Both the position numbers and the translations under genes were made by a program. A DNA stretch of 64,000 bases from a virus, in the IMG/VR virus record IMGVR_UViG_3300007522_000367, positions 1-64,000 of that record. One strand, written 5' to 3'. The notes beneath the pieces were generated by a model. The model made no database searches. It had not been told where the DNA came from and was given only the letters and a program-made list of their open reading frames with translations. Below are positions 1 to 64,000 of this stretch, piece by piece. Within the stretch, counting starts at the first letter, position 1; each line of letters opens with the position of its first letter.

Positions 1-1289
1 AGTTTATTGAATATAACATTCAAGATACTGCGCTGCTGGACAAGCTGGATAGGAAACTGCGCTTTATTGAATTAAGCAATACTATTGCACACGAGAATAC
101 AGTTCTTATTCAGACTACTATGGGCGCTGTTGCTGTTACTGAACAAGGCATTATTAACGAGGCGCACAATCGTGGACTTCAAGTTCCTAATCGTAAGAAT
201 ATAGATGACGAAGAAAACACACAGGCCGCTGGCGCATATGTTGCGTTCCCTAAAAAGGGCTTGCACAAGTGGATTGGGTCAATGGACTTGAACTCACTGT
301 ACCCTTCAGTGATTCGTGCGTTAAATATGGCTCCAGAAACTCTTGTAGGACAAATTCGTCCAGACATATCAGAAGCTCGTGTAGCAGAAGACATGGGTCT
401 TAAGAAACAGAGCTTCGCCGGTAGTTGGGAAGGTCGCTTTGCAACAGAAGAATACGATGCTGTTATGGCCAAACGTAAAGATGTTGCACTTACTATTGAG
501 TTTGAAAACGGCCAGTCTGAAGTAATGAGCGGAGCAGAGATTTACAAACTAGTATTTGACAGTAATAATCCATGGATGCTTAGTAGCAATGGTACAATCT
601 TTACACAAGAGTTTGAAGGTGTTATTCCAGGTATTCTAAAGCGTTGGTATGGTGAACGTAAAGAGTTACAAGCAAAGCTGAAGAAAGCTAAGGATGCAGG
701 TAATAAGGCAGAGATTGAGTATTGGGATAAACGTCAGCTAGTTAAGAAGATTTTGCTTAACAGTTTGTATGGTGCTATTCTTAACCCTGGTTGCCGCTTC
801 TTTGATAAGCGTATTGGACAGTCAACTACACTTACTGGTCGTACTATTGTTAAGCATATGAGTGCAGAAGTTAATAAAGTTATTACTGGAGTTTACGATC
901 ACGTTGGTGATGCTGTTATCTATGGTGATAGCGTTACCGGTGATTCGATGATTAACACATCAAATGGCATGATTGCAATTGAAGATTTGTTTGATGCAGT
1001 TGAGGATAAAGTATTACATCCTAGTGGAAAGGAATATGCAATGTTTAACGACTCGGACATTACAACACTTGGATTCCATGCATTAAATGATAAAATTACT
1101 ATTTCTAAAATGAACTATGTTATGCGTCATAAAACTTCTAAGCAATTATACAAGGTAACAATGGAAGACGGAACGTCGGTTACAGTAACAGAAGATCACA
1201 GTTTAATGATAGACCGAGATGGGTTCTTACTGGAAATAAAGGCAACAGATTTACAAGAAAATGATTTAGTTATTACTCTTGCTAAGTAG
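1..1289 (+). CDS. 43: DNA polymerase gp43, N-terminal extein fused to split-intein N half (5' partial)
   Basis: The frame is open to the left edge, so the N-terminus and most of the 3'-5' exonuclease domain lie outside. The first visible residues (FIEYNIQDTALLDKL) match the exo III region. Family B motif A (DLNSLYPSVIR, about nt 286-318), motif B (KILLNSLYGAI) and the first half of motif C (YGD, nt 921-929) follow. Directly after YGD the reading changes to an intein N half, and a TAG stop ends the ORF at 1287-1289. The rest of motif C (TDS) is found 1.5 kb downstream behind the intein C half. The protein is therefore expected to work only after trans-splicing with the product of 2287-3279. 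It is the replicative polymerase of a T4-like phage. The family is certain. Activity as split halves is inferred. Confidence 0.93.
   Translation, partial: FIEYNIQDTALLDKLDRKLRFIELSNTIAHENTVLIQTTMGAVAVTEQGIINEAHNRGLQVPNRKNIDDEENTQAAGAYVAFPKKGLHKWIGSMDLNSLYPSVIRALNMAPETLVGQIRPDISEARVAEDMGLKKQSFAGSWEGRFATEEYDAVMAKRKDVALTIEFENGQSEVMSGAEIYKLVFDSNNPWMLSSNGTIFTQEFEGVIPGILKRWYGERKELQAKLKKAKDAGNKAEIEYWDKRQLVKKILLNSLYGAILNPGCRFFDKRIGQSTTLTGRTIVKHMSAEVNKVITGVYDHVGDAVIYGDSVTGDSMINTSNGMIAIEDLFDAVEDKVLHPSGKEYAMFNDSDITTLGFHALNDKITISKMNYVMRHKTSKQLYKVTMEDGTSVTVTEDHSLMIDRDGFLLEIKATDLQENDLVITLAK
930..1286 (+). other. Split intein N half (IntN), about 119 aa, at the motif C site of gp43
   Basis: The segment starts with Ser1 (SVTGDSMI), the splicing nucleophile of block A, directly after YGD. 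A block B-like T-x-x-H motif (VTVTEDHSLM) lies near residues 87-96. It ends at a stop codon instead of running into an endonuclease or C-terminal splicing domain, which is what a naturally split intein looks like. The insertion point interrupts YGD/TDS, the catalytic metal-binding motif C, a known intein hotspot in family B polymerases. Confidence 0.88.
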
Positions 1290-1354
1290 GGTTTTTTGAC
1301 TATGATGTTAAATAAGTATAGCAAGCATACAACGATAGGAGTATCACCATAGTC

Positions 1355-2299
1355 ATGCCAAAATGTATAGAGTGCGGCACAGTCGCAAAAAGATTACAGT
1401 GGACACATTTTTTTTATAAATGTACTGGAAAGTTTAAGAACGGTAAAGAATACAAAATCGCATATCCCCATGCTAAACTAGTAGACGATGAGTTTGCTAA
1501 GTCAACAGCCTGCACACTAGTTAATATGCAAAAGAAATACGGAACAGTGCAGGGTCAAGCTGCATGGGATGATTATAAAAGAAAACAAGCGTATTCTAAT
1601 ACGCTGCAATACAAACAAGAGAAACATGGATGGACCGAAGCCGACTTTGATGAATATAATAAATCAAGAGCTGTTACATTAAAAAACTTAATAGAACGGC
1701 ACGGTGAAGTGACAGGTGCTATTAAATGGCAATCATATTGCGATAGACAGGCATACACAAACACAAAGGAATATTTCATAGAAAAGTTTGGTACTACAAC
1801 TGGTACAGACATGTACAATGAAGTGTGTAGAATAAAGTCACACTCACTAGATGTAGTAATGGAAAGAAACAACTGTGATGAAGCAGTAGCACTAGATATA
1901 ATTGCTAATTATAAACAGTCAGAAAAATATTCAAGTAATTTAGAAAAGCAGTTTGCTGATGAAATAATGTCTGCACTGGAAGAAGAATTGCGCTATTATT
2001 ACAAAACGAAACAATATTGCATTTGGGCAAATGACAAGCCGAACTTTTATGACATTGTACACAATGACAAAGCAATAGAATTTAATGGCGACTACTGGCA
2101 TTGCAATCCTAACAAATACGCTGAAAACTGGTATCATCCACAATCTGAGTTATTAGCAAGACACGTATGGGAAAAAGATGCAAAGAAGATTCAAGCATTA
2201 AAAGATAAGCGTAACATAGACACACTAATCATATGGGAGTCAGAGTATTTGGCTGATCCTAAAACAATAATTCAAAGGTGCATAACATGGCTGAAGTAA
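1355..2299 (+). CDS. Free-standing Vsr/EDxHD-like homing endonuclease between split intein halves
   Basis: This 314-aa protein has an N-terminal Cys cluster (CIECG, then a later Cys) that may bind zinc. Two copies of a DNA-binding-like repeat follow, of the form YG-x-V-x-G-x(3)-W-x(2)-Y-x(2)-[RK]QAY[ST]NT-x(2)-Y (about residues 56-90 and 109-144). A C-terminal nuclease core carries FYDIVHNDKAIEFNGDYWH and a later VWEKDAKK. The Asp, Glu, His and Asp positions fit the Vsr-related EDxHD endonucleases known from phages. A Shine-Dalgarno-like AGGAG lies upstream of the ATG. The 3' end overlaps the start of the intein C-half gene. The location between the two halves of a split intein fits a homing role for the whole cassette. 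Confidence 0.85.
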   Translation: MPKCIECGTVAKRLQWTHFFYKCTGKFKNGKEYKIAYPHAKLVDDEFAKSTACTLVNMQKKYGTVQGQAAWDDYKRKQAYSNTLQYKQEKHGWTEADFDEYNKSRAVTLKNLIERHGEVTGAIKWQSYCDRQAYTNTKEYFIEKFGTTTGTDMYNEVCRIKSHSLDVVMERNNCDEAVALDIIANYKQSEKYSSNLEKQFADEIMSALEEELRYYYKTKQYCIWANDKPNFYDIVHNDKAIEFNGDYWHCNPNKYAENWYHPQSELLARHVWEKDAKKIQALKDKRNIDTLIIWESEYLADPKTIIQRCITWLK

Positions 2300-2418
2300 T
2301 AAGACAACGAGTAGCAAGCGTAGAAAAGATACCAAACACAGGCGACCAGTACGTATATGATATAAGCATTGCCGAAGACGATCCGTTTTTCTTTGCAAAT
2401 GGACATTTGGTTCATAAC
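2287..2418 (+). other. Split intein C half (IntC), 44 aa
   Basis: The segment runs from the start codon to the terminal Asn of LVHN, followed by Thr+1. With the 119-aa N half it gives a mini-intein of about 163 aa with no endonuclease domain, a normal size for naturally split phage and environmental inteins. The penultimate His, final Asn and hydroxyl +1 residue are the canonical residues for Asn cyclisation. Confidence 0.88.
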
Positions 2419-3279
2419 ACAGATTCGGTCTACTTTAGTGCTTGGCCTACTTTACAAAATGAAATTAAGGCAGGCAATATTCCTTGGACTAAAGAGAATG
2501 TTATTACACTTTACGATCAAGTATCAGAAGCAGCTAATATAACCTTCCCAGATATGATGGCAAAATCATTCCATTGCCCAAAGAGTCGAAGTGTTGTTAT
2601 TGCAGCAGGTCGTGAAATTGTTGCAGAAAGCGGATTGTTTATTACTAAGAAGCGTTATGCAGCTCTAGTAATTGATACAGAAGGTTTCCGCAGTGACGTA
2701 GACGGTAAAGCTGGTAAAGTAAAAGCCATGGGCTTAGACTTACGTAGAAGTGATACTCCTGTGTTTATGCAAGAGTTTTTAAGCGAGCTGTTGCTTATGG
2801 TACTTACAGATAAGCCGCAAACTGATGTGCTAGAACGTATTACTCAATTTCGTTTAGCATTTAGTGAACGGCCAGGTTGGGAGAAAGGTAGTCCGAAACG
2901 TGCAAACAAAGTTGGACATTATCGTCGCTTAGAAGAAAAAGCCGGCAAGGCTAATATGCCTGGACACGTTAGGGCAAGTATTAACTGGAATACACTCAAG
3001 CGTATGAATGGTGACAAATACTCGCAGGAGATTGTTGATGGTATGAAAGTTATTGTTTGTAAGCTCAAGCAGAATCCATTAGGGTACACTAGTGTTGCTT
3101 ATCCGACAGACGAGCTGCGTATGCCTGAATGGTTTAAAGAACTTCCGTTTGATGATGCAGCAATGGCAGAAACAATTATTGATAATAAGTTAGATAATTT
3201 GATTGGTGTGCTTAACTATCCATTAGAGGATACTAAGCGGCATAACACGTTCAATAGTTTGTTTGACTTTGGAGACTAA
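2287..3279 (+). CDS. 43: Split-intein C half fused to gp43 C-terminal extein
   Basis: I chose ATG 2287 because AAAGG sits about 8 nt upstream; an in-frame GTG at 2278 is the alternative. The first 44 residues form an intein C half with block F-like YVYDISIAEDDPFFFANGH and the terminal HN of block G. Thr+1 of the extein follows in TDSVYFSAW, which completes polymerase motif C. The thumb region follows, and the protein ends in NSLFDFGD, resembling the C-terminal clamp-binding peptide of T4 gp43. The extein part is about 286 aa. The gene overlaps the end of the endonuclease ORF. Trans-splicing with the upstream half would restore a full polymerase. Confidence 0.92.
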   Translation: MAEVIRQRVASVEKIPNTGDQYVYDISIAEDDPFFFANGHLVHNTDSVYFSAWPTLQNEIKAGNIPWTKENVITLYDQVSEAANITFPDMMAKSFHCPKSRSVVIAAGREIVAESGLFITKKRYAALVIDTEGFRSDVDGKAGKVKAMGLDLRRSDTPVFMQEFLSELLLMVLTDKPQTDVLERITQFRLAFSERPGWEKGSPKRANKVGHYRRLEEKAGKANMPGHVRASINWNTLKRMNGDKYSQEIVDGMKVIVCKLKQNPLGYTSVAYPTDELRMPEWFKELPFDDAAMAETIIDNKLDNLIGVLNYPLEDTKRHNTFNSLFDFGD

Positions 3280-3280
3280 A

Positions 3281-3388
3281 ATGAAAATAAAATTAGAAAT
3301 AGAAATTGATACCGAGAGCGATCAGGACCTAAATACTATTGAAGAGCTAATCGAAATGTTAAAAGGACTAGTGGAGCAGATGCAATGA
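3281..3388 (+). CDS. Small hypothetical protein, 35 aa
   Basis: An ATG one base after the gp43 stop opens a 35-codon acidic/amphipathic ORF (starting MKIKLEIEIDTESDQD, ending EQMQ). Its stop overlaps the next start as ATGA. It fills the only gap between gp43 and the cytidylyltransferase gene, which supports it as a real translationally coupled gene. No family is recognised. Confidence 0.55.
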   Translation: MKIKLEIEIDTESDQDLNTIEELIEMLKGLVEQMQ

Positions 3389-3795
3389 AGGTAGGTTTCA
3401 CCGCATCAACTTTTGATTTACTTCACGCCGGGCATGTACAAATGTTACGTGAAGCAAAAGAACAGTGCGATTATTTGATCTGCGGATTACAAGTGGATCC
3501 TAGCGTTGATCGTCTAGATAAAAATTCCCCTATACAGACTATTGTCGAGCGCTATACGCAACTTAAAGCAGTAGGATATGTAAATGAAATTATTCCTTAT
3601 GGCACCGAACAAGACCTAGAAGATATCTTGACAATGTATCATATTCATGTTAGAATATTAGGAGAGGAGTATAGAGATAAAGATTTTACTGGTAAAGACA
3701 TTTGCCGTAAAAGAGATATTGAATTATACTTTAATAAACGAGATCATCGTTTTAGTTCAAGTGATTTAAGAAAGAGAGTAGCTGATCGTGGGTAA
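3385..3795 (+). CDS. Cytidylyltransferase-like nucleotidyltransferase
   Basis: This 136-aa protein has the HxGH nucleotide-binding motif (FDLLHAGHVQML, about residues 11-22). Near the C-terminus, RFSSSDLRKRV corresponds to the second signature of the glycerol-3-phosphate cytidylyltransferase/TagD-RfaE C-domain family. The length fits the family (about 130-140 aa). It probably joins CTP or ATP to a phosphorylated sugar or polyol. It is coupled by ATGA to the 35-aa gene and overlaps the HAD gene by 8 nt. With the next two genes it looks like a nucleotide-sugar pathway. The exact substrate cannot be read from sequence. Confidence 0.85.
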   Translation: MKVGFTASTFDLLHAGHVQMLREAKEQCDYLICGLQVDPSVDRLDKNSPIQTIVERYTQLKAVGYVNEIIPYGTEQDLEDILTMYHIHVRILGEEYRDKDFTGKDICRKRDIELYFNKRDHRFSSSDLRKRVADRG

Positions 3796-4501
3796 TAAGT
3801 TTATATTTGATGTAGATGGAACATTAACGCCAAGCCGCAGTGGTATGAATAGTGAGTTTCAAGGATACTTTATAGACTTTTGCTATGCAAACGAAGTTTA
3901 TCTAGTTACAGGTAGTGACTATGCTAAAACATTAGAACAGGTTGGACCTGATGTTTGTGATGCTGTGATAAGGATTTATAACTGTAACGGCAATAATGTT
4001 TGGGAGAAAGGTGTGAATATTCGTACTAATGAATGGACACTTCCTGAAGATGCACACGAATGGTTATCTAATAAGCTAACCGAAAGTACCTATTGTACTC
4101 GTACAGGATTACACTTCGAACATCGCCCAGGGCTTGTTAACTTTAGCATAGTTGGACGTAGCGCTGACAAAGAACAACGAGCAGATTACGTTATATATGA
4201 TGTTCTATTCGACGAACGTAATATTATTGCTCAAGAGTTTAATGGATTATTTCCTACACTACAAGCAACGGTAGGAGGCGAAACTGGTATTGATATTGCT
4301 CCACTAGGTGCGGACAAAGCACAAATTGTTGAGGACTTTGAAGTTGAAGATAAACTTTACTTCTTTGGCGATAGAATGGATCCTGCTGGTAATGATTATC
4401 CGCTGTCGTTAGAAGTAGACGTAGCAAAGCCTGTAAAACGCTGGCAAGAAACATTTGAACTGTTACAATATTTTCAAGAAGCAAAGGTAGCAGCGAAATG
4501 A
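3788..4501 (+). CDS. HAD-superfamily phosphatase/phosphomannomutase-like protein
   Basis: The 237-aa protein starts at a GTG inside the upstream gene. HAD motif I is at the N-terminus (FIFDVDGTLTPSR, residues 5-17), in the form typical of eukaryotic-type phosphomannomutase. The motif II region (LVTGSDYAKTLEQVG) resembles the GGSD-type segment of that family. A late motif is YFFGDRMDPAGND. The Asp-x-Asp nucleophile pair is present. It could be a phosphomannomutase or a sugar-phosphate phosphatase. Its position between a cytidylyltransferase and an epimerase suggests it acts in the same nucleotide-sugar pathway. Confidence 0.75.
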   Translation: MGNKFIFDVDGTLTPSRSGMNSEFQGYFIDFCYANEVYLVTGSDYAKTLEQVGPDVCDAVIRIYNCNGNNVWEKGVNIRTNEWTLPEDAHEWLSNKLTESTYCTRTGLHFEHRPGLVNFSIVGRSADKEQRADYVIYDVLFDERNIIAQEFNGLFPTLQATVGGETGIDIAPLGADKAQIVEDFEVEDKLYFFGDRMDPAGNDYPLSLEVDVAKPVKRWQETFELLQYFQEAKVAAK

Positions 4502-5259
4502 AAATTTTGCTAACGGGTCACAGGGGCTTTATAGGTACTGCATTACTTGCACGATTAACAAATAACAATGATGTAGAAGTTATACACTGTATAGACTTGC
4601 AAGCAGGTACCAACTTGCTTACTTGTGACTTTCCGAATCATGTCGATCTTGTAATACATCTAGCAGGAAAAAGCGGTGTTCGTGAAAGCCTGAATGACCC
4701 GGGTGCTTATTGGTTAAACAATGTAGAAGCAAGCCGTAGACTGTTTGAACGCTATAGTAACGCTCGCATATTGTATGCAAGCTCAAGCAGTGCGTACGAG
4801 CCCGATTTGAACCCTTATGCGGCATCTAAGTACATACTGGAAAAATTAGCAACACGGTATACTGATACTTTAGGTATGCGATTCCACACTGTGTATTCCG
4901 ACTTACCTAGAAAGAACATGTTCTTTGATAAACTATTTAATGGTACATTAGAATACGTAACTCAACACCACAGAGATTTTGTACACATTAACGATATTTG
5001 CGATGCAATTGAAATACTGATTAAAAAGACGCACGTTAATGGTATAATAGATATTGGTTCAGGTGATCCAATTAGAGTTCAGGACTTGGCTCCTGGCTTG
5101 CCTATCCGCCTAAATACTCCACATGAAAGAACATTTACATGTGCAAATTTAGAAAAAATGAAAGCCTTAGGATATAAACCTAAATATATGATAAAAGAGT
5201 TCTTGACAAACAAAGAATTAGGCACTATAATAAAACTTAACACAGGAGAAATCGCATGA
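4498..5259 (+). CDS. NAD-dependent epimerase/dehydratase (extended SDR)
   Basis: The Rossmann motif GHRGFIG is at residues 7-13. HLAGKSGVRES and YASSSSAYE segments are typical of nucleotide-sugar epimerases. The catalytic Tyr-x-x-x-Lys is in NPYAASKYILEKLA. At 253 aa it is shorter than UDP-glucose 4-epimerase (about 330 aa), mainly in the C-terminal substrate domain. The start overlaps the upstream stop (ATGA). It probably completes a nucleotide-sugar block with the two genes before it. The sugar is unknown; a product for one of the phage glycosyltransferases is a reasonable inference. An early promoter for the clamp lies inside its 3' end. Confidence 0.82.
   Translation: MKILLTGHRGFIGTALLARLTNNNDVEVIHCIDLQAGTNLLTCDFPNHVDLVIHLAGKSGVRESLNDPGAYWLNNVEASRRLFERYSNARILYASSSSAYEPDLNPYAASKYILEKLATRYTDTLGMRFHTVYSDLPRKNMFFDKLFNGTLEYVTQHHRDFVHINDICDAIEILIKKTHVNGIIDIGSGDPIRVQDLAPGLPIRLNTPHERTFTCANLEKMKALGYKPKYMIKEFLTNKELGTIIKLNTGEIA
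5203..5231 (+). promoter_or_regulatory. Sigma-70 type early promoter for the clamp gene
   Basis: TTGACA at 5203-5208 and TATAAT at 5226-5231 are separated by exactly 17 nt. Both hexamers are perfect consensus. It lies in the 3' end of the epimerase gene, 25 nt before the clamp ATG, which has its own Shine-Dalgarno (CAGGAGA). Confidence 0.85.
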
Positions 5260-5999
5260 AAGATATTTTACAAGACGTAGTAGCACATACACACGCACTA
5301 GGGTTTTTATCATTAGTTAAAGTAACTGCTGATACTACTAGCACAGTCGTTGAAAGTATGGCAGATGATCGTTCAGTTATTATGACTGCAACGGCACATA
5401 CACCAGTAACAGAATTTGATGGTATATTTGGTATGCCCAATTTGGACAAACTTGCACTACACTTAAAAAATCCCGAGTATCAAAAAGATGCAAAGATTGA
5501 AGTAGTCAAAGCAGTACGCAATGGCGAAACTATTCCTACACATATTCACTTTGAAAACTCAACTGGTGACTTTGAAAATGATTATCGCTTTATGAACCGA
5601 GCAATCATTGACGAAAAACTTAAGACGGTTACATTTAAAGGTGCAACATGGCAAGTTGAATTTCAGCCTAGCGTAGCAGCAATTGGACGTATGAAGTTAC
5701 AGAGTGCTGCTCATAGTGAGGAACCTACATTTAATGTTAAGACTACTGCAACAGGCAGTGCAACTGACTTGGTGTTTAGCTTTGGCGATGCAAGCACACA
5801 CTCAGGTGAGTTTGTATTTCAAAATGCAATAAAAGGTAAACTGTCGCACACTTGGAGTTGGCCAGTTGCCGCTGTTCAAAGTATTTTAAATCTAAGCGGT
5901 ACTACTACTATGAGCATTAGTGATCAGGGTGCTATGATGATTAGTGTTGATTCAGGTATGGCAAAATACAACTACATCCTTCCAGCGCAGAGCAAATAA
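5256..5999 (+). CDS. 45: Sliding clamp, gp45-like
   Basis: This 247-aa protein has the size and layout of T4 gp45 (228 aa) and its marine phage relatives. A segment EFDGIFGMPNLDKLALHL corresponds to the region before the first clamp repeat boundary. The C-terminus (MISVDSGMAKYNYILPAQ) matches the closing beta strands of the family. It is expected to form the trimeric processivity ring for gp43, whose C-terminal FDF-type tail would dock on it, and in T4 it also activates late transcription. It follows a perfect early promoter and CAGGAG. The assignment rests on overall pattern rather than a catalytic motif. Confidence 0.72.
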   Translation: MKDILQDVVAHTHALGFLSLVKVTADTTSTVVESMADDRSVIMTATAHTPVTEFDGIFGMPNLDKLALHLKNPEYQKDAKIEVVKAVRNGETIPTHIHFENSTGDFENDYRFMNRAIIDEKLKTVTFKGATWQVEFQPSVAAIGRMKLQSAAHSEEPTFNVKTTATGSATDLVFSFGDASTHSGEFVFQNAIKGKLSHTWSWPVAAVQSILNLSGTTTMSISDQGAMMISVDSGMAKYNYILPAQSK

Positions 6000-6340
6000 T
6001 GCTAGAACTTTTAATAATTGTAACATTTTTAGCTATAACGCTTACAACTTATCACCGTGTAGGTTGGAAAAATATTAAAGAATGTTACAGTTACTGGTTT
6101 AAACCAGGATACTGGTCAAGTTACAATATTGTTGAAGCAGTATCCTGGTTAGCAAAAACATTAGTGATTATTCCGAGTCTAGTGTTCAATTTAGAGATAT
6201 GGCAGTTACATTTTGTAACACTACTAACATCAGTAATGTTGATTTGGGCTAGCGAAAGAAAACTATTGCCAACGCTAGTTGCATTCAATACCCTATGGAT
6301 TGCTATAAGTTCCATAGTAATAATAAGGAACATTGTTTAA
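5999..6340 (+). CDS. Small integral membrane protein
   Basis: The 113-aa protein has a hydrophobic N-terminus (LELLIIVTFLAITL), followed by a charged/aromatic loop. Two or three more hydrophobic segments follow (about residues 45-64, 70-84 and 88-110), so three to four membrane spans are likely. It starts on the last base of the clamp stop (TAATG) and so is cotranscribed. No family is recognised. It would sit in the host inner membrane. Confidence 0.65.
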   Translation: MLELLIIVTFLAITLTTYHRVGWKNIKECYSYWFKPGYWSSYNIVEAVSWLAKTLVIIPSLVFNLEIWQLHFVTLLTSVMLIWASERKLLPTLVAFNTLWIAISSIVIIRNIV

Positions 6341-6342
6341 AA

Positions 6343-7902
6343 ATGAATAAAGACTTAACTGCAACACAAAACGATTACGCACATTTCTTACCTGCACTTA
6401 GTGGCTTCTATGCGACTTACGTGGGCAAACAGCGTCATCTAGATCCTGTTAAAGGTCCTTACATTGAAGATGCTCGTATTCCTGCTAACTTTCAGAATGG
6501 TGTAGAAAGTCTTAACTATCTAAATGCACAAGAAGGAGCGTTCACATACAAGTGGACGCTTTACTCTGCAGGACACGCCGATTTAGATACAACTAAGTTT
6601 GTGCCTAAAGAAGACATGGTTAGGAATAGAGATAGGCAGAACACTTGGTTGCTTGGCGACTCAGGTGGATTCCAGATTGGTAAGGGCGTTTGGGAAGGTG
6701 ATTGGAAAGATCCTAATTGTCCTAAAGCTCAAAAGAAACGAGACGGTGTATTGCGTTGGATGGACGCTTACATGGACTATGGCATGGTACTTGATATCCC
6801 GGCTTGGGTTGCTCGTAGCCCTGAAGGTGCAAAAGCTACTGGCATTAGCACATACAACGAAGCAGTTAAAGCAACACGTATTAATAACGACTACTGGATG
6901 AAACACCGCACTGGTGCTTGTAAGTTCTTAAACGTACTACAAGGTGAGAATCATGCAGATGCAGATGACTGGTACGAGCAAATGAAAGACTATTGCGATC
7001 CAGTTAAGTATCCGGACAATCACTTCAATGGGTGGTCAATGGGTGGACAGAATATGTGCGATGTACACTTGGTTCTTAAACGCATTGTTTCTATGCACTT
7101 TGATGGCTTGTTACAAAGCGGTATACACGATGTAATGCACTTTCTAGGCACAAGCAAGCTAGAGTGGGCATGTTTGCTTACGGACGTACAGCGGGCTATA
7201 CGCAAGTACTATAACCCCACTATGATGCTTACATTTGACTGTGCAAGTCCTTTCTTAGCAACTGCTAATGGACAGATTTACATTCAGAATGAAACTCCTG
7301 ATAGAGGTAAGTGGACTTACCGAATGGTGCCTAGCATTGATGATAAGAAGTATTCAATCGATACTAGAACTTTTAAACAAGCAGTATTGCAAGATGGCAT
7401 CTTTAAAAACTTTGAAGATAGTCCTATTACAGCAGAAATGAAAGTCAGTGATGTATGCATTTACAAGCCGGGCGACTTAAATAAGATTGGCAAAGAAGGA
7501 AGAACATCTTGGGATAGTTTTTCATATGCCATTCAAATGGGTCATAATGTTTGGAGTCACATCAATGCAGTTCAAGAAGCCAATAGACAATACGATGCTG
7601 GAGTTGTACCGAGAATGCTTGTACAAGAGCAATTTGACAGGGTCTTTTTTAGAGACGTTGTTGAAACAATATTTGCAGCAACTACAAGAGAAGAAGCAAA
7701 CGCCTTAATTGACAATAACTCTAAGTTTTGGATGTCAATTCCGGGCACTCGCGGAGCCATTGGTAAAAAGACTGTAAACTCTAGTACTTACTTTGGAGCA
7801 TTGTTTGATGTTGTTGAACCAGAAGTAGAAGAACTAGAAGATGGTTGTTTTACTGAAGATCAAACACACTTGTTAGAGGACTTGGAAAATGGACAATTAT
7901 GA
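6343..7902 (+). CDS. dpdA: DpdA-like DNA/tRNA-guanine transglycosylase
   Basis: I start at ATG 6343, behind AAGGA, not at upstream in-frame codons that overlap the membrane gene (519 aa). Two hallmarks of the tRNA-guanine transglycosylase fold are visible: DSGGFQ with Asp106 (general base/proton donor position) and LTFDCASPF with Asp299 at the nucleophile position. WSMGGQNMCD may match the substrate-pocket region. DpdA proteins exchange guanine in DNA for a 7-deazaguanine base. The presence of FolE and QueE nearby, and no tRNA-queuosine operon, favours DNA over tRNA as substrate. It may protect phage DNA from host restriction. Confidence 0.82.
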   Translation: MNKDLTATQNDYAHFLPALSGFYATYVGKQRHLDPVKGPYIEDARIPANFQNGVESLNYLNAQEGAFTYKWTLYSAGHADLDTTKFVPKEDMVRNRDRQNTWLLGDSGGFQIGKGVWEGDWKDPNCPKAQKKRDGVLRWMDAYMDYGMVLDIPAWVARSPEGAKATGISTYNEAVKATRINNDYWMKHRTGACKFLNVLQGENHADADDWYEQMKDYCDPVKYPDNHFNGWSMGGQNMCDVHLVLKRIVSMHFDGLLQSGIHDVMHFLGTSKLEWACLLTDVQRAIRKYYNPTMMLTFDCASPFLATANGQIYIQNETPDRGKWTYRMVPSIDDKKYSIDTRTFKQAVLQDGIFKNFEDSPITAEMKVSDVCIYKPGDLNKIGKEGRTSWDSFSYAIQMGHNVWSHINAVQEANRQYDAGVVPRMLVQEQFDRVFFRDVVETIFAATTREEANALIDNNSKFWMSIPGTRGAIGKKTVNSSTYFGALFDVVEPEVEELEDGCFTEDQTHLLEDLENGQL

Positions 7903-8098
7903 AAATGACGAAGATAGACTCAAGCAGCATTACGAAGAACTAAAAATTAGGCATAGAGAACTTGACAACGAAATAGAAGCAAGTTATACTGATGTTACAA
8001 AACAAGACGAAATTCGTAGAATGAAAACTATGAAACTTTGGCTTAAAGATGAAATGTATCGTATTAATGCATATCTAATACAAAAGGATTTAGAATGA
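7889..8098 (+). CDS. Small coiled-coil protein, DUF465/YdcH-like
   Basis: The 69-aa protein is highly charged and helical, with heptad-like spacing (YEELKIRHRELDNEIEASY) and a MKLWLKDEMYRI segment resembling the LKKEKLxLKDEI signature of small YdcH/DUF465 proteins. It overlaps the 3' end of the DpdA gene and its stop overlaps the next start. Function unknown. Confidence 0.55.
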   Translation: MDNYENDEDRLKQHYEELKIRHRELDNEIEASYTDVTKQDEIRRMKTMKLWLKDEMYRINAYLIQKDLE

Positions 8099-8685
8099 TG
8101 ATAAAAGTAATATCACTTAATAGTGCAATAAACCCTGGAACAGTTATTCCAATGAAACAGTATAATGGTAATATTGGAAGATGGATTGAAAACGATCTTG
8201 AAGATAAAGGTTACAAAGTTAATCGAGGAAAAGGTATAGATCTTCCCGAGTATGGACTAGAAATTAAAAGCCGTTTGAGAAGTAGCACAAGCGGTCATAC
8301 AGTAGGTGCTATGCTACCTGTAGATATTATAAATACTCCTTGGGAATATAGTAATATTAGAAATAAGATTCAACGGCAATACCGTGTTGAATATGATGAA
8401 AATATACTTACTGGTGACAACGTAGTTACTGAAGCAAAAGTTTATGATTTTACATGTAACGAAATACAATCTAAACTTAAAGAAGCATGGGAGTACGGAC
8501 AATCTATGCTTAAATCTAGCAATCCAAAGAATATGCCTAAATACATTCGTTACAACAATCATTTGGGCTATTTTGAGAGGCAAACCAGTGGACAATACCA
8601 ATATCGTATTACCGAAGGAGCAATGACACATATAAAAAAACTTTCAACTAATACAAGCAACCGACTTTTTGAGTTCGGAGCGTAA
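8095..8685 (+). CDS. Putative MutH/Sau3AI-like endonuclease
   Basis: The 196-aa protein begins at ATG 8095 behind AAAAGGA. An N-terminal segment has Glu32 in GRWIENDLEDKGY, then Asp49, Glu56 and Lys58 in GIDLPEYGLEIKSR. This D-x6-E-x-K arrangement with an upstream acidic residue is how MutH and Sau3AI-type PD-(D/E)xK nucleases look. The family cuts at or near GATC or related sites. Placement directly after the DpdA gene suggests it may cut unmodified (host) DNA while phage DNA is protected. That is inference. A non-specific PD-(D/E)xK nuclease is the alternative. Confidence 0.55.
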   Translation: MMIKVISLNSAINPGTVIPMKQYNGNIGRWIENDLEDKGYKVNRGKGIDLPEYGLEIKSRLRSSTSGHTVGAMLPVDIINTPWEYSNIRNKIQRQYRVEYDENILTGDNVVTEAKVYDFTCNEIQSKLKEAWEYGQSMLKSSNPKNMPKYIRYNNHLGYFERQTSGQYQYRITEGAMTHIKKLSTNTSNRLFEFGA

Positions 8686-8686
8686 T

Positions 8687-9220
8687 ATGAAGCGTGATTA
8701 CGACACAGGCACAGCAGACAGTATTACATTCTTTACAGGTGTAGAAGTTGAAAAGACTCCTGCATTTGGAATGAAGACATTGTTTGTTACTGGTATTCAA
8801 GACTACAATGAAGTTATGAAGTACTACAAAGAAGAACAATGCGAGCATATCTTTTTTGGTGCTAATCACAGTTACAATCCTGTTGCAGCGGAAGACTTTG
8901 AAGCATGGGATAAATTAATTCAACTGTTTTTAGATGAAGGTATCTTTTGTAGTCTAGATATTCCGAGCACTATTAACTTAGAATGGTTTATGGACGGCGG
9001 GCTGATTGAGAGCAATTATTTTATTCCGCAGCTTCGTGTAGTTGTTCCTTACGTTAAACAATGGAACTACAACACAATGGTCAAGATTGACGACAAAGGG
9101 TTTCGTGCAACTAATCCGGGCGTTTGGTGCCATAGCCTGCATAATTTGATGGACCGTGATAAATTTACTGACTGGCGCGAATATGGCCTTGACAAAGTGT
9201 TAAAGTTAGCGTATAATTAA
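8687..9220 (+). CDS. Conserved phage protein of unknown function
   Basis: I chose ATG 8687 (one base after the upstream stop, GGAG about 8 nt before) over an upstream in-frame start inside the previous gene. The protein (177 aa) begins MKRDYDTGTADSITFFTG and has alternating beta/alpha pattern with HIFFGANHSYNP and FCSLDIPSTINLEWFMDGG. It resembles hypothetical proteins carried by marine T4-like phages, but I cannot assign a fold or reaction. The stop overlaps a following ATG. Confidence 0.6.
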   Translation: MKRDYDTGTADSITFFTGVEVEKTPAFGMKTLFVTGIQDYNEVMKYYKEEQCEHIFFGANHSYNPVAAEDFEAWDKLIQLFLDEGIFCSLDIPSTINLEWFMDGGLIESNYFIPQLRVVVPYVKQWNYNTMVKIDDKGFRATNPGVWCHSLHNLMDRDKFTDWREYGLDKVLKLAYN

Positions 9221-9279
9221 TGTATGAGCAAGAAAACTATCACAACTACATACTACGCAAAATAAGAGAAGAAAGAACT

Positions 9280-9678
9280 ATGACAGAACCTACTAAAAGT
9301 ATTTGGGTTACATTCCGCAAAGAAGGGGTGCATCTGTACCCTGGTGCAGACACTAATCCTAAACTAGCAACAGGCGGATGGGATGATGTATCATTCCTTG
9401 GCGTTCCGCATCGCCATATTTTCCATTTTAAAGTTCGCATCGAAGTGTTCCATAACGATCGCGATATTGAGTTTATCCAATTTAAACGTTGGATGGAACG
9501 GTTGTATGCTGAAGTAGATAGCTCTACATCTGTACTACAACTAAATCACAAGAGCTGCGAAATGATCGCAGATGACTTGTACAAAGAAATTTCTACAAAG
9601 TATCCCGGCCGATTTGTAGAGATTGATGTTGCCGAAGATGGCGAAAACGGCTGTTCAAACTTTTATCCTAAGAATTAA
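9280..9678 (+). CDS. Conserved phage protein, possibly a divergent T-fold/QueD-like protein
   Basis: ATG 9280 follows an AGAAGAAAG stretch and gives 132 aa; an ATG at 9220 with no ribosome site is the alternative. The protein has VHLYPGAD, then PHRHIFHFKVRIEVFHND, then NHKSCEMIADDLYKEI and VEIDVAEDGENG. The order (early His, His-x-His before a beta strand, then a Glu-rich C-terminal strand) loosely parallels QueD/6-pyruvoyl-tetrahydropterin synthase, which is otherwise missing from the 7-deazaguanine set here. The match is weak and no motif is exact. It may be simply a conserved hypothetical. Confidence 0.55.
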   Translation: MTEPTKSIWVTFRKEGVHLYPGADTNPKLATGGWDDVSFLGVPHRHIFHFKVRIEVFHNDRDIEFIQFKRWMERLYAEVDSSTSVLQLNHKSCEMIADDLYKEISTKYPGRFVEIDVAEDGENGCSNFYPKN

Positions 9679-9691
9679 AAAGGTAAAAACT

Positions 9692-9937
9692 ATGTCAATT
9701 GAGAATCCTGTTATCCGCAAAGTATTTGACGACTTGGATAAATTCCGTGACTACTGTCGCTTTGAAGCAAAAGTCTTTGATGAAAAAGACATGTATAGCA
9801 ACGAGTCACCAACTTGGATTGCGTACAACAAACACCAAGGTTGGCTGCGAGCAAAATCTCGTGCAGGCGCAAGCTACGATCCCAATCGTCGCACACGCCG
9901 TCCTAACCCAAGGTTTGAAAGCAATCGAGGTAACTAA
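9692..9937 (+). CDS. Conserved small phage protein
   Basis: ATG 9692 (behind AAGGT) gives 81 aa with the sequence IRKVFDDLDKFRDYCRFE and a basic, Arg/Pro-rich C-terminal tail (RRTRRPNPRFESNRGN) that could bind nucleic acid. It resembles short hypothetical proteins of marine T4-like phages. Function unknown. The stop abuts the next gene. Confidence 0.6.
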   Translation: MSIENPVIRKVFDDLDKFRDYCRFEAKVFDEKDMYSNESPTWIAYNKHQGWLRAKSRAGASYDPNRRTRRPNPRFESNRGN

Positions 9938-11035
9938 ATGACAATCTTCATAGTAGACATTGAAGCAGTAGATACCCGCTACACTAAACAGTGGAAAGAG
10001 TATTTGCCTAAGCAAATGCGGCATGCTACTAATGAAGATGTTAAAGTTATTAGCGGCGGAAATACTCCTCAGGCAACTACGCCTGGGGCGTTTCTTAATT
10101 TTGGTGGTACTAATGTTTATAAGAGTAAGCAATTAGAAATCATTGGTGAAATGTTTTGCAAAGGTGAGGTAAAGAATGGAGACTATTTTCTATATACGGA
10201 TGCTTGGAACCCAACTGTTATCCAGCTTCGTTACATGGCTGAGCTCTTGGGCGTTGATATCAGAATCGGTGGCTTATGGCATGCTGGTAGTTATGATCCT
10301 CATGATTTTCTTGGTAGGCTAATTGGCAATAAGCCCTGGGTAAGACATGCTGAGAAGAGTATGTATCATGTGTACGACAATAACTTCTTTGCTACAGAGT
10401 TCCATGTTCGGATGTTCTTTGATGAATTACTGCATGGCGGCATGATGGTAGAGAATCCTTGGTACGACGATGACTGGGAAGAAATCTACGACAGTGGTAA
10501 AATTGTTCGTGTAGGATGGCCTATGGAGTATCTTAAAGATAGCTTAACACAATATAAAGGTATGGAGAAGCGAGACTTGATCTTGTTTCCACATCGTGTT
10601 GCTCCTGAGAAGCAAGTTGATATTTTTAGAGACTTGGCACAGCTCCTGCCACAATATGAGTTTGTTGTTTGTCAAGAGCAACAGCTTACAAAGAATGAAT
10701 ATCATAACTTGCTAGGGGAAGCTAAACTTGTGTTTAGTGCTAACCTACAAGAAACACTAGGTATTAGTTGGTATGAAGGTGCATTAGTAAATGCTATTCC
10801 TATGGTGCCGAATAGACTAAGCTACAGTGAAATGGCTGTTCCAGAGTTCTTATACCCAAGCGAATGGACTGAAGACTATGACGCTTACTTGTATCACAAA
10901 GACAAAGTAATTGCACGTATTGTAGAGTACATGGAAAATTACGATGACTTTGCAGTTAGTCTAGCTAAACAAGTTACTAAACTAAACAAAGAATTTTTTA
11001 GTGGAGCAGCATTGTATGACACAATTAAAGGATAA
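9938..11035 (+). CDS. GT-B glycosyltransferase (GT4/GT1-like)
   Basis: The 365-aa protein has an N-terminal Rossmann-like half and a C-terminal half with LILFPHRVAPEKQVDIF, the usual start of the second GT-B domain. AKLVFSANLQETLGISWYEGALVNAIPMVPN follows in outline, where the Glu of the E-x7-E-type region contacts the nucleotide sugar. It probably transfers a sugar from a nucleotide-sugar donor. The neighbouring 7-deazaguanine genes make a modified DNA base a possible acceptor; host surface glycans are the alternative. The upstream sugar-nucleotide block could supply the donor. Confidence 0.78.
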   Translation: MTIFIVDIEAVDTRYTKQWKEYLPKQMRHATNEDVKVISGGNTPQATTPGAFLNFGGTNVYKSKQLEIIGEMFCKGEVKNGDYFLYTDAWNPTVIQLRYMAELLGVDIRIGGLWHAGSYDPHDFLGRLIGNKPWVRHAEKSMYHVYDNNFFATEFHVRMFFDELLHGGMMVENPWYDDDWEEIYDSGKIVRVGWPMEYLKDSLTQYKGMEKRDLILFPHRVAPEKQVDIFRDLAQLLPQYEFVVCQEQQLTKNEYHNLLGEAKLVFSANLQETLGISWYEGALVNAIPMVPNRLSYSEMAVPEFLYPSEWTEDYDAYLYHKDKVIARIVEYMENYDDFAVSLAKQVTKLNKEFFSGAALYDTIKG

Positions 11036-11480
11036 TATATCTATTGGCACAATCTTTCTTAAACTGCTAGAACGTGTAGATCGCAAGCGTGTGATTATGG
11101 ACCGTTACCACAACGAGCCGTACTTAACACGCTATTATCTTTTCTTAAAAGAGCGTACATGGTTTCCGTTTAATGTCTTTTTACATAACTTTCATAAAGG
11201 AGATTTAGATGACTTACATGATCATCCTTGGCCTTACTTTACTTTTATTCTTAGCGGCGGGTATTGGGAACATACTCCAGCAGGTAAATTGTGGAGACGA
11301 CCGGGGCATTTTAGGTTTAGCAGTCCTAAGTCTCTTCATAGCATTGAACTTGAGCCTGGTATTGAGCCTTGGACTTTGTTTGTACCTGGTCCTAAACTAA
11401 GAGAATGGGGCTTTGTCAAAGACGGTGCTTGGGTACAACATGAACAATACTTGAAGGAAAAATATGAGCTCGAACACTAA
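11016..11480 (+). CDS. Cupin-fold protein
   Basis: ATG 11016 (GGAG about 10 nt before) is preferred to an in-frame GTG at 11001. It gives 154 aa. The core HDHPWPYFTFILSGGYWEH is a cupin motif 1 with His ligands, and SPKSLHSIEL fits motif 2. Metal binding is likely. Cupins next to glycosyltransferases often isomerise or epimerise sugars, but this one is not diagnostic. It overlaps the glycosyltransferase gene by 20 nt. Confidence 0.7.
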   Translation: MTQLKDNISIGTIFLKLLERVDRKRVIMDRYHNEPYLTRYYLFLKERTWFPFNVFLHNFHKGDLDDLHDHPWPYFTFILSGGYWEHTPAGKLWRRPGHFRFSSPKSLHSIELEPGIEPWTLFVPGPKLREWGFVKDGAWVQHEQYLKEKYELEH

Positions 11481-11847
11481 TTCCAGTTCTAACACCATTG
11501 GACTCTTGTCCGGATCAGCAGCACAAAAAATGTCTGCTCTGAGCGGGTATATTAGTTGTACTGATACTGGTGTGTTAACCGGAACGTATAGTAGTGCTAG
11601 TGCTATTACTGGTAATCTGACTATAAGAGACTCGTTAGATCCTAATACGATGCAGATTGATATTCCTCTTGTTGTTCAAGGCAGAGATGTTATGAAAGAA
11701 CTTGACGAACTGCGTGACTCTGTGTTATTATTAAAGCGACACGTAGATATGGAAGCAAAGTATCCTAAGCTAAAAGAACTAAAAGATGCGTATGAGTCGC
11801 AACTTGCAAAGTATAAAACATTTGATGCAATTAAGGAATCTAAATGA
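11464..11847 (+). CDS. Conserved phage protein with C-terminal coiled coil
   Basis: The 127-aa protein has a Ser/Thr/Gly-rich N-terminal half (SSNTNSSSNTIGLLSGSA) followed by a beta segment (IDIPLVVQGRDVMKELDEL) and a long charged helix to the end. This arrangement resembles small T4-like marine phage proteins of unknown function, possibly virion associated. It overlaps both neighbours in an ATGA-type array. Confidence 0.55.
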   Translation: MSSNTNSSSNTIGLLSGSAAQKMSALSGYISCTDTGVLTGTYSSASAITGNLTIRDSLDPNTMQIDIPLVVQGRDVMKELDELRDSVLLLKRHVDMEAKYPKLKELKDAYESQLAKYKTFDAIKESK

Positions 11848-12143
11848 GATGGTTTAAAAAACTAGTAGCTAGCTGGGCAAGGCAAGGTAGCGATTATGAA
11901 GAAGAAAAATGCACAGTTGGTCGTGACACGGTAACATGTTCGCGTGATACTAAAGCAACTGTGTGCGATGCTGACCCTATACTAAACTTTAGAGTGTTTA
12001 GTGCAATAGGCGGACGTGTGGTAGAGTTTCGAACATATGATCGGGTAAAAGATCGTACTAATACAACTACTTACATTATTCACAAGGACGATGATTTTGG
12101 TGATAAGATTGCTAAAATTGCAACACTGGAGAGCATGAAATGA
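11844..12143 (+). CDS. Conserved small phage protein
   Basis: The 99-aa protein has an amphipathic N-terminal helix (MRWFKKLVASWAR), three Cys (KCTVGRDTVTCSRDTKATVC) and a beta-rich remainder. No family is recognised. It starts at an ATGA overlap behind AAGGA and ends in an ATGA overlap with the phosphoribosyltransferase gene. Confidence 0.55.
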   Translation: MRWFKKLVASWARQGSDYEEEKCTVGRDTVTCSRDTKATVCDADPILNFRVFSAIGGRVVEFRTYDRVKDRTNTTTYIIHKDDDFGDKIAKIATLESMK

Positions 12144-12697
12144 TTAAGAAACATTATTACAGTTGGCAAGACATTGAAAAGATGTGCGTACAGATTGTTA
12201 CTAGCATGTATGCAGACAACTGGCGTCCTGATTATATTGTAGGAATTACTCGTGGCGGCAATATTCCTGCTACTATCATTAGTAACATGCTTAAAGTTCG
12301 CTGCGAAGCACTTAAAGTTAGTTTGCGCGATAGTGAATGCGGACCTGAGAGTAATCTTTGGATGAGCGAGGAAGCGTTTGGATATAATAATGCTGAAGAA
12401 ACTGGCATTACTGGTGCAAGATGGGACCTGTCACTGCGTAAGAATATTCTTATTGTAGATGATATCAACAATAGCGGTGCTACATTCAATTGGATTAAAG
12501 AAGATTGGCAGAGCAGTTGTTTGCCCGATGAAGAAACTTGGAATACAGTTTGGCATAAGAATGTTCGCTTTGCTACACTTACAGATAATCTAGCAAGTGG
12601 GTTTAACGGCACCGTAGATTATACTTGTCACGAAATTAACAAAGCAGAAGATGACGTTTGGTTAGTTTATCCTTGGGAAACTGTTAATGAATACTAA
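12140..12697 (+). CDS. Phosphoribosyltransferase (type I, xanthine/guanine-like)
   Basis: The 185-aa protein carries the PRPP-binding loop KNILIVDDINNSGAT (about residues 101-115), with the two acidic residues followed by a Gly-rich turn. An N-terminal DYIVGITRGGNIPA matches the flexible-loop region of Gpt/Hpt-type enzymes. It would convert a base plus PRPP to a nucleotide. Beside FolE, QueE and DpdA, the base could be guanine salvage feeding GTP to FolE, or a deazapurine. The substrate is not readable here. Confidence 0.82.
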   Translation: MIKKHYYSWQDIEKMCVQIVTSMYADNWRPDYIVGITRGGNIPATIISNMLKVRCEALKVSLRDSECGPESNLWMSEEAFGYNNAEETGITGARWDLSLRKNILIVDDINNSGATFNWIKEDWQSSCLPDEETWNTVWHKNVRFATLTDNLASGFNGTVDYTCHEINKAEDDVWLVYPWETVNEY

Positions 12698-13043
12698 ACC
12701 TTGGACTGAAGTATTAGTAGATACAAAAGACTTTACAGTATATAAGGACGACTTTCCGGTAACAGAAGGTCACGTTCTTTTTGTTCCTAAAGTAGAAGAT
12801 TGGCAACATCTTGTAAAATGCTGGGAAGCAGCATACAAGTGGGGATACGATTGGACAGAACGTGGATACTGTGAAGCGTTTAACATAGGACAGAATGTAG
12901 GCGAAGCAGCAGGACAAACTGTAGAATATGCTCATGTACATTTGATTCCACGACGCAAAGAGGACATGGCGGATCCTCGAGGTGGCGTAAGGCACGTAAT
13001 TCCTGAAAAAGGAAATTATAAGAAACTACTTGACAAAGCCTAA
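12687..13043 (+). CDS. HIT-family nucleotide hydrolase
   Basis: The 118-aa protein has the usual HIT length and the catalytic motif YAHVHLIPRR near residues 91-100 (His-x-His-x-x-P form, with the His triad partly altered compared with H-x-H-x-H). The segment VLFVPKVEDWQHL matches the family's N-terminal strand. It may cleave dinucleoside polyphosphates or nucleotidyl-amides. It overlaps the phosphoribosyltransferase stop by 11 nt. Confidence 0.8.
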   Translation: MNTKPWTEVLVDTKDFTVYKDDFPVTEGHVLFVPKVEDWQHLVKCWEAAYKWGYDWTERGYCEAFNIGQNVGEAAGQTVEYAHVHLIPRRKEDMADPRGGVRHVIPEKGNYKKLLDKA

Positions 13044-13058
13044 ATAACAGTGTATACT
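13030..13058 (+). promoter_or_regulatory. Sigma-70 type early promoter for folE
   Basis: TTGACA at 13030-13035 and TATACT at 13053-13058 are spaced by 17 nt. The -35 box lies in the last codons of the HIT gene. The folE ATG at 13102 follows with CGGAGAAATA as ribosome site. Confidence 0.8.
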
Positions 13059-13101
13059 TAATAGTATATAAGACATCCACGTCAATAACTCGGAGAAATA
13101 A

Positions 13102-13794
13102 ATGACAGAAAAAAACTTATCTCAAGTGCTTCGTGAGAAGATGCACTCAGAAAATAAACGCTTTTGGGCAGGCGATAACATCAGCGAATATATTTCCAAT
13201 GATACAAAAGACATCCTTATCAACGAAGCTGCACAAGCATTTGAAAGTGTACTTGACACACTGCTAATTGATCGTGAAAATGATCCTAACAGCAAAGGTA
13301 CTGCAAAGCGCCTTGCTAAAATGTACTACAATGAGATTATGAGCGGACGTTATGATCCTATGCCTAGTGCAACGGCGTTCCCAAATGACAGCAAGGATAG
13401 ATATGAAGGCATGTTGGTTGTTCGCAGTGAGTTGCGTAGCATGTGCAGTCATCATCACCAGCCCGTTAGTGGCATTGCTTATATTGGCATTATTGCTTCT
13501 CAAAAGTTAATTGGTCTCAGCAAATATACTCGTATTGCACAGTGGTGTGCTAGACGTGGTACATTACAAGAAGAACTGTGTAATGACATCGCACGTGAGA
13601 TTAAAGCTGCTACAGGTACTAGTAACTTAGGAGTGTATATTCAAGCAACACACGGATGCTGTGAGAATCGCGGCATCATGGCAAATAGTAGTCTTACACA
13701 AACTACTGTACTTGAAGGTAGCTTTAAACACGATGCTGGTACAAAGAAAGAATTCTTTGACAATATTAAACTGCAACAGGAGTTTGCACGATGA
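13102..13794 (+). CDS. folE: GTP cyclohydrolase I
   Basis: The 230-aa protein contains the zinc and catalytic signature MCSHHHQPVSG (Cys-x2-His), GLSKYTRIAQWCARR, and the second zinc Cys region ATHGCCENRG, with the terminal G-x-F motif. It converts GTP to 7,8-dihydroneopterin triphosphate, the first step of both folate and 7-deazaguanine synthesis. The QueE gene directly after it (ATGA overlap) assigns it to the deazaguanine route. It has its own early promoter. Confidence 0.95.
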   Translation: MTEKNLSQVLREKMHSENKRFWAGDNISEYISNDTKDILINEAAQAFESVLDTLLIDRENDPNSKGTAKRLAKMYYNEIMSGRYDPMPSATAFPNDSKDRYEGMLVVRSELRSMCSHHHQPVSGIAYIGIIASQKLIGLSKYTRIAQWCARRGTLQEELCNDIAREIKAATGTSNLGVYIQATHGCCENRGIMANSSLTQTTVLEGSFKHDAGTKKEFFDNIKLQQEFAR

Positions 13795-14663
13795 AATTGA
13801 GATATAGCGAAGCCTTTTACAGTATACAAGGCGAAGGTGCATATGTAGGTGTACCTAGTGTATTCCTACGTACATATGGTTGCAACTTCCGTTGTCAAAA
13901 CTTTGGACTTCCTCGTGGTACTCCTAAAGCTAAATATAATCCAGAAGTTAAAAAACTTATTGACTCCGGTGTGCATCTAACTGCAAAAGTATTTGAAGAC
14001 TTGCCGCTGGTGTTTACTGGCTGCGACACTTACGCAAGTATCTATCCTGAGTTCAAACATCTTGTAATGGACAAGACTATCGACGAAGTTGTAGAACATA
14101 TACTGTCGCTTACTCCAGAAGGTAAGTGGACTATGGATAATGGACAGGATGTCCATTTGATTCTCACTGGCGGTGAACCGCTACTTGCTTGGCAGCGTTT
14201 GTATATTGAGTTGTTTGAGCATCCTAGAATGAAGGACTTAAAGAATGTTACATTTGAAACAAACACTACACAATTTTTACACACGGAGTTTGCCGATTAC
14301 CTTAAGAATCAGGCAAGATTTAAAACAACGTTTAGTTGTTCGCCCAAGCTCTCCGTATCTGGTGAATCTTGGACAGACGCTATTAAGCCTGCTGTTGCTG
14401 CCAATTACCGCTCTATACTTAATGCTGACATGTATTTTAAATTTGTTGTTGCTGACAGCGTTGACGTTGAAGAAGTTGATCGAGCTGTCGAGGCTTACAG
14501 AAAAATTGGGATCAATGTTCCGGTATATCTTATGCCGATGGGCGGTCGTACAGAAGGTTATAACCTTACCGTACAAGAAGTTGCAAAACTTGCTATGGCA
14601 AAAGGATACCGATTCACTCCGAGACTCCACATTAGCTTATTCGGAAATGCCTGGGGGACTTGA
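13791..14663 (+). CDS. queE: 7-carboxy-7-deazaguanine synthase (radical SAM), variant cluster motif
   Basis: The 290-aa protein opens with the QueE signature FYSIQGEGAYVGVPSVFLRTYG and a Cys31-NFR-Cys35 pair. The canonical third cluster Cys (CX3CX2C) is Phe38 here. The nearest candidate ligand is Cys78 in FTGCDTY, after a 42-residue insertion. LILTGGEPLL (SAM-binding GGE) and FSCSPKLSVSG, FKFVVAD are normal for QueE. It converts 6-carboxytetrahydropterin to CDG. It is ATGA-coupled to folE. The altered motif is a lineage feature I think is shared by marine phage QueE, not decay, because the rest is intact. Confidence 0.9.
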   Translation: MKLRYSEAFYSIQGEGAYVGVPSVFLRTYGCNFRCQNFGLPRGTPKAKYNPEVKKLIDSGVHLTAKVFEDLPLVFTGCDTYASIYPEFKHLVMDKTIDEVVEHILSLTPEGKWTMDNGQDVHLILTGGEPLLAWQRLYIELFEHPRMKDLKNVTFETNTTQFLHTEFADYLKNQARFKTTFSCSPKLSVSGESWTDAIKPAVAANYRSILNADMYFKFVVADSVDVEEVDRAVEAYRKIGINVPVYLMPMGGRTEGYNLTVQEVAKLAMAKGYRFTPRLHISLFGNAWGT

Positions 14664-14739
14664 TGACGATGCGCTTAACGCCCTTAGGCAGGGCGTACAC
14701 AAAGATGAACAAATCGATAAACTAAGGAAACACATATGA
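14647..14739 (+). CDS. Small hypothetical protein, 30 aa
   Basis: A 30-codon ORF (starting MPGGLDDDALNALRQG, ending LRKHI) overlaps the QueE 3' end by 17 nt and ends in an ATGA overlap with the next gene. It fills the gap between the two genes, and its charged, soluble composition looks coding. No ribosome site is strong and no family is recognised. Confidence 0.45.
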   Translation: MPGGLDDDALNALRQGVHKDEQIDKLRKHI

Positions 14740-15125
14740 AATGGCTCAATAAGCTACTAGGCAGAGAAGAAAAAGTACAACAAGAAATGCCTGTAGAATC
14801 TACTAATGAATATTTACGCAGAGCAATTCTTGCTAAAGAAAAAGAAGCTGCTACTGCTAAAGGCGAAGCATGGGTTGCTGTGTTAGATACACAAATTAAT
14901 CCAAAGAATATTAAGAACGGTTTCTTTGAGCTTGATTGGAATAATCAGTTTATTGAAGAACTACTTGATGCTGGTTATAGCGGTGAGTCAAACGAACAGA
15001 TTGTAGATGGATGGTTTCGAACTATTGCTATGCAAGTGTTAGGCGAAGAAGGTCTTAACACAGCGCGAGAAATGGGGTACATTAACGTAGTGCCTATTAA
15101 TAAAAGCAAAAGCGAAGTATCATGA
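14736..15125 (+). CDS. Conserved phage protein of unknown function
   Basis: The 129-aa protein has an N-terminal charged helix and a distinctive C-terminal half (AWVAVLDTQINPKNIKNG, FFELDWNNQFIEELLDAGY, IVDGWFRTIAMQVL) of a type common in marine T4-like phages. It follows CTAAGGAAA. No catalytic motif is apparent. Confidence 0.6.
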   Translation: MKWLNKLLGREEKVQQEMPVESTNEYLRRAILAKEKEAATAKGEAWVAVLDTQINPKNIKNGFFELDWNNQFIEELLDAGYSGESNEQIVDGWFRTIAMQVLGEEGLNTAREMGYINVVPINKSKSEVS

Positions 15126-15154
15126 TTGACATTCTATCAATCATATGCTATAAT
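15126..15154 (+). promoter_or_regulatory. Sigma-70 type early promoter for the RNase H gene
   Basis: TTGACA at 15126-15131 and TATAAT at 15149-15154 are both perfect and spaced by 17 nt. The RNase H ATG at 15181 follows with CTAAAGG. Confidence 0.87.
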
Positions 15155-15180
15155 GATAACACTAAAGGCACATATATAAT

Positions 15181-16170
15181 ATGAGTACATACATTCTGGT
15201 AGACACAGCAAATACGTTCTTTAGAGCTCGTCACGTAGTACGCGGCGATATCGACACAAAGGTAGGCATGGCACTACACATTACGCTAAACAGTGTAAAG
15301 AAAGCATGGACTGACTTTAAAGCAGATCACGTTGTGTTCTGTTTAGAAGGTCGTAGCTGGCGCAAGGACTTTTACGAGCCCTACAAGCGCAACAGGCAAG
15401 TTGCCCGCGGCAAACTATCTGTAACAGAAGCAGAAGAAGATACTGCATTCTGGGGTATCTTTGACGAGTTTAAAAACTTCGTTACTGAAAAGACTAATTG
15501 TACTGTTATGCAACACAAGCAACTAGAAGCAGATGATCTTATTGCAGGTTGGGTACAAATGCACCCGAATGACACTCATATTATTATTAGTACAGATGGC
15601 GACTTTGCACAACTTATTGCACCTAATGTACAGCAGTACAACGGTGTGAGTAATACAATTATTACACACAAAGGATACTTTGACGATAAGAAGCGTGAGC
15701 CTATTATTGACAAGAAGACCAAAGAAGTAAAACCTGCTCCTAATCCTAAGTGGCAAATTTTTGAAAAGTGTATGCGTGGCGACACTAATGATAATGTGTT
15801 TAGTGCATATCCCGGTGTGCGTACAAAAGGCACTAAGAACAAAGTTGGCCTTACAGAAGCGTTTGAAGATAAAGTTACAAAAGGCTTTAACTGGAATAAC
15901 ATGATGCTACAGCGTTGGACTGATCATGAAGGTGTCGAACATCGTGTGCTAGATGATTATCAGCGTAATGTAGTACTGTGTGACTTAACTGCACAACCCG
16001 AACACATTAAAGAACTAATTACTACTACAATTAAAGAGCATGCTGTGCCTAAGACAGTAGATCAAGTAGGCATGCGTCTTATGAAATTCTGTGCTAAGTG
16101 GGATATGCAACGTATTGCAGATCAAGCTACTTATTATGCAGAGCCATTAAATGCGAGGTATCCGGTATGA
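15181..16170 (+). CDS. rnh: T4 RNase H-like 5'-3' exonuclease (FEN family)
   Basis: The 329-aa protein has the N-terminal metal site VDTANTFFRARHVVRGD. The second acidic cluster is KQLEADDLIAGWV, about residues 115-127, with STDGDFAQLI after it. HVVFCLEGRSWRKDFYEPYKRNR is the helical-arch region typical of phage flap nucleases. It removes RNA primers of Okazaki fragments. Length is close to T4 Rnh (305 aa). It has its own early promoter. Strong assignment. Confidence 0.9.
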   Translation: MSTYILVDTANTFFRARHVVRGDIDTKVGMALHITLNSVKKAWTDFKADHVVFCLEGRSWRKDFYEPYKRNRQVARGKLSVTEAEEDTAFWGIFDEFKNFVTEKTNCTVMQHKQLEADDLIAGWVQMHPNDTHIIISTDGDFAQLIAPNVQQYNGVSNTIITHKGYFDDKKREPIIDKKTKEVKPAPNPKWQIFEKCMRGDTNDNVFSAYPGVRTKGTKNKVGLTEAFEDKVTKGFNWNNMMLQRWTDHEGVEHRVLDDYQRNVVLCDLTAQPEHIKELITTTIKEHAVPKTVDQVGMRLMKFCAKWDMQRIADQATYYAEPLNARYPV

Positions 16171-16625
16171 ATGCAAAAGAAATTATTAAAAATAAGTTTT
16201 GGATTGTTGAAGACAAAGGTGTTAAATTTGGCACTATTAGTTTAAATGAGGATCAGTATATTTTAAGTACTCCGACAGGTACTAAATTTTATCATACTGA
16301 AAACCAACTTACTAAAGCATTAGATCAAAAACTAAGTTGGACTGAGTTAGCAATAACTGAAATCAGTACAAAAGAAGTACACGGTTATGCAACTAACTCA
16401 ACTCCTTTTAACCCTATGTTTGACGTAAAACGTAAACTTCCTTTGTTTACTAAAAGCGATAAGAGCAAGAGTTTGTACTGTGCAGGATACTATATTATTC
16501 AGTTTGAAAAAGGTTGGGTTAAGAGCTTTTGTCCTAAACTTATTACAGTAGAACGTTACACTACTAAAGGTCCATTCAAAAGTGAAATTGAGATGCGTCA
16601 GGAGTTAAGCTGTGTCAACCGTTGA
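16167..16625 (+). CDS. Conserved hypothetical phage protein
   Basis: ATG 16167 overlaps the RNase H stop (ATGA) and gives 152 aa. It is beta-rich, with aromatic/Lys-rich stretches (YCAGYYIIQFEKGWVKSFCP). No motif or family is recognised. Translational coupling to RNase H suggests a replication-linked role only by position. Confidence 0.6.
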   Translation: MNAKEIIKNKFWIVEDKGVKFGTISLNEDQYILSTPTGTKFYHTENQLTKALDQKLSWTELAITEISTKEVHGYATNSTPFNPMFDVKRKLPLFTKSDKSKSLYCAGYYIIQFEKGWVKSFCPKLITVERYTTKGPFKSEIEMRQELSCVNR

Positions 16626-16854
16626 ACCTTTAAACACTAATCCTATTCAGCAGTTTATTAGTCAAGTTAAGGGCGCTGATGCATCTAACCAAAAAGAGCT
16701 GAAGATGAATATTGATCAAGCTCGACGCCTTGCATTTACTCTAGGCGAAGTTATGGCAAGATTAAACGGCGACCTTGAGCAGTTGCTTGCACGTAAGAAT
16801 AGCGGTGCGGACGATGTGATTCAAATTAATATGGATGGCGGAAGCAAGTGGTAA
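16612..16854 (+). CDS. Conserved small phage protein, GTG start
   Basis: The 80-aa ORF begins at GTG 16612, placed by a strong AGGAG 7 nt upstream and overlapping the previous gene by 14 nt. It is mostly helical (MNIDQARRLAFTLGEVMARL) and acidic. Similar short proteins occur in marine T4-like phages. Function unknown. Confidence 0.6.
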   Translation: MSTVEPLNTNPIQQFISQVKGADASNQKELKMNIDQARRLAFTLGEVMARLNGDLEQLLARKNSGADDVIQINMDGGSKW

Positions 16855-16870
16855 ATCTACTCTAAAAAGA

Positions 16871-16880
16871 GATAAATATA
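16871..16880 (+). promoter_or_regulatory. Candidate late promoter
   Basis: GATAAATATA sits 28 nt before the ATG at 16908 in a 53-nt gap. This is the same spacing as the clearer late promoters in the window (21-29 nt). The seventh and later bases deviate from ATAAATAC, so it is weaker. Confidence 0.45.
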
Positions 16881-16907
16881 TGCGTAGTTAACTAAAGGAC
16901 AACGTAT

Positions 16908-17195
16908 ATGAGCAGACCCAAGCCTACCATATTAAAAGAACATGTAAATAAAAAGACTTATAAAACTGAACAAGTCTTACATTCTGATGCCATTTGGGCT
17001 GTGTTTTTCCAAAATCAGCCTTTTAATCTTAAAAGTGCAAATATGCTTACTAGCTATCCAGGACCTAAGTATAAAAAGACCAGCTTCTCAAATCCTGGGC
17101 ATGCATTTAATCTAGCCAAAAAATTAAACAATTTGTTTAATAGTGACGAATTTTCTGTGGTTAAACTTACCACAGGCGAAACGATCTTCGAATGA
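16908..17195 (+). CDS. Conserved small phage protein
   Basis: The 95-aa protein (MSRPKPTILKEHVNKKTYKT at the start) has SYPGPKYKKTSFSNPGHAF as a distinctive Pro/Gly-rich middle. It resembles proteins found repeatedly in marine T4-like phages with no known function. AAAGGA precedes the start, and the stop overlaps the next ATG (ATGA). Confidence 0.62.
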   Translation: MSRPKPTILKEHVNKKTYKTEQVLHSDAIWAVFFQNQPFNLKSANMLTSYPGPKYKKTSFSNPGHAFNLAKKLNNLFNSDEFSVVKLTTGETIFE

Positions 17196-17599
17196 ACTGG
17201 AAAGAAACATACACTAAAATATTCCTTAAGGCTGCTGACAAAAGTATCGGTGAGTCTGCTGTAAAGGAGTATTTTCCGGTGTGGTGGAAGAACACACGAG
17301 CAAAAGATACAGGCGGGCTGCGTCTTACTGATGAAGGCTTTCGCTTTATTACAGAAGATATAGAACTTACTACCTATGAAGTTCCGTATCCTAGAGATTT
17401 TGAGCTTACTACTAATGTAATAATTTGGATGGACAACTTTATCGACTGTCCGTATTACTTAGGTAGGCATGGCATTATTGTTACAAACGAGAAAAAAGCC
17501 ATGGAATTACACCTGTTTAGCGGCGATATACGCAAGTATGGCCTAACAAAGGCCCTAAACAGACATAAAAAAGACGATTTAGACTCCAATAGTGGTTGA
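17192..17599 (+). CDS. Conserved hypothetical phage protein
   Basis: The 135-aa protein contains GGLRLTDEGFRFI and FIDCPYYLGRHGIIVTNEK. These patterns look like small phage proteins that recur in T4-like marine genomes. No catalytic residue set can be assigned. It ends inside the -35 box of the promoter for the AAA ATPase gene. Confidence 0.6.
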   Translation: MNWKETYTKIFLKAADKSIGESAVKEYFPVWWKNTRAKDTGGLRLTDEGFRFITEDIELTTYEVPYPRDFELTTNVIIWMDNFIDCPYYLGRHGIIVTNEKKAMELHLFSGDIRKYGLTKALNRHKKDDLDSNSG

Positions 17600-17624
17600 C
17601 CTTTGCTGTTATCAGTGTTATTAT
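17596..17624 (+). promoter_or_regulatory. Early promoter for the MoxR-like ATPase gene
   Basis: TTGACC at 17596-17601 and TATTAT at 17619-17624 have a 17-nt spacer. Each hexamer has one mismatch. The gene start at 17673 follows with TTTAAGGAAC. Confidence 0.7.
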
Positions 17625-17672
17625 ATATACATAGTTAGACACAAGCACTTATAACCCTTTAAGGAACACAAA

Positions 17673-18758
17673 ATGGAAATCTCCACACTTCGTACCGTTA
17701 CTCCTAACAGCGCAAAGAAAAGCATTGTACGTGCTTTTAAGAAAAAGCGTCCGTTGTTCCTTTGGGGTCCTCCAGGTATTGGTAAATCAGATATTGTTCA
17801 TCAGATTGGTGAACAAATGGAAGCCAAAGTTATTGATATTCGTTTGAGCCTTTGGGAACCTACAGACATCAAAGGTATTCCGTACTTTGATCCAAATCAG
17901 CACAAAATGGTTTGGGGTGCTCCTAGCGAGTTGCCAGATGCTGAAATGGCATCTAAATATAAATTCATTATTCTTTTCCTAGACGAAATGAACTCAGCGG
18001 CTCCTAGTGTACAAGCGGCAGCATATCAGTTGATTTTGAATCGCAAAGTTGGACAGTATACATTACCAGATAATGTTCTTATTATTGCCGCTGGTAACCG
18101 TGAAGCTGATAAGGGCGTTACGTACCGTATGCCTGCTCCGTTGGCTAACCGCTTTGTACACTTAGAACTTGCAGTATCATTTGATGACTGGTTCCAGTGG
18201 GCAGTTGATAACAAAGTACACCGCGATGTTGTAGGTTACTTGACATTTGCAAAGAAAGACTTGTACGACTTTGATCCTAAGAGCCCAAGTCGTTCGTTTG
18301 CTACTCCTCGTTCATGGACGTTTGTTAGTGAATTGCTTGAAGATGATGACGATGACACCACTACTACTGATTTAGTTAGTGGCGCAGTAGGCGAAGGTCT
18401 TGCTGTAAAATTTATGGCACATCGTCAAGTGTCGGCAACAATGCCTAATCCTACTGATATTTTAGAGGGCAAAGTTAAAGAGATGAAGTCAAAAGAAATT
18501 AGTGCTATGTACTCTTTAACTGTGTCTTTGTGCTATGAGCTTAAAGAAGCATGCGACAAGAACGATAAAAAGTTTGATGCCAAAGTAAATAACTTCCTGC
18601 GCTTTGCAATGGATAACTTTGAGACTGAGCTAGTTGTTATGGGTATTAAACTTGCTCTTACACAGTATGCTTTGCCTATTGACCCAGATGAAACTGAGTG
18701 CTTTGACGAGTTTCATACACGTTATGGTAAGTATATTACTGCCGCTCAACAAGCGTAA
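17673..18758 (+). CDS. MoxR-like AAA+ ATPase
   Basis: The 361-aa protein has Walker A GPPGIGKS (residues 32-39), Walker B LFLDEMN (about 101-107), a sensor-like IIAAGNREAD and an arginine-finger region PLANRF. MoxR ATPases act as chaperone-like remodelers with VWA partner proteins, and the VWA gene follows directly. It has its own early promoter and a terminator after it. In marine T4-like phages this pair is recurrent with no proven role. Confidence 0.92.
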   Translation: MEISTLRTVTPNSAKKSIVRAFKKKRPLFLWGPPGIGKSDIVHQIGEQMEAKVIDIRLSLWEPTDIKGIPYFDPNQHKMVWGAPSELPDAEMASKYKFIILFLDEMNSAAPSVQAAAYQLILNRKVGQYTLPDNVLIIAAGNREADKGVTYRMPAPLANRFVHLELAVSFDDWFQWAVDNKVHRDVVGYLTFAKKDLYDFDPKSPSRSFATPRSWTFVSELLEDDDDDTTTTDLVSGAVGEGLAVKFMAHRQVSATMPNPTDILEGKVKEMKSKEISAMYSLTVSLCYELKEACDKNDKKFDAKVNNFLRFAMDNFETELVVMGIKLALTQYALPIDPDETECFDEFHTRYGKYITAAQQA

Positions 18759-18772
18759 CCATAAAAGAGTTT

Positions 18773-18800
18773 GGGCGTTCTCAATAAAAACGTCCATTTT
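18773..18800 (+). terminator. Rho-independent terminator after the MoxR gene
   Basis: The stem GGGCGTT (18773-18779) pairs with AACGTCC (18789-18795) with one G-U pair and a 9-nt loop. A short T run (ATTTTC) follows. It lies 15 nt after the stop and just before the next promoter. Confidence 0.7.
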
Positions 18801-18803
18801 CAC

Positions 18804-18832
18804 TTGACTTTTCCTGTAAAGTAATATATAAT
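18804..18832 (+). promoter_or_regulatory. Sigma-70 type early promoter for the VWA gene
   Basis: TTGACT at 18804-18809 and TATAAT at 18827-18832 are spaced by 17 nt. It immediately follows the terminator, giving the VWA gene its own transcription unit. AAAAAGGAAT precedes the ATG at 18863. Confidence 0.85.
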
Positions 18833-18862
18833 ACATACATAACAGTTAAAAAGGAATGCAAA

Positions 18863-20143
18863 ATGAGCGTCACAGGCAAGAAAAATTGGCAACCTAAAGA
18901 GCTTACTGAAGAACAACTTAGATTGATGCGAGTTGATGTACTTGATCGTATCATTGTAGCTCGTGTTGGATTGCTGTTACGTCATCCATTTTTTGGTAAT
19001 ATGGCAACTCGTTTGCAGATCAAAAGTGCAGATGATTGGTTAGGTACTGCTGCCGTAGACGGACGTAACTTGTATTTTAATACTCAATTCTTTAATGCAA
19101 TGTCAAACAAAGAAATTGAGTTTGTTATTGCACACGAGATTCTACACTGCGTCTTTGACCACTTAACTCGTAGACAAGACCGTATTCCAAAAATTTATAA
19201 TATTGCCGCAGACTATATTGTAAATAATTTGCTTGTGCGAGATCGTATTGGTACTAAGCCAACATTTATTGACTGCTACCAAGACTTTAAATACGACAAA
19301 TGGTCTTCAGAAGACGTATATGACGACATCTTTGAAGACGCTAAGAATAAAGGTGAAGAGTTTCTTAAACAACTTGGCGAACTACTAGACGAGCATATCG
19401 ACTGGGAAGGTGAAGACGGCAATCCTGGCGGTAGCGGAGCCGACGGTAAAGAAAGCAAAAGCCGTCCTACATATTCTAAAGAAGAACTGAAAAAGATCAA
19501 AGACGAGATCAAAGAAAACATGATTTCGGCGGCGCAATCATCAGGTGCAGGTAATACACCAGGCGAAGTACAGCGTATGATCAAAGAGCTTACTGAGCCT
19601 AAGATGAACTGGCGCGAAATACTGCGTCAACAAATCCAAAGTACTATACGCAACGATTACACCTTTAGCCGGCCAAGCCGTAAAGGACAAATGACTGGTG
19701 CCATTTTGCCAGGAATGAACTTTGATGAAACTATTGATATTTGTATTGCACTTGATATGAGTGGCTCAATCGGTAACGATCAAGCAAAGGACTTCCTAAG
19801 CGAAATTAAAGGCATTATGGACGAATACAAAGACTACAACATTAAATTGTGGTGCTTTGATACTAAGGTCTATAACGAGCAAGACTTTAGTGCAGACGGC
19901 GGCGATGATTTGTCATCCTACGAAATTATTGGCGGCGGCGGTACTGATTTTGATGCTAACTGGGAGTACATGAAATATAATGATATTCAACCTAAGAAGT
20001 TTATTATGTTTACAGATGGATATCCTTGGAATAGCTGGGGTGATGAATCGTATTGCGATACTATCTTTATTATCCATAGTCATAGTGATAAGAACTTGCA
20101 GGCACCGTTTGGACTAACAGCACATTACGAGGAAACGGCTTGA
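18863..20143 (+). CDS. DUF2201-type metallopeptidase-like protein with VWA domain
   Basis: The 426-aa protein has a zincin-like HEILH at residues 91-95 (IAHEILHCVFDHL) in the N-terminal domain. A low-complexity Glu/Asp/Gly linker (about 180-205) follows, then a C-terminal von Willebrand A domain with the MIDAS DMSGS (298-302). This is the DUF2201/VWA architecture, typically paired with MoxR ATPases. It may be a metal-dependent scaffold or protease remodelled by the ATPase. The target is unknown. Confidence 0.88.
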   Translation: MSVTGKKNWQPKELTEEQLRLMRVDVLDRIIVARVGLLLRHPFFGNMATRLQIKSADDWLGTAAVDGRNLYFNTQFFNAMSNKEIEFVIAHEILHCVFDHLTRRQDRIPKIYNIAADYIVNNLLVRDRIGTKPTFIDCYQDFKYDKWSSEDVYDDIFEDAKNKGEEFLKQLGELLDEHIDWEGEDGNPGGSGADGKESKSRPTYSKEELKKIKDEIKENMISAAQSSGAGNTPGEVQRMIKELTEPKMNWREILRQQIQSTIRNDYTFSRPSRKGQMTGAILPGMNFDETIDICIALDMSGSIGNDQAKDFLSEIKGIMDEYKDYNIKLWCFDTKVYNEQDFSADGGDDLSSYEIIGGGGTDFDANWEYMKYNDIQPKKFIMFTDGYPWNSWGDESYCDTIFIIHSHSDKNLQAPFGLTAHYEETA

Positions 20144-20418
20144 AACTAAAAGAAGTCAATGCATTAAACTTTTTTGAAATACGGAGAGCAAATTTACCTG
20201 CTCCGCATTTTGAATACATTCTTTTGCCTACAAGATACAACTTAGACCAAAGTCTAGTTAAATGGATAGAACAACATCTTAAAGGTAGATTTTATGTAGG
20301 CAAGGCTGTTGCAGTATCTAGTAGCAACAGTATTGAGAACATGACTAAAGTTGGATTTGAGGAAGCTAAAGAAATTTCTTATTTCACTTTGGCGTGTCCG
20401 TATTTGAAATACAATTAA
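20140..20418 (+). CDS. Small hypothetical protein, TTG start
   Basis: The 92-aa ORF begins at a TTG overlapping the VWA stop (TTGA) with AGGA upstream; no ATG is available early. It has basic and aromatic content (FFEIRRANLPAPHFEYILLP). No family is recognised. Confidence 0.5.
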   Translation: MKLKEVNALNFFEIRRANLPAPHFEYILLPTRYNLDQSLVKWIEQHLKGRFYVGKAVAVSSSNSIENMTKVGFEEAKEISYFTLACPYLKYN

Positions 20419-20451
20419 ATATAATATAAATTACATAACAGGAGAAAAATT

Positions 20452-20679
20452 ATGTCCGAAGAAGTTAAAGAAGCAGCAGCTACCCCCTTAAAAGAAGCAG
20501 CAGCTACCCCAGAGCTAACAGTTAATGACTTAACTACAATTAAACAAGTTATTGACGTAGCAAGTCAGCGCGGTGCATTTAAGACAAGCGAAATGGTAGC
20601 AGTTGGCACCATTTACAATAAACTAGAATCATTCTTGGCAGCAGTTGCGGCACAACAAGAAGCACCTAAAGGAGAATAA
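20452..20679 (+). CDS. Small Ala/Glu-rich phage protein
   Basis: The 75-aa protein starts after CAGGAGAAAA. Two copies of the octapeptide KEAAATP[LE] lie near the N-terminus, followed by a helical region (DLTTIKQVIDVASQRGAF). The remainder resembles short proteins in marine T4-like phages. Function unknown. Confidence 0.6.
   Translation: MSEEVKEAAATPLKEAAATPELTVNDLTTIKQVIDVASQRGAFKTSEMVAVGTIYNKLESFLAAVAAQQEAPKGE
20467..20510 (+). repeat. 24-nt in-frame tandem repeat (about 1.8 copies)
   Basis: AAAGAAGCAGCAGCTACCCC occurs at 20467-20486 and identically at 20491-20510. The period is 24 nt, so it adds 8 residues in frame to the N-terminus of the 75-aa protein. A recent slippage duplication is likely because the copies are identical at DNA level. 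Confidence 0.85.
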
Positions 20680-20681
20680 CA

Positions 20682-21311
20682 ATGGCTGATACAAAACACG
20701 TAGGTCGTATTGCTAAAACTAGAAAAAAATGCGGCGTAGTATATCGAGTAGTACCCGGTGAACCAGAAAACTGTGTCATAGTATTGACTGAAAGTTTAGA
20801 AGCAGCTGATCATGACTCGCTTATTAATTTAATTAATTCAGCTACTGCACAAGATGCATACGAACTTGGCGAAGCAATGGCAAGATCACAATTGTCCGAT
20901 GGTAGTAATATGCTTGCCCGTTTCCACACCACAGGTAGAATGCAAAAAGTTGCTACTAACTTGGTAGAAATGACCCCTAATAACAATGCATCTATTAACT
21001 TAGCAGAACTTAATAACATTATTGCCCAACAAAAAGGTGTAACTGTTGCAGATCTTGCACTAGGTGGTGCTAAACCACAAGTAGCAAATACGGGTGTAGC
21101 TAATGCAGCTGATGCATATGTTACACCAAGTATGGCAGCAATGGACGAAGCGGTTACAACTAATGATGGTATTTTGGATGACGAAAGTTTAGCTAAACAA
21201 CTACGCTCGCAAGCTGATGCAATGTTTAAAGAGGCACAGCGGTTACGCAGCGAAGCAGAAGAACTTGCTCCTACCAAAAAAACAACTAAGAAAACTGCCG
21301 AGAGTGCCTAA
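20682..21311 (+). CDS. Conserved phage protein of unknown function
   Basis: The 209-aa protein has an N-terminal beta domain (KHVGRIAKTRKKCGVVYRVV, PGEPENCVIV) and a long Ala/Glu/Lys-rich C-terminal helix (AKQLRSQADAMFKEAQRLRS) ending in a Lys-rich tail. It resembles a conserved protein of marine T4-like phages. It follows AAAGGAG. Confidence 0.62.
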   Translation: MADTKHVGRIAKTRKKCGVVYRVVPGEPENCVIVLTESLEAADHDSLINLINSATAQDAYELGEAMARSQLSDGSNMLARFHTTGRMQKVATNLVEMTPNNNASINLAELNNIIAQQKGVTVADLALGGAKPQVANTGVANAADAYVTPSMAAMDEAVTTNDGILDDESLAKQLRSQADAMFKEAQRLRSEAEELAPTKKTTKKTAESA

Positions 21312-21615
21312 GGGTAAGAAACTTCCACCAGGTGTTGTTGATACATGGCCTGAGGTTTTTAGCGAAATTAATGTTGATGTTGTACCAATTGAATATTTGC
21401 ACAGCATTAATGTCAAGTTTAAAGATGGAAAGATCTGGGAAATTGATGTTAAAAGATCTCGCGAAAAAAAGAACGTAGACATCGAATTGGCTCTAGAAGA
21501 ACTATTCGAGCAATACGAAGATGTTATCGATAGTATTGATTTTAGACTAGATACTGAGAAAGTTAAGTACGATATTAAAAAGCGTACAGCATTATTTATG
21601 AAGAAGCGTAAGTAA
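21304..21615 (+). CDS. Conserved phage protein (GTG start)
   Basis: GTG 21304, overlapping the previous stop by 8 nt, gives a 103-aa protein beginning MPKGKKLPPGVVDTWPEV; upstream in-frame ATGs fall deep in the previous gene. It has LHSINVKFKDGKIWEIDV and a basic C-terminus (KKRTALFMKKRK). It resembles a conserved hypothetical protein placed near virion genes in marine T4-like phages. Confidence 0.65.
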   Translation: MPKGKKLPPGVVDTWPEVFSEINVDVVPIEYLHSINVKFKDGKIWEIDVKRSREKKNVDIELALEELFEQYEDVIDSIDFRLDTEKVKYDIKKRTALFMKKRK

Positions 21616-21630
21616 TCTTTCAGTCAAAGG

Positions 21631-21640
21631 CATAAATACT
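21631..21640 (+). promoter_or_regulatory. T4-type late promoter for the fibre gene
   Basis: CATAAATACT in the 53-nt gap carries the ATAAATAC core of T4-like late promoters and lies 29 nt before the ATG at 21669, which has AGGAG. Confidence 0.75.
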
Positions 21641-21668
21641 AGTAACAATATTATCCAGGAGTTAATAG

Positions 21669-22973
21669 ATGGCCTTACAAGTAAGACGCGGTACTAATAC
21701 AGAAAGATTAGGAATCACCCCCTTAGCAGGTGAATTAGTATATACAACAGACACAAAACAGCTATACGTAGGTGACGGTTCTACTGCTGGAGGTATTACT
21801 AGCATTTCAGGAACAATTGATTCTGTATTAGCTGATACTACTCCGCAACTAGGTGGTGACTTAGATCTAAACAGTCATAACATTACAGGTACTGGTAATA
21901 TTAACATTACAGGTACAATTACTGCTACAGGAAATATTAACCTAGGTGACGGTATTGGTAGTGATATTGTTGTGTTTGGTGGAGCAATACAAGGACATCT
22001 TGTACCAGATACTGACATTACTTGGAATTTAGGGTCTCCTACAAAACAATTTAATGAAGTATGGATTAGTCAACTTAATGTTGAAAATCAACTAACTGTA
22101 GGTCGCATTATGGGCAACTTAATTGCAGACGATAGTACTGTAGTTTTTGATGCAACTGCCGGAACATTGCTTGCAAGCACATTAACTGGCTCTGCTACAA
22201 TTAACGTAACAGGCGACTTAACTGGTAGCGTATTTGGTGATGACAGTACACTAATAGTCGACGGTATAAACAAGACTGTACTTGTTGATGTTAGTAATAT
22301 TACTACTACAAGTTCAACATATACACAAGGCGCAAATATTCGTGTCGGCGGGACAGGCGATGGAAACCTAATATTGCTTCAAGACAACTTATCTTCTGCA
22401 ACATTAATTATAACAACCGAAGATACTGCTGGCGTAGTAGTAATTCCTAGACCTGTACAAATAGGAAGTTCATCTTCACTTATTCCTAACATTACTATTA
22501 CTGTTCCTCACGGTACACCAAACAGTCCAGGATTAACAATTGCTGGCTCATTTGATACTGCTGGTTCCGCTTTTGCATCGGTTAGTAGATCAAGAGGAAC
22601 TAAGGCTGCGCCAACAGCAGTACAAACCGGCGATAGTCTAGGTGCGTTTTTATTAACAGGTTATAACGGTGTTGCTTATAGACTTGCAGGTGGTATTAGA
22701 TCTATCGCTGCTGGCGCACCGCAAGCAACATATATACCAGCAAACGTTGAATTATTTGTTGCCGGAGATGATGGCGCAGGCGAAGCTGCTCTTAGAGTAA
22801 GACGTGATCAGAAGGTTACTGAACTATTAGGCCCAATGAAACTTGTGCCGTTTACTACCGCAGAAAGAAATGCACTAACTCCAGAAGAAGGTATGGTTAT
22901 ATTTAATACTGACACAACAATAGCACAAGTATATGCTAATAGTGCATGGCGTGATATGAACGTAGCAGCTTAA
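21669..22973 (+). CDS. Tail fibre/receptor-binding-like protein with Mtd-type N-terminus
   Basis: The 434-aa protein begins with RRGTNTERLGITPLAGELVY and YVGDGS, the short beta domain found at the N-terminus of Mtd-like and many fibre proteins. A long Thr/Gly/Asn/Ile-rich repetitive shaft follows (repeated NITGTGNINITGT-like units). The C-terminal segment ends in VIFNTDTTIAQVYANSAWRD, a common fibre ending. It is expressed late. It lies far from the other fibre genes in this window. Confidence 0.8.
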   Translation: MALQVRRGTNTERLGITPLAGELVYTTDTKQLYVGDGSTAGGITSISGTIDSVLADTTPQLGGDLDLNSHNITGTGNINITGTITATGNINLGDGIGSDIVVFGGAIQGHLVPDTDITWNLGSPTKQFNEVWISQLNVENQLTVGRIMGNLIADDSTVVFDATAGTLLASTLTGSATINVTGDLTGSVFGDDSTLIVDGINKTVLVDVSNITTTSSTYTQGANIRVGGTGDGNLILLQDNLSSATLIITTEDTAGVVVIPRPVQIGSSSSLIPNITITVPHGTPNSPGLTIAGSFDTAGSAFASVSRSRGTKAAPTAVQTGDSLGAFLLTGYNGVAYRLAGGIRSIAAGAPQATYIPANVELFVAGDDGAGEAALRVRRDQKVTELLGPMKLVPFTTAERNALTPEEGMVIFNTDTTIAQVYANSAWRDMNVAA

Positions 22974-22996
22974 TAGTAGTTATAGTACTTTAACCA

Positions 22997-23024
22997 AATA
23001 GAGCTTATGGGCTCTATTCTTTTG
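22997..23024 (+). terminator. Rho-independent terminator after the fibre gene
   Basis: A perfect 8-bp stem AATAGAGC (22997-23004)/GCTCTATT (23011-23018) with a 6-nt loop is followed by CTTTT. It ends the late unit at the boundary to the accessory region. Confidence 0.75.
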
Positions 23025-23037
23025 ACTAAGTAATTGT

Positions 23038-23463
23038 ATGATAATATTAAAACAAGAAATTACAGAACACAATAGAAATGCTACTTCAGTAGACGATTTT
23101 TATTATAGAGGAACTGAATTTGAGCACAGCGGTGGCACAGGTATCCGTTCATTAGCTATGCAGTATCTTCGAGACAGGAAAATTATAGATAGAAGACTTA
23201 TCTTAAAGAACAATGGCAATACCCTAGAAATTACAACTATGTTCGTAAACAAACAGTATTACTTAGAATTTTTACAAGATGATTTACAAAAAGAAGCAAT
23301 GCAATTTTTTACACAGCGTCAATGGGAAACAAAGACTGAAACTTACGAGGCACAAGACGAACTTAGTATACTAGCAAATGCACATAGAAACATTATTGAT
23401 AGTTTTAAAAATATGTCTTTAGAACAAATAGTAGAACGAATTAAACAACTACAAGGCAAATAA
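23038..23463 (+). CDS. Hypothetical protein
   Basis: The 141-aa protein is charged and mostly alpha-helical, with QKEAMQFFTQRQWETKTETY and a C-terminal amphipathic helix (LEQIVERIKQLQ). No family is recognised. There is no clear ribosome site. It is the first gene after the terminator and may be read with the sulfotransferase gene. Confidence 0.5.
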   Translation: MIILKQEITEHNRNATSVDDFYYRGTEFEHSGGTGIRSLAMQYLRDRKIIDRRLILKNNGNTLEITTMFVNKQYYLEFLQDDLQKEAMQFFTQRQWETKTETYEAQDELSILANAHRNIIDSFKNMSLEQIVERIKQLQGK

Positions 23464-23464
23464 A

Positions 23465-24211
23465 ATGAATAAATTTCTTATAACTGGTATACCGCGAAGT
23501 GGAACAACTATAATTGTCAAGACATTAGCTAAATTAAATGATGTCGAAGTATACAATGACCAGGATGGTTTTGGAGAACCGTTTAAAATAGTTAACAAAA
23601 AATTAGATTTAAATCCATATTTACGTCTAACAGCAGTTGAAGATAAATGTAATTCAAAATATTTTGGATTTAAATGTTTCCCCGGCGACTTATTAGATAT
23701 TAATCAATTAAATGAACAACGTAATTATAAAACATTTGCAATTATAAGAAAAGATATTTGGAAGGCTTTATTCAGTTATTGTGTTGCTAAAACAAAATTT
23801 GTCAGAGATAGTACAGACATATTTAAACATAGTTCAACATTACACACACAGCGTCCTTTACAAATTTATATCGATGACTGGCAAAGTCCACTAAATCAAA
23901 TGATAAGACATTCTTATTTTTGGAGAGTAAAATCGTGTTATGAATTTGAAACACAGTGGAAAAATACAGATATAATTTATTTTGAAGATTTAATCAAACC
24001 AAATGCAAGCTTCGAGTGTTTAAATGAGTACTTTGGACAAGAAATAATTTTCAATTTAGATTACGACGATAGTCATGACACCGAGTCGTATTACGCTAAC
24101 TTTAGTCCAGAAGTTTTATCTAAATTGTCTAAACATATGTTAAGTACGATAGTTCTTCCATATGACTGTCCTGACTATATTAAACAGTCTATATATAAAT
24201 TTATAAAATAA
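23465..24211 (+). CDS. Sulfotransferase-family protein
   Basis: The 248-aa protein has the 5'-phosphosulfate loop GIPRSGTT at residues 8-15. A second PAPS-contact-like region, FAIIRKDIWKALFSYC, is about residues 92-107. Family members transfer sulfate from PAPS to a hydroxyl or amine of carbohydrates, peptides or small molecules. The acceptor is unknown. Phage-encoded examples are uncommon. The 3' flank carries the panD promoter. Confidence 0.82.
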   Translation: MNKFLITGIPRSGTTIIVKTLAKLNDVEVYNDQDGFGEPFKIVNKKLDLNPYLRLTAVEDKCNSKYFGFKCFPGDLLDINQLNEQRNYKTFAIIRKDIWKALFSYCVAKTKFVRDSTDIFKHSSTLHTQRPLQIYIDDWQSPLNQMIRHSYFWRVKSCYEFETQWKNTDIIYFEDLIKPNASFECLNEYFGQEIIFNLDYDDSHDTESYYANFSPEVLSKLSKHMLSTIVLPYDCPDYIKQSIYKFIK

Positions 24212-24214
24212 TAC

Positions 24215-24243
24215 TTGACAATATATTGCAGATCAAGTATAAT
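24215..24243 (+). promoter_or_regulatory. Perfect sigma-70 promoter for panD, giving a probable leaderless mRNA
   Basis: TTGACA (24215-24220), a 17-nt spacer and TATAAT (24238-24243) are all consensus. Six bases separate the -10 box from ATG 24250, so the expected start of transcription falls on the start codon itself. No Shine-Dalgarno is present. Confidence 0.87.
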
Positions 24244-24249
24244 AAATGT

Positions 24250-24600
24250 ATGAAAGAATACATACACGGTAAAATACATAATATAAGCGTAACTGCTAAA
24301 TCAATTAACTATCATGGTAGCGTAACTGTTTGCTCGTATCTGTTAGAACAAGCAGGTATAGACCACTATCAAAAAGTAGATATTGTAAATCTACATAATG
24401 GACTTAGATGGACTACATATACTGTCCCAGGTCCTTTAGGATCATTTGAACTAAATGGTGGTGGCGCTAGGTTAGGTGAAATTGGCGATAAATGTGTAGT
24501 TATCGCATACGAGATGAAAGAGCAATTCGTTGGTTCAAAGGTAATTTTTTGTACTACCTACAACGGAGTAGAAGAAGTTATTGACTACCCTTTGCTTTAA
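24250..24600 (+). CDS. panD: Aspartate 1-decarboxylase (pyruvoyl enzyme)
   Basis: The 116-aa protein aligns with bacterial PanD at every key position with one-residue offset: Lys8 (E. coli Lys9), Tyr21, Gly23-Ser24 self-cleavage site that makes the pyruvoyl group, Arg53 and Tyr57. Asn69-Gly70 matches Asn72-Gly73. PanD decarboxylates L-aspartate to beta-alanine, normally for pantothenate. ATG 24250 is preferred because it fits PanD length; in-frame codons upstream fall in the promoter. No panB, panC or panE is present here. The nearby ATP-grasp ligase might use the beta-alanine. The 3' end overlaps the convergent desaturase gene by 23 nt. Confidence 0.93.
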   Translation: MKEYIHGKIHNISVTAKSINYHGSVTVCSYLLEQAGIDHYQKVDIVNLHNGLRWTTYTVPGPLGSFELNGGGARLGEIGDKCVVIAYEMKEQFVGSKVIFCTTYNGVEEVIDYPLL

Positions 24601-25336
24601 TAAACGGTAAAAAGATTACACTAGGGTCAAATTCGTTTTTTGAAGCAAAACTATAATTGCTAGGAGTGTTGTGATGATTATTATGTAATGCTTGTCCCCA
24701 TGTAAGCAATCCTAATAGTTTAAGATTATAAGAATTATCTGTAGTTTCATGACTTCTATAACCAAACCACCCACTGTGGCAACTAATATTAACAATTGCT
24801 TCTTGATGGAAACTCCATGCTGCTGGTACTATCCAAAACCATAAAGTAAAGGTAGGAACAGTTAACAGTCCTACTACTAATACGCTCCAAATAATAAAAA
24901 TATAATATTTGTTTAAGAATAGATGAAATGAATTTTTATATATGTCTTTGACATGTCTAGGATTTATGTTATCTATACTTTTAGAATGAAGCCATCCAAT
25001 GTACGCATGAAACAATCCGTCTTTGGGACTATGCGGATCGCCCTTAGCGTCTGCATGTTTGTGATGCATGCCTCTATGAACACCCGCCCACCATATTGGT
25101 GTTCCTTGAGCACATAATGTTGCTAATACTAATAAAGGTTTTTCTAACCAAGGTTTTAGTTCTATTGATTTGTGAGATACGTACCTATGTAATATAGTTG
25201 CGGATCCTAATCCGCAAAATGTAATCCATCCTAGTAGTAAGTAAATCCAGTTAATTTCTGTAAAAAATATTGCAAATAGTGCAACTAACTGCACGACATA
25301 AAATACAAAAAATAAACTACTATTTTTCTTTGACAT
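24578..25336 (-). CDS. Membrane fatty-acid (acyl-CoA delta-9-type) desaturase
   Basis: The 252-aa protein has the three histidine boxes of membrane di-iron desaturases: HRYVSH, HRGMHHKH and HNNHH, in the order of stearoyl-CoA desaturases. Four hydrophobic segments flank them. It would introduce a double bond in an acyl chain of the host membrane or a lipidated product. It overlaps the radical SAM gene start by one base and follows it on the minus strand. A second desaturase lies at 33447-34199. Confidence 0.9.
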   Translation of the reverse strand: MSKKNSSLFFVFYVVQLVALFAIFFTEINWIYLLLGWITFCGLGSATILHRYVSHKSIELKPWLEKPLLVLATLCAQGTPIWWAGVHRGMHHKHADAKGDPHSPKDGLFHAYIGWLHSKSIDNINPRHVKDIYKNSFHLFLNKYYIFIIWSVLVVGLLTVPTFTLWFWIVPAAWSFHQEAIVNISCHSGWFGYRSHETTDNSYNLKLLGLLTWGQALHNNHHNTPSNYSFASKNEFDPSVIFLPFIKAKGSQ

Positions 25337-26163
25337 TAGTATCCACCTTCGTTGTCTTTGATGTGTTGTAAAAACGGAACAACGTCAAATTGTTCAGTCA
25401 TTCTTCCTCTTATAGAATTAGTGTCTTCGTCGAACCCGTCAGACACTCCGTTCCAATTAGTTAAATTTATTCTAAATCCTTTATGCTTTATAGCATAACT
25501 ATATTGGTTATCTTCTAAAGTTCTAATATTTTCAATTTTTAATTTTTCACAAACTAAGTTCTTAAGTTCTGTAAATTTATAAGTATCGTTGGTCATGTAC
25601 CGACCAACCTGTCCAATGTTCCTATATTCTATACTTGTACCAGACTTTACATTTCTCTCTTTTAAATAATTAAATATTTTTTCTATTAGATGTTCGTTAA
25701 GACCTTTAACAATAATACAACCAATTGACAATCTTAAATTTAGATCAATTACATTATTAAGTGCTTTCATTTTTCCTTTAGCACATTTAGCAAGATCAGT
25801 TATTTCATATACACTGTCTTCGTCAAACCCAGTCATACTTAAATAAACAGTTTTTAATCCTGCATCTTTTAATAGATTTAGATATGCTTTGCTTGCTATT
25901 TTTAATCCGTTTGTCGCAATACTAGTACGATGTCCTTTTTCAACAGCATAAGCAATAATTTTATCCAAGTCGGGATGAAGTGTAGGTTCACCGCCTATAA
26001 ATCTAAATTCAGTTGGATAATCAAATTTATCAATAAAGGAAAACATTTTTTCTTTATCTATATCTGGATAAAGTCTATTGGGAAGATAACAGTTAGCACA
26101 TTCCATATTACATCTATGAACAATATCGCAGTATACTGATCTATATTTTAAATTAGTTATCAA
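25336..26163 (-). CDS. Radical SAM protein (MoaA/NifB-like core), TTG start
   Basis: The 275-aa protein carries Cys18-x3-Cys22-x2-Cys25 (RCNMECANC), the 4Fe-4S site, and FIGGEPTLHPD for SAM binding. No C-terminal SPASM cysteine set is visible. The start is TTG at 26163 because an in-frame TAA lies four codons upstream and AAAGGTG precedes it. A 20-codon ORF ends 10 nt upstream on the same strand. The reaction and substrate are unknown. Confidence 0.85.
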   Translation of the reverse strand: MITNLKYRSVYCDIVHRCNMECANCYLPNRLYPDIDKEKMFSFIDKFDYPTEFRFIGGEPTLHPDLDKIIAYAVEKGHRTSIATNGLKIASKAYLNLLKDAGLKTVYLSMTGFDEDSVYEITDLAKCAKGKMKALNNVIDLNLRLSIGCIIVKGLNEHLIEKIFNYLKERNVKSGTSIEYRNIGQVGRYMTNDTYKFTELKNLVCEKLKIENIRTLEDNQYSYAIKHKGFRINLTNWNGVSDGFDEDTNSIRGRMTEQFDVVPFLQHIKDNEGGY

Positions 26164-26172
26164 TTTGCACCT

Positions 26173-26235
26173 TTAATAATTTAACTGATCTTTATCATCA
26201 TATCTTAGTTCTGGAATTTCAAAAAAAGTTTCCAT
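26173..26235 (-). CDS. Candidate leaderless micro-ORF, 20 aa, before a radical SAM gene
   Basis: The ORF reads METFFEIPELRYDDKDQLNY and ends 10 nt before the radical SAM TTG start. A TATAAT box (26242-26247) lies exactly six bases before its ATG, the same geometry as panD, so the mRNA could be leaderless. No consensus -35 is visible. It could be a peptide substrate of the radical SAM enzyme, a regulatory leader peptide or chance. Confidence 0.35.
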   Translation of the reverse strand: METFFEIPELRYDDKDQLNY

Positions 26236-26241
26236 AGGATC

Positions 26242-26283
26242 ATTATACGCCTTTTTGATTATATGTTATGATAAGTATTTAGT
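26242..26283 (-). promoter_or_regulatory. Minus-strand promoter region for the radical SAM/desaturase pair
   Basis: TATAAT lies at 26242-26247. A late-promoter-like ACTAAATACT lies at 26274-26283. A -35 hexamer at 17 nt spacing (CATAAC) is poor. Either an early -10 or a late element may act; the exact one is undetermined. Confidence 0.45.
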
Positions 26284-26309
26284 AATCATGAAAAGAGGTG
26301 TTAGCAGTT

Positions 26310-27554
26310 ATGAAACAAAAAATACTAGTTCCGAATCAAGGCATGCCTAATCAATTTTTTTTAAAAAGTTGTAGAGATCGCGGCATAGAATTAGATATTA
26401 TTGTTGATTTAAGTTACGTGCTCCTTACTGACGATGTGTTAAAACACGAACAAGTACTAGGTAATAAAATTGTTTTAAATGAAAAATTAAACAAACTTGT
26501 TATAACAGATAAAATTAAAGAACACTATCAAGACACACAGTTAGATTATATCTACCCTAGTTGGTTTGATTTTCGAATTATGGCTATGGCGCACATAAAC
26601 GAAAAACTAAACATACCGGGACTAGGCCTTGATGCTGCGTTAAAGATTTTTGACAAATTAACGTATCAAACTATTCTAGAAAAAGAAGGAATAACGCTAC
26701 CTAAAATTATTTCATGCTTAGATCCATATAGTGAGCAATATTTTTACAACAATGCCGTGTTTCCTCTAATTGCCAAACCAGTAAAAGGTACAGGTAGTTT
26801 AGGTGTAAAAGTATTACAAAGTACTAAAGAAGCAACTGACTTTTTTAAAGATTACGATACTCCGTTTAACTCTTTTTGCGAGAAAGGACAAACCGGATAC
26901 AAGCACTACGACTATCATTGTTTAGGTAGTTGCTATATACTACAGGAATATATAGACGGTGATCTAGTGAGCGTGTCAGGGCATGTAATAAACAACAAAG
27001 TAAATGTAGACCTAGTTTATGATATAAAAAGTTCAGAGCTTCCGTATCGAGCGGAAATAGGATTTACGTATCCAAGCAAACACAATAAAGAAAAATTAAC
27101 TACTATTATTAAAAAAATAATAAAAACGTTGGAGATAGATAACAGTCCCTTTATGATGGATTTTATTTACAAAGATACTACATTTTATTTGATAGACTTT
27201 TCTGCGAGGTTTAGTACTAGTACACAATATATTATGAACTATTTAGGCGAAAAAGATTATGCGTTTAACGTTGTAAATAAAATTTTAAACAATGTAGATT
27301 TTGATATTGATTTGCAAAACTGTATCAGTATAAGACACTTGCCTATTGAAAAAGGTAAAATCAAGTATATTAACATAGATACTACCGAATGTGTAACAGC
27401 ACAGTTGCCAAAAACGGGATCCCAGCACTATAGTTCAAGGATAGATGCTTACGCAGGAAACAAAGGATTTATAGTTGCAGAATCTAACGACTTATTGTCT
27501 TTAGAAGAAAAAGTTAATAGGATACTAAAAACATTGGAGGTAGAGTATGTTTAA
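26310..27554 (+). CDS. ATP-grasp family ligase
   Basis: ATG 26310 follows AAGAGGTG by 9 nt, giving 414 aa. The middle carries the ATP-grasp core FPLIAKPVKGTGSLGVKV (Lys and Gly-rich loop), then YILQEYIDGDLVSVSG and the metal-binding segment FMMDFIYKDTTFYLIDFSARFS. ATP-grasp enzymes join a carboxylate to an amine or thiol through an acyl-phosphate. Substrates are not readable. The nearby PanD product beta-alanine and a following GNAT-like gene make an amino-acid conjugate a reasonable guess. Confidence 0.85.
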   Translation: MKQKILVPNQGMPNQFFLKSCRDRGIELDIIVDLSYVLLTDDVLKHEQVLGNKIVLNEKLNKLVITDKIKEHYQDTQLDYIYPSWFDFRIMAMAHINEKLNIPGLGLDAALKIFDKLTYQTILEKEGITLPKIISCLDPYSEQYFYNNAVFPLIAKPVKGTGSLGVKVLQSTKEATDFFKDYDTPFNSFCEKGQTGYKHYDYHCLGSCYILQEYIDGDLVSVSGHVINNKVNVDLVYDIKSSELPYRAEIGFTYPSKHNKEKLTTIIKKIIKTLEIDNSPFMMDFIYKDTTFYLIDFSARFSTSTQYIMNYLGEKDYAFNVVNKILNNVDFDIDLQNCISIRHLPIEKGKIKYINIDTTECVTAQLPKTGSQHYSSRIDAYAGNKGFIVAESNDLLSLEEKVNRILKTLEVEYV

Positions 27555-28116
27555 GTTAAAAGTGTTAGACAAGTCGCATTTACTCGACATATTAAAATTA
27601 AACAACGATAGTAAAAAAGTGTATGGTAGTACTAAAACTTCCTTGTACAATCGCGAATACGAAAACTGGATAATCGAAATTCTAAATTTTAATAATAAAG
27701 AGTCTGAGATACTAGGAATATTTAATGAAGGAAACGAATTAATACAGTATGCGTTATATTATCACATAAGTACATGGCCTGCTGTTGTAGTAGACCATTG
27801 GCGTAGCTCAACTGCTCACAAACATAAAGGTGTATTAGCAGCAACAGAATGGACTAAAATGTTTGCTGAATACATAGCAAAAAAAGACATATTTGTTTGG
27901 TACATTGTTGTTGAAAAAGATATGTGGGATAGATACACTACGCTACAAAAAGATCGATTCAACAAAGAACCTCCAAATTATAGATTTTTATTAGAAGAAG
28001 TTCCGGCAGGTGAAAGAAGCAAGTTTTTATCGTTTAATACATACTTATTAAAAAATCAAACATATGATAAAGCCATGTATGTATTTCAAATGGTAAATAA
28101 AGATAAATATTACTAG
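27547..28116 (+). CDS. GNAT-like or hypothetical protein
   Basis: The 189-aa protein starts behind TTGGAGG, overlapping the ATP-grasp gene by 8 nt. Its alternating beta/alpha order and WRSSTAHKHKGVLAATEWTKMF loop resemble the acetyl-CoA loop of N-acetyltransferases, but the canonical Q/R-x-x-G-x-G/A is not present. It probably works with the ligase. I would not assign acetyltransferase activity firmly. Confidence 0.55.
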   Translation: MFKLKVLDKSHLLDILKLNNDSKKVYGSTKTSLYNREYENWIIEILNFNNKESEILGIFNEGNELIQYALYYHISTWPAVVVDHWRSSTAHKHKGVLAATEWTKMFAEYIAKKDIFVWYIVVEKDMWDRYTTLQKDRFNKEPPNYRFLLEEVPAGERSKFLSFNTYLLKNQTYDKAMYVFQMVNKDKYY

Positions 28117-28125
28117 GAGATAATT

Positions 28126-28536
28126 ATGCAAAAACATACTATAAAAGTTGAAATACCGACAACAGTAACTACCCACTTACAATGTCAGATCGCAGTATTA
28201 GACATGCTAGGCGAACAAGGCGGTAAAGACTTCACTAATCTTATTATTAAATATAAACACAATGGAGATATTTGGTTCTATAACTTAGATATCCAAGCCG
28301 AAGGTGATCAAAAATTTATGTATGCAACACGAGTCTTTGATTCAGCAAAAGCTAAAGAATCCTTTGTCACCGAAGCTGCTGAGTATTTTAGCGGTATTGG
28401 TGCAACAGTAGTAAGTGACGAAGCAATAACGTTCGAAGCGTTTGCCGCATATGCTGCTGACAAAAATGAATCTATAGGTATTCCGGCTAAGTTTGCGCCG
28501 CCTGGTACGGAGCCACATCCAGAGGAATTGGAGTAA
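28126..28536 (+). CDS. Hypothetical phage protein
   Basis: The 136-aa protein follows CTAGGAGA. It is beta-rich in the first part (IKYKHNGDIWFYNLDI) and Ala/Glu-rich toward the Pro-Gly-rich end. No family is recognised. The 3' end overlaps the convergent PhyH gene by 50 nt, an unusually long convergent overlap that makes the true C-terminus worth checking. Confidence 0.55.
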   Translation: MQKHTIKVEIPTTVTTHLQCQIAVLDMLGEQGGKDFTNLIIKYKHNGDIWFYNLDIQAEGDQKFMYATRVFDSAKAKESFVTEAAEYFSGIGATVVSDEAITFEAFAAYAADKNESIGIPAKFAPPGTEPHPEELE

Positions 28537-29236
28537 GAACAATATAGTTGGGCCTAGTAGGCTGTGTGATTGCGTTATTTGTTTTATTATAACAAACGAA
28601 TAATACATTCCTATCTACTTCACTAGTATTACGCCCGCTGTAGTGCAATGTATTTGCATGCATACATATTACGTCTCCTGCCTTGCCAGTCAACTGTATC
28701 GCACTACAATTAGTCTTAGACACCATATCGTCGTCAAGTATTCCTTGCGATTCATCAGCACTATGCTTTATGGTCCACTTAGAGTCGTTAATTTTTGGTA
28801 CCGGTAAGTTTTGACTTTTTTCTAAAACAGTTAACGGACCATTGTTTTTTGTCATATCATCAAGTAAAAACAATACGCTGATAGCATCAGGATTGTTCAT
28901 TCCATCAAAATTTTTCCAATATGTGTAGTCACTATGCCAAGCATATTCGCCGCCAGTTTGTGCTTTTTTATAATTAATATGACATTGGTGAATGTATATG
29001 TCTTGTCCTAATATTTCTTTAACAAAATCAATTACATTGTTATTATAGATAAACTCATTTATTGTCTTGCTCTTCCAATGCGGCGCAAATAAACTTCTAA
29101 TTGTATTGTTGTCTTCTATAATGTAAGTTTCATCTAATGGTTCGTTTTCTAAACGGATAGCTTCTTTTTTTAATTCCGTTGCATCAAATACCTCTTTCAA
29201 AATTAAATATCCGGTTTGTAAATATCCGTTGATCAT
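28487..29236 (-). CDS. PhyH-type 2-oxoglutarate/Fe(II) oxygenase
   Basis: The 249-aa protein has HSD of the Fe-binding His-x-Asp in EYAWHSDYTYW and the distal His in MHANTLHYSGRN, followed by the 2-oxoglutarate-contact Arg in VDRNVLFV. The PhyH family (phytanoyl-CoA, ectoine and other hydroxylases) hydroxylates small molecules. Residue order and length match. Its start overlaps the PP-loop gene stop (ATGA). Confidence 0.88.
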   Translation of the reverse strand: MINGYLQTGYLILKEVFDATELKKEAIRLENEPLDETYIIEDNNTIRSLFAPHWKSKTINEFIYNNNVIDFVKEILGQDIYIHQCHINYKKAQTGGEYAWHSDYTYWKNFDGMNNPDAISVLFLLDDMTKNNGPLTVLEKSQNLPVPKINDSKWTIKHSADESQGILDDDMVSKTNCSAIQLTGKAGDVICMHANTLHYSGRNTSEVDRNVLFVCYNKTNNAITQPTRPNYIVLTPIPLDVAPYQAAQT

Positions 29237-30099
29237 TTTTCTACCTCTAATAGTTTTGTTAATTTGTGTGCTTCTAATGTAAAGACACCATTATGATATT
29301 TTTTCAAGTCATCAAATTTTTTAAGAACTTCATTCATTAACGGTGTTTTCTCAATTTCTTCCCATCCTGTATATTTTGGACGATCATTAAATGTATAATG
29401 TTTTGAATATATTATAGGCTTACTAGTTCGTGTACTTAGCTTGCCCGGGTGCTTATTGGCTATAAGTTCCCGCACTCTAGGCTCTTGTAAAAAGCTCAAT
29501 GTCATTTCAGGAGTGTATCTTAAAAAATCTGGAGTACCGTCTATGCTTTCATTAGCATACCATTTCATGTAGCTATTTACTCGTTCAGTTTCTTCATACG
29601 TCCATATTGAATCAAAGTTTTTAAGGTAAGGCTCGCCATTTGCCATAACAATAGTCCCATCTAATTGTAAAATTCCATACATGATGCTAGGTATTTGGTA
29701 TGCGCAACACTTTACACTATTAGCAATGTCGAATATTTTTTTAGAACTTATAAATTTTTCAATATCAACATTAACTACTATAGGTGTAATATTGTGTAAT
29801 TTACAATAATCAAACGCAAATGCAGTATCGTGTGCGTTATAATGTCCGTAACTTATTATGGCAGTCTTAAAAGGAACTTTTGCTGTCTTAAAAACATTTA
29901 ACATAAATTCACTGTCAAGTCCTCCACTAAACATTAATGTTATAGGAGAAGACGAATTTTCATAGAGTATTTGAGCTGCAAAAACAGCTTCGTCATGAAA
30001 GTTTTTTATATCACTACGGGTACATTTTTTAATGTTTACTGACCAACTATCACCTGTTCCGCTAGTTGTAAAATAATCATTATACGTTGTTGCTGTCAT
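29233..30099 (-). CDS. PP-loop ATPase (N-type; asparagine-synthase/QueC-like)
   Basis: The 288-aa protein has the pyrophosphatase loop LMFSGGLDSEF at residues 54-64. A QueC- or asparagine-synthase-like ISYGHYNAHDTAFAFDY follows. The C-terminal CxxC zinc motif of QueC is absent, and no class II amidotransferase Cys is present, so neither identity is certain. The family adenylates a carbonyl or carboxylate for amination or thiolation. TGAGGT precedes the ATG, and the next gene is ATGA-coupled PhyH oxygenase. Confidence 0.75.
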   Translation of the reverse strand: MTATTYNDYFTTSGTGDSWSVNIKKCTRSDIKNFHDEAVFAAQILYENSSSPITLMFSGGLDSEFMLNVFKTAKVPFKTAIISYGHYNAHDTAFAFDYCKLHNITPIVVNVDIEKFISSKKIFDIANSVKCCAYQIPSIMYGILQLDGTIVMANGEPYLKNFDSIWTYEETERVNSYMKWYANESIDGTPDFLRYTPEMTLSFLQEPRVRELIANKHPGKLSTRTSKPIIYSKHYTFNDRPKYTGWEEIEKTPLMNEVLKKFDDLKKYHNGVFTLEAHKLTKLLEVEK

Positions 30100-30119
30100 A
30101 CTTACCTCATAAATACGTT

Positions 30120-30791
30120 ATGAATCATTTTAAACCTATCAATTTTGATTTTGACCAAGAACAAATCTATAACGATCTTGTAAACATGGATATCTTTGAT
30201 AAAAGTTTTCTTGCTACAGTTATTTACAACAATGGTCGTAGCAAGTACGACCAAGATGGCTTTTTTAACGAGTACAACGACGTTGTACACTATAACGAAA
30301 ATAAAGAAATAGTTAACGGAAAATTTAATACATTTGTGACTTATAACTTTACACACTTACCCGGAATTGAAGAAACTAACAACAATAGTTTTATAGATAC
30401 TCCTGAAGGAAGACGGCCTATATGGCAAGTGTATGATACAGCATGGGAGTGGAAAAAGGATACTCCAAAATCACTTAAGGCTGTAGTAGAACAATTAAAT
30501 TTAAAATATATAAGCTGTGTGAGATTAGTAGGACAAACTCCTCCTAGTAAAGGAATTGTACATGTAGATTCAGGAATAAAAGATAATTTAAAATATTATC
30601 GAAACGGAGGTGTAAGTATTACACTAAACGTATCTGACGGAGGAGGTAATTTACAATTTAAGTCTCCTGGAGGATTAGAAACTGTAGACGAAAGTAAACA
30701 TAAAGCATGGCACTTTAATGATGCGTTGCCGCACTGTACAACTGAAATTACTAGTCCTAGAATACAAGTAAGAGTGTTTGGAAAACAATGA
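30120..30791 (+). CDS. 2OG/Fe(II) oxygenase-like protein (cupin fold)
   Basis: ATG 30120 gives 223 aa; upstream in-frame codons would cross the divergent gene start. HVDSG carries the Fe His-x-Asp, and HFNDALPHCTTEI with SPRIQVRVFG carries distal His and Arg. The fold order fits the double-stranded beta helix of 2OG enzymes. No ribosome site is evident, and only 20 bp separate it from the divergent gene. Confidence 0.72.
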   Translation: MNHFKPINFDFDQEQIYNDLVNMDIFDKSFLATVIYNNGRSKYDQDGFFNEYNDVVHYNENKEIVNGKFNTFVTYNFTHLPGIEETNNNSFIDTPEGRRPIWQVYDTAWEWKKDTPKSLKAVVEQLNLKYISCVRLVGQTPPSKGIVHVDSGIKDNLKYYRNGGVSITLNVSDGGGNLQFKSPGGLETVDESKHKAWHFNDALPHCTTEITSPRIQVRVFGKQ

Positions 30792-31402
30792 CAGTATTAT
30801 ACACACCTTTAGACTTACCTACACTAGACTTTAATAGAGAAGAATTTATAAAGTGGCACGAAGAAAAGCGTCATAAGAATAGAGATAATATCAATTACGA
30901 TAAAAAAAACTTCATTGCTCCGTGGCTAGTTAGCCTTGCATATCACGTCGACTACGGCTGGTGTAATAGATTTTTAAAAGTTATTCCTAATTTTCAAGAC
31001 ATACTGTATAATCATTTACCATATACTGATATTACATATGTTAACTTCTTAGAACAAAAGATTCCTTGTCAGTTACACCAAGATGTAGGATCAAGACCAG
31101 ATAGAGAAAACGAGCCAGGTGCGTATAAAGCATTTATAGTATATGATGCTCCGTTAATGTATTTTCAAGAAGGTAAAACTAAAGATACAATTAAAGAAGA
31201 AAAGTTATATATTAATCATCCAACTCACTTAACAAAGTGGTTTGCAATTAACAATTACGATGCATATCATGCAGCTGATTTACCGCAAGAAGGACAGCGT
31301 AAGATTATCATGACAATACTTGGTAAATTAGATAAAGAAAAACATGCAACTATACTGGAGCGCAGTTTATCCAAATACAAAGATTACATAATAGAAATTT
31401 AA
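30788..31402 (+). CDS. 2OG/Fe(II) oxygenase-like protein
   Basis: The 204-aa protein has CQLHQDVG (His-x-Asp) and, near the end, YDAYHAADLPQEGQRKIIMTI (distal His and Arg). It is ATGA-coupled to the preceding oxygenase. The 3' end overlaps the convergent gene by 4 nt. Substrate unknown. Confidence 0.7.
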   Translation: MTVLYTPLDLPTLDFNREEFIKWHEEKRHKNRDNINYDKKNFIAPWLVSLAYHVDYGWCNRFLKVIPNFQDILYNHLPYTDITYVNFLEQKIPCQLHQDVGSRPDRENEPGAYKAFIVYDAPLMYFQEGKTKDTIKEEKLYINHPTHLTKWFAINNYDAYHAADLPQEGQRKIIMTILGKLDKEKHATILERSLSKYKDYIIEI

Positions 31403-31968
31403 ACTAACAACTCGCCCGCAGTGTACATATCATAAATTTTTTCAAATGTCCATGCTTCTTTAAAACTTATTGTTAAAATGTATCTATCTTCTAATGACGT
31501 ATTAGTAACACCGTGAATTTCTTGTGTATTAAAACAAATAGGAACATTATAACTAACTTGATAATCTAATTCAGCGTCAGGATAAACCATGCCGCCACCG
31601 CGATGTTCTTCATTGTCATTTAGGGCAACTGCCGGAACACCAATAGAAGGTTTGTAAAAATCTAGATAACTATGTTTAAAGTCTCCTTTTAAAGGAACAT
31701 TAATTGTTACATACCTATGATGATCAGTATGCGGCATAACAACACCCATTTTCCCTACCTTGTTAAGTTCCATCTTAAAGAACAAGTCTTTAGGATTTTT
31801 AAATTTCTTTGCTAACGGTAATATAAGTTCTCTATTAGGAAGAAGACCAATGTATAATTTGAATCTGCCCCTTCCGTAAGAAGACCAACTATCTGTATTT
31901 ACAGCATAGTCTATTAGCTCTTTAGTCTCTTCTTTTATTATAAAGTCCGTTAATAGAAAATGTTTCAT
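31399..31968 (-). CDS. 2OG/Fe(II) oxygenase-like protein
   Basis: The 189-aa protein has PHTDHHRYVTINVPL (His-x-Asp in a beta strand). CFNTQEIHGVTNTSLEDRY has the distal His and Arg. The length and order fit small phage 2OG enzymes. It is the last gene of the long minus-strand island and starts 9 nt after the B12-radical SAM-like gene ends. No ribosome site is clear. Confidence 0.75.
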   Translation of the reverse strand: MKHFLLTDFIIKEETKELIDYAVNTDSWSSYGRGRFKLYIGLLPNRELILPLAKKFKNPKDLFFKMELNKVGKMGVVMPHTDHHRYVTINVPLKGDFKHSYLDFYKPSIGVPAVALNDNEEHRGGGMVYPDAELDYQVSYNVPICFNTQEIHGVTNTSLEDRYILTISFKEAWTFEKIYDMYTAGELLV

Positions 31969-31976
31969 GAAAATAT

Positions 31977-33446
31977 TTAGTACAAATTATTTTTAATATA
32001 TGTTGTTATAAGTTCTTGTTTTTTTTCTCTTAACATTTTAGCAGGCAGTTTATTTCGCAATCCTTGATGCTTAGAATAATGATCATCTAAGTCTAATCCT
32101 AAGCTAGTAACGCCGCCACAACTCCATCCAGCAACTTTCTGATATTCGTCGTCCATGTTACGTAAATCTTCAGCAAGTCTTCCTGCACCAATTGCATTCA
32201 TTTGATCGTTTTTCCAAACAGTCATCCAAGCATTTGTTTTACGAGCAATCGTTGTTTTTAATAAACGCTTTTCATGATGGACTTTATAACCAAATTTTTC
32301 AGGATTTCTATCAATAGGTGAATGATACTCGTGGTGTTCTTTTGAATGTATTAGCAACGGATACCAATACCACAAATCAATGTTAGGATCTGCTACTACT
32401 CGCTCTCTACTCGCTCTAATATTTTCTTCACTTTGATGTGGAAGTCCAACAATAAGATTAATTTGTATTTTTACTCGATCTTTGCTTTTTTGTTTCATAG
32501 AAGCAATAGCATCAAGTACTTTGTCTATATCTGCACCTTTTTGAATTGCTTGTCTAGTTTCTTTATTATAACTTTCTACACCAAAACTTGCGCCACGGAG
32601 TCCGCTTTCAATAAGTAAATCTATTTGATCGGGCCATCGCACTAATAGCTCAGGTTTAATATAAGTGTCAAAGTTAATTTTAAAAGGTAGGCTTGTAATT
32701 ACTTCATGCATTAATTCTAGTTTAACCATACTATCATTATATGTGTCATCCATGAACCAATAATTAGTTGTACCAAATTGTTCATAGTTACGCATAAACT
32801 CCGCATACATATCTTCTTTAGCACGAATATAATCAAATTTGTTTTTATTGTTTAATGGGAAATTGCAAAAGGCACAATTAAAAATACAGCCCCTTGCAAT
32901 TTCCATAGGTAAACTTTGCTGTGCGGTGATGCCGTCTTCAGGCTTCCATATTACTGGAATGTTGCTAATGTCTTTTTTATCGTAATTATGATTGCTGTCA
33001 ACAATCTTTTTGCCGTTAAAATCTTTAAAGATCAAATTAGTATCTTTTCCTGCAAGGTAATTTGTAATAGCAACAGTTGCATCATCTGCGTATCCAGTAA
33101 CAAATATATCAGCAAAATCTAAAAATTCAACCATTCCTTTGGCACCGCCTATAACAAATGGAACATTAAAGCGGTTTCTCAAATTAGTGTAAAACTTATT
33201 GTTATCTTGCAATAGCTCACTAGTGTTAAAAAATGTAGTACTAAATCCTACCCAAAGCGTTTCTTTGCTTACATACTTTTCAAATGCAAGTTCGATATCT
33301 TCTTCTGTTAAACTTTGAAAATAATCAATAACTTTTACTGAATATCCTTGCTGTTCTAGTTCTGTTCTAATGCGATAAGCACCAATGGATCTAAAATAAG
33401 TAGTTGAGCCTAAGTCAATGCCTGTAAATATTATTGCATGATACAT
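31977..33446 (-). CDS. Radical SAM protein of the B12-binding-domain type
   Basis: The 489-aa protein has an N-terminal Rossmann-like region (about residues 1-150, TTYFRSIGAYRIRTELEQQG) placed like the B12-binding domain of this class. The radical SAM core follows with GCIFNCAFC and an aspartate-rich FMDDTYND strand. The canonical DxHxxG B12 motif is not clear, so cobalamin use is uncertain. The C-terminal part has HHEKRLLKTTIARK and SLGLDLDD. Members methylate or rearrange unactivated carbons. Confidence 0.82.
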   Translation of the reverse strand: MYHAIIFTGIDLGSTTYFRSIGAYRIRTELEQQGYSVKVIDYFQSLTEEDIELAFEKYVSKETLWVGFSTTFFNTSELLQDNNKFYTNLRNRFNVPFVIGGAKGMVEFLDFADIFVTGYADDATVAITNYLAGKDTNLIFKDFNGKKIVDSNHNYDKKDISNIPVIWKPEDGITAQQSLPMEIARGCIFNCAFCNFPLNNKNKFDYIRAKEDMYAEFMRNYEQFGTTNYWFMDDTYNDSMVKLELMHEVITSLPFKINFDTYIKPELLVRWPDQIDLLIESGLRGASFGVESYNKETRQAIQKGADIDKVLDAIASMKQKSKDRVKIQINLIVGLPHQSEENIRASRERVVADPNIDLWYWYPLLIHSKEHHEYHSPIDRNPEKFGYKVHHEKRLLKTTIARKTNAWMTVWKNDQMNAIGAGRLAEDLRNMDDEYQKVAGWSCGGVTSLGLDLDDHYSKHQGLRNKLPAKMLREKKQELITTYIKNNLY

Positions 33447-34199
33447 TTATAGTTTTACCAGCTTGATTACCCATGCACTAGGATCAAGCTCCCACCAACG
33501 ATGTTGAAAATTCCAGCGACCGGGTTTTGCGTGATGATTGTTATGCCATCCTTCTCCCCAAGTAATTACTGCTAGCCACCATGTGTTTCGACTATCTTCT
33601 TTTGTTACAAAGTTTTTGTATCCCCACATATGATTACCATAGTTACTTAGTACACTTGCCCATATTTGTATTCCCATAGGAATAATTCCGCCAAATATTA
33701 ACACATTAACTCCGCCTAACACAAACAATACTGCACACCATATTAATAATATCAAGTAATAATAGTTATGCAACACCAAATGGAACCTGTCTGTAATTAA
33801 TCTACGCACTGCCCATTTGTTCATTTCAAAATTGTACTTGGGTATTAGTACATTCCATAGTCCTAGGTGAGGACCGTGCGGATCACCTTCTTTGTCGCTG
33901 TGCGTATGATGCTGATTATGCACTGCGACCCATCCGATACTACTTCCAGTGCCGCCGATTGCTCCAAAGAATGTAAACAAATACTCCATCCATTTATAAC
34001 AAAACTTAAAACTGTTATGTGTAAGGTAGCGATGAAATGTTATTGTGATCCCTAAACACCCTGTTAAGAAATATACGGCCAAACTAAGTAACCACCAGTG
34101 TGTAGATGGGGCAAAAAATACCATATACTCAATCATTGCTGTTGCAACTGCTTGAATGTATGGAAAATACGACGTGTTTGCTCTAAATAAGTTCTTCAT
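33447..34199 (-). CDS. Second membrane fatty-acid desaturase
   Basis: The 250-aa protein has HRYLTH, HNQHHTH and WHNNHH histidine boxes and four hydrophobic segments, the same order as the 24578-25336 enzyme but clearly diverged. It starts 3 nt after the upstream stop and abuts the radical SAM gene downstream (TAAATG). Two desaturases in one phage suggest serial or different acyl substrates. It would act in the host membrane. Confidence 0.9.
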   Translation of the reverse strand: MKNLFRANTSYFPYIQAVATAMIEYMVFFAPSTHWWLLSLAVYFLTGCLGITITFHRYLTHNSFKFCYKWMEYLFTFFGAIGGTGSSIGWVAVHNQHHTHSDKEGDPHGPHLGLWNVLIPKYNFEMNKWAVRRLITDRFHLVLHNYYYLILLIWCAVLFVLGGVNVLIFGGIIPMGIQIWASVLSNYGNHMWGYKNFVTKEDSRNTWWLAVITWGEGWHNNHHAKPGRWNFQHRWWELDPSAWVIKLVKL

Positions 34200-34202
34200 A
34201 CT

Positions 34203-35054
34203 CTATTTATCAACCTCTATATTGCCTATAAATTCTTTTGATAATATATCACCGTCTAACAACATGTCGAACGGATGTTTTTTTCCAAAAAACTCATTTT
34301 TCACCCAAGCATTTTCTTCAGGAATATAATCTAACCAAGGACTACATCCTATTATTAAATTTGTTCTTGTATTTTCTGTGCGATCATTTGCAAATACTCT
34401 ATGTGCAATATTAGTGTCCCAACTGTATATATTTCCTAACTCAAGATTATAAGGTTGTACATTATCCATTTCAAAGTAAAATTCTTTACTTGTAGTAATA
34501 GGAATATTAAGTCTTAAGTTTACAAATATTTCTTCATCTCTGTGCCAACCAGCCTTAGGATCGTTAGGTTGCTCACTTGCTATAATAGTGCTTATCCTGC
34601 TTCTTACTACTGTACGCTTAATATTTGATAAGAATTTACCAAGTTCGCCTTCTAAACTACATGCAGTTGGTTTTATAAATCCGTAGGTGTCGTAATAACT
34701 GTCTTTTAAGTAAGAATAATTGTGAGTTTGATTATAAAAGAACTCACCTGGAATATTCTTCGGAGTGCCAACACTACTATAATTTTCATCCAAGTTATCT
34801 TGATGGTTAGGATTGTATCGCAAGCTAAGACTTTTATAATAACTTGTATTTTGAGTTTTAGTTTGCCAACCTATTGGCTTGTATTTTTCTAATACATCTG
34901 CAACAGATAGTTGTAATGATTCTAAATTATAGTTTAATTTTACACTAACATTTTTTACGTCAGTATTTATTAAATTGCTGTTCATTCTTGTAACTCTGTA
35001 CAACCATTCATGTACTGTAGAACTGTCGGGACACAATGACACTGGATATATCAT
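34203..35054 (-). CDS. 2OG/Fe(II) oxygenase-like protein (AspH-like)
   Basis: The 283-aa protein has a variable N-terminal half and then GWHRDEEIFVNLRLNIPI (His-x-Asp). YSWDTNIAHRVFANDRTENTRTN gives the distal His and Arg. NIPGEFFYNQ and PWLDY lie around the core. The family hydroxylates Asp/Asn or small molecules. It is ATGA-coupled to the acetyltransferase gene. Confidence 0.78.
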   Translation of the reverse strand: MIYPVSLCPDSSTVHEWLYRVTRMNSNLINTDVKNVSVKLNYNLESLQLSVADVLEKYKPIGWQTKTQNTSYYKSLSLRYNPNHQDNLDENYSSVGTPKNIPGEFFYNQTHNYSYLKDSYYDTYGFIKPTACSLEGELGKFLSNIKRTVVRSRISTIIASEQPNDPKAGWHRDEEIFVNLRLNIPITTSKEFYFEMDNVQPYNLELGNIYSWDTNIAHRVFANDRTENTRTNLIIGCSPWLDYIPEENAWVKNEFFGKKHPFDMLLDGDILSKEFIGNIEVDK

Positions 35055-35626
35055 TGTTTGCTCCGCTTATATAATGCTATATCGAGTTCTGCAACTAGTT
35101 GTCTAGTGTATTGTATTTCTTTAGGCTCGTCGTACCATTTTAAATTTTGGTAAATTTCTCTCGGGCCGCCAAATGTGCTTGCACGACCTTGGCTCATGCG
35201 TTTTAGAAAATTTACAAGTTTATGATTGTATGTATTAAACGTTAGCCATACTTTACTATACCCTTGATTTTCTGCCCAGTCTATTTGCTTAGGGAATATA
35301 GTCCTTGCCTGGCACCAATGGCCACCACCGCGATAGTCAGGGTGTGTAAAGGCACGTACTCCTATAATAGGAATATCATTGTATACATATGCTCCGCTCA
35401 TTGCAATCGGTCTATCTTTGTCACTGACAATATTAAATATTTCAAATCGTTTTTTAATATAAAATAAACGTAACAACGTGTGCGGTTTATTTTGCCAATC
35501 ACTTATGTCATAATTGGCGTAAGCAGGTTCCTGCAGGTAATAAGCATCCTCACAAAGTTTTATTAGTTTGATATGCTGTTCTTCTGTAATAGTATCAGGT
35601 GTAAAAGTATCAACGTAATAGTTCAT
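35051..35626 (-). CDS. GNAT-like acetyltransferase
   Basis: I chose ATG 35626, preceded by ATAGGAGT; the frame is open further upstream without a ribosome site. The 191-aa protein has VRAFTHPDYRGGGHW, which fits the acetyl-CoA loop (RxxGxG) and a following AENQGYSKVWLTFN strand. It would transfer an acyl group from acyl-CoA to an amine. The substrate is unknown. Confidence 0.65.
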   Translation of the reverse strand: MNYYVDTFTPDTITEEQHIKLIKLCEDAYYLQEPAYANYDISDWQNKPHTLLRLFYIKKRFEIFNIVSDKDRPIAMSGAYVYNDIPIIGVRAFTHPDYRGGGHWCQARTIFPKQIDWAENQGYSKVWLTFNTYNHKLVNFLKRMSQGRASTFGGPREIYQNLKWYDEPKEIQYTRQLVAELDIALYKRSKQ

Positions 35627-35646
35627 TTTTTGCACTCCTATAGTCA

Positions 35647-35703
35647 TTAATGGTCTGCATTTGTTAATCGCGGCCAAGGTAGTTCTACAAAATATTCAGG
35701 CAT
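35647..35703 (-). CDS. Candidate micro-ORF, 18 aa, in an island gap
   Basis: The ORF MPEYFVELPWPRLTNADH begins in the last codons of the upstream gene (ATGCCTGA overlap) and occupies most of one of the only two real gaps (69 nt) in the minus-strand island. No ribosome site is strong. It could be a short peptide gene, possibly a substrate for neighbouring enzymes. Confidence 0.35.
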   Translation of the reverse strand: MPEYFVELPWPRLTNADH

Positions 35704-36277
35704 ATTTTTTCATACCTTCGTATGTAACTGGTTCTTTTCCTCTAATATGTACCGTATACCTAAAATCGCATACAGTTTCTTTCCATTTATAATGCCAAGA
35801 AGGGTCTGTAGGCACCATAAAGGCTTGACCTTTTGGAACTAATTTATGATACTCATCATTTAGCGTATCATATGCTTCTAGGGGAGATTCAACAAATCCT
35901 CCTTGGATAGGAACTATAATGTCATATGTTCTAACGATACCGTTTGGACCATCTATTTCTGGATGTTGCATCAATGGACGCCATTCTGACTGGTATCCAT
36001 TTCTACTACGTTTTATGTTTAATGTATACCATAACTTTTTAGGTCCTAACGAAAGCCCTTCGACAAGGTCCTTTATAGCATCACACTGTAATAGATCATA
36101 ATCATTTTGTAACAGTGTCCAAAAACACCAGGCATCTTTTCTATTAGGATTTATCTCTTTAGTAGTATATTCTTGAAACCCTTGCCCTCGCCAATATTCT
36201 TCAGGCACAGACTCAATAAACTCTTTGATAGATTCTGCTTGTATTTTAATTTTAGGAAAATAATAAAACGGATACAT
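35696..36277 (-). CDS. Hypothetical protein, possible 2OG-like double-stranded beta helix
   Basis: ATG 36277 follows GTAGGAG and overlaps the preceding stop (TAATG). The 193-aa protein has RPLMQHPEIDG and SWHYKWKETVCDFRYTVHIRGK. A His/Glu pair and late His and Arg occur in the order of neighbouring 2OG oxygenases, but the His-x-Asp is not clean (HPEID). I treat it as a member of the same general fold with low certainty. Confidence 0.55.
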   Translation of the reverse strand: MYPFYYFPKIKIQAESIKEFIESVPEEYWRGQGFQEYTTKEINPNRKDAWCFWTLLQNDYDLLQCDAIKDLVEGLSLGPKKLWYTLNIKRSRNGYQSEWRPLMQHPEIDGPNGIVRTYDIIVPIQGGFVESPLEAYDTLNDEYHKLVPKGQAFMVPTDPSWHYKWKETVCDFRYTVHIRGKEPVTYEGMKKYA

Positions 36278-36771
36278 TAAAATGCTCCTACAGAAATTAA
36301 TTTTTGAAACGTGTAAGGATACTTGCATTGTAGCATAAAAGCACTTCTCCATCCATCTGTATTATTTTCATAACCATGCATAACACTACAATCAAACGCT
36401 GTAGGACAGTCTGTAAGAACACTGTCTGCTTTTTCTCTATCTATGTAAAAGTCCAAAGGAGTATTATAGTTATCTAAAGGAAATAGAATATTTACAGTCC
36501 TTCTAATAGTTCCTGCTGCACTATCTTCGTGTGCTCCTACTACGCTGTGTGCTTCGGTCCTTATAAAACTACACGAATAAAAAATCTTAGGCATAACAAA
36601 TTGGTCTAATATATTTTTTATTAAAAGATTGTCCATGTTGAAAGCTGAATGTACTTGCTGTGGTACTTTTCTGCCTAATTCTGCATAACCATCCGAGTAA
36701 TTTAGACTGTTTGCAACATCTAATAAATCTTGTCTTGCATAATTTATATTTTCTAATTTTTTATAAATCAT
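36277..36771 (-). CDS. 2OG/Fe(II) oxygenase-like protein
   Basis: The 164-aa protein has GAHEDSAAGTIRRTVNI (His-x-Asp) and FDCSVMHGYENNTDGWRSAFML (distal His and Arg). It is one of several short oxygenase-like genes in a row. Its start overlaps the previous stop (TAATG). Confidence 0.7.
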   Translation of the reverse strand: MIYKKLENINYARQDLLDVANSLNYSDGYAELGRKVPQQVHSAFNMDNLLIKNILDQFVMPKIFYSCSFIRTEAHSVVGAHEDSAAGTIRRTVNILFPLDNYNTPLDFYIDREKADSVLTDCPTAFDCSVMHGYENNTDGWRSAFMLQCKYPYTFQKLISVGAF

Positions 36772-37505
36772 TAGCTTTCCCCAGCGTCTAACACATCTAA
36801 TATGCGTAATACATTATCGTAAGTCTTTGGAATATTCATTACCAAATGTATACTATCTTGTGTATAACTATGTGTACGATGTGTTTTACGTGTATCAATG
36901 TAATATGCCCGGCCTTCGTCTATTTGTCTAATACGATGATCATGCTCCCATTCATACGCTGTATGATTTGTATTTGTTAAAAATATAACTATTCTAAATG
37001 TTCTTCTTTGCAGTAATATACCGTCTCGATGTTTCGGAAACCATGCTCCTGTGTTTAGTTTAACTAAACTGCAACGACCTAACTTAGGGAAATAGTCTAC
37101 AATATGCTGTAAACTAGGAAGGTCTTTGTATAATTGTGTAGGAGTATCAAAGTCAAGTTCAGACAATTTGCGACCTGTTCGTCTCATTGCTTCAGGCATA
37201 CTTAAACTATCTGTAGGAGTATCACCAGGCAGGCCTACTAAATTTAAACCTTGTCTATCATTTAGCAATCCTTCTCTATGCAAATAAGGTATCCACATAT
37301 TATCATACTGTTTAATCTCTTTTCTAAACTCGTTTAGATCAACTTTAAACTTCAATGGAACAAAATCACCAATAGCATCTAGCTGCAATTCGCATGCAAT
37401 GTCCATAATTTTAGGGTTTGTAATAACTCCATCATTGTATAATTGAGTATAGTTTACTTTTAGTTTTGCTTGCTCTTCAGCAGTAACAATATGACTATTA
37501 TCCAT
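36771..37505 (-). CDS. 2OG/Fe(II) oxygenase-like protein (AspH-like)
   Basis: The 244-aa protein has KLNTGAWFPKHRDG (His-x-Asp) and TRKTHRTHSYTQDSIHLVMN (distal His) near the end. The middle FRIVIFLTN strand is typical of AspH-like enzymes. It overlaps the upstream gene by 8 nt. Substrate unknown. Confidence 0.75.
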   Translation of the reverse strand: MDNSHIVTAEEQAKLKVNYTQLYNDGVITNPKIMDIACELQLDAIGDFVPLKFKVDLNEFRKEIKQYDNMWIPYLHREGLLNDRQGLNLVGLPGDTPTDSLSMPEAMRRTGRKLSELDFDTPTQLYKDLPSLQHIVDYFPKLGRCSLVKLNTGAWFPKHRDGILLQRRTFRIVIFLTNTNHTAYEWEHDHRIRQIDEGRAYYIDTRKTHRTHSYTQDSIHLVMNIPKTYDNVLRILDVLDAGES

Positions 37506-38199
37506 TATAAATCTCCGTAAAAATACTTAGTCCAATTTTTTGTTTTATTCCAGCGGCCTTGAAATTACTAGAACAGTGAATTCTTAAACTATCAAATGCT
37601 ATTATCGATCCAATAGTCCAAGGAAAATAAGAATGTACGCTAAGACATTCAAGCCATGTAGATTTTAAATGGCCAAGCATTTTAGTTTTTATATTTTTAG
37701 GAATACCGGTGTCAACTAAATTTTCAACATCAGTATATTCATAAAGGTGCTTATTGTAAAAAATAACTTCTTTATCAAATACTTCATCTTTAAAAAACTT
37801 TACAGGGCCGCCGTAATAGAATTGATCAAACATAACTAGTTTAATCTTATTGCAGTCACCGCTTTCTACCCATAACGGAATAGTAAATGCTTTGTAGGTG
37901 TTTGGATAATCGTAACTATCATCTATGTGCAGTATGTGAGGAGTATCTACATCAAAAAAATGGCAAGCCCGAACTTTAAAGTTGCCAAATTGTTTACGCA
38001 AAGGAATTAGTATGTCGTCAATTATACCCGTTCCTTCTTTTACATAAACTACTTTTGGACCTGTGTTTTTTTCTATTTTGTCTTGACTGTGATAGTAGTC
38101 TAATAGAAATTTAATCTTAGTTTTATCCAATGCGTTAACTATTTGCACAGGATCAGAATGTGTTTTTTTAATTTCTTCTATTTGTGTACTACTACGCAT
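37498..38199 (-). CDS. 2OG/Fe(II) oxygenase-like protein
   Basis: ATG 38199 follows TAAGAGAA; the longer in-frame extension runs into the preceding gene. The 233-aa protein has HILHIDDSYDYP (His-x-Asp) and IIAFDSLRIHCSSNFKA with distal His and a Lys/Arg. It overlaps the radical SAM gene end by 8 nt. Confidence 0.72.
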   Translation of the reverse strand: MRSSTQIEEIKKTHSDPVQIVNALDKTKIKFLLDYYHSQDKIEKNTGPKVVYVKEGTGIIDDILIPLRKQFGNFKVRACHFFDVDTPHILHIDDSYDYPNTYKAFTIPLWVESGDCNKIKLVMFDQFYYGGPVKFFKDEVFDKEVIFYNKHLYEYTDVENLVDTGIPKNIKTKMLGHLKSTWLECLSVHSYFPWTIGSIIAFDSLRIHCSSNFKAAGIKQKIGLSIFTEIYNG

Positions 38200-39307
38200 G
38201 TTTTCTCTTAGGTATCTTACTATCAGCACTTGATACACAACTCTTAGTAATACACGTCTTAGGTGTCTTAAACAGTGTAAAACCTGTTTCGATGTTACCA
38301 AGGGGTGCGTCGTGACAACTATAGCTTCTTTTTACACTACCGTCTGGCTCCCGTATTATAATGCCACTGTAACCGGCATTGCAAGCCCATCCTTCAAAAT
38401 TGTTGAAATTAAAGGCATTAAAGCGTTCTGCTTGGTCCATGTACCACGTTTCGCCTTTTGAGTCTTTTAATTCTACTTGCATATGCCACGGAACGCTGGC
38501 ATCATTCTTGCCCATAATATCTCTAGGCACTTGAAAGTTTGGTTTAGGTCGACATTCCCACTTACGCTTGCTTTCTGTGTACGCACGTTGCGGCATACCG
38601 TTGTGTAAACGCTTTAGATTGTCTGCTGTATACCCATCTACTACTCGGCTTGCTGTAGGGTCGCTTTGAGGCTTTAGCGTTACGTTTATACCTTGTTCGT
38701 GAAAAAACAATGCGTTCTCCCAATCACGTTCAAACCAATCCGGCACCATAACCATGTTGATTGTAACTTGTACATCATGCTCTTGACAGAAGATTAGCTT
38801 GTCGGCAAAGTCCTGCATCTTCTCAATACTGTTTACGTGCTCTGTATGCAAACTTGCAGTTATACTAGCACGATGAAACGGCTTAACTGCTTCTACATAT
38901 TCTTCATGCCACTTCATATTACGTGACATGTTTGTTGTCATGTGTACACTAGTATAATTAGTGTTATTAACGTCATTAGCAAGATGAGAAAGAATATCAA
39001 GATACCCAGGGTGGAATGTTGGCTCACCACCACTAAGACTAAAGTGAAAACTGTTAAAACCGTTATCACGTGCCTGTCTTTTTATTTCGTCAATTGTTTT
39101 GAGACATAGCTCGGTAGGCCTGTGGTCTTTTTTATCGCTTCTTGCATAAGGCCAGCAGTAGCTACACTTGTAGTTACAAAATCGTCCAAGTAACCAGCTG
39201 ACCGTGAAGAGGTCTCGATATAAGAGAGTTCGTTGACCCACACTGACGATATCGTCGAATGGTATCTTAGTGAAGTCATAATTACTCCATTTTAAATCTT
39301 CAGTCAT
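38192..39307 (-). CDS. Radical SAM protein with C-terminal Cys-rich region
   Basis: The 371-aa protein has Cys44-x3-Cys48-x2-Cys51 (FCNYKCSYC), SLSGGEPTFHPG for SAM, and a C-terminal region with several Cys (GWACNAGY, YSCHDAPLG, TCITKSCVS) that may hold an auxiliary SPASM/Twitch-like cluster. Such enzymes often modify peptides. It is the first gene behind its own early promoter at 39314-39342. Confidence 0.88.
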   Translation of the reverse strand: MTEDLKWSNYDFTKIPFDDIVSVGQRTLLYRDLFTVSWLLGRFCNYKCSYCWPYARSDKKDHRPTELCLKTIDEIKRQARDNGFNSFHFSLSGGEPTFHPGYLDILSHLANDVNNTNYTSVHMTTNMSRNMKWHEEYVEAVKPFHRASITASLHTEHVNSIEKMQDFADKLIFCQEHDVQVTINMVMVPDWFERDWENALFFHEQGINVTLKPQSDPTASRVVDGYTADNLKRLHNGMPQRAYTESKRKWECRPKPNFQVPRDIMGKNDASVPWHMQVELKDSKGETWYMDQAERFNAFNFNNFEGWACNAGYSGIIIREPDGSVKRSYSCHDAPLGNIETGFTLFKTPKTCITKSCVSSADSKIPKRKHA

Positions 39308-39313
39308 ATTTTT

Positions 39314-39342
39314 ATTATACTACATTTTTTAAGTTTAGTCAA
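39314..39342 (-). promoter_or_regulatory. Sigma-70 type early promoter for the 39307 radical SAM operon
   Basis: On the minus strand, TTGACT (39337-39342) and TATAAT (39314-39319) are spaced by 17 nt. It can drive the oxygenase/radical SAM genes from 39307 leftward. Confidence 0.82.
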
Positions 39343-39421
39343 GATATTTTGCTAAGTTAGGAATATAATTATTAATTCTAATATTTTGAGCAGTATCTGT
39401 TTTTTTAATATATTCTTTCAA
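39335..39421 (-). CDS. Candidate short ORF, 28 aa, TTG start, possibly frame-shifted tail of the next micro-ORF
   Basis: A 28-codon ORF (starting with MKEYIKKTDTAQ, ending in NLAKYLD) overlaps the 3' part of the 19-aa ORF in a different frame. One frameshift in the A/T-rich GAATATATTAAA stretch would join the two into about 43 residues. It covers the rest of the 149-nt gap up to the promoter -35. Confidence 0.3.
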   Translation of the reverse strand: MKEYIKKTDTAQNIRINNYIPNLAKYLD

Positions 39422-39464
39422 CTGTTATACATGCATGATTTTCTAAAAAATAACACTTAGGCAT
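39405..39464 (-). CDS. Candidate micro-ORF, 19 aa, after a twitch radical SAM gene
   Basis: MPKCYFLENHACITVERIY starts inside the last codons of the preceding gene (ATGCCTAA overlap), the same arrangement as the 18-aa ORF at 35647-35703. It contains two Cys. It may be a degraded or frameshifted gene together with the following short ORF, or a peptide gene. Confidence 0.35.
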   Translation of the reverse strand: MPKCYFLENHACITVERIY

Positions 39465-40614
39465 CTTTAAACTCCTGTACAAGATCAAATAAGTTTTCAC
39501 CTCTGCTTGCATCTAGCGCAGCAGTGTACGACAAGAACTTATCGTACTTAGCGGTCCAATCCTCAGCATACATATAATCAATAATACCTTGCACTTTATC
39601 TAAATGCAAGTAAGGTTGCAACTGTGCAGCGGCTTGATCTTTTAAATGTTTAGGTAATACTCTAATGTTTAATTCTTCTGGATGATTGAGAATGTTGAAG
39701 TATATTCTATGTCCATACGGATTAGCCCAGTCTATTAGTTCAGGCAGTCTTAGTATATTGTACATTTGTACTGTGCAGTGTATTTCAATGCCTGCGTTAG
39801 GCAGTTGCCTAACCTTTTCAAAGTTCTTTACAATCGTATCCCATTTACTAGGATGTCTAATATAATGATCTAATGCACCTGTTGCATCTATTGAACAATT
39901 AAGTTGTACTCGCTTAAAGTGAATCCATCGTTCAAGTAACCAAGGCGGTAGTTTAACTAGATTAGTATTGTACTTTAGACGTATATCCTTTGCAGTACCG
40001 TTGTCAATAAAGTAATCTAATAATTTCTGCTGTTCTTTAATAACTGTAGGTTCGCCGCCAGTTAAGTATATTTCGTCAACAGTGTGTGCAATACTAAACA
40101 AGTTTTCCCAAGTCTTTTCGTGCTCCGGCCAGTCCATACTACTAAGTCGCTTGTATTCGCTTTCACTTAGTGCAGTTTCAACTAGGTTCCATTCTTTAAC
40201 CCACATGTTACTTGCATACGGATTACACATGCGACATTTTAAATTACACAAGTTTCCTAACCGTAGGTCAACATACTTTATGTTAAAGGGAGCATCAACA
40301 GTGTACTCTTTCTCTTCTTTCCACTTGTTGTTCCAACTTTGTCTAGCACTTTTAATGCCAACATCTTCTTCTCTAAAACAACGTGTACACATTTCAGGAC
40401 GTTCGCCAGCAAGTAACTGCTTACGAATAGTAGTATATACTTCACTATTCCATGCTTCTTGTAAGTCGTCTCGTTGTAGTTTATAAGGGGTGCCGTCTTT
40501 TTTAGTGATAAAGTTTTTACCCGGAGTGCTGTTGCAGCACACACGAAGATTGCCGCTTGCATTAGTAGCAAGATGCATCCACGGTAATGCGCAGAATGTT
40601 TTAGATTGAGTCAT
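39457..40614 (-). CDS. Twitch-domain radical SAM protein
   Basis: ATG 40614 precedes FCALPWMHLATNASG; an in-frame extension to 40641 is less likely. The 385-aa protein has an N-terminal Cys set (FCALPW, VCCNS, MCTRCFREE) for a second cluster, then CNLKCRMC for the SAM cluster and LTGGEPTV. This N-terminal Twitch-type architecture recurs in three more genes here. The substrate of the family is unknown. It overlaps the preceding gene by 14 nt. Confidence 0.85.
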   Translation of the reverse strand: MTQSKTFCALPWMHLATNASGNLRVCCNSTPGKNFITKKDGTPYKLQRDDLQEAWNSEVYTTIRKQLLAGERPEMCTRCFREEDVGIKSARQSWNNKWKEEKEYTVDAPFNIKYVDLRLGNLCNLKCRMCNPYASNMWVKEWNLVETALSESEYKRLSSMDWPEHEKTWENLFSIAHTVDEIYLTGGEPTVIKEQQKLLDYFIDNGTAKDIRLKYNTNLVKLPPWLLERWIHFKRVQLNCSIDATGALDHYIRHPSKWDTIVKNFEKVRQLPNAGIEIHCTVQMYNILRLPELIDWANPYGHRIYFNILNHPEELNIRVLPKHLKDQAAAQLQPYLHLDKVQGIIDYMYAEDWTAKYDKFLSYTAALDASRGENLFDLVQEFKDA

Positions 40615-41788
40615 AATACTTCGATATCTCCATTGTGGCAAAACTTTGTTTTTTATATGTGTCTTTTAATTTAGTTACTTCTATAAATTGTTTACTGTTA
40701 TCTTCGTTAGTCGGTTGATTAATTTTATTTTTTACGTCTTTAAGAAACTTACTAAACTTTTTATTGTCTAACTCACTTAAAGTATTAATTTGTCTTAATG
40801 CTTCATCTTTAAGATCCTGCGGAACATTTCGCACATCTAAGTACGCAGGTGCATCCAATGGAATAACATTAATATGGAAATTATATTGTTTAGCTAACTC
40901 TACTATATTTTTAATTTCAAGAATGTTATATGCTTGTAGTGTAAATGTAGTTGAAGTTACCAACTGTTCAGTCTGCACTTTAGACAACTTTTGCAACTTA
41001 CTGTTGACATCATTCCAATTTGCAGGATGTCTTATATATTCGAAAGTATCGCCTATACCGTCTATACTACAAATAATGTTCACAAATTTAAATGCTTTAA
41101 ATAGGCCAATCCATTCGTCATTTATTAGTGTTACATTTGTTATTATCATTAGATTAATGTTTTTAGCAAAATCGTTATCAACACAATAGTCAATTAGTTT
41201 CTTTACGCTGGGAACCATTAGAGGTTCCCCGCCTGTAAATTTTAAATGACGCAACCCATTTGCAATCATGTCTTTTATCGAATCTACAAACTCTTCTTGG
41301 AGATACCATTTGTTTTGAACAAAGGTTTTTTCGTGCTCGTCTAGTCCTAGATCAACACCAGTTTCTTTAAGTATTTTTTGAAATTCATTTGCAACACCGC
41401 TACTACTATAACTATTGCACATTCTACAACTTAGGTTACAATAATTTCCTAATTTTAGATCAAGTTCTACTGGATATTTTTTTGTTGTAGGAATGTCATC
41501 TACAAATTTATCCCAGATACCTTGATTCTTATAATTTTTAACAAACTGATCTCGTAAACTAGATATTCCAGATTCTTCTTTTTTCCAACAACTTTTACAA
41601 ATCTCTGGACGGTTGCCGGCCAACATTTCTTTCTTAACACCATCTCTTAGATCATTCCAGTGCTTGTCGAGATTGCCGATAAATTTATCTTTGTCCTGTG
41701 TAACAGCATTACAACATAAACGATTTTTCCCCATTGTGTTTACGCATAGGTGATCCCATACAGCAGGACAAACGGTATCTAAATTCAT
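40601..41788 (-). CDS. Twitch-domain radical SAM protein
   Basis: The 395-aa protein has the N-terminal cluster VCPAVWDHLCV, CCNAV, ICKSCWKKEE and the SAM cluster YCNLSCRMC, with FTGGEPLMVPS. It is a paralog of the neighbours at 39457, 42647 and 47698. It is ATGA-coupled to an oxygenase gene, which suggests joint action. Confidence 0.86.
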   Translation of the reverse strand: MNLDTVCPAVWDHLCVNTMGKNRLCCNAVTQDKDKFIGNLDKHWNDLRDGVKKEMLAGNRPEICKSCWKKEESGISSLRDQFVKNYKNQGIWDKFVDDIPTTKKYPVELDLKLGNYCNLSCRMCNSYSSSGVANEFQKILKETGVDLGLDEHEKTFVQNKWYLQEEFVDSIKDMIANGLRHLKFTGGEPLMVPSVKKLIDYCVDNDFAKNINLMIITNVTLINDEWIGLFKAFKFVNIICSIDGIGDTFEYIRHPANWNDVNSKLQKLSKVQTEQLVTSTTFTLQAYNILEIKNIVELAKQYNFHINVIPLDAPAYLDVRNVPQDLKDEALRQINTLSELDNKKFSKFLKDVKNKINQPTNEDNSKQFIEVTKLKDTYKKQSFATMEISKYYDSI

Positions 41789-42663
41789 TTTATCTCTCTG
41801 AGAAACGTTAGTAACAGTCCCATTTTAGTTGTCCAATGATTATTCGGACGACCTTTATTTGTTGCATGCAATTGCACAGCATCAAACACAATAGGAGCAC
41901 GAGGTTTCCACTCGCAAGTTAGTTCAGGTGTTAATCCTGTTAAGCGTTTGTAAGGAGTGTAGTACAAATATTCATCGTAATGTTCTTTGTTATAGTTTAT
42001 AAGATTTGATGTTTTATCTTGTACTGTGCCATCTAACAAATAAAAATTAATGTCAACATGATTATCTACAATGGGATATGTTGTTGCAACAGTTTGTTCT
42101 GGTTTTTTACCGTGATGGTATACATGGGCAAAATCAACATGGCGCTGATCAAAAAACACAGCATGGCTTTCTATGTTAGCAGGTGCAGTAAACAATGGAA
42201 TAATAATATTACGCCAGGGTACATATTTGCGGCCCTTGTGATCTATAGGAGTTTTAGTTAAACTATTTTTCCAATCTGATTCTCTAGTACTATCGTTGTG
42301 TAACCCATACTGACTAGGCGTAATAAAGAAATTGCCTCCGACAACAGGTGATGTTTCTGCACCCGGTACCATTTGATTAATACGATCTGCAAACTTTTCG
42401 TATACTCCCTGTAGGTTACCGCTTATAAACATTGTACCGTTATCGTTGTGTCTTACTGTATTGCAACGACTAAATGCATATCCGTACATCCAACTAATTT
42501 CTTCTTCAGTAAATGCTTCATCAAATACTTCTGCTTTTTGAAAATGTTCTGCTATGTTTTGTTGTACGCTTGATTCCTTTAGATTAGCAAGCCAATGTTC
42601 ATACTCAAGTTTATAACTTTTATGATTTGCAATGTCTTCTGCTCTATTAATATTCGCTAACAT
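41785..42663 (-). CDS. 2OG/Fe(II) oxygenase-like protein
   Basis: The 292-aa protein has YGLHNDSTRESDW (His-x-Asp) and FDAVQLHATNKGRPNNHWTTKMG with distal His and Lys/Arg. It lies between two twitch radical SAM genes and overlaps both (ATGA; 17 nt). The pairing suggests that hydroxylation and radical chemistry act on one substrate. Confidence 0.75.
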   Translation of the reverse strand: MLANINRAEDIANHKSYKLEYEHWLANLKESSVQQNIAEHFQKAEVFDEAFTEEEISWMYGYAFSRCNTVRHNDNGTMFISGNLQGVYEKFADRINQMVPGAETSPVVGGNFFITPSQYGLHNDSTRESDWKNSLTKTPIDHKGRKYVPWRNIIIPLFTAPANIESHAVFFDQRHVDFAHVYHHGKKPEQTVATTYPIVDNHVDINFYLLDGTVQDKTSNLINYNKEHYDEYLYYTPYKRLTGLTPELTCEWKPRAPIVFDAVQLHATNKGRPNNHWTTKMGLLLTFLREIK

Positions 42664-44062
42664 TAAAAATATCTTTCATTTCAGGAAATGTTTCTGCAAA
42701 AGTATTTCCACGCTGATTATCACATAGTCCTAAAAACTCCTGCATCTCAGGCAAGCGTTGGCTCCAGTCTTCGCTCTCCATAAAGCTAAGTATGCCGTCA
42801 AGGCGTTTAATGCCATATTCTGCACTGCGGAATTTTTCATAATCTACTTTACCTTTGTGCCATTCTGGAATGCCTAACTCCCAGTTTGCTTCCCACCAAG
42901 GATACCATGCTTCGTATTTTACTCTACACTTAGCTTTAAAATCTGCAGGCAAACTTTTAACATTTAAATGTGCAGGCCAATATACAAAGTGCTGACTAAT
43001 TCCGCCTGCACCAAATGGCCACATGTTAACTTTCTTAAACTTCTGCTCTAGCTTCCATTGAATAAAGTCTGGCAAGTAATATACATTTAGTGCTTGTACT
43101 GCACATGCAATAGTAACTTCGACATTGTCACTAGTTTGTGTATCTAACAAATGGAATACTTCTTCTTGACGACTCCACTTACTAGGATAACGAATGTAGT
43201 CATTCATTTCTTTGATACTGTCTATGCTGTAATGGAAACGTACTAACTTAAATTCTTTCCACAAGTCAAACAAATCATCCCGCCACTCAACACCGTTTGA
43301 ATTGTAACGAAGTTCTAGATCTTTTGCATAACCCATTTTAATAGCGTATTCGAGTATCTCGTAGTGTTCTTCAATAATGAGACTTTCGCCGCCAGCAAAG
43401 TAAATCTGTTGCATACTAGGCATTTGCTCGTAAAACTGTTTCCAAAATGTAGGATTCTGTTTGTGCCAGTTATAACTACTGCCGTTAGTACTACCTTTAT
43501 CCTGCCACTGCATAATTTCTTTAAGTGATTCATTTTTTACACTAGGAAAGATTGCTTTATAATCTTTAATCCATCCACTACTGTCATGTGGGCTACACAT
43601 AATACATGCAAGTTGACACTTTGTCCCAAACCGCAAATCAATGTATGCTAAGTTGGGCGGTACTTCGCCGTCGGGCTGTGTATCAGAAAGTATTTTATCA
43701 AGATCAACACGTTGACTCCAATAGTGTGTTTCCCACTGTCGCTTACTACGGTGCCCGGCTGCTTCTTCTTTATAACATTTTAAACAGCTAGGTGGCTTTT
43801 CGCCTGCAAGCATTTGTTTGCGTACATTTTTCATGTATTTGCTGTTCCATGCTGTTTCAAAGTCACTAACGTTTAAGTTGTTGGGTTTGCCGTCGTCTGT
43901 TTTAAGGATGCCCACTTGGCCACCATGTTCTTTGTCATTAGTAGCACCGACACTACTAGCGTTAGCAGTGCAGCATACTCGCATACTACCATCAGGTCTC
44001 GTACTAAGGTGTACCCACGGTAGAAGGCAAAACGTCTTTGAAGGATACTTTTTATCTGTCAT
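42647..44062 (-). CDS. Twitch-domain radical SAM protein
   Basis: The 471-aa protein has FCLLPWVHLSTRPDG, VCCTANASS and CLKCYKEEAAG at the N-terminus, then the SAM cluster KCQLACIMC, and FAGGESLII in place of the usual GGEP. It is the longest of the twitch paralogs. The upstream SPASM-type radical SAM ends 8 nt before it. No strong ribosome site is visible. Confidence 0.85.
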   Translation of the reverse strand: MTDKKYPSKTFCLLPWVHLSTRPDGSMRVCCTANASSVGATNDKEHGGQVGILKTDDGKPNNLNVSDFETAWNSKYMKNVRKQMLAGEKPPSCLKCYKEEAAGHRSKRQWETHYWSQRVDLDKILSDTQPDGEVPPNLAYIDLRFGTKCQLACIMCSPHDSSGWIKDYKAIFPSVKNESLKEIMQWQDKGSTNGSSYNWHKQNPTFWKQFYEQMPSMQQIYFAGGESLIIEEHYEILEYAIKMGYAKDLELRYNSNGVEWRDDLFDLWKEFKLVRFHYSIDSIKEMNDYIRYPSKWSRQEEVFHLLDTQTSDNVEVTIACAVQALNVYYLPDFIQWKLEQKFKKVNMWPFGAGGISQHFVYWPAHLNVKSLPADFKAKCRVKYEAWYPWWEANWELGIPEWHKGKVDYEKFRSAEYGIKRLDGILSFMESEDWSQRLPEMQEFLGLCDNQRGNTFAETFPEMKDIFNVSEY

Positions 44063-44070
44063 GTAAGTAC

Positions 44071-45138
44071 TTATTTGAACTGTTCTGCAAAAGGATCAAA
44101 CTCGGATCCGCATTTCATAGCACATACTTTTAGTTTGCCGTCTGCACAACTAGACTTGCTCCAACTGCTTTGTATACTATCAAATATACCTGTGTCAAAT
44201 ACTGCTGCTAATCCGTTACGTGCATCTAACGCACCCTTATTAGGAATAAAGTCCCATATCTGTTCTACCTTAGGATCTTTGTGCCACCATTTGTACATTC
44301 GCCCGGCTGTCCAACAACAAGGCAATGCTAGACCTTCTGCTGTAATGAACAAGCTATTGTCTTTCTTTACTTTACAAATAATAGGAGCTCTATCATAGTA
44401 TGCATCCATACTATTATATTTCTTTTCTACTTTTTCTTGAGTCTTTAATGCATTATTTTGGTATTTAATATCAGGTTTTTTTAATTCTGCCGCCACTTTT
44501 CCTTTTTTGTCAACTGCTTGGTGCGATTCTTTTTTCTTTGAATCTTGTGTAATAAAACGGCCTGTCTTTTTCTTCATAAACTTTTCGCAGCCCCACGCAT
44601 TAGCAAGTGTTTCTGCTTCTTCAACTTGATGTTGGTTGTGTTCAAATATTAAAAAGTCCCAACGAGCTCTGCCGCCTGCACTAATAAACGCCTTCATGTT
44701 ACGCTCTACATTGTCCCATACAACGCCTTGACGATAGATATGGTTAGTATCGCGTAAGCCGTCAACACTAAAAATAACGGCTCCTGTCCTTCCAAAAACT
44801 CCTGCAAGTTCTTTCCACCATTGTTCATTCTTTGCTCCTGCATTTGTATTCATGCTCAGCCACATGTTAGTATTGTGTTCACGGAAGTACTTGAATATTT
44901 CTAAGGTATCACGAGCAACAATAGGATCACCTAAGTTTCCACACATATACATTGTGTTAAGCTGTGCAATAAACTCTGGCAAGAATATTTTTTTGCAATC
45001 TTCTAATGAAAGTTCATCTAAGTTGATATGAGGGTTTATACCTTTGCCATTCATATTGCGGTCGCACATAGGACAACTAGCTTGACAATTTTGAGTTACT
45101 TCAAGATGAATTGCTTTTATATCTTCATACTTATACAT
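44071..45138 (-). CDS. SPASM-type radical SAM protein
   Basis: The 355-aa protein has Cys18-x3-Cys22-x2-Cys25 (NCQASCPMC) and a C-terminal Cys region (LPCCWTAGR, SSCADGKLKVCAMKCG) typical of SPASM auxiliary clusters. SPASM enzymes commonly mature peptides (RiPPs) or modify proteins. It overlaps the nitroreductase-like gene by 8 nt. Confidence 0.88.
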   Translation of the reverse strand: MYKYEDIKAIHLEVTQNCQASCPMCDRNMNGKGINPHINLDELSLEDCKKIFLPEFIAQLNTMYMCGNLGDPIVARDTLEIFKYFREHNTNMWLSMNTNAGAKNEQWWKELAGVFGRTGAVIFSVDGLRDTNHIYRQGVVWDNVERNMKAFISAGGRARWDFLIFEHNQHQVEEAETLANAWGCEKFMKKKTGRFITQDSKKKESHQAVDKKGKVAAELKKPDIKYQNNALKTQEKVEKKYNSMDAYYDRAPIICKVKKDNSLFITAEGLALPCCWTAGRMYKWWHKDPKVEQIWDFIPNKGALDARNGLAAVFDTGIFDSIQSSWSKSSCADGKLKVCAMKCGSEFDPFAEQFK

Positions 45139-46081
45139 ATTTTATGTATTCTTCTATAGGAGGTTTTTTATGATTATTGCTATCTGGTATGCCAGCTTCG
45201 GCGTTATATACCGGGCAATGATATGTAAGAGCCTCAGATTTATAACCAATTCCTAAATATAATTGAGGATGTATTCCAATATCCTCGACCATGTCGTTAT
45301 CATTTTGTATACAAGCACAAAATCCAACAGCCAATCCAACAGCAGGAGCAGCAAGACTAACATACATTGCTGCAAGCCCTATTTCAACTCCTGCTTCATA
45401 GAGATAGTAATTTTTATCAACTCCGTCTTGCGGAGTTCCTCTAATGCCAAAGGCAAGAACATAAGGTGCAAGTACCTGAGGATTATATCTTGATTTTGGA
45501 TTACCCGGATCTGCTTCAGTGCCTTTATACATCTTTTGTTGTAACTCAGGCAGCGTATGTGTAGGAATAATACGCAAGTCATATCTAACTCGGCGTTGTT
45601 TACTTGGCACGTAGTTGTGTATACCTCTTACAATATCATCTATTAAATGCTGTTCAGGTATTTGATCTGTCCAATTATATGTATTGATTCTATTATTTGC
45701 GAGATATTCAAAAGACCCTAATTCATAAATTGGTTTATTTAAAATATTGTTTATTGTAATAGATACTAAGCTATCAACTTCAACAGACGGACAAATTTCG
45801 TTTATCAAAGTATTAATTATTTTATAAGTTTTTACTTCAACATCAGTTGTTCTTAACTGAGACTTTCCTCTGTTCCAAAATCTACTGGTAATATTCTGTG
45901 TTCTAGTAGTATTAGTATTTTCTAAATCATATATCCATGCATCATACACATAACCAATATCTCTATAGCACTTTTCAAATTCAGTAGTACGATTAGGATA
46001 AGATTTTTTAATCCATTCTACTGATTGCTCAATTATAGATTTTTTATTTTCTTTTAAAATTTTAATTATGTTCATTGTCAT
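45131..46081 (-). CDS. Nitroreductase-like flavoprotein candidate
   Basis: The 316-aa protein has an N-terminal helical part. The C-terminal two thirds contain NPQVLAPYVLAFG, EAGVEIGLAAMYVSLAAPAV and YLGIGYKSE, an order seen in FMN-dependent nitroreductases. No flavin-binding motif is exact. Some radical SAM or RiPP clusters carry such an oxidase. An ATG at 46075 is an alternative start. Confidence 0.5.
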   Translation of the reverse strand: MTMNIIKILKENKKSIIEQSVEWIKKSYPNRTTEFEKCYRDIGYVYDAWIYDLENTNTTRTQNITSRFWNRGKSQLRTTDVEVKTYKIINTLINEICPSVEVDSLVSITINNILNKPIYELGSFEYLANNRINTYNWTDQIPEQHLIDDIVRGIHNYVPSKQRRVRYDLRIIPTHTLPELQQKMYKGTEADPGNPKSRYNPQVLAPYVLAFGIRGTPQDGVDKNYYLYEAGVEIGLAAMYVSLAAPAVGLAVGFCACIQNDNDMVEDIGIHPQLYLGIGYKSEALTYHCPVYNAEAGIPDSNNHKKPPIEEYIKYV

Positions 46082-46299
46082 TCCAGTACTAACACTACAT
46101 CTTTGCCTGGACCTACTTTGCTAGGTAAGTCTCCATATTGCTCTACATACCATTTAATAACCGCGGTGTACCAATTTTGACTATTATGATGTGCTTGTTT
46201 ATTAAACTGATATATGTTATTGTTTGTAGCTTCCATAGTACTTATCGCACGGGCACTTTCGGTCTGGAGCTGTCTGAGTGTAAGATTACTTATATCCAA
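46078..46299 (-). CDS. Small hypothetical protein
   Basis: The 73-aa protein is charged and helical (MDISNLTLRQLQTESARAIS), with a possible C-terminal hydrophobic strand. It is ATGA-coupled to the nitroreductase-like gene and overlaps the methyltransferase-like gene by 14 nt. No family is recognised. Confidence 0.45.
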   Translation of the reverse strand: MDISNLTLRQLQTESARAISTMEATNNNIYQFNKQAHHNSQNWYTAVIKWYVEQYGDLPSKVGPGKDVVLVLE

Positions 46300-47047
46300 T
46301 TTTCATAAACCTAGTATAGTTGGAAAGAAATAATTCACCTTCAAATTTAACATCTGACATAGGAGCTGACTTACTAAATGTATCTAAGTCAGCACTACAA
46401 TTTATATGATCTTCTATTTCAAAGTAATTGTTGCTTTGTAATACTACTAATTTGCCATCCGGAATCTTTGAATACCATTCTTCGAAATTTTCTATGTGTT
46501 CGCAACTTGTGTTAATAATAGTATCAGGCGTATCAGCTAAAGGACACGTTGTTCCGTCAGCTCTAATTACTTCGTAGTTTTCGAACTCATAATTAATATC
46601 CATGATATCTTTTGTAGATGATTTAAATTGCCAGTTATCCTTAACCCACGGGTTATTAAATGTTTCAGCAATACTTCGGCAACTAGGATCAATGTCAAAA
46701 CTTCTAACTTTATTTACTTTAATGTTACTTTCAAATAACATTGTAGCAAGTGTAGCATACCATCCTGCACACAAGAATACTGTGCCTAAATCAACTTTAA
46801 GTTCACTAAGTTCTTTTACTAACCATAGTTTGCTTTCTAGTTGTCCTCGGCTAAAACAGTCTGCATTAAAACTGTCATCGTCCTTATACTTACGCATACC
46901 TTCAATTAATTGACTGCCTGTTAATCCTTGTATAATTCTAAACAATGCAAACTTATCTTGACTTAATAAGGTTTTTCTAAGATCACTAAAGATAGAGTTA
47001 TCCGGGTATAGTAATTCTAATCTATCTAGTATTTCAGCAATCTGCAT
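46286..47047 (-). CDS. Class I SAM methyltransferase-like protein
   Basis: The 253-aa protein has LGTVFLCAGWYATLA where motif I of Rossmann methyltransferases would be, then VRSFDIDPSCRSIAETF (acidic strand) and a conserved-looking TIINTSCEHIENF. The Gly-rich motif I is atypical, so catalysis is probable but not certain. Acceptor unknown. Confidence 0.65.
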   Translation of the reverse strand: MQIAEILDRLELLYPDNSIFSDLRKTLLSQDKFALFRIIQGLTGSQLIEGMRKYKDDDSFNADCFSRGQLESKLWLVKELSELKVDLGTVFLCAGWYATLATMLFESNIKVNKVRSFDIDPSCRSIAETFNNPWVKDNWQFKSSTKDIMDINYEFENYEVIRADGTTCPLADTPDTIINTSCEHIENFEEWYSKIPDGKLVVLQSNNYFEIEDHINCSADLDTFSKSAPMSDVKFEGELFLSNYTRFMKIGYK

Positions 47048-47705
47048 TGTATTTCTCCTTAAGCCAGTTAAAGTCGTTTATCAACCCAAGATCAGCCCCG
47101 CTAGAAAGCCCGTACTTCCTGCCAGCACAAGCACCTTTAATAGCATATTCGCCGAAGGGAGCATCTCCTCCCACTGTTGTCCATATTTTGAGTCTTTCAT
47201 TTGTTTCTTCCTCGTTTTGTCTATCTATTATTTTACTTGCAAGTTTAGTACATTCTCTAAATGCACTACGCCATGTACTAAATTCATCTACATTAAATGC
47301 AGTGATATTACTAACTTGCTCCATAGGAATAAATTTAGTACTGATGCTTGTGGTCATATCTGGTTTACTAGTGTCCATGTGTAATGTTGCTATTCTAGGA
47401 AGCAATTTTACACCACCGTATCCGTATTCTAGATCATTAATAGGATTGCGGCTACGCCATACATGTACAGCATCTTTATTAGTTCGGTTTGGAACATAAG
47501 AAAAATCAAAGTCATCTACAATAAGTGCATCGGCGTCAACAATCCATACCATATAAGTAAATGCTTTTTTTGCTGCTTCAATATGTGCTTGATGTATTCC
47601 TTTAACTCCGTGAACACGCATAGCCCACGGCACTTGTGCTTTTAGGTTGTTCCAGTTTACATCAGCTTGGATTTCGTTATAACTTATAAAAATTACATCA
47701 TACAT
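47034..47705 (-). CDS. GT-A-like glycosyltransferase
   Basis: ATG 47705 gives 223 aa beginning MYDVIFISYNE. It has IVDADALIVDDF (DxD metal/nucleotide-sugar site). PWAMRVHGVKGIHQAH also occurs in the related gene at 49047-49958 in similar form. It is likely a GT-A enzyme. It overlaps the upstream radical SAM gene by 8 nt. Confidence 0.7.
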   Translation of the reverse strand: MYDVIFISYNEIQADVNWNNLKAQVPWAMRVHGVKGIHQAHIEAAKKAFTYMVWIVDADALIVDDFDFSYVPNRTNKDAVHVWRSRNPINDLEYGYGGVKLLPRIATLHMDTSKPDMTTSISTKFIPMEQVSNITAFNVDEFSTWRSAFRECTKLASKIIDRQNEEETNERLKIWTTVGGDAPFGEYAIKGACAGRKYGLSSGADLGLINDFNWLKEKYNADC

Positions 47706-49050
47706 TGCTGTTCTCACATAGCTTGTAAAATTCTTTGTACTCTGGAAATACTTCTAAAAAGTTTTTATTTCTACGACGATCGTACTCATTTACAAATTGC
47801 ACAAATCCAAATCTGTCTGCACTTACATTAATTTTCTTTTTGAAACGAGCAAGGCAATCGTTGTATATTCTTTCTAATTTAAAAATCTCATCCATTTTAA
47901 ATCGCTTGTTCTTTTTTCTTCGTTCGATCATAAAATCTATAGTAGTCTTTAGATATGTTTCAATCATTTCCTCAGTTGCAATTTTAATGTCAAGGAACTC
48001 TGGGTGCCTAACATATGCAAAATCCATAACTACTCGTTCGCCAAAGTCTCGTTTTAATTTTTCTATATGACAAACAAACTTGTGGATTGTGGGCAAACTT
48101 AAAATATTAAATGCACTCATAAAACAAACCTTAATATCAGTAGTTTGTTCCAAAAAGTATTTAATATTTGAATCAAATAATTTCCAATCCATTCCGTCTC
48201 TGCTGTATTCGGCTTGTCCTTTAACACTTTCTGCACTTGTATATAAACTAAATGATTTAATAGATTTTGAAACTTCTAATTCTTTTATAGAATTAACAAA
48301 TTCTTTCCATAATAATTTTGGAGGACATGCATTACTGTTTATAGCAAAATCTAAATTAGGCTGAGGATTGTTAATTAAATATTGAATAACCCGTTTAGTG
48401 TGTTTACTTAATAACGGTTCGCCGCCTGTAATTCTGAATACGTGCATATGCTGTACTGCTTCAGGAAACCATTTCCAGAATGCTTCAATATACGGATTTT
48501 CTTCTCTTTCAAGAATAGGAATTTCTGTTTCCTTAATACTATTATAATGGTTGTTTTTTAATATGTAAGCACCATTTGCTTTTATTTCATCAGTCCATTT
48601 GCTACTAAATGCCGGGCCGCAGTATGTACATTTAAAATTACAAACGTTTGAGAAACTAACTTCTACATATCTTGGATATATATTTTCGTCTCCTGTTGAC
48701 GTGATTATTTTCTTTTTATCAGTCTGGCTCCATGTTTCAGAACTTTTAGTAATTCTATCACTAAAGTTATTAGTATTATCTTCAATTCGCCAACAATAAT
48801 CACATTCGGCAGGACGCTTGCCTGCAAGCATTTCTTTTCTAATTTCTTTTTTAAAATTAGTGTTATGTAATGCACTCGGATTAACTGCAAGTTCATCTAA
48901 TGGAATTTTATGGGCACCTACATGATGACAACTATGTGTTATGCCAGATCCAAGATGCATAGTTACTTGTGTCCATTTAGCCAGGCAAAATCCACAGCCA
49001 ACAGCATCTAATTCTTTTTTAACTTGTGGTAAGGAATCTAAATTAATCAT
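47698..49050 (-). CDS. Twitch-domain radical SAM protein
   Basis: The 450-aa protein has an N-terminal Cys set (GCGFCLAKW, SCHHVG, ECDYCWRIEDN), the SAM cluster VCNFKCTYC and FRITGGEPLL. It is a diverged member of the twitch set. The glycosyltransferase genes on both sides overlap it (ATGA and 8 nt), linking radical chemistry with glycosylation. Confidence 0.86.
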   Translation of the reverse strand: MINLDSLPQVKKELDAVGCGFCLAKWTQVTMHLGSGITHSCHHVGAHKIPLDELAVNPSALHNTNFKKEIRKEMLAGKRPAECDYCWRIEDNTNNFSDRITKSSETWSQTDKKKIITSTGDENIYPRYVEVSFSNVCNFKCTYCGPAFSSKWTDEIKANGAYILKNNHYNSIKETEIPILEREENPYIEAFWKWFPEAVQHMHVFRITGGEPLLSKHTKRVIQYLINNPQPNLDFAINSNACPPKLLWKEFVNSIKELEVSKSIKSFSLYTSAESVKGQAEYSRDGMDWKLFDSNIKYFLEQTTDIKVCFMSAFNILSLPTIHKFVCHIEKLKRDFGERVVMDFAYVRHPEFLDIKIATEEMIETYLKTTIDFMIERRKKNKRFKMDEIFKLERIYNDCLARFKKKINVSADRFGFVQFVNEYDRRRNKNFLEVFPEYKEFYKLCENSNV

Positions 49051-49958
49051 TCTGGATCAATTACAAATTGTTGTGCAGGATTTCTACTAGGATTTTGATA
49101 TACTATTTTAAAGAATTTACTTTGTTGAGCACTTAATGGAGTTTCAGCAATTGGTATTTTTAACTCATTAATAAGTTTAATACCATACGTGTCTGTTTTG
49201 TGTTTAATATCTTCGATGCCTGCAAAGGAAGTAGTCCATAAGTCATTTAAATATTTAAAGTCTCTAACTTGAACAAAGTCCCAATCTGTACACATTGTCA
49301 TATACAGACCCGCTCTTGCTCCTAATATAGCCCAGTCACCGTTTTGTACATCTGCACCTATCATTAACCAAATCCAAAGTCGGTGTAAGTTTTTCCAATG
49401 ACCTTTTAATAACTGTTCTTTTGTAGGCTTTGCTCCTTGATCGAGTGCCATTTTAACACCTTCGCGGAATCCAGCACGCCATGCTTGTTGTGCTGTAGTG
49501 TTGTTATGTACATCAGAGTAACAACTATTTTGTTGAATGTACTGTAAGTCCCAACAGAAGTCTACTTGAGCTGCTATATTATCAGCATCTGCATTTTCGT
49601 GTGTACGCATGTTAAGAACATATTCTTTGGGCCAGCATTTGAGACCGCCGTTGCCGTACATCAATCCGTTAATTTCGTTTTTGCCACACCAACTAATAAC
49701 ACTAGATTCTAAATCACTGCCCTGCGGAATATCTAATATTTGTTCTAAAAAGCCAGGGCGTACAATATTGTCACCATCAACAGTAATAAAACGATCTGTT
49801 TCGCTTAATTCTGCACATGCTTTGTGTGCAGCATCTGAACCTTCTACACCGTGTACACGTTTTGCCCACGGTGCTTTAGTAAGCAAGTCAGCATAGTTTT
49901 TTTCTGCATTGGGTTCGTCATATGACAGATAGATAATATCGTAATCAATAATTCTCAT
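49047..49958 (-). CDS. GT-A-like glycosyltransferase (paralog of 47034-47705)
   Basis: The 303-aa protein has YDIIYLSYDEPNAEKNY and PWAKRVHGVEGSDAAH, as in the 47034 gene, then FITVDGDNIVRP with the DxD equivalent. It is 80 residues longer than its paralog. ATGA-coupled to the following radical SAM gene. Confidence 0.7.
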   Translation of the reverse strand: MRIIDYDIIYLSYDEPNAEKNYADLLTKAPWAKRVHGVEGSDAAHKACAELSETDRFITVDGDNIVRPGFLEQILDIPQGSDLESSVISWCGKNEINGLMYGNGGLKCWPKEYVLNMRTHENADADNIAAQVDFCWDLQYIQQNSCYSDVHNNTTAQQAWRAGFREGVKMALDQGAKPTKEQLLKGHWKNLHRLWIWLMIGADVQNGDWAILGARAGLYMTMCTDWDFVQVRDFKYLNDLWTTSFAGIEDIKHKTDTYGIKLINELKIPIAETPLSAQQSKFFKIVYQNPSRNPAQQFVIDPE

Positions 49959-50516
49959 TTATTGCTCCTGTACATTATGTATGTGTTTTACATGATGCTC
50001 GCTACACAAAAGGCTTACACGCTGTTTACACACTTCTACATTATAATTTTTTAATGTAACCGTATCGCATAATGCAAGTGTTTTTAAATTAACTTGCAAT
50101 GTATCTAATAGTATAAATCGATTGCTAGGATCAACTACATAGTACTCCTTAATATAATTTTCTCCTTGTGCAAACATTGCACATACTATATCATCCATTG
50201 TACTTGTAGCTGTCCAAGTACAGTTAAACAAGTCTTGATTTAAAATAATTGCATTATGATCTATTACTTGCTTAACAATAATACCCCTAGACTGTGCTCG
50301 GTCTTCTGCCTTGTCAATGTGTTTGAGTACAATGTGTATCTTACCTTTTATTTTTGCATTTTCAATTACAATGTAATCTAATATTTGCTTGATGCCGTTT
50401 GAAAAGTCAGTATATGTTTGTAAATCAACTTCAATATAATATTCGCCAAAAGAATCGTCTGTTATATTAGCAACTGCTGTGATGTTACCGTCGTCGTTAT
50501 AATAAATGTAATACAT
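49959..50516 (-). CDS. Hypothetical protein
   Basis: The 185-aa protein is beta-rich, with YIYYNDDGNITAVANI at the start and a Cys/His-containing end. It starts one base into the stop of the GT8-like gene. No family is recognised. Confidence 0.5.
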   Translation of the reverse strand: MYYIYYNDDGNITAVANITDDSFGEYYIEVDLQTYTDFSNGIKQILDYIVIENAKIKGKIHIVLKHIDKAEDRAQSRGIIVKQVIDHNAIILNQDLFNCTWTATSTMDDIVCAMFAQGENYIKEYYVVDPSNRFILLDTLQVNLKTLALCDTVTLKNYNVEVCKQRVSLLCSEHHVKHIHNVQEQ

Positions 50517-51322
50517 TACACACGCTCCTCAAGCCATCCTAACATGTCTACTGTTAAAAATTCATCTTCAACATAATGCAATACGCCTGATTGTTTATAT
50601 CCACCTATATAAAGTGTATCATTGCCAAAATCTATAGGTAACACATCAGTCCATTTACTCGGTACATGACTCCAATTTTGTACTTGAGCTTTCATATGAG
50701 TAAATGTTAGATTATTATTAATTTTAGAGTCTAAAATCGTTAGTGCAACTGCGGCACTGAGATCTACACTATTCCAATTTTGCATGTCTTTAGGAGCATA
50801 TTGTTGATAAAATACTTTCCAGTTTGTCATTATTACATCTAATAATTTAAAAAAATTATGAGCTTCGTCGCATTTTGAAAATTTATACATGCCGGTGTAT
50901 ATATTAGGTAAATTGTTTGAATCAAATGTTTTTCTATAGTATCTATTAGTTACTAATTCGTTTCTATATGTAGTTACTTTATTTGTAAAAATAATAGGAT
51001 CAATATTTTCCCATATTGGAGTAATATTATCTAATATTAACATATCAGCATCAAATACTAGGGTATTTCTATAAGGAGTTAAATGGTAGATTTTCCAACG
51101 ATTATCTATTTTCCAATCAGAGTTTTTTGCTAAATCGCCCCAAGGTATAGAAATAACTTGATCAAATACATCTTTATATGCTGTTGGAATTACTTCATCA
51201 GTTATAATACTAATATTTGTGCCAGGTGCGGTTGCAAGAATACTTAATGCCAATGCATATGCTTGTTGTACATAATCTGTTTTACTATTATTTTGTGCAA
51301 GTACACATACACCATTACTCAT
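50516..51322 (-). CDS. GT8-like glycosyltransferase
   Basis: ATG 51322 follows AAGGAG, giving 268 aa. It has LVFDADMLILD (DxD) and a GT-A order with a late HMKAQVQNWSHVP strand. The start overlaps the paralogous upstream gene by 8 nt. It would use a nucleotide sugar; acceptor unknown. Confidence 0.72.
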   Translation of the reverse strand: MSNGVCVLAQNNSKTDYVQQAYALALSILATAPGTNISIITDEVIPTAYKDVFDQVISIPWGDLAKNSDWKIDNRWKIYHLTPYRNTLVFDADMLILDNITPIWENIDPIIFTNKVTTYRNELVTNRYYRKTFDSNNLPNIYTGMYKFSKCDEAHNFFKLLDVIMTNWKVFYQQYAPKDMQNWNSVDLSAAVALTILDSKINNNLTFTHMKAQVQNWSHVPSKWTDVLPIDFGNDTLYIGGYKQSGVLHYVEDEFLTVDMLGWLEERV

Positions 51323-52163
51323 TTGCAAACTCCTTGTCAATAAACGAGTTTAAGCTAAACTTATTCATAATGTGAACAGTTGCATCTGTAAATTTTACTG
51401 GAAGATAATCATATGACTTATGTGCAAGTAATTTAATAACGTTATTATTAACATCTATTAAAATATCGTTATCCGTTGATACCCACATATCACTAGGTAA
51501 TTGTTTAGGCCACTCGGTGCTATTTTCAAATCCACGCATCATATGCATTGTAATACTGAATGCAAAATCGTTTCTAAATTTAGATTCAGTAATATCATAT
51601 ACTGTTCTATAATAATTGTAATTTTCTTTAATATGTTCTACTAAGTCAAATACTGTTTTTGCAGTATTGCTTTTTGTAAAATATAATATAGTAGCCCAAT
51701 ACATTGGAATAGTTTTATCACTTACTCTATCAAAACTTAGCTCTGTGCCTTGATTAACTAAATTGTAATGATTTGCAATCATAAAATCTTCATTAGTATC
51801 AAAACATGCTAGTAACTTATCATTTGATACAAATAAATCAGTATCAATTACAATTGTTTTATCAAATACGCTTAACTCGTATACACTATTGCGAGAAGAG
51901 TTTTTCCATTCTAATTTTTTACTTGCATATAATCCGTCATTAAATGTTTTAACAGAATTATTAATAGGTGCAGCAATGTGTGATACAACATCAATATAAT
52001 TTTTATAAAACGGGTATTCTGATTCAAGGTAATCAACTGTATCTGTAATCAGTTGTACAGGTAAGTTTAAATACTGTTTTACTCGCTTTGCACAATATAC
52101 TGCTTGCTTTACATAATCAATACTGCTGTTGTTAAATGCAAAAAGTACAACACCTTGCTTCAT
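51315..52163 (-). CDS. GT8-like glycosyltransferase (paralog)
   Basis: The 282-aa protein has VVLFAFNNSSIDYVKQA, IVIDTDLFVS (DxD) and the same layout as the next gene. It is ATGA-coupled to the first gene of the operon. Two adjacent GT-A paralogs suggest stepwise sugar addition. Confidence 0.7.
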   Translation of the reverse strand: MKQGVVLFAFNNSSIDYVKQAVYCAKRVKQYLNLPVQLITDTVDYLESEYPFYKNYIDVVSHIAAPINNSVKTFNDGLYASKKLEWKNSSRNSVYELSVFDKTIVIDTDLFVSNDKLLACFDTNEDFMIANHYNLVNQGTELSFDRVSDKTIPMYWATILYFTKSNTAKTVFDLVEHIKENYNYYRTVYDITESKFRNDFAFSITMHMMRGFENSTEWPKQLPSDMWVSTDNDILIDVNNNVIKLLAHKSYDYLPVKFTDATVHIMNKFSLNSFIDKEFANE

Positions 52164-52507
52164 AAATCAACCAATCCTTGTACTGATCTATTTTTTTTAA
52201 TTGTTTCGTAGTCAACGGCATATTTACGTGATGCAACTGCATAGACTCCTATTAGTTCTTTTGCAAATTCGTTAACATCAGGAATCATAAAAGGAATACT
52301 GTTATCATCTAGTACAACTGCACCATCTGGAATTGTTTTTGACAACGTATAGACAAAATTAATTAGTTCTTGTGTAACAGTAAACTTATGGCCGTGAATA
52401 TAATGCACAAGGTTTTCTTTATACTGTGCAAGAAAAATACGTTTTTGGTTGTTTTGCGTTGCTAAAAAATTAGAAAACTCTAATGCTTTACTTAATCTTT
52501 CGTCCAT
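52160..52507 (-). CDS. Hypothetical phage protein, first gene of the minus-strand island operon
   Basis: The 115-aa protein follows TGAGGAGTCATCA and the early promoter at 52530-52558. It is mostly helical with no recognised motif. Its leading position suggests it may be expressed at the highest level in the unit. Confidence 0.55.
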   Translation of the reverse strand: MDERLSKALEFSNFLATQNNQKRIFLAQYKENLVHYIHGHKFTVTQELINFVYTLSKTIPDGAVVLDDNSIPFMIPDVNEFAKELIGVYAVASRKYAVDYETIKKNRSVQGLVDL

Positions 52508-52529
52508 TGATGACTCCTCATATAGTATT

Positions 52530-52558
52530 AGTATATACTATAATTTGAAACCTGTCAA
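52530..52558 (-). promoter_or_regulatory. Sigma-70 type early promoter for the minus-strand island
   Basis: On the minus strand, TTGACA (52553-52558) and TATACT (52530-52535) have a 17-nt spacer. It lies 23 nt before the ATG at 52507 and appears to drive the glycosyltransferase/radical SAM genes leftward. Confidence 0.82.
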
Positions 52559-52564
52559 GTAAAA

Positions 52565-53470
52565 TTAGAAAGTATTTGTTACGCCTAATGCAATTGTAGG
52601 AGCATCAACTTGAACATTTGAACCAGTTGGACGAATGTAGCTCATTGCACTAGTTAATGTACCTTGCACGTTTTCGTCAACTGCTGGACCTGTACCAGTT
52701 TGGTCGCCAACGTCATTATCTTGATATTGCATACGGATTCTTACTCCGTTAGTAATTGCACTTGCAAAGATTTTATAACGATTTTCTGAGTACGGATTTG
52801 CACCGTTACGATTCATGATTTCTACTTCCCCAGCTAAATCATAATATCCGCTGCTATTAGTAATCGTGCCGCCGGCTCCTGATTTGGTCACATCAACATA
52901 ATTCACTGTAATAGTACCCGGGTCCATCATTGTTTGCCAGTCTAATGTTTTCGCTTCGCCACCTCCATACGATAAAGTTGACGTAAGTGTAAGTTTGCCG
53001 CCAGCATTAAAAAAGGCCTTGGCAGCGTTTGCTGATGACCACGTAAATGTTACATCGTGTGTTTGTGTGCCGTTCCAATTTGTTTTAGTTCTACTGCTAG
53101 CAGATACTGTAGTAGACTGTCCAGCACCTAATGTAAATCTATTTCCTGCATCTTTTACAAAATTAACTACATTTTCAAGTGCGTCATGAATGGCTTTAGT
53201 GATGCCGCTATCAGTGTTTACAGTAGTAAGTGCCGGACTAGGAGTTGAACCAACTTGGTGTGTATATGCTTTATCAACATCTGTTTTGAGTGCATTCCAG
53301 GCAGCAGCAGTAACTTTATCGCCAGGAACAACTGCTGGAGCAGTTGTTGCTTGATTATATCCAGCTGCACCTGTACCTGTACCAGTAGGAGTTCCCATAA
53401 CAAGATTAATACCCGATCTTAATGTCGTATATTCTGCTTCGCCAATTGTTTGACCGACTGTTACTGCCAT
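52565..53470 (-). CDS. Virion structural protein candidate
   Basis: The 301-aa protein is rich in Thr, Gly, Ala and Asn (AVTVGQTIGEAEYTTLRSG start; long beta-strand regions with VTFTWSSANAAKAFFNAGG). It has no enzyme motif. It is a late gene with TATAAATA 27 nt upstream and follows the fibre gene block on the minus strand. It resembles structural proteins of marine T4-like phages only in composition. Confidence 0.6.
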   Translation of the reverse strand: MAVTVGQTIGEAEYTTLRSGINLVMGTPTGTGTGAAGYNQATTAPAVVPGDKVTAAAWNALKTDVDKAYTHQVGSTPSPALTTVNTDSGITKAIHDALENVVNFVKDAGNRFTLGAGQSTTVSASSRTKTNWNGTQTHDVTFTWSSANAAKAFFNAGGKLTLTSTLSYGGGEAKTLDWQTMMDPGTITVNYVDVTKSGAGGTITNSSGYYDLAGEVEIMNRNGANPYSENRYKIFASAITNGVRIRMQYQDNDVGDQTGTGPAVDENVQGTLTSAMSYIRPTGSNVQVDAPTIALGVTNTF

Positions 53471-53496
53471 GTTTATTCCTCTTTAACTATGTACTT

Positions 53497-53504
53497 TATT
53501 TATA
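53497..53504 (-). promoter_or_regulatory. T4-type late promoter
   Basis: Minus strand TATAAATA at 53504-53497, 27 nt before the ATG at 53470. It overlaps the stop end of the upstream fibre gene. Confidence 0.75.
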
Positions 53505-55011
53505 CTTTTAACACGCACTCAACTAGTTTCTCTGATTCGTCTGTGTTTGATTCTAGAGAAATACCTACTAACGCAGTTGTCGCAATAGTTGTACATACTC
53601 CATCGGCCATTGCATAAACTGCTTGACCTTTTTTAACAGCACCTTTAACACGCACAGGAAGACGACCTTTAAGACCAATATATTGTCCTTCACTATCACT
53701 GTTCATCATGTACGCCGGAGCTGTTGATACTACACCAATACAATGATCACTTGCTTTTGCAGGTTCTACATCGTGGTCCTCGCAAGCACATACTGCTACT
53801 GCGGTACCTGGTGCTAGTTCTTCTGCTGTTGAATATTTTTCTGCTAAGTCAGCATATCGAGCACTTGTTGCTGTACCTTGGAACAGTACTGCATTTAAGT
53901 TACCTGAGCCATCACGCACTGCAACACTGCTACTAGTACCTGTACCAATTGTGTCAACTGCGCCAACTCGTGCAGTGCCCCCAACTATAAGCGCACTTGC
54001 TTTTTCTGAAGTTCCGTATATATTAGTTGCGTATACTGCTGCAAACTGATTACTAATATCGCCTAGCGTAACTGATTCAGCTGCGGTTCCGGCAGCATTA
54101 AGGCCAGGTTTAACTACACCTGGTGTAAATACAATAATATTTTTAGATAGGCCGCCGCTTTGTTTAGTTCTAAAACGAATTTCGTCACCTTGCGCATTTT
54201 GTATAACACCCTGGTTGTCGTTTTCAATAAAGATTTTTAAATCTAGTCCTGCGCCGATAGCAATACCTGCATCGGTTTGGAAGTTAGTGATCTCAGTAAA
54301 TACACTCGGTTGTCCAGGTGATGCAGTAACATAATTAGCAGCTGATATGCCGTTTAGTTTGTCAGCGTTAGTAGCTGTACCGTGGAATCGTTGTGTTCCG
54401 CTAGTAATACCAGCTGTTGCGTTGAGTGTATTTTTAAGGGTTACTCCTGCACGTACTACATCAAATCCAGAAATAGCATTTTCAGCATCGGCACTATCAA
54501 TTGTAAATTCTACAGGACTAATAATAAACATTACTTCGTCGTTAATTGTTGCTGCAATAATACTCTTACTAACTGCAAGATCATCACGAACTGATCTACT
54601 CTGCATTTGCGTAATACCAGAGCCAGCATCCTGCGGTCCAATCAGTACAAAATCTGTGCCGTTATATGAATATAGCTGTTCGTTAACAGTGTCCCACCAA
54701 AAATCGCCAGTTGCTAACCCTGCAGGGGCCGTAGCACTGATTTCGGCACCTCCTGTCGTGCGCCATTTAGCACTATCATAGAACTTTAGTTTGCTGTTTG
54801 CAGTATCAAACCAAAGTTGCCCTGTAACTGCTCTCGGTGGTTGATTGGCCCCAGCAAAGTTTTCTAGCAAAAATACAAAGTTTTCGTTTTGTATTTCACC
54901 GTAACCTGCATAGTTTTTACCAACTAGCTTGATATCAGTTGTTTGATCCAACGTACCATCTTGTACGATGGTTAACTGATTTGTGTTGTATTTGTTAATT
55001 GTATACGCCAT
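53500..55011 (-). CDS. Tail fibre protein with Peptidase_G2-like C-terminus
   Basis: The 503-aa protein shares an N-terminal module with the next two fibre genes (LVGKNYAGYGEIQNENFV, LLENFAGANQPP, GQLWFDTANSKLKFYD). Its C-terminal part has FQGTATSARYADLAEKYSTA and GVVSTAPAYMMNSD, typical of the Peptidase_G2/intramolecular chaperone domain of phage fibres, which may cleave itself. Late promoter 23 nt upstream. Confidence 0.85.
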   Translation of the reverse strand: MAYTINKYNTNQLTIVQDGTLDQTTDIKLVGKNYAGYGEIQNENFVFLLENFAGANQPPRAVTGQLWFDTANSKLKFYDSAKWRTTGGAEISATAPAGLATGDFWWDTVNEQLYSYNGTDFVLIGPQDAGSGITQMQSRSVRDDLAVSKSIIAATINDEVMFIISPVEFTIDSADAENAISGFDVVRAGVTLKNTLNATAGITSGTQRFHGTATNADKLNGISAANYVTASPGQPSVFTEITNFQTDAGIAIGAGLDLKIFIENDNQGVIQNAQGDEIRFRTKQSGGLSKNIIVFTPGVVKPGLNAAGTAAESVTLGDISNQFAAVYATNIYGTSEKASALIVGGTARVGAVDTIGTGTSSSVAVRDGSGNLNAVLFQGTATSARYADLAEKYSTAEELAPGTAVAVCACEDHDVEPAKASDHCIGVVSTAPAYMMNSDSEGQYIGLKGRLPVRVKGAVKKGQAVYAMADGVCTTIATTALVGISLESNTDESEKLVECVLKV

Positions 55012-55033
55012 ATTTAAATAACCCCTTGCTGTT

Positions 55034-55043
55034 AGTATTTATC
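55034..55043 (-). promoter_or_regulatory. T4-type late promoter
   Basis: Minus-strand GATAAATACT (55043-55034), 23 nt before the ATG at 55011, in the 37-nt gap between two fibre genes. Confidence 0.75.
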
Positions 55044-55048
55044 GCAAG

Positions 55049-56941
55049 TTAAGGATAAACGCCTGTGCTGGTAAATGTCCAGGTAGCGCCCGTAACTGTA
55101 AATATCATTGTGTGGCGTGACGGAGTTAAAACTACCGTACCCGATGCCGGATTTGCTGCTGTAATATCTTGTATTACTGATTCGTTTTGAGTGCCGGCAC
55201 TGTCAACTGCAATTGTAGATTTTTGTAATACCCCAGTGCCATTAGTGGTCACAGTTATGTTAATACCAGTAACTGTGGCACCAGCGTAGCTAGTACAATG
55301 AATAGTAGCAACTGTGCCTTCTCTCGCACTATTTGCAGGGCTAATACTTTCTAATATACTTCTAACATCTACAATCGGGCCGTTGCCTGTTCCTGCGGGA
55401 TTAGGACTAGTTAGTCCTGTAATGTCTAAAGCAAATGCAATTGGAATTGTAGCGACTGATGTATCAACATATGCTTTATTTGTTACATCTGTTGCAGTAG
55501 TAGGCGTAGCTACTCCTGTAATTTTTTGACTGTTAAGTGTAATTGTGCCGCCAGTTGTGATGCTTAATGCGCCTGGCGTCGATATACTACCTAATGTAAC
55601 ATTGCCAGTGACACTTAAACTTCCTAATGTACCTACTGTAGTTAGTCCGGCGGCAATTGTAACCGTGTCACCAAGTCGTGTTTTAGAAAGTACTTGTGTA
55701 TTTTCAATTCTATATTCTTTGCCAGCAATTAAATCTATGTTTTGATTAAATGTCCAGTTTCCTGTTGACTGAACCCAATTAATAGTTTTATCGGTTGCGC
55801 CTTTTAGTGTGATGCCACCTTGATTTGCGGTTGTGTCTGTAGGAGTGTCTACTTTTCCTAATTCAATGTTAGGATCTTCCACTGTCATTGTTGCAGTGTT
55901 AACAGTAACAGTGTCGCCTTCGATTATTAGGTCACCTCCAACTGTAAGATTTCCAGTAAAGTTGCCGGCTCCAGTAACATCAAGTGCAACTGTCGGAGTA
56001 TCTTGGTAGATACCTATACGACCTGTACTTGTGTCAAGAGTGAATGCTTCAATAAAGTCATTGCCTAGAGGCACTCTAATTGAAAAATCATAATTTAATT
56101 GTTTAAGTTCTATAGATGTTGTAGTTCCACTATCAACTGTTTTAAACGATGCATATTGTGTATCGCCATATCCTACAGTAACACCAGTATCGCCCTTAAC
56201 AAACAATGCGCCTTCCATTTGTTGATCGACTACTGCATTTGAATTATCACGTTCGTTAGTTCGTATAAAATCAGTAGCAGAAAACGTATTTCCTTGAGCA
56301 TCAATTAACAATTCTGCAGATAATGCAGTACCTTGATGTTTAAAATCTGAAACTACAGTTGGATTAAATCCAACTTTGATTGATCTGCCTGGTGTATAAG
56401 GAAGTATATTATAATCTACTCCTGGCGTAAATTCAAATCTACTATATATTCCAGCAAGTACGCCGCCTATATACATCGCTAACACAGTTTTAATCTTATT
56501 ACTAGTATCTACCATAGTAACTGCTTCAAGACCTGTTTTGCCCTGAGTTGCGTTATATTGTGGTCCAACTAATACTAAATCACTTCCGTCCCAAAAATAT
56601 AATTTATTTTCAGCGTTATCGATCCACAAATCTCCTGATACAAGGTTAGTAGGTTGGCTACTACTTACCGTCGGCGAACCTGCTGTTCTAAAACTAATAC
56701 CATCATAAATTTTTAATCTATTTTCGCTGTTATCATACCAAAGTTGGCCCTTTAGTGGATTACTAGGAGCACTAGTTGATGCAAAATTTTCAACTATTTT
56801 AACAAAATTTTCATTAAATGCTTCGCCAAAACCTTTGTAATTACGTCCAACTAAAGTTATGTCTGTAGATGCAGTATCAATTATGCCATCAGTAAGTTCT
56901 ACTAACAGATCACCATTGGTCTTGTTTATTTTATAGCTCAT
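55049..56941 (-). CDS. Tail fibre protein, second paralog
   Basis: The 630-aa protein has the same N-terminal module (LVGRNYKGFGEAFNENFVKI, GQLWYDNSENRLKIYDG, SGDLWIDNAENKLYFWDG). A middle shaft and a C-terminal half with repeated beta segments (LTVGGDLIIEGDTVTVNT, TLGSLSVTGNVTLG) follow. No collar domain or cleavage domain is visible. It starts by ATGA overlap with the upstream collar fibre and is followed by a late promoter for the third. Confidence 0.85.
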   Translation of the reverse strand: MSYKINKTNGDLLVELTDGIIDTASTDITLVGRNYKGFGEAFNENFVKIVENFASTSAPSNPLKGQLWYDNSENRLKIYDGISFRTAGSPTVSSSQPTNLVSGDLWIDNAENKLYFWDGSDLVLVGPQYNATQGKTGLEAVTMVDTSNKIKTVLAMYIGGVLAGIYSRFEFTPGVDYNILPYTPGRSIKVGFNPTVVSDFKHQGTALSAELLIDAQGNTFSATDFIRTNERDNSNAVVDQQMEGALFVKGDTGVTVGYGDTQYASFKTVDSGTTTSIELKQLNYDFSIRVPLGNDFIEAFTLDTSTGRIGIYQDTPTVALDVTGAGNFTGNLTVGGDLIIEGDTVTVNTATMTVEDPNIELGKVDTPTDTTANQGGITLKGATDKTINWVQSTGNWTFNQNIDLIAGKEYRIENTQVLSKTRLGDTVTIAAGLTTVGTLGSLSVTGNVTLGSISTPGALSITTGGTITLNSQKITGVATPTTATDVTNKAYVDTSVATIPIAFALDITGLTSPNPAGTGNGPIVDVRSILESISPANSAREGTVATIHCTSYAGATVTGINITVTTNGTGVLQKSTIAVDSAGTQNESVIQDITAANPASGTVVLTPSRHTMIFTVTGATWTFTSTGVYP

Positions 56942-59043
56942 GCAGTAACTCCTGTGTAGATAATATAATTAATAGTTTGGAATGGATTCATAATATCAAT
57001 TGCTGCACCCACATTACTAAACCCACTGCCAGCAGGTACAAGTACATCACCACTATTTGGCAGTCGTTGAGATAAATCTTCTGCGCCGGTTTGTAAACTA
57101 GATCCTTCTGAACCTGTCGGCAAGTTGCTTCGGCCGTCAACTTCTCTATGTACATAAAATTGTTGTCCGCCGGACGACTTTAAATTATGTTGGTGTTCTG
57201 GTAGATTTTCTAATCCTATAGTAGTTGTATCTGTTCCGTCTACTGCTCCTACTACACTTGCATTTGATCCTCTATTTCTAATGTCTGGATCGTCAACAGA
57301 TGGACTTGTACCTCCCATTGATAAGTTACCTAGTGGGAACCTACCTCTTAGATCAGGTATATTAAAATATCCCGAACTTGGAGTTGGTCCATAATTATTT
57401 CCAACTAGCTGAAATAATTGATTATATACACCAGTTGCTAGTTCTTGGCCGTTGCAAAATTTCCATCCTGATGGTTCAGCAAGTCCTGCATACGGCATAA
57501 TACTTCCGATAGGAGTTAACCCTGTAATACTATTAAATAATGTTGCCCTAGTTATACGTTTCAATCCTGTGGCTACGCCGCTTATTCTATCAATTAAAAA
57601 TTCATCGCTTGATAAACTGTTAGATACTTGTTCTTTAGCACTAATAACAGTATTTTTTAATGTTAGTGCAAATGTTTTTACGCCGCCGCCGGTTTGTCCG
57701 TCAAATACATTTTCAACAGTTTCAACATCGCCGGTCATTCTAAAAGTTGTTGAACTTGTTAGTTTATCAGCACTACCTGATTTACCACTTACGTTGCCAC
57801 TTACCTGTCCTTCTAAATTTCCCAAGAAGGTAGTTGCATATATTTTTTTCCAGCGCAAAGTTGCACTACCGATGTTTCTAGCGTTGTTAAGATCCGGTAG
57901 TACTAGATCACTTGCTGCGGTATCAACTACTAGATCGTTATTGCCTAATGTTATACCCTTTTGTACCATTATTGAATCACCAACATTTAATGCTTTAGCA
58001 ACGCCAGCGCCACCTTTAACAATTAATGCACCATTACTAATAGTAGTACTTTGGACAGTGTTAGTTGTTGTAATAATTCCATTAGTTTTAATATTGCCAG
58101 TAACATCTAATGCTTCATCCGGAGCTTCGTTGTTAATACCAACTCGTAAACTTGAATCTATTCTTAAAACAGTATTACTATCTCCGGAATTTCTAACTCT
58201 AAAGTCAATATTTGAGCCTTCAATATTATGTTGAATAATTCCTGCACTGCCTTCAATACCGATATTAAGCTCTGCATTGATACCGTATGCAATGCCGCTA
58301 TTGTTTTGAACATTTAACGGAAATGATGTTGTCGATTCTATATCGCCTCTTAGAAAGTTAGCCGCAGGAATTGCTAAATTACTAACAATTAGACTTTCTG
58401 CTTTTTCAGCAGTACCATAAAACTTAACATCGTTAATGCCATCGGCATTTGTGTCTCGGTTTGCTAGGTTAATACCTGGACGAATTTGTACACCACTAAA
58501 TCCGTTAATTGTTGCTTTAGGAGTAAATGTATTAAATGCAATAATGGCAACAATATTGGCATTAACTTGAATTTCAATAACTGTATATTCTGCGTTATCT
58601 TGACCAATAATAGTATTAGGTGTTGCTCCAGTTGTTAGGCCCTGACTAAAATTTGGACCAACTAAAATCCAATTAGATCCTGTAAACAAATATAATTGTT
58701 GGTTATCAGTATCGGCCCATAAATCGCCAGTAAGTGCTTGGGTAGTGTCTGGCTCTGTGGAACTCTTTTTAAGTCCACTTGCAGATAGCCAAACAGTACC
58801 GTCATAAATTAATAATTGTCCGCTGTTATTATTATACCACAACTGGCCTTCGATAGCATTATTAGGTTCAGTAGGACTTGCAAAGTTTTCTAATAAATGT
58901 AGCAAGTCTTCAGCAATAGCAGCGCCATAACCGGTACTATTCCTACCTGGTAATTTTATACTTGTAGTTGTGTTGATTGTTTGATCTTCAATTACTATTG
59001 GATCTTTATCAGCACTATCAGTAAATTGTATTGTATATGCCAT
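56938..59043 (-). CDS. Tail fibre protein with tail-collar domain
   Basis: The 701-aa protein has the shared N-terminal module (LPGRNSTGYGAAIAEDL, GQLWYNNNSGQLLIYDG, GDLWADTDNQQLYLFTG). The C-terminus has the phage tail collar domain signature (IGSIMPYAGLAEPSGWKFCN, then YFNIPDLRGRFPLG). Collar-domain fibres often bind receptors. The order suggests three fibres built from one scaffold with different tips. Confidence 0.9.
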   Translation of the reverse strand: MAYTIQFTDSADKDPIVIEDQTINTTTSIKLPGRNSTGYGAAIAEDLLHLLENFASPTEPNNAIEGQLWYNNNSGQLLIYDGTVWLSASGLKKSSTEPDTTQALTGDLWADTDNQQLYLFTGSNWILVGPNFSQGLTTGATPNTIIGQDNAEYTVIEIQVNANIVAIIAFNTFTPKATINGFSGVQIRPGINLANRDTNADGINDVKFYGTAEKAESLIVSNLAIPAANFLRGDIESTTSFPLNVQNNSGIAYGINAELNIGIEGSAGIIQHNIEGSNIDFRVRNSGDSNTVLRIDSSLRVGINNEAPDEALDVTGNIKTNGIITTTNTVQSTTISNGALIVKGGAGVAKALNVGDSIMVQKGITLGNNDLVVDTAASDLVLPDLNNARNIGSATLRWKKIYATTFLGNLEGQVSGNVSGKSGSADKLTSSTTFRMTGDVETVENVFDGQTGGGVKTFALTLKNTVISAKEQVSNSLSSDEFLIDRISGVATGLKRITRATLFNSITGLTPIGSIMPYAGLAEPSGWKFCNGQELATGVYNQLFQLVGNNYGPTPSSGYFNIPDLRGRFPLGNLSMGGTSPSVDDPDIRNRGSNASVVGAVDGTDTTTIGLENLPEHQHNLKSSGGQQFYVHREVDGRSNLPTGSEGSSLQTGAEDLSQRLPNSGDVLVPAGSGFSNVGAAIDIMNPFQTINYIIYTGVTA

Positions 59044-59048
59044 TTAAA

Positions 59049-59663
59049 TTATCCCTCGTTAAAGCCAGATAAACTTTGTACTCTAACTGTATAATCAATT
59101 TGAATTAGTCTATTAAGTGATTTTTGTACAGGATGAAAAATAACATGTGTTAAAAGTCTACCATTGCCGCCTGCACTGTATGCTCTTAGTCCTAGTTCGT
59201 CAAATACATAAAGACTATCCGGACTTGTTGCAGTGTCAAATGCATCTTGGCCGTTTGGCTCGCCATAATCTAACAAACAAGTTACTAAAATATCAGTATA
59301 ATTTGTACCACTCACATGGCGTGTTTCAATCTTGTTACGAGCAGGATCAAGATTGTTTACACTTCTATCATCTACTACTTTAGTAAATGTTTCGTTGTAT
59401 AAACTAGCATTTGTGCCTGTGCTGTTTGGCGTCAAGTATGTAATAATACCTGTAGGGTCAACACTAGTGCCACCGTTGCCAAATCCCATTTGATAAATCC
59501 AGCCTGTGCCTGCATTGCCTAAACTTTCTGCAAGACTAATACTCATATTTTCATAATGAATAGCGTTGCGTTTGTCTACAATAACCTCTCCAGTCTCTGG
59601 ATTGTGTATTTTAATGTGTCCTTGAAGTAACACACCACTTTGTTCATTTAATTTATCTGTCAT
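59049..59663 (-). CDS. Virion-associated protein, possible baseplate/tail component
   Basis: ATG 59663 follows GCAGGA and a late promoter, giving 204 aa; a longer in-frame reading to 59750 would overlap the giant gene. It contains GHIKIHNPETGEVIVDKRNA, YQMGFGNGGTSVDP and a C-terminal strand TVRVQSLSGF. It is common beside fibre genes in marine T4-like phages. The exact role is unknown. Confidence 0.68.
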   Translation of the reverse strand: MTDKLNEQSGVLLQGHIKIHNPETGEVIVDKRNAIHYENMSISLAESLGNAGTGWIYQMGFGNGGTSVDPTGIITYLTPNSTGTNASLYNETFTKVVDDRSVNNLDPARNKIETRHVSGTNYTDILVTCLLDYGEPNGQDAFDTATSPDSLYVFDELGLRAYSAGGNGRLLTHVIFHPVQKSLNRLIQIDYTVRVQSLSGFNEG

Positions 59664-59683
59664 TTGTTTTATATCCTGCTTAT

Positions 59684-59693
59684 TGTATTTATC
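59684..59693 (-). promoter_or_regulatory. T4-type late promoter
   Basis: Minus-strand GATAAATACA (59693-59684), 21 nt before the ATG at 59663. It overlaps the stop of the giant gene. Confidence 0.72.
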
Positions 59694-62600
59694 GCGGCAA
59701 GTCAACTGTTGCTGCACGTAAGAATCTACTAATGTCTGTATCTGATTCACCTAGAGGTGTCCCAAGTGCATTCCATACTATTCCGGTGTGTCTGACAATT
59801 GTTACTTTAACGTTTTCAATTGGTGTTTCCAATAATGTTAGTGCAGAACCGCTTATACTAAATTCTGCCGGCAAAGTTACATCGCCCTCTGGACTATCTT
59901 GTGCTGTCGGATTTGGCATTACATAAGAACTAATTGTATTTTTACGTAAACGTCTGCCTCCTACAAATACTTCAAATTCATTAACACTATTTGGAACAAA
60001 GTCTAACGGATATGTTGCCGTAGTGCCATCCGCTAAAAATTGCGAAGTTAGAGTTTCGTCTTTGTATGGCATAGTTGCAGTTGGTCCTTGGTTATAAACA
60101 TTTTCTCCTTCGAGATAAACTGTCTTAACACCAGTACCTAATGTACCTCTGCGTAGTTGACTTAGTACGTTACCATTTCTTACAAAGTATTCAATGCGTT
60201 CACCGTCTATAAACAATATTCCAGGAACACTGCTTGTTGGTGATGGTTCAGGTAAGGAAGATCCGTCTGTTACTGTAATACTCTGATCGTACCATTTTAG
60301 ATCAGCGGCTAACATTACACCGTTTCTATCGTCAAGACGTTTGTAATGCGTTCTGTTGAGCATATCTTTAAATTGGCTCCATCCATATTTGTTAACTAAT
60401 ACAGGATCTGCAAAATGTAGTAATTCAACTACATCATTTGCAGTGATTTCTACATTAATTTTAACATAACGCTTATTATTAGTTACATAATAATGTACAC
60501 TAGGAATTAGCAAATCACCGTTAAGAGTTACCCAAACATATTGTGCATCTAATGCACGTCTTGATAATTCAATTAATCCAGCAGTTAAGTGATTGTACTG
60601 ATACCAATCAGCTGTTCCTACAGTTAACGAAATTCTATCTACAATATCATATTGCTGTCTATCAAACCCTTGCGAATCATGGTTACTAAATTGATATACT
60701 GTAATAACATCGCCTTCGTTATATGCACTGTCAATATACAATGTACTCGGAGTTGAGACAAATTCATTGCTCGAATCAAAATATCCATATCTATATTGAC
60801 CATCACTAGTAATATAAACATTTAGTATATCACCGTCTTGTTGTTTAACTCGTGTTTTTAATCTAACAATACTTCCGTTACCAGTGTAAGTCCAATCGAG
60901 ATTATATGCTAATTCTACATTATTTAAGAACACTTTCATCTCTTTGTTGCTAATAGCCCCCACCGGAACTTGGAATTCTTCTAGTCGGTATTCACGGCTT
61001 GCGGCTGTTGTAATAAAGCGGCGTGTATATCCTGCATTTAGAATTTTATTATTAACCTTTACAATACTAAACCAAGCACTTGGCTCATTATTAAACGGAG
61101 TCTGATTTAACTCAAATGCTACTGTACTTCCGTCTGCTGTAAATGTATCAATAGACACTTCACTAAAGTTTTGTGTTGCACCACTAAAGAAAGCATAACT
61201 TATAACGCTTCCTGCTGCTGGTGGCGTAGCAAACGATATAACAACGTTGTTTGGATACTCGTAGGTGTTATCACTTTCTTGGATTACGTTAGATAATGTT
61301 TCGCCATTTAGTGTAACAAAGTACTGAAGATTTTCTACAAATCTTACATTAGTTAAGAATTTACTTGTAATTCCATCTGCAACAAAATTATCAATGTCTA
61401 ATATATCTGTACCACTTACTCCTAGTACTGCTAAATGTATTTTAGCATTTAGTGCAGGTGCAGTATTAAACGTCACTAACTTGTTAGCATAGTTAATAGT
61501 GTAATCTTCTGCTAATACAATATTATATTCTACTTTTACAAATAAGCTGTTTGCTTGCAACGGTGCTATATCTAGACTGAACGTCGTAGTTACTCCATCG
61601 CCTGTATAATTTCTTGAAGTAATTTGACTACTGCCGTTTTTTGGTCTTTCATATACTTTAATATCAACTGTATCAAGCAATTGTCCTGGAACTAATTCTT
61701 CTGGACCGCTGCTTGTAGTAGCAGTTACAAATCCGTCACCGTCAATAGTAATATCTTCTGCTCTTAACCCAGTGGCAGTCGAATAATTAAGATTTCCACC
61801 AGTAAGTATAGTGTCATAACTATTAGGCTCTGGAAGGTATGTGCCGTCACTAGTTGTTTTTCTAATAATGATAATATCGCCTGCTTGGTTAGCAAGATCA
61901 AGTCCATCATTATCAAGGAATACAACAGTAGTAGTTCCGTCTCCTGTAATACTTTGACATATTGCATTTGGATTAGTTACTGGGGTTGCAGTGCCGTAGT
62001 TGACGTCATCAACTCTTACACCGTTTTTATAAATGTTATAAACAACACCGCTTGCTAATGGTGCAGCAAGATCAAGACTTATAGTCGAACCATCAAGTTC
62101 AAAAATTTCATCTTCAAATGTAGTGTCATAACTATCCCACGTGTCTTCGTACCATCCATCTGCATCCCATCCACGGCCGGGGCCGAAGCCAAAGCTCTTA
62201 ACTTCAACACCGCCGTAATCTAACCCAGTCATAAGTTGATTTAGATCCTTGCCTGTCATTCCAACTGTTGGAGTATAATAATTATTAATTCTGTCTTGTG
62301 CTTGCATTAAGCTAACAGTTTTTTTATACTCAACTCTTATTGATTTGCCGTTAGCCTGAGCTTCAGTAAACGAGATTTGTCCGTAATATCGATCATACCC
62401 TTTAGTAGTATCAAGTAAATTACTATAGGTATATTCACTGTTTAATGCTTCTTGAGTATTAACGTATACATTTATAGTCGACCTTGATAAGTCCATTGGC
62501 CATACTAAGTTAAACTCATACTTGTTGCCACTTGCTGTAAATGTTTCTGTTTGACTTATTATTGTATAAACATATGTTCCTGTAGTTCTATCAAACTTAA

Positions 62601-64000
62601 CAGTAGAATGTATTCCTCTAACTAGTCCATTGCCTATTTGTACACTATATGTTGCTTCTTCTCCGCCATCGACGATATTGTTTAGTGCTGACACTGTAGG
62701 AGCACTGTAGTATCCGCTACCTGCATTAACTACATCAACTTTAGTTACTTTGCCGTTGGTTCCGATGTGTGCTTTTAACACGGCGCCTCCGCTGCCGCTT
62801 AATGTTAATTCAGGCGAACTTCTATATCCGCTACCCTGGTTTACTACTTTAACACTTGTAATTTTGTAACCGTTGTTATCTAACCAATTTTTATTTGGAT
62901 AAGTTTCAACGTCAGCGTTGACACCAATTAATACACCATCTTGCACTTTAATGGACTGCGGAACAATGTTACCTTCAACTACATTGTATGACGGTGGCAA
63001 GTCAAAGTCAGTAACAACTGTACTTGTATTATCAAGACCTTCGTATGCACTTAGATATTCTCTAATTTTAGTACCGAACGGTTTAACTTCTTTAATATAG
63101 GCTTCATAACTTGGAAGGTTATCGTTATTAAAAGTAATATCTTCTCTTAACATTCCAACATTATGTTTTGCTTTAATAAAGCTAGTTTTGAATGCCCAAT
63201 CGATATATGTTTGTTCACTAAATGCATATCTTAGACCTGCAAAGAATAATGCATTAAAACTAACTAATAGTTCGTCAATAAACAAATCATCTTTAATTGA
63301 TGTTAATATAGTTCTAAGTTCAATTACCGGTTCACTATCATAAATTTTAGTATCAAAACTTATAGTATCAAAACCTGTAGAAGATTCAACAGTATCATAT
63401 AGTGTAGATTTAAACTGTATTGTACCGTCTTGTCTACCAACAGTGTTGTAATTAACAGTGTAATCGCTAGTATTTTGATCATCTACTTTTTCTAATAATA
63501 ACCAACCCCCTGTACCAACTGTTGATATCTTTACAACATCGCCAATGGTATCGTCTAATGCAGTCAATTCATAGCTATTGTCAATTAGATAATCAATCTC
63601 AGTTAATGCACTGTAACTAGTTGCATACCAATCTGCATAATCCCAATACAGTCTTACATTATAACTTTGACTTTGAATTCTATTCCAAGTTCTAGTTTCA
63701 CTAATTCTTTCGTATAGTGCCCATTTACCTTGTATAGCACTATCGCTATTAACTAAAACTGTAAATCTTCTTACAGTTAGTGTAGGATTAGTATTATAGT
63801 ATTCACCTGGTTCTACAACCGTAACTTCAGTAATTCTACCTAGGGCATCAATTGTAGTCTGGAACTCTGCTCCTGTACCGGCGCCTGCAACTGTTACAGT
63901 TGGAGGCACTCTATAACCCCTACCCGGATTTACAATATCTACTCTTACAATCTTACCGTCTACAACTACAGGAGACACTATAGCTTGTGTTGCTTTTGCA
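59689..64000 (-). CDS. Giant virion structural protein (N-terminus outside window)
   Basis: The frame stays open to the window edge, so more than 1,430 residues are visible and the true start is outside. It has at least three repeats of a GxGYxxxPxVxVxGxGxGA type near the visible N-terminal side and at about residues 380-440 (GRGYRVPPTVTVAG, GSGYRSSPELTLSG, GSGYYSAPTVSAL). The rest is beta-rich with repeated DGxTTxFxLD-like modules (for example GDGVTTTFSLDI). This looks like a large tail/baseplate or fibre-connecting protein of T4-like marine phages. No enzyme motif is visible. Confidence 0.8.
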   Translation of the reverse strand, partial: AKATQAIVSPVVVDGKIVRVDIVNPGRGYRVPPTVTVAGAGTGAEFQTTIDALGRITEVTVVEPGEYYNTNPTLTVRRFTVLVNSDSAIQGKWALYERISETRTWNRIQSQSYNVRLYWDYADWYATSYSALTEIDYLIDNSYELTALDDTIGDVVKISTVGTGGWLLLEKVDDQNTSDYTVNYNTVGRQDGTIQFKSTLYDTVESSTGFDTISFDTKIYDSEPVIELRTILTSIKDDLFIDELLVSFNALFFAGLRYAFSEQTYIDWAFKTSFIKAKHNVGMLREDITFNNDNLPSYEAYIKEVKPFGTKIREYLSAYEGLDNTSTVVTDFDLPPSYNVVEGNIVPQSIKVQDGVLIGVNADVETYPNKNWLDNNGYKITSVKVVNQGSGYRSSPELTLSGSGGAVLKAHIGTNGKVTKVDVVNAGSGYYSAPTVSALNNIVDGGEEATYSVQIGNGLVRGIHSTVKFDRTTGTYVYTIISQTETFTASGNKYEFNLVWPMDLSRSTINVYVNTQEALNSEYTYSNLLDTTKGYDRYYGQISFTEAQANGKSIRVEYKKTVSLMQAQDRINNYYTPTVGMTGKDLNQLMTGLDYGGVEVKSFGFGPGRGWDADGWYEDTWDSYDTTFEDEIFELDGSTISLDLAAPLASGVVYNIYKNGVRVDDVNYGTATPVTNPNAICQSITGDGTTTVVFLDNDGLDLANQAGDIIIIRKTTSDGTYLPEPNSYDTILTGGNLNYSTATGLRAEDITIDGDGFVTATTSSGPEELVPGQLLDTVDIKVYERPKNGSSQITSRNYTGDGVTTTFSLDIAPLQANSLFVKVEYNIVLAEDYTINYANKLVTFNTAPALNAKIHLAVLGVSGTDILDIDNFVADGITSKFLTNVRFVENLQYFVTLNGETLSNVIQESDNTYEYPNNVVISFATPPAAGSVISYAFFSGATQNFSEVSIDTFTADGSTVAFELNQTPFNNEPSAWFSIVKVNNKILNAGYTRRFITTAASREYRLEEFQVPVGAISNKEMKVFLNNVELAYNLDWTYTGNGSIVRLKTRVKQQDGDILNVYITSDGQYRYGYFDSSNEFVSTPSTLYIDSAYNEGDVITVYQFSNHDSQGFDRQQYDIVDRISLTVGTADWYQYNHLTAGLIELSRRALDAQYVWVTLNGDLLIPSVHYYVTNNKRYVKINVEITANDVVELLHFADPVLVNKYGWSQFKDMLNRTHYKRLDDRNGVMLAADLKWYDQSITVTDGSSLPEPSPTSSVPGILFIDGERIEYFVRNGNVLSQLRRGTLGTGVKTVYLEGENVYNQGPTATMPYKDETLTSQFLADGTTATYPLDFVPNSVNEFEVFVGGRRLRKNTISSYVMPNPTAQDSPEGDVTLPAEFSISGSALTLLETPIENVKVTIVRHTGIVWNALGTPLGESDTDISRFLRAATVDLPR

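What the first reader, a model, noticed from the sequence alone, without database searches (positions are those of the whole stretch)
1..3279. gp43 broken at motif C by a split intein with a Vsr-like endonuclease gene between the halves
The polymerase is cut between YGD and TDS. The first half ends in a 119-aa IntN with Ser1, the second begins with a 44-aa IntC ending HN before Thr+1, and a free-standing EDxHD endonuclease lies between. This is the fractured-gene arrangement described for environmental phage genes such as gp41 and ribonucleotide reductase. I do not recall it for a phage replicative polymerase at this site, so it may be a new insertion point. The phage would depend on trans-splicing to replicate.
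Basis: partly seen in the sequence, partly recalled or inferred. Interest (0 to 1): 0.8.

Follow-up and report, generated by a model that had tools for sequence, protein, structure and literature searches.

The report
Split-intein homing cassette in phage polymerase
A phage's DNA polymerase gene is cut in two at its active site by a mobile element that encodes a split, self-splicing protein linker and its own DNA-cutting enzyme; the arrangement is real and recently mobile, but the same thing is already known in other phage polymerases, and this exact break point is known from archaeal and giant-virus polymerases.

Summary
gp43 is interrupted between YGD (921-929) and TDS (2419-2427) by a 1,489-bp insert. 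It holds a 119-aa IntN (Ser1), a free-standing 314-aa Vsr/EDxHD-like endonuclease gene, and a 44-aa IntC ending HN before Thr+1. The two frames are incompatible (1489 mod 3 = 1), so the product must come from trans-splicing or stay in two pieces. It is not an assembly chimera: several independent contigs carry it, and at least 70 related contigs carry an intact gp43 with the exact empty site.

New here is direct evidence of recent homing. Window and contig L104 share the insert at 1484/1488 bases while flanking gp43 is only 79-80% identical, with short co-converted flanks.

The claim of a new insertion point and host gene fails. The same arrangement is annotated in Aeromonas phage Aes508, and occurs in Klebsiella KP13-7, Campylobacter CP21, Tenacibaculum PTm1 and, with an HNH nuclease, Pseudomonas MIJ3. 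The Aes123 PolB1 split intein is characterised biochemically. YGD|TDS is the classic pol-c site, also split in Nanoarchaeum.

One less expected finding: homologous split inteins with homologous endonucleases occupy three registers of motif C (Y|CDTDS, YGD|TDS, YGDTD|S).

The parts
3..929 (+). gp43 (family B DNA polymerase) N-extein, 5' truncated by the contig edge; ends in motif C first half IYGD (YGD codons 921-929)
   Evidence: PF00136 95 bits, PHROG 262 E 3.8e-73; full-length with exonuclease domain in L107
930..1286 (+). IntN, 119 aa, Ser1, NX-motif RH, N3-motif TEDH, no cysteine; stop TAG 1287-1289
   Evidence: TIGR01445 50.2 bits, PF14890 38 bits; best PDB match 9hth, a phage-type PolB intein, E 2.3e-13; motif counts
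1355..2299 (+). free-standing homing endonuclease gene, 314 aa: N-terminal Cys/His segment and helical repeats, C-terminal Vsr/EDxHD-like nuclease with invariant D233, E242-F-N-G-D-Y-W-H249, K278, W294
   Evidence: 38-member alignment; PHROG 22677 E 1.4e-58; relatives annotated VSR endonuclease; PF18741 REase in 13 of 38 members, best E 6.6e-5; Vsr profile E 0.045, 3r3p 0.078; Foldseek 1vsr TM 0.56, E 0.75
2287..2418 (+). IntC, 44 aa from ATG 2287 (overlaps the endonuclease end by 13 bp, AAAGG at 2274-2278 upstream), ends LVHN
   Evidence: TIGR01443 20.3 bits, PF14890 19.5 bits; similar overlap common in relatives
2419..3279 (+). gp43 C-extein, starts with Thr+1 of TDSVYFS, to the natural stop
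   Evidence: PHROG 1918 E 7.3e-44; intact relatives up to 93% identical
930..2418 (+). the whole mobile insert, 1,489 bp, precisely absent from empty alleles
   Evidence: blastn against L021, L023, L026, L028 joins window 930 to 2419
906..929 (+). upstream exon tract identical between window and L104 (last mismatch 905): candidate co-conversion tract
2419..2462 (+). downstream exon tract identical between window and L104 (first mismatch 2463); shared silent codons ACAGATTCG found in 0 of 77 empty alleles

Best explanation
It is a mobile split-intein cassette of the 'fractured gene' kind inserted at the pol-c site of phage gp43. The three ORFs are translated separately from one region. IntN and IntC associate and splice in trans by class 1 chemistry (Ser1 N-to-O acyl shift, transesterification to Thr+1, cyclisation of the last Asn), restoring the motif C sequence YGDTDS of a continuous polymerase. 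The free-standing Vsr/EDxHD-like endonuclease cleaves intein-less gp43 at motif C in a co-infecting phage, and repair copies the whole 1.5-kb cassette with a few tens of bases of flanking exon. Shown by sequence: anatomy, empty sites, splicing residues, recent horizontal transfer. Inferred: splicing activity, cleavage of this site by this nuclease, and the need for splicing in replication.
For: Both intein halves over NCBIfam cut-offs (Pfam N half). IntN most like the solved phage-type PolB intein 9hth; that family splices in trans (Aes123, PMC11923092; CP21 and LCGC14, PMC12707363). In 69 distinct inteins position 1 is always Ser (one Cys), +1 is the Thr, Ser or Cys of the native motif, and the penultimate residue is His in 67. 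The NX-motif His typical of Ser1 inteins (PMC10189870) is in all 68 Ser1 inteins and absent from the single Cys1 one. The endonuclease ORF lies between the halves in all 66 distinct loci carrying it. Exact empty alleles. Window and L104: insert 1484/1488 identical, flanking gp43 78.6% and 80.4%, tract edges 905 and 2463; silent flank codons shared by the two carriers and by none of 77 empty alleles. Similar intein-versus-extein contrasts in other pairs: L218/L219, L269/L270, L200/L202. No second family B polymerase in this record or in six long related records. Frame offset 1489 mod 3 = 1 rules out simple stop read-through.
Against: No splicing or cleavage was measured. The record is incomplete (87 kb), so a second polymerase elsewhere is not excluded. 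Matches of the nuclease to solved Vsr or I-Bth0305I structures are below usual significance. The two polymerase pieces might function non-covalently, as some split T4-like proteins do.
Confidence: 0.93

Rival explanations
1. A degenerating element: the intein no longer splices and the polymerase works as two non-covalently associated subunits (genes in pieces), with the intein halves acting as a dimerisation clamp or as dead weight.
For: Phage polymerase genes also occur split without inteins: Atu_ph07 and the gp43A/gp43B split of Aes508. IntN and IntC would bind each other in any case.
Against: All catalytic intein residues are kept. The insert is nearly identical between divergent phages, so it is young and not decayed. 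The break lies between the catalytic residues of motif C, a poor place for a non-covalent join.
Confidence: 0.05
2. Assembly or contig chimera.
For: The window starts in the middle of gp43 at a contig edge.
Against: The contigs behind L098, L099, L100 and L107 carry 99.3-99.7% identical DNA across all junctions, L104 carries the insert in a diverged gp43, and isolate genomes (Aes508, KP13-7, MIJ3) show the same arrangement.
Confidence: 0.005
3. Immobile split intein: the endonuclease is unrelated to the spread of this intein and merely sits between the halves.
For: The nuclease's target was not tested. Other members use an HNH gene (MIJ3), have no nuclease between the halves (Aes516), or are contiguous mini-inteins (SCTP-2, CC_R7).
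Against: The endonuclease loci collected by homology in viral contigs lie in gp43 next to IntN/IntC. Recent transfer of the whole cassette with sharp edges.
Confidence: 0.04

Closest known systems
Aeromonas phage Aes508/Aes123 gp43B split intein (Aes123 PolB1) with VSR endonuclease (JN377894, JN377899)
   Same: gp43 motif C, IntN - VSR-type endonuclease - IntC order, Ser1, homologous intein (27.6% IntN) and endonuclease (33.7%)
   Different: Insertion two codons downstream (YIDTD|S, Ser+1); gp43 there is also split upstream and carries a group I intron; splicing of the Aes123 intein measured (PMC11923092)
Klebsiella phages KP13-7 and phiKp_21 (OP617745, LC768491)
   Same: Same register YGD|TDS, Ser1/Thr+1, EDxHD-type endonuclease 34.5% identical between the halves, overlapping IntC start
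   Different: Products annotated only as hypothetical proteins; IntN only 25% identical, IntC 49%
Pseudomonas phage MIJ3 / PA5oct split PolB intein (PMC6892783)
   Same: Most similar isolate polymerase among those listed (about 52%), split intein in motif C, IntN 36.8% identical
   Different: HNH instead of EDxHD endonuclease; register YGDTD|S
Nanoarchaeum equitans PolI split intein and Mimivirus PolB intein (pol-c allele; PMC549080)
   Same: Identical insertion point (YGD|TDS in Mimivirus) in a family B polymerase; the Nanoarchaeum gene is also split there
   Different: Archaeal or eukaryotic-virus hosts; Mimivirus intein is contiguous (351 aa); no free-standing EDxHD gene between halves is described there
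Fractured genes of Dassa et al. 2009 (gp41, RNR, IMPDH split inteins with EDxHD/Vsr-type endonucleases)
   Same: Split intein with a free-standing endonuclease of the Vsr-like type between the halves
   Different: Other host genes (from memory; the paper is not held)

Membership tests
Class 1 split intein | Block A nucleophile at position 1, TxxH block, block F and C-terminal HN before Ser/Thr/Cys+1 | tested here: met
   Ser1, TEDH, LVHN, Thr+1; both halves over NCBIfam cut-offs
Class 1 split intein | Ser1/Ser(Thr)+1 inteins carry the NX-motif histidine | tested here: met
   VMRH present; 68 of 68 Ser1 relatives have it, the one Cys1 relative does not
Class 1 split intein | Protein trans-splicing activity | not testable with these tools
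   Shown for Aes123, CP21 and LCGC14 PolB inteins (PMC11923092, PMC12707363)
pol-c intein allele | Insertion between YxD and TD[S/G] of motif C in a family B polymerase | tested here: met
   YGD|TDS; same point in Mimivirus and Nanoarchaeum
EDxHD/Vsr-like homing endonuclease | Sequence or fold relation to Vsr or I-Bth0305I | tested here: inconclusive
   Profile: Vsr E 0.045, 3r3p E 0.078; Foldseek 1vsr TM 0.56, E 0.75; conserved D..EFNGDYWH..K..W pattern
Fractured gene arrangement | IntN and IntC on separate ORFs flanking a free-standing endonuclease ORF, with empty alleles elsewhere | tested here: met
Homing element | Horizontal transfer confined to the element plus short flanks | tested here: met
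   99.7% against 79-80% identity, edges at 905 and 2463
Homing element | Encoded nuclease cuts the empty target and not the occupied one | not testable with these tools
   needs purified protein

The most novel reading that the evidence does not exclude
Homologous split inteins, together with homologous free-standing EDxHD endonucleases, occupy three insertion registers two codons apart inside one catalytic motif: Y|CDTDS with Cys1/Cys+1, YGD|TDS with Ser1/Thr+1, YGDTD|S with Ser1/Ser+1. The element family has therefore shifted its register (or its nuclease has picked up new intein partners) at least once or twice while staying on motif C, always landing where the native next residue can serve as the +1 nucleophile. 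This departs from the usual view that related inteins keep one exact insertion point.
Probability: 0.6. Interest if true: 0.5.

Novelty: new member of a known kind. Interest (0 to 1): 0.38.

Why it matters
The locus is a clean, recently mobile example of a split-intein homing cassette in an essential replication gene, with a donor-like pair, abundant empty alleles and a measurable co-conversion tract, so homing by a free-standing nuclease can be tested directly. The wider set (69 distinct inteins in three registers; 11 without cysteine in the segments counted, the window's among them) is a source of cysteine-free split inteins, which protein engineers value, and offers a test of how inteins move to a neighbouring insertion point.

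Tried and rejected
A new insertion point: rejected, it is the pol-c allele. First case in a phage replicative polymerase: rejected. Assembly chimera: rejected. Stop read-through giving one in-frame intein: rejected, halves are in different frames. Whole-endonuclease fold search: no meaningful match; the nuclease domain alone ranks Vsr 4th without significance. Single origin of the YGD|TDS group: the intein tree asks for 4 label changes, the endonuclease tree for 2, and a one-clade constraint is not rejected (p-AU 0.41), so only a minimum of one or two register changes is claimed. Cellular-genome carriers: only three weak or partial hits. Laying out the whole genome and two key papers (Dassa 2009, I-Bth0305I) were not available.

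Full report
Check of the observation. The ORFs and junctions are as described. The first ORF runs from the contig edge through family B polymerase palm sequence (PF00136 95 bits, PHROG 262 E 3.8e-73), reaches IYGD at 929 and continues as a 119-residue IntN starting with Ser, stop at 1287-1289. The second ORF, 1355-2299, is a 314-residue free-standing endonuclease. The third starts at ATG 2287, inside the end of the second, with a plausible ribosome site (AAAGG, 2274-2278), encodes a 44-residue IntC ending LVHN and then TDSVYFS... to the polymerase stop at 3279. Intein models exceed their curated NCBIfam cut-offs on both halves. The two halves are in different frames (insert 1,489 bp), so reading through the stop cannot join them.

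The window is bases 1-64,000 of an 87,058-base virus record that begins within gp43. The record has only these two polymerase pieces and no exonuclease domain. In L107 (from a 123-kb contig), about 99% identical, the first ORF is 723 codons with exonuclease, palm and IntN. No second family B polymerase appears in that contig or in five other long related records. Four contigs match the window at 99.3-99.7% across all junctions, which excludes a chimera.

Empty sites and recent mobility. A search with the C-half found hundreds of relatives; those listed include more than 70 contigs with an intact gp43, up to 93% identical in the C-extein. Alignments jump from window 930 to 2419, so the whole insert is absent from them. 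One other intein-bearing sequence type (L104, the same contig as L018) has the insert at 1484 of 1488 compared bases, while its flanking gp43 is only 78.6% (upstream) and 80.4% (downstream) identical, with differences mostly at third codon positions. The identical tract extends 24 bp upstream and 44 bp downstream. The two carriers share ACAGATTCG for Thr-Asp-Ser; none of 77 empty alleles does. Other pairs show the same contrast (L218/L219 intein 100%, C-extein 82%; L269/L270 99%/84%; L200/L202 98%, N-extein 80%). This is the expected mark of homing with co-conversion; the direction of transfer is not known.

Mechanism. The nearest solved relative of IntN is 9hth, E 2.3e-13, a 173-residue chain named DNA-directed DNA polymerase that I take to be the Aes123 PolB1 intein structure of PMC11923092 (the link is inferred from the matching Aes508 sequence). 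That intein splices in trans, as do the CP21 and LCGC14 PolB inteins (PMC12707363). Across 69 distinct relatives, position 1, the TxxH block, the terminal HN and the +1 nucleophile are kept with few exceptions. The NX histidine, described as a signature of Ser1/Ser-or-Thr+1 inteins (PMC10189870), is present in all 68 Ser1 members and missing from the sole Cys1/Cys+1 member L173, an independent check that these inteins follow known chemistry. The window's intein has no cysteine at all. Splicing itself, and its need for replication, are inferred.

The endonuclease. Thirty-eight homologues align with invariant D233, EFNGDYWH (242-249), K278 and W294. The relation to Vsr/EDxHD nucleases rests on annotation of homologues, PF18741 hits in 13 members, sub-threshold profile matches to Vsr (E 0.045) and to 3r3p, a 'mobile intron protein' (E 0.078), and a confident domain model (pLDDT 96) whose best recognisable nuclease match is E. 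coli Vsr, TM 0.56 but E 0.75. I take the label as likely, not proven. In all 66 distinct loci that carry it, it lies between IntN and IntC of gp43.

Comparison with the known. Aeromonas Aes508 is annotated with exactly this order, Tenacibaculum PTm1 too; Klebsiella KP13-7 matches in register, residues and nuclease type; Campylobacter CP21 and Prevotella Lak phages also carry it; MIJ3 has an HNH gene instead (PMC6892783); SCTP-2 and CC_R7 have contiguous mini-inteins. The site itself is pol-c, occupied in Mimivirus and split in Nanoarchaeum equitans (PMC549080). Hence: new member of a known kind.

What is less expected. The homologous inteins sit in three registers: YGD|TDS (46 distinct, Thr+1), YGDTD|S (22 distinct, Ser+1) and Y|CDTDS (1, Cys1/Cys+1). 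Trees of inteins and of endonucleases cluster strongly by register but place the registers within one family. The intein tree needs 5 changes for three labels, the endonuclease tree 3. A single YGD|TDS clade is not rejected (p-AU 0.41), and several branches are long, so I claim only that register changed at least once or twice. Nearly all members begin Ser-Val after an Asp, which resembles the exon sequence Asp-Ser-Val and could offer microhomology for a shift of the upstream junction; how the downstream junction would move with it is unexplained.

Noticed in passing
L173 (junctions): A gp43 split intein at a third register, Y|CDTDS, with Cys1/Cys+1 and no NX histidine, but with an endonuclease of the same family (44% to that of L248): possible re-pairing of nuclease and intein.
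   Followed up: partly
L193, L204, L206: Cassettes of about 2.2-2.5 kb instead of about 1.45 kb in the same motif; an extra insertion is likely.
   Followed up: no
L314 (uncultured Clostridia MAG contig), 2811-3656 and ORF from 3655: Endonuclease homologue directly upstream of one ORF that holds fused N and C intein segments ending IHN|SIYASY: a possible contiguous variant with the nuclease gene in front.
   Followed up: partly
window 3385-5259: Directly downstream of gp43: a cytidylyltransferase-like gene, a phosphomannomutase-like HAD gene and an NAD-dependent epimerase, a small sugar-nucleotide cluster.
   Followed up: partly
window 5256-5999: 247-aa protein with a T4 gp45-like sliding-clamp look by eye (FDGIFGMPNLDKLALHL); no Pfam match.
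   Followed up: no
window 18863-20143: PHROG 1314 calls this 426-aa protein an HNH endonuclease (E 8e-113), but Pfam shows DUF2201 metallopeptidase plus VWA-like domains; the PHROG label looks wrong.
   Followed up: partly
Agrobacterium phage Atu_ph07, L008 3086-6055: PolB split into two ORFs with no intein detected: an intein-free gene-in-pieces polymerase in the same wider group.
   Followed up: no
L182-L186 (viral contigs): Five contigs end 32-34 residues into an identical IntN, suggesting assembly breaks inside the cassette where carrier and non-carrier strains coexist.
   Followed up: no
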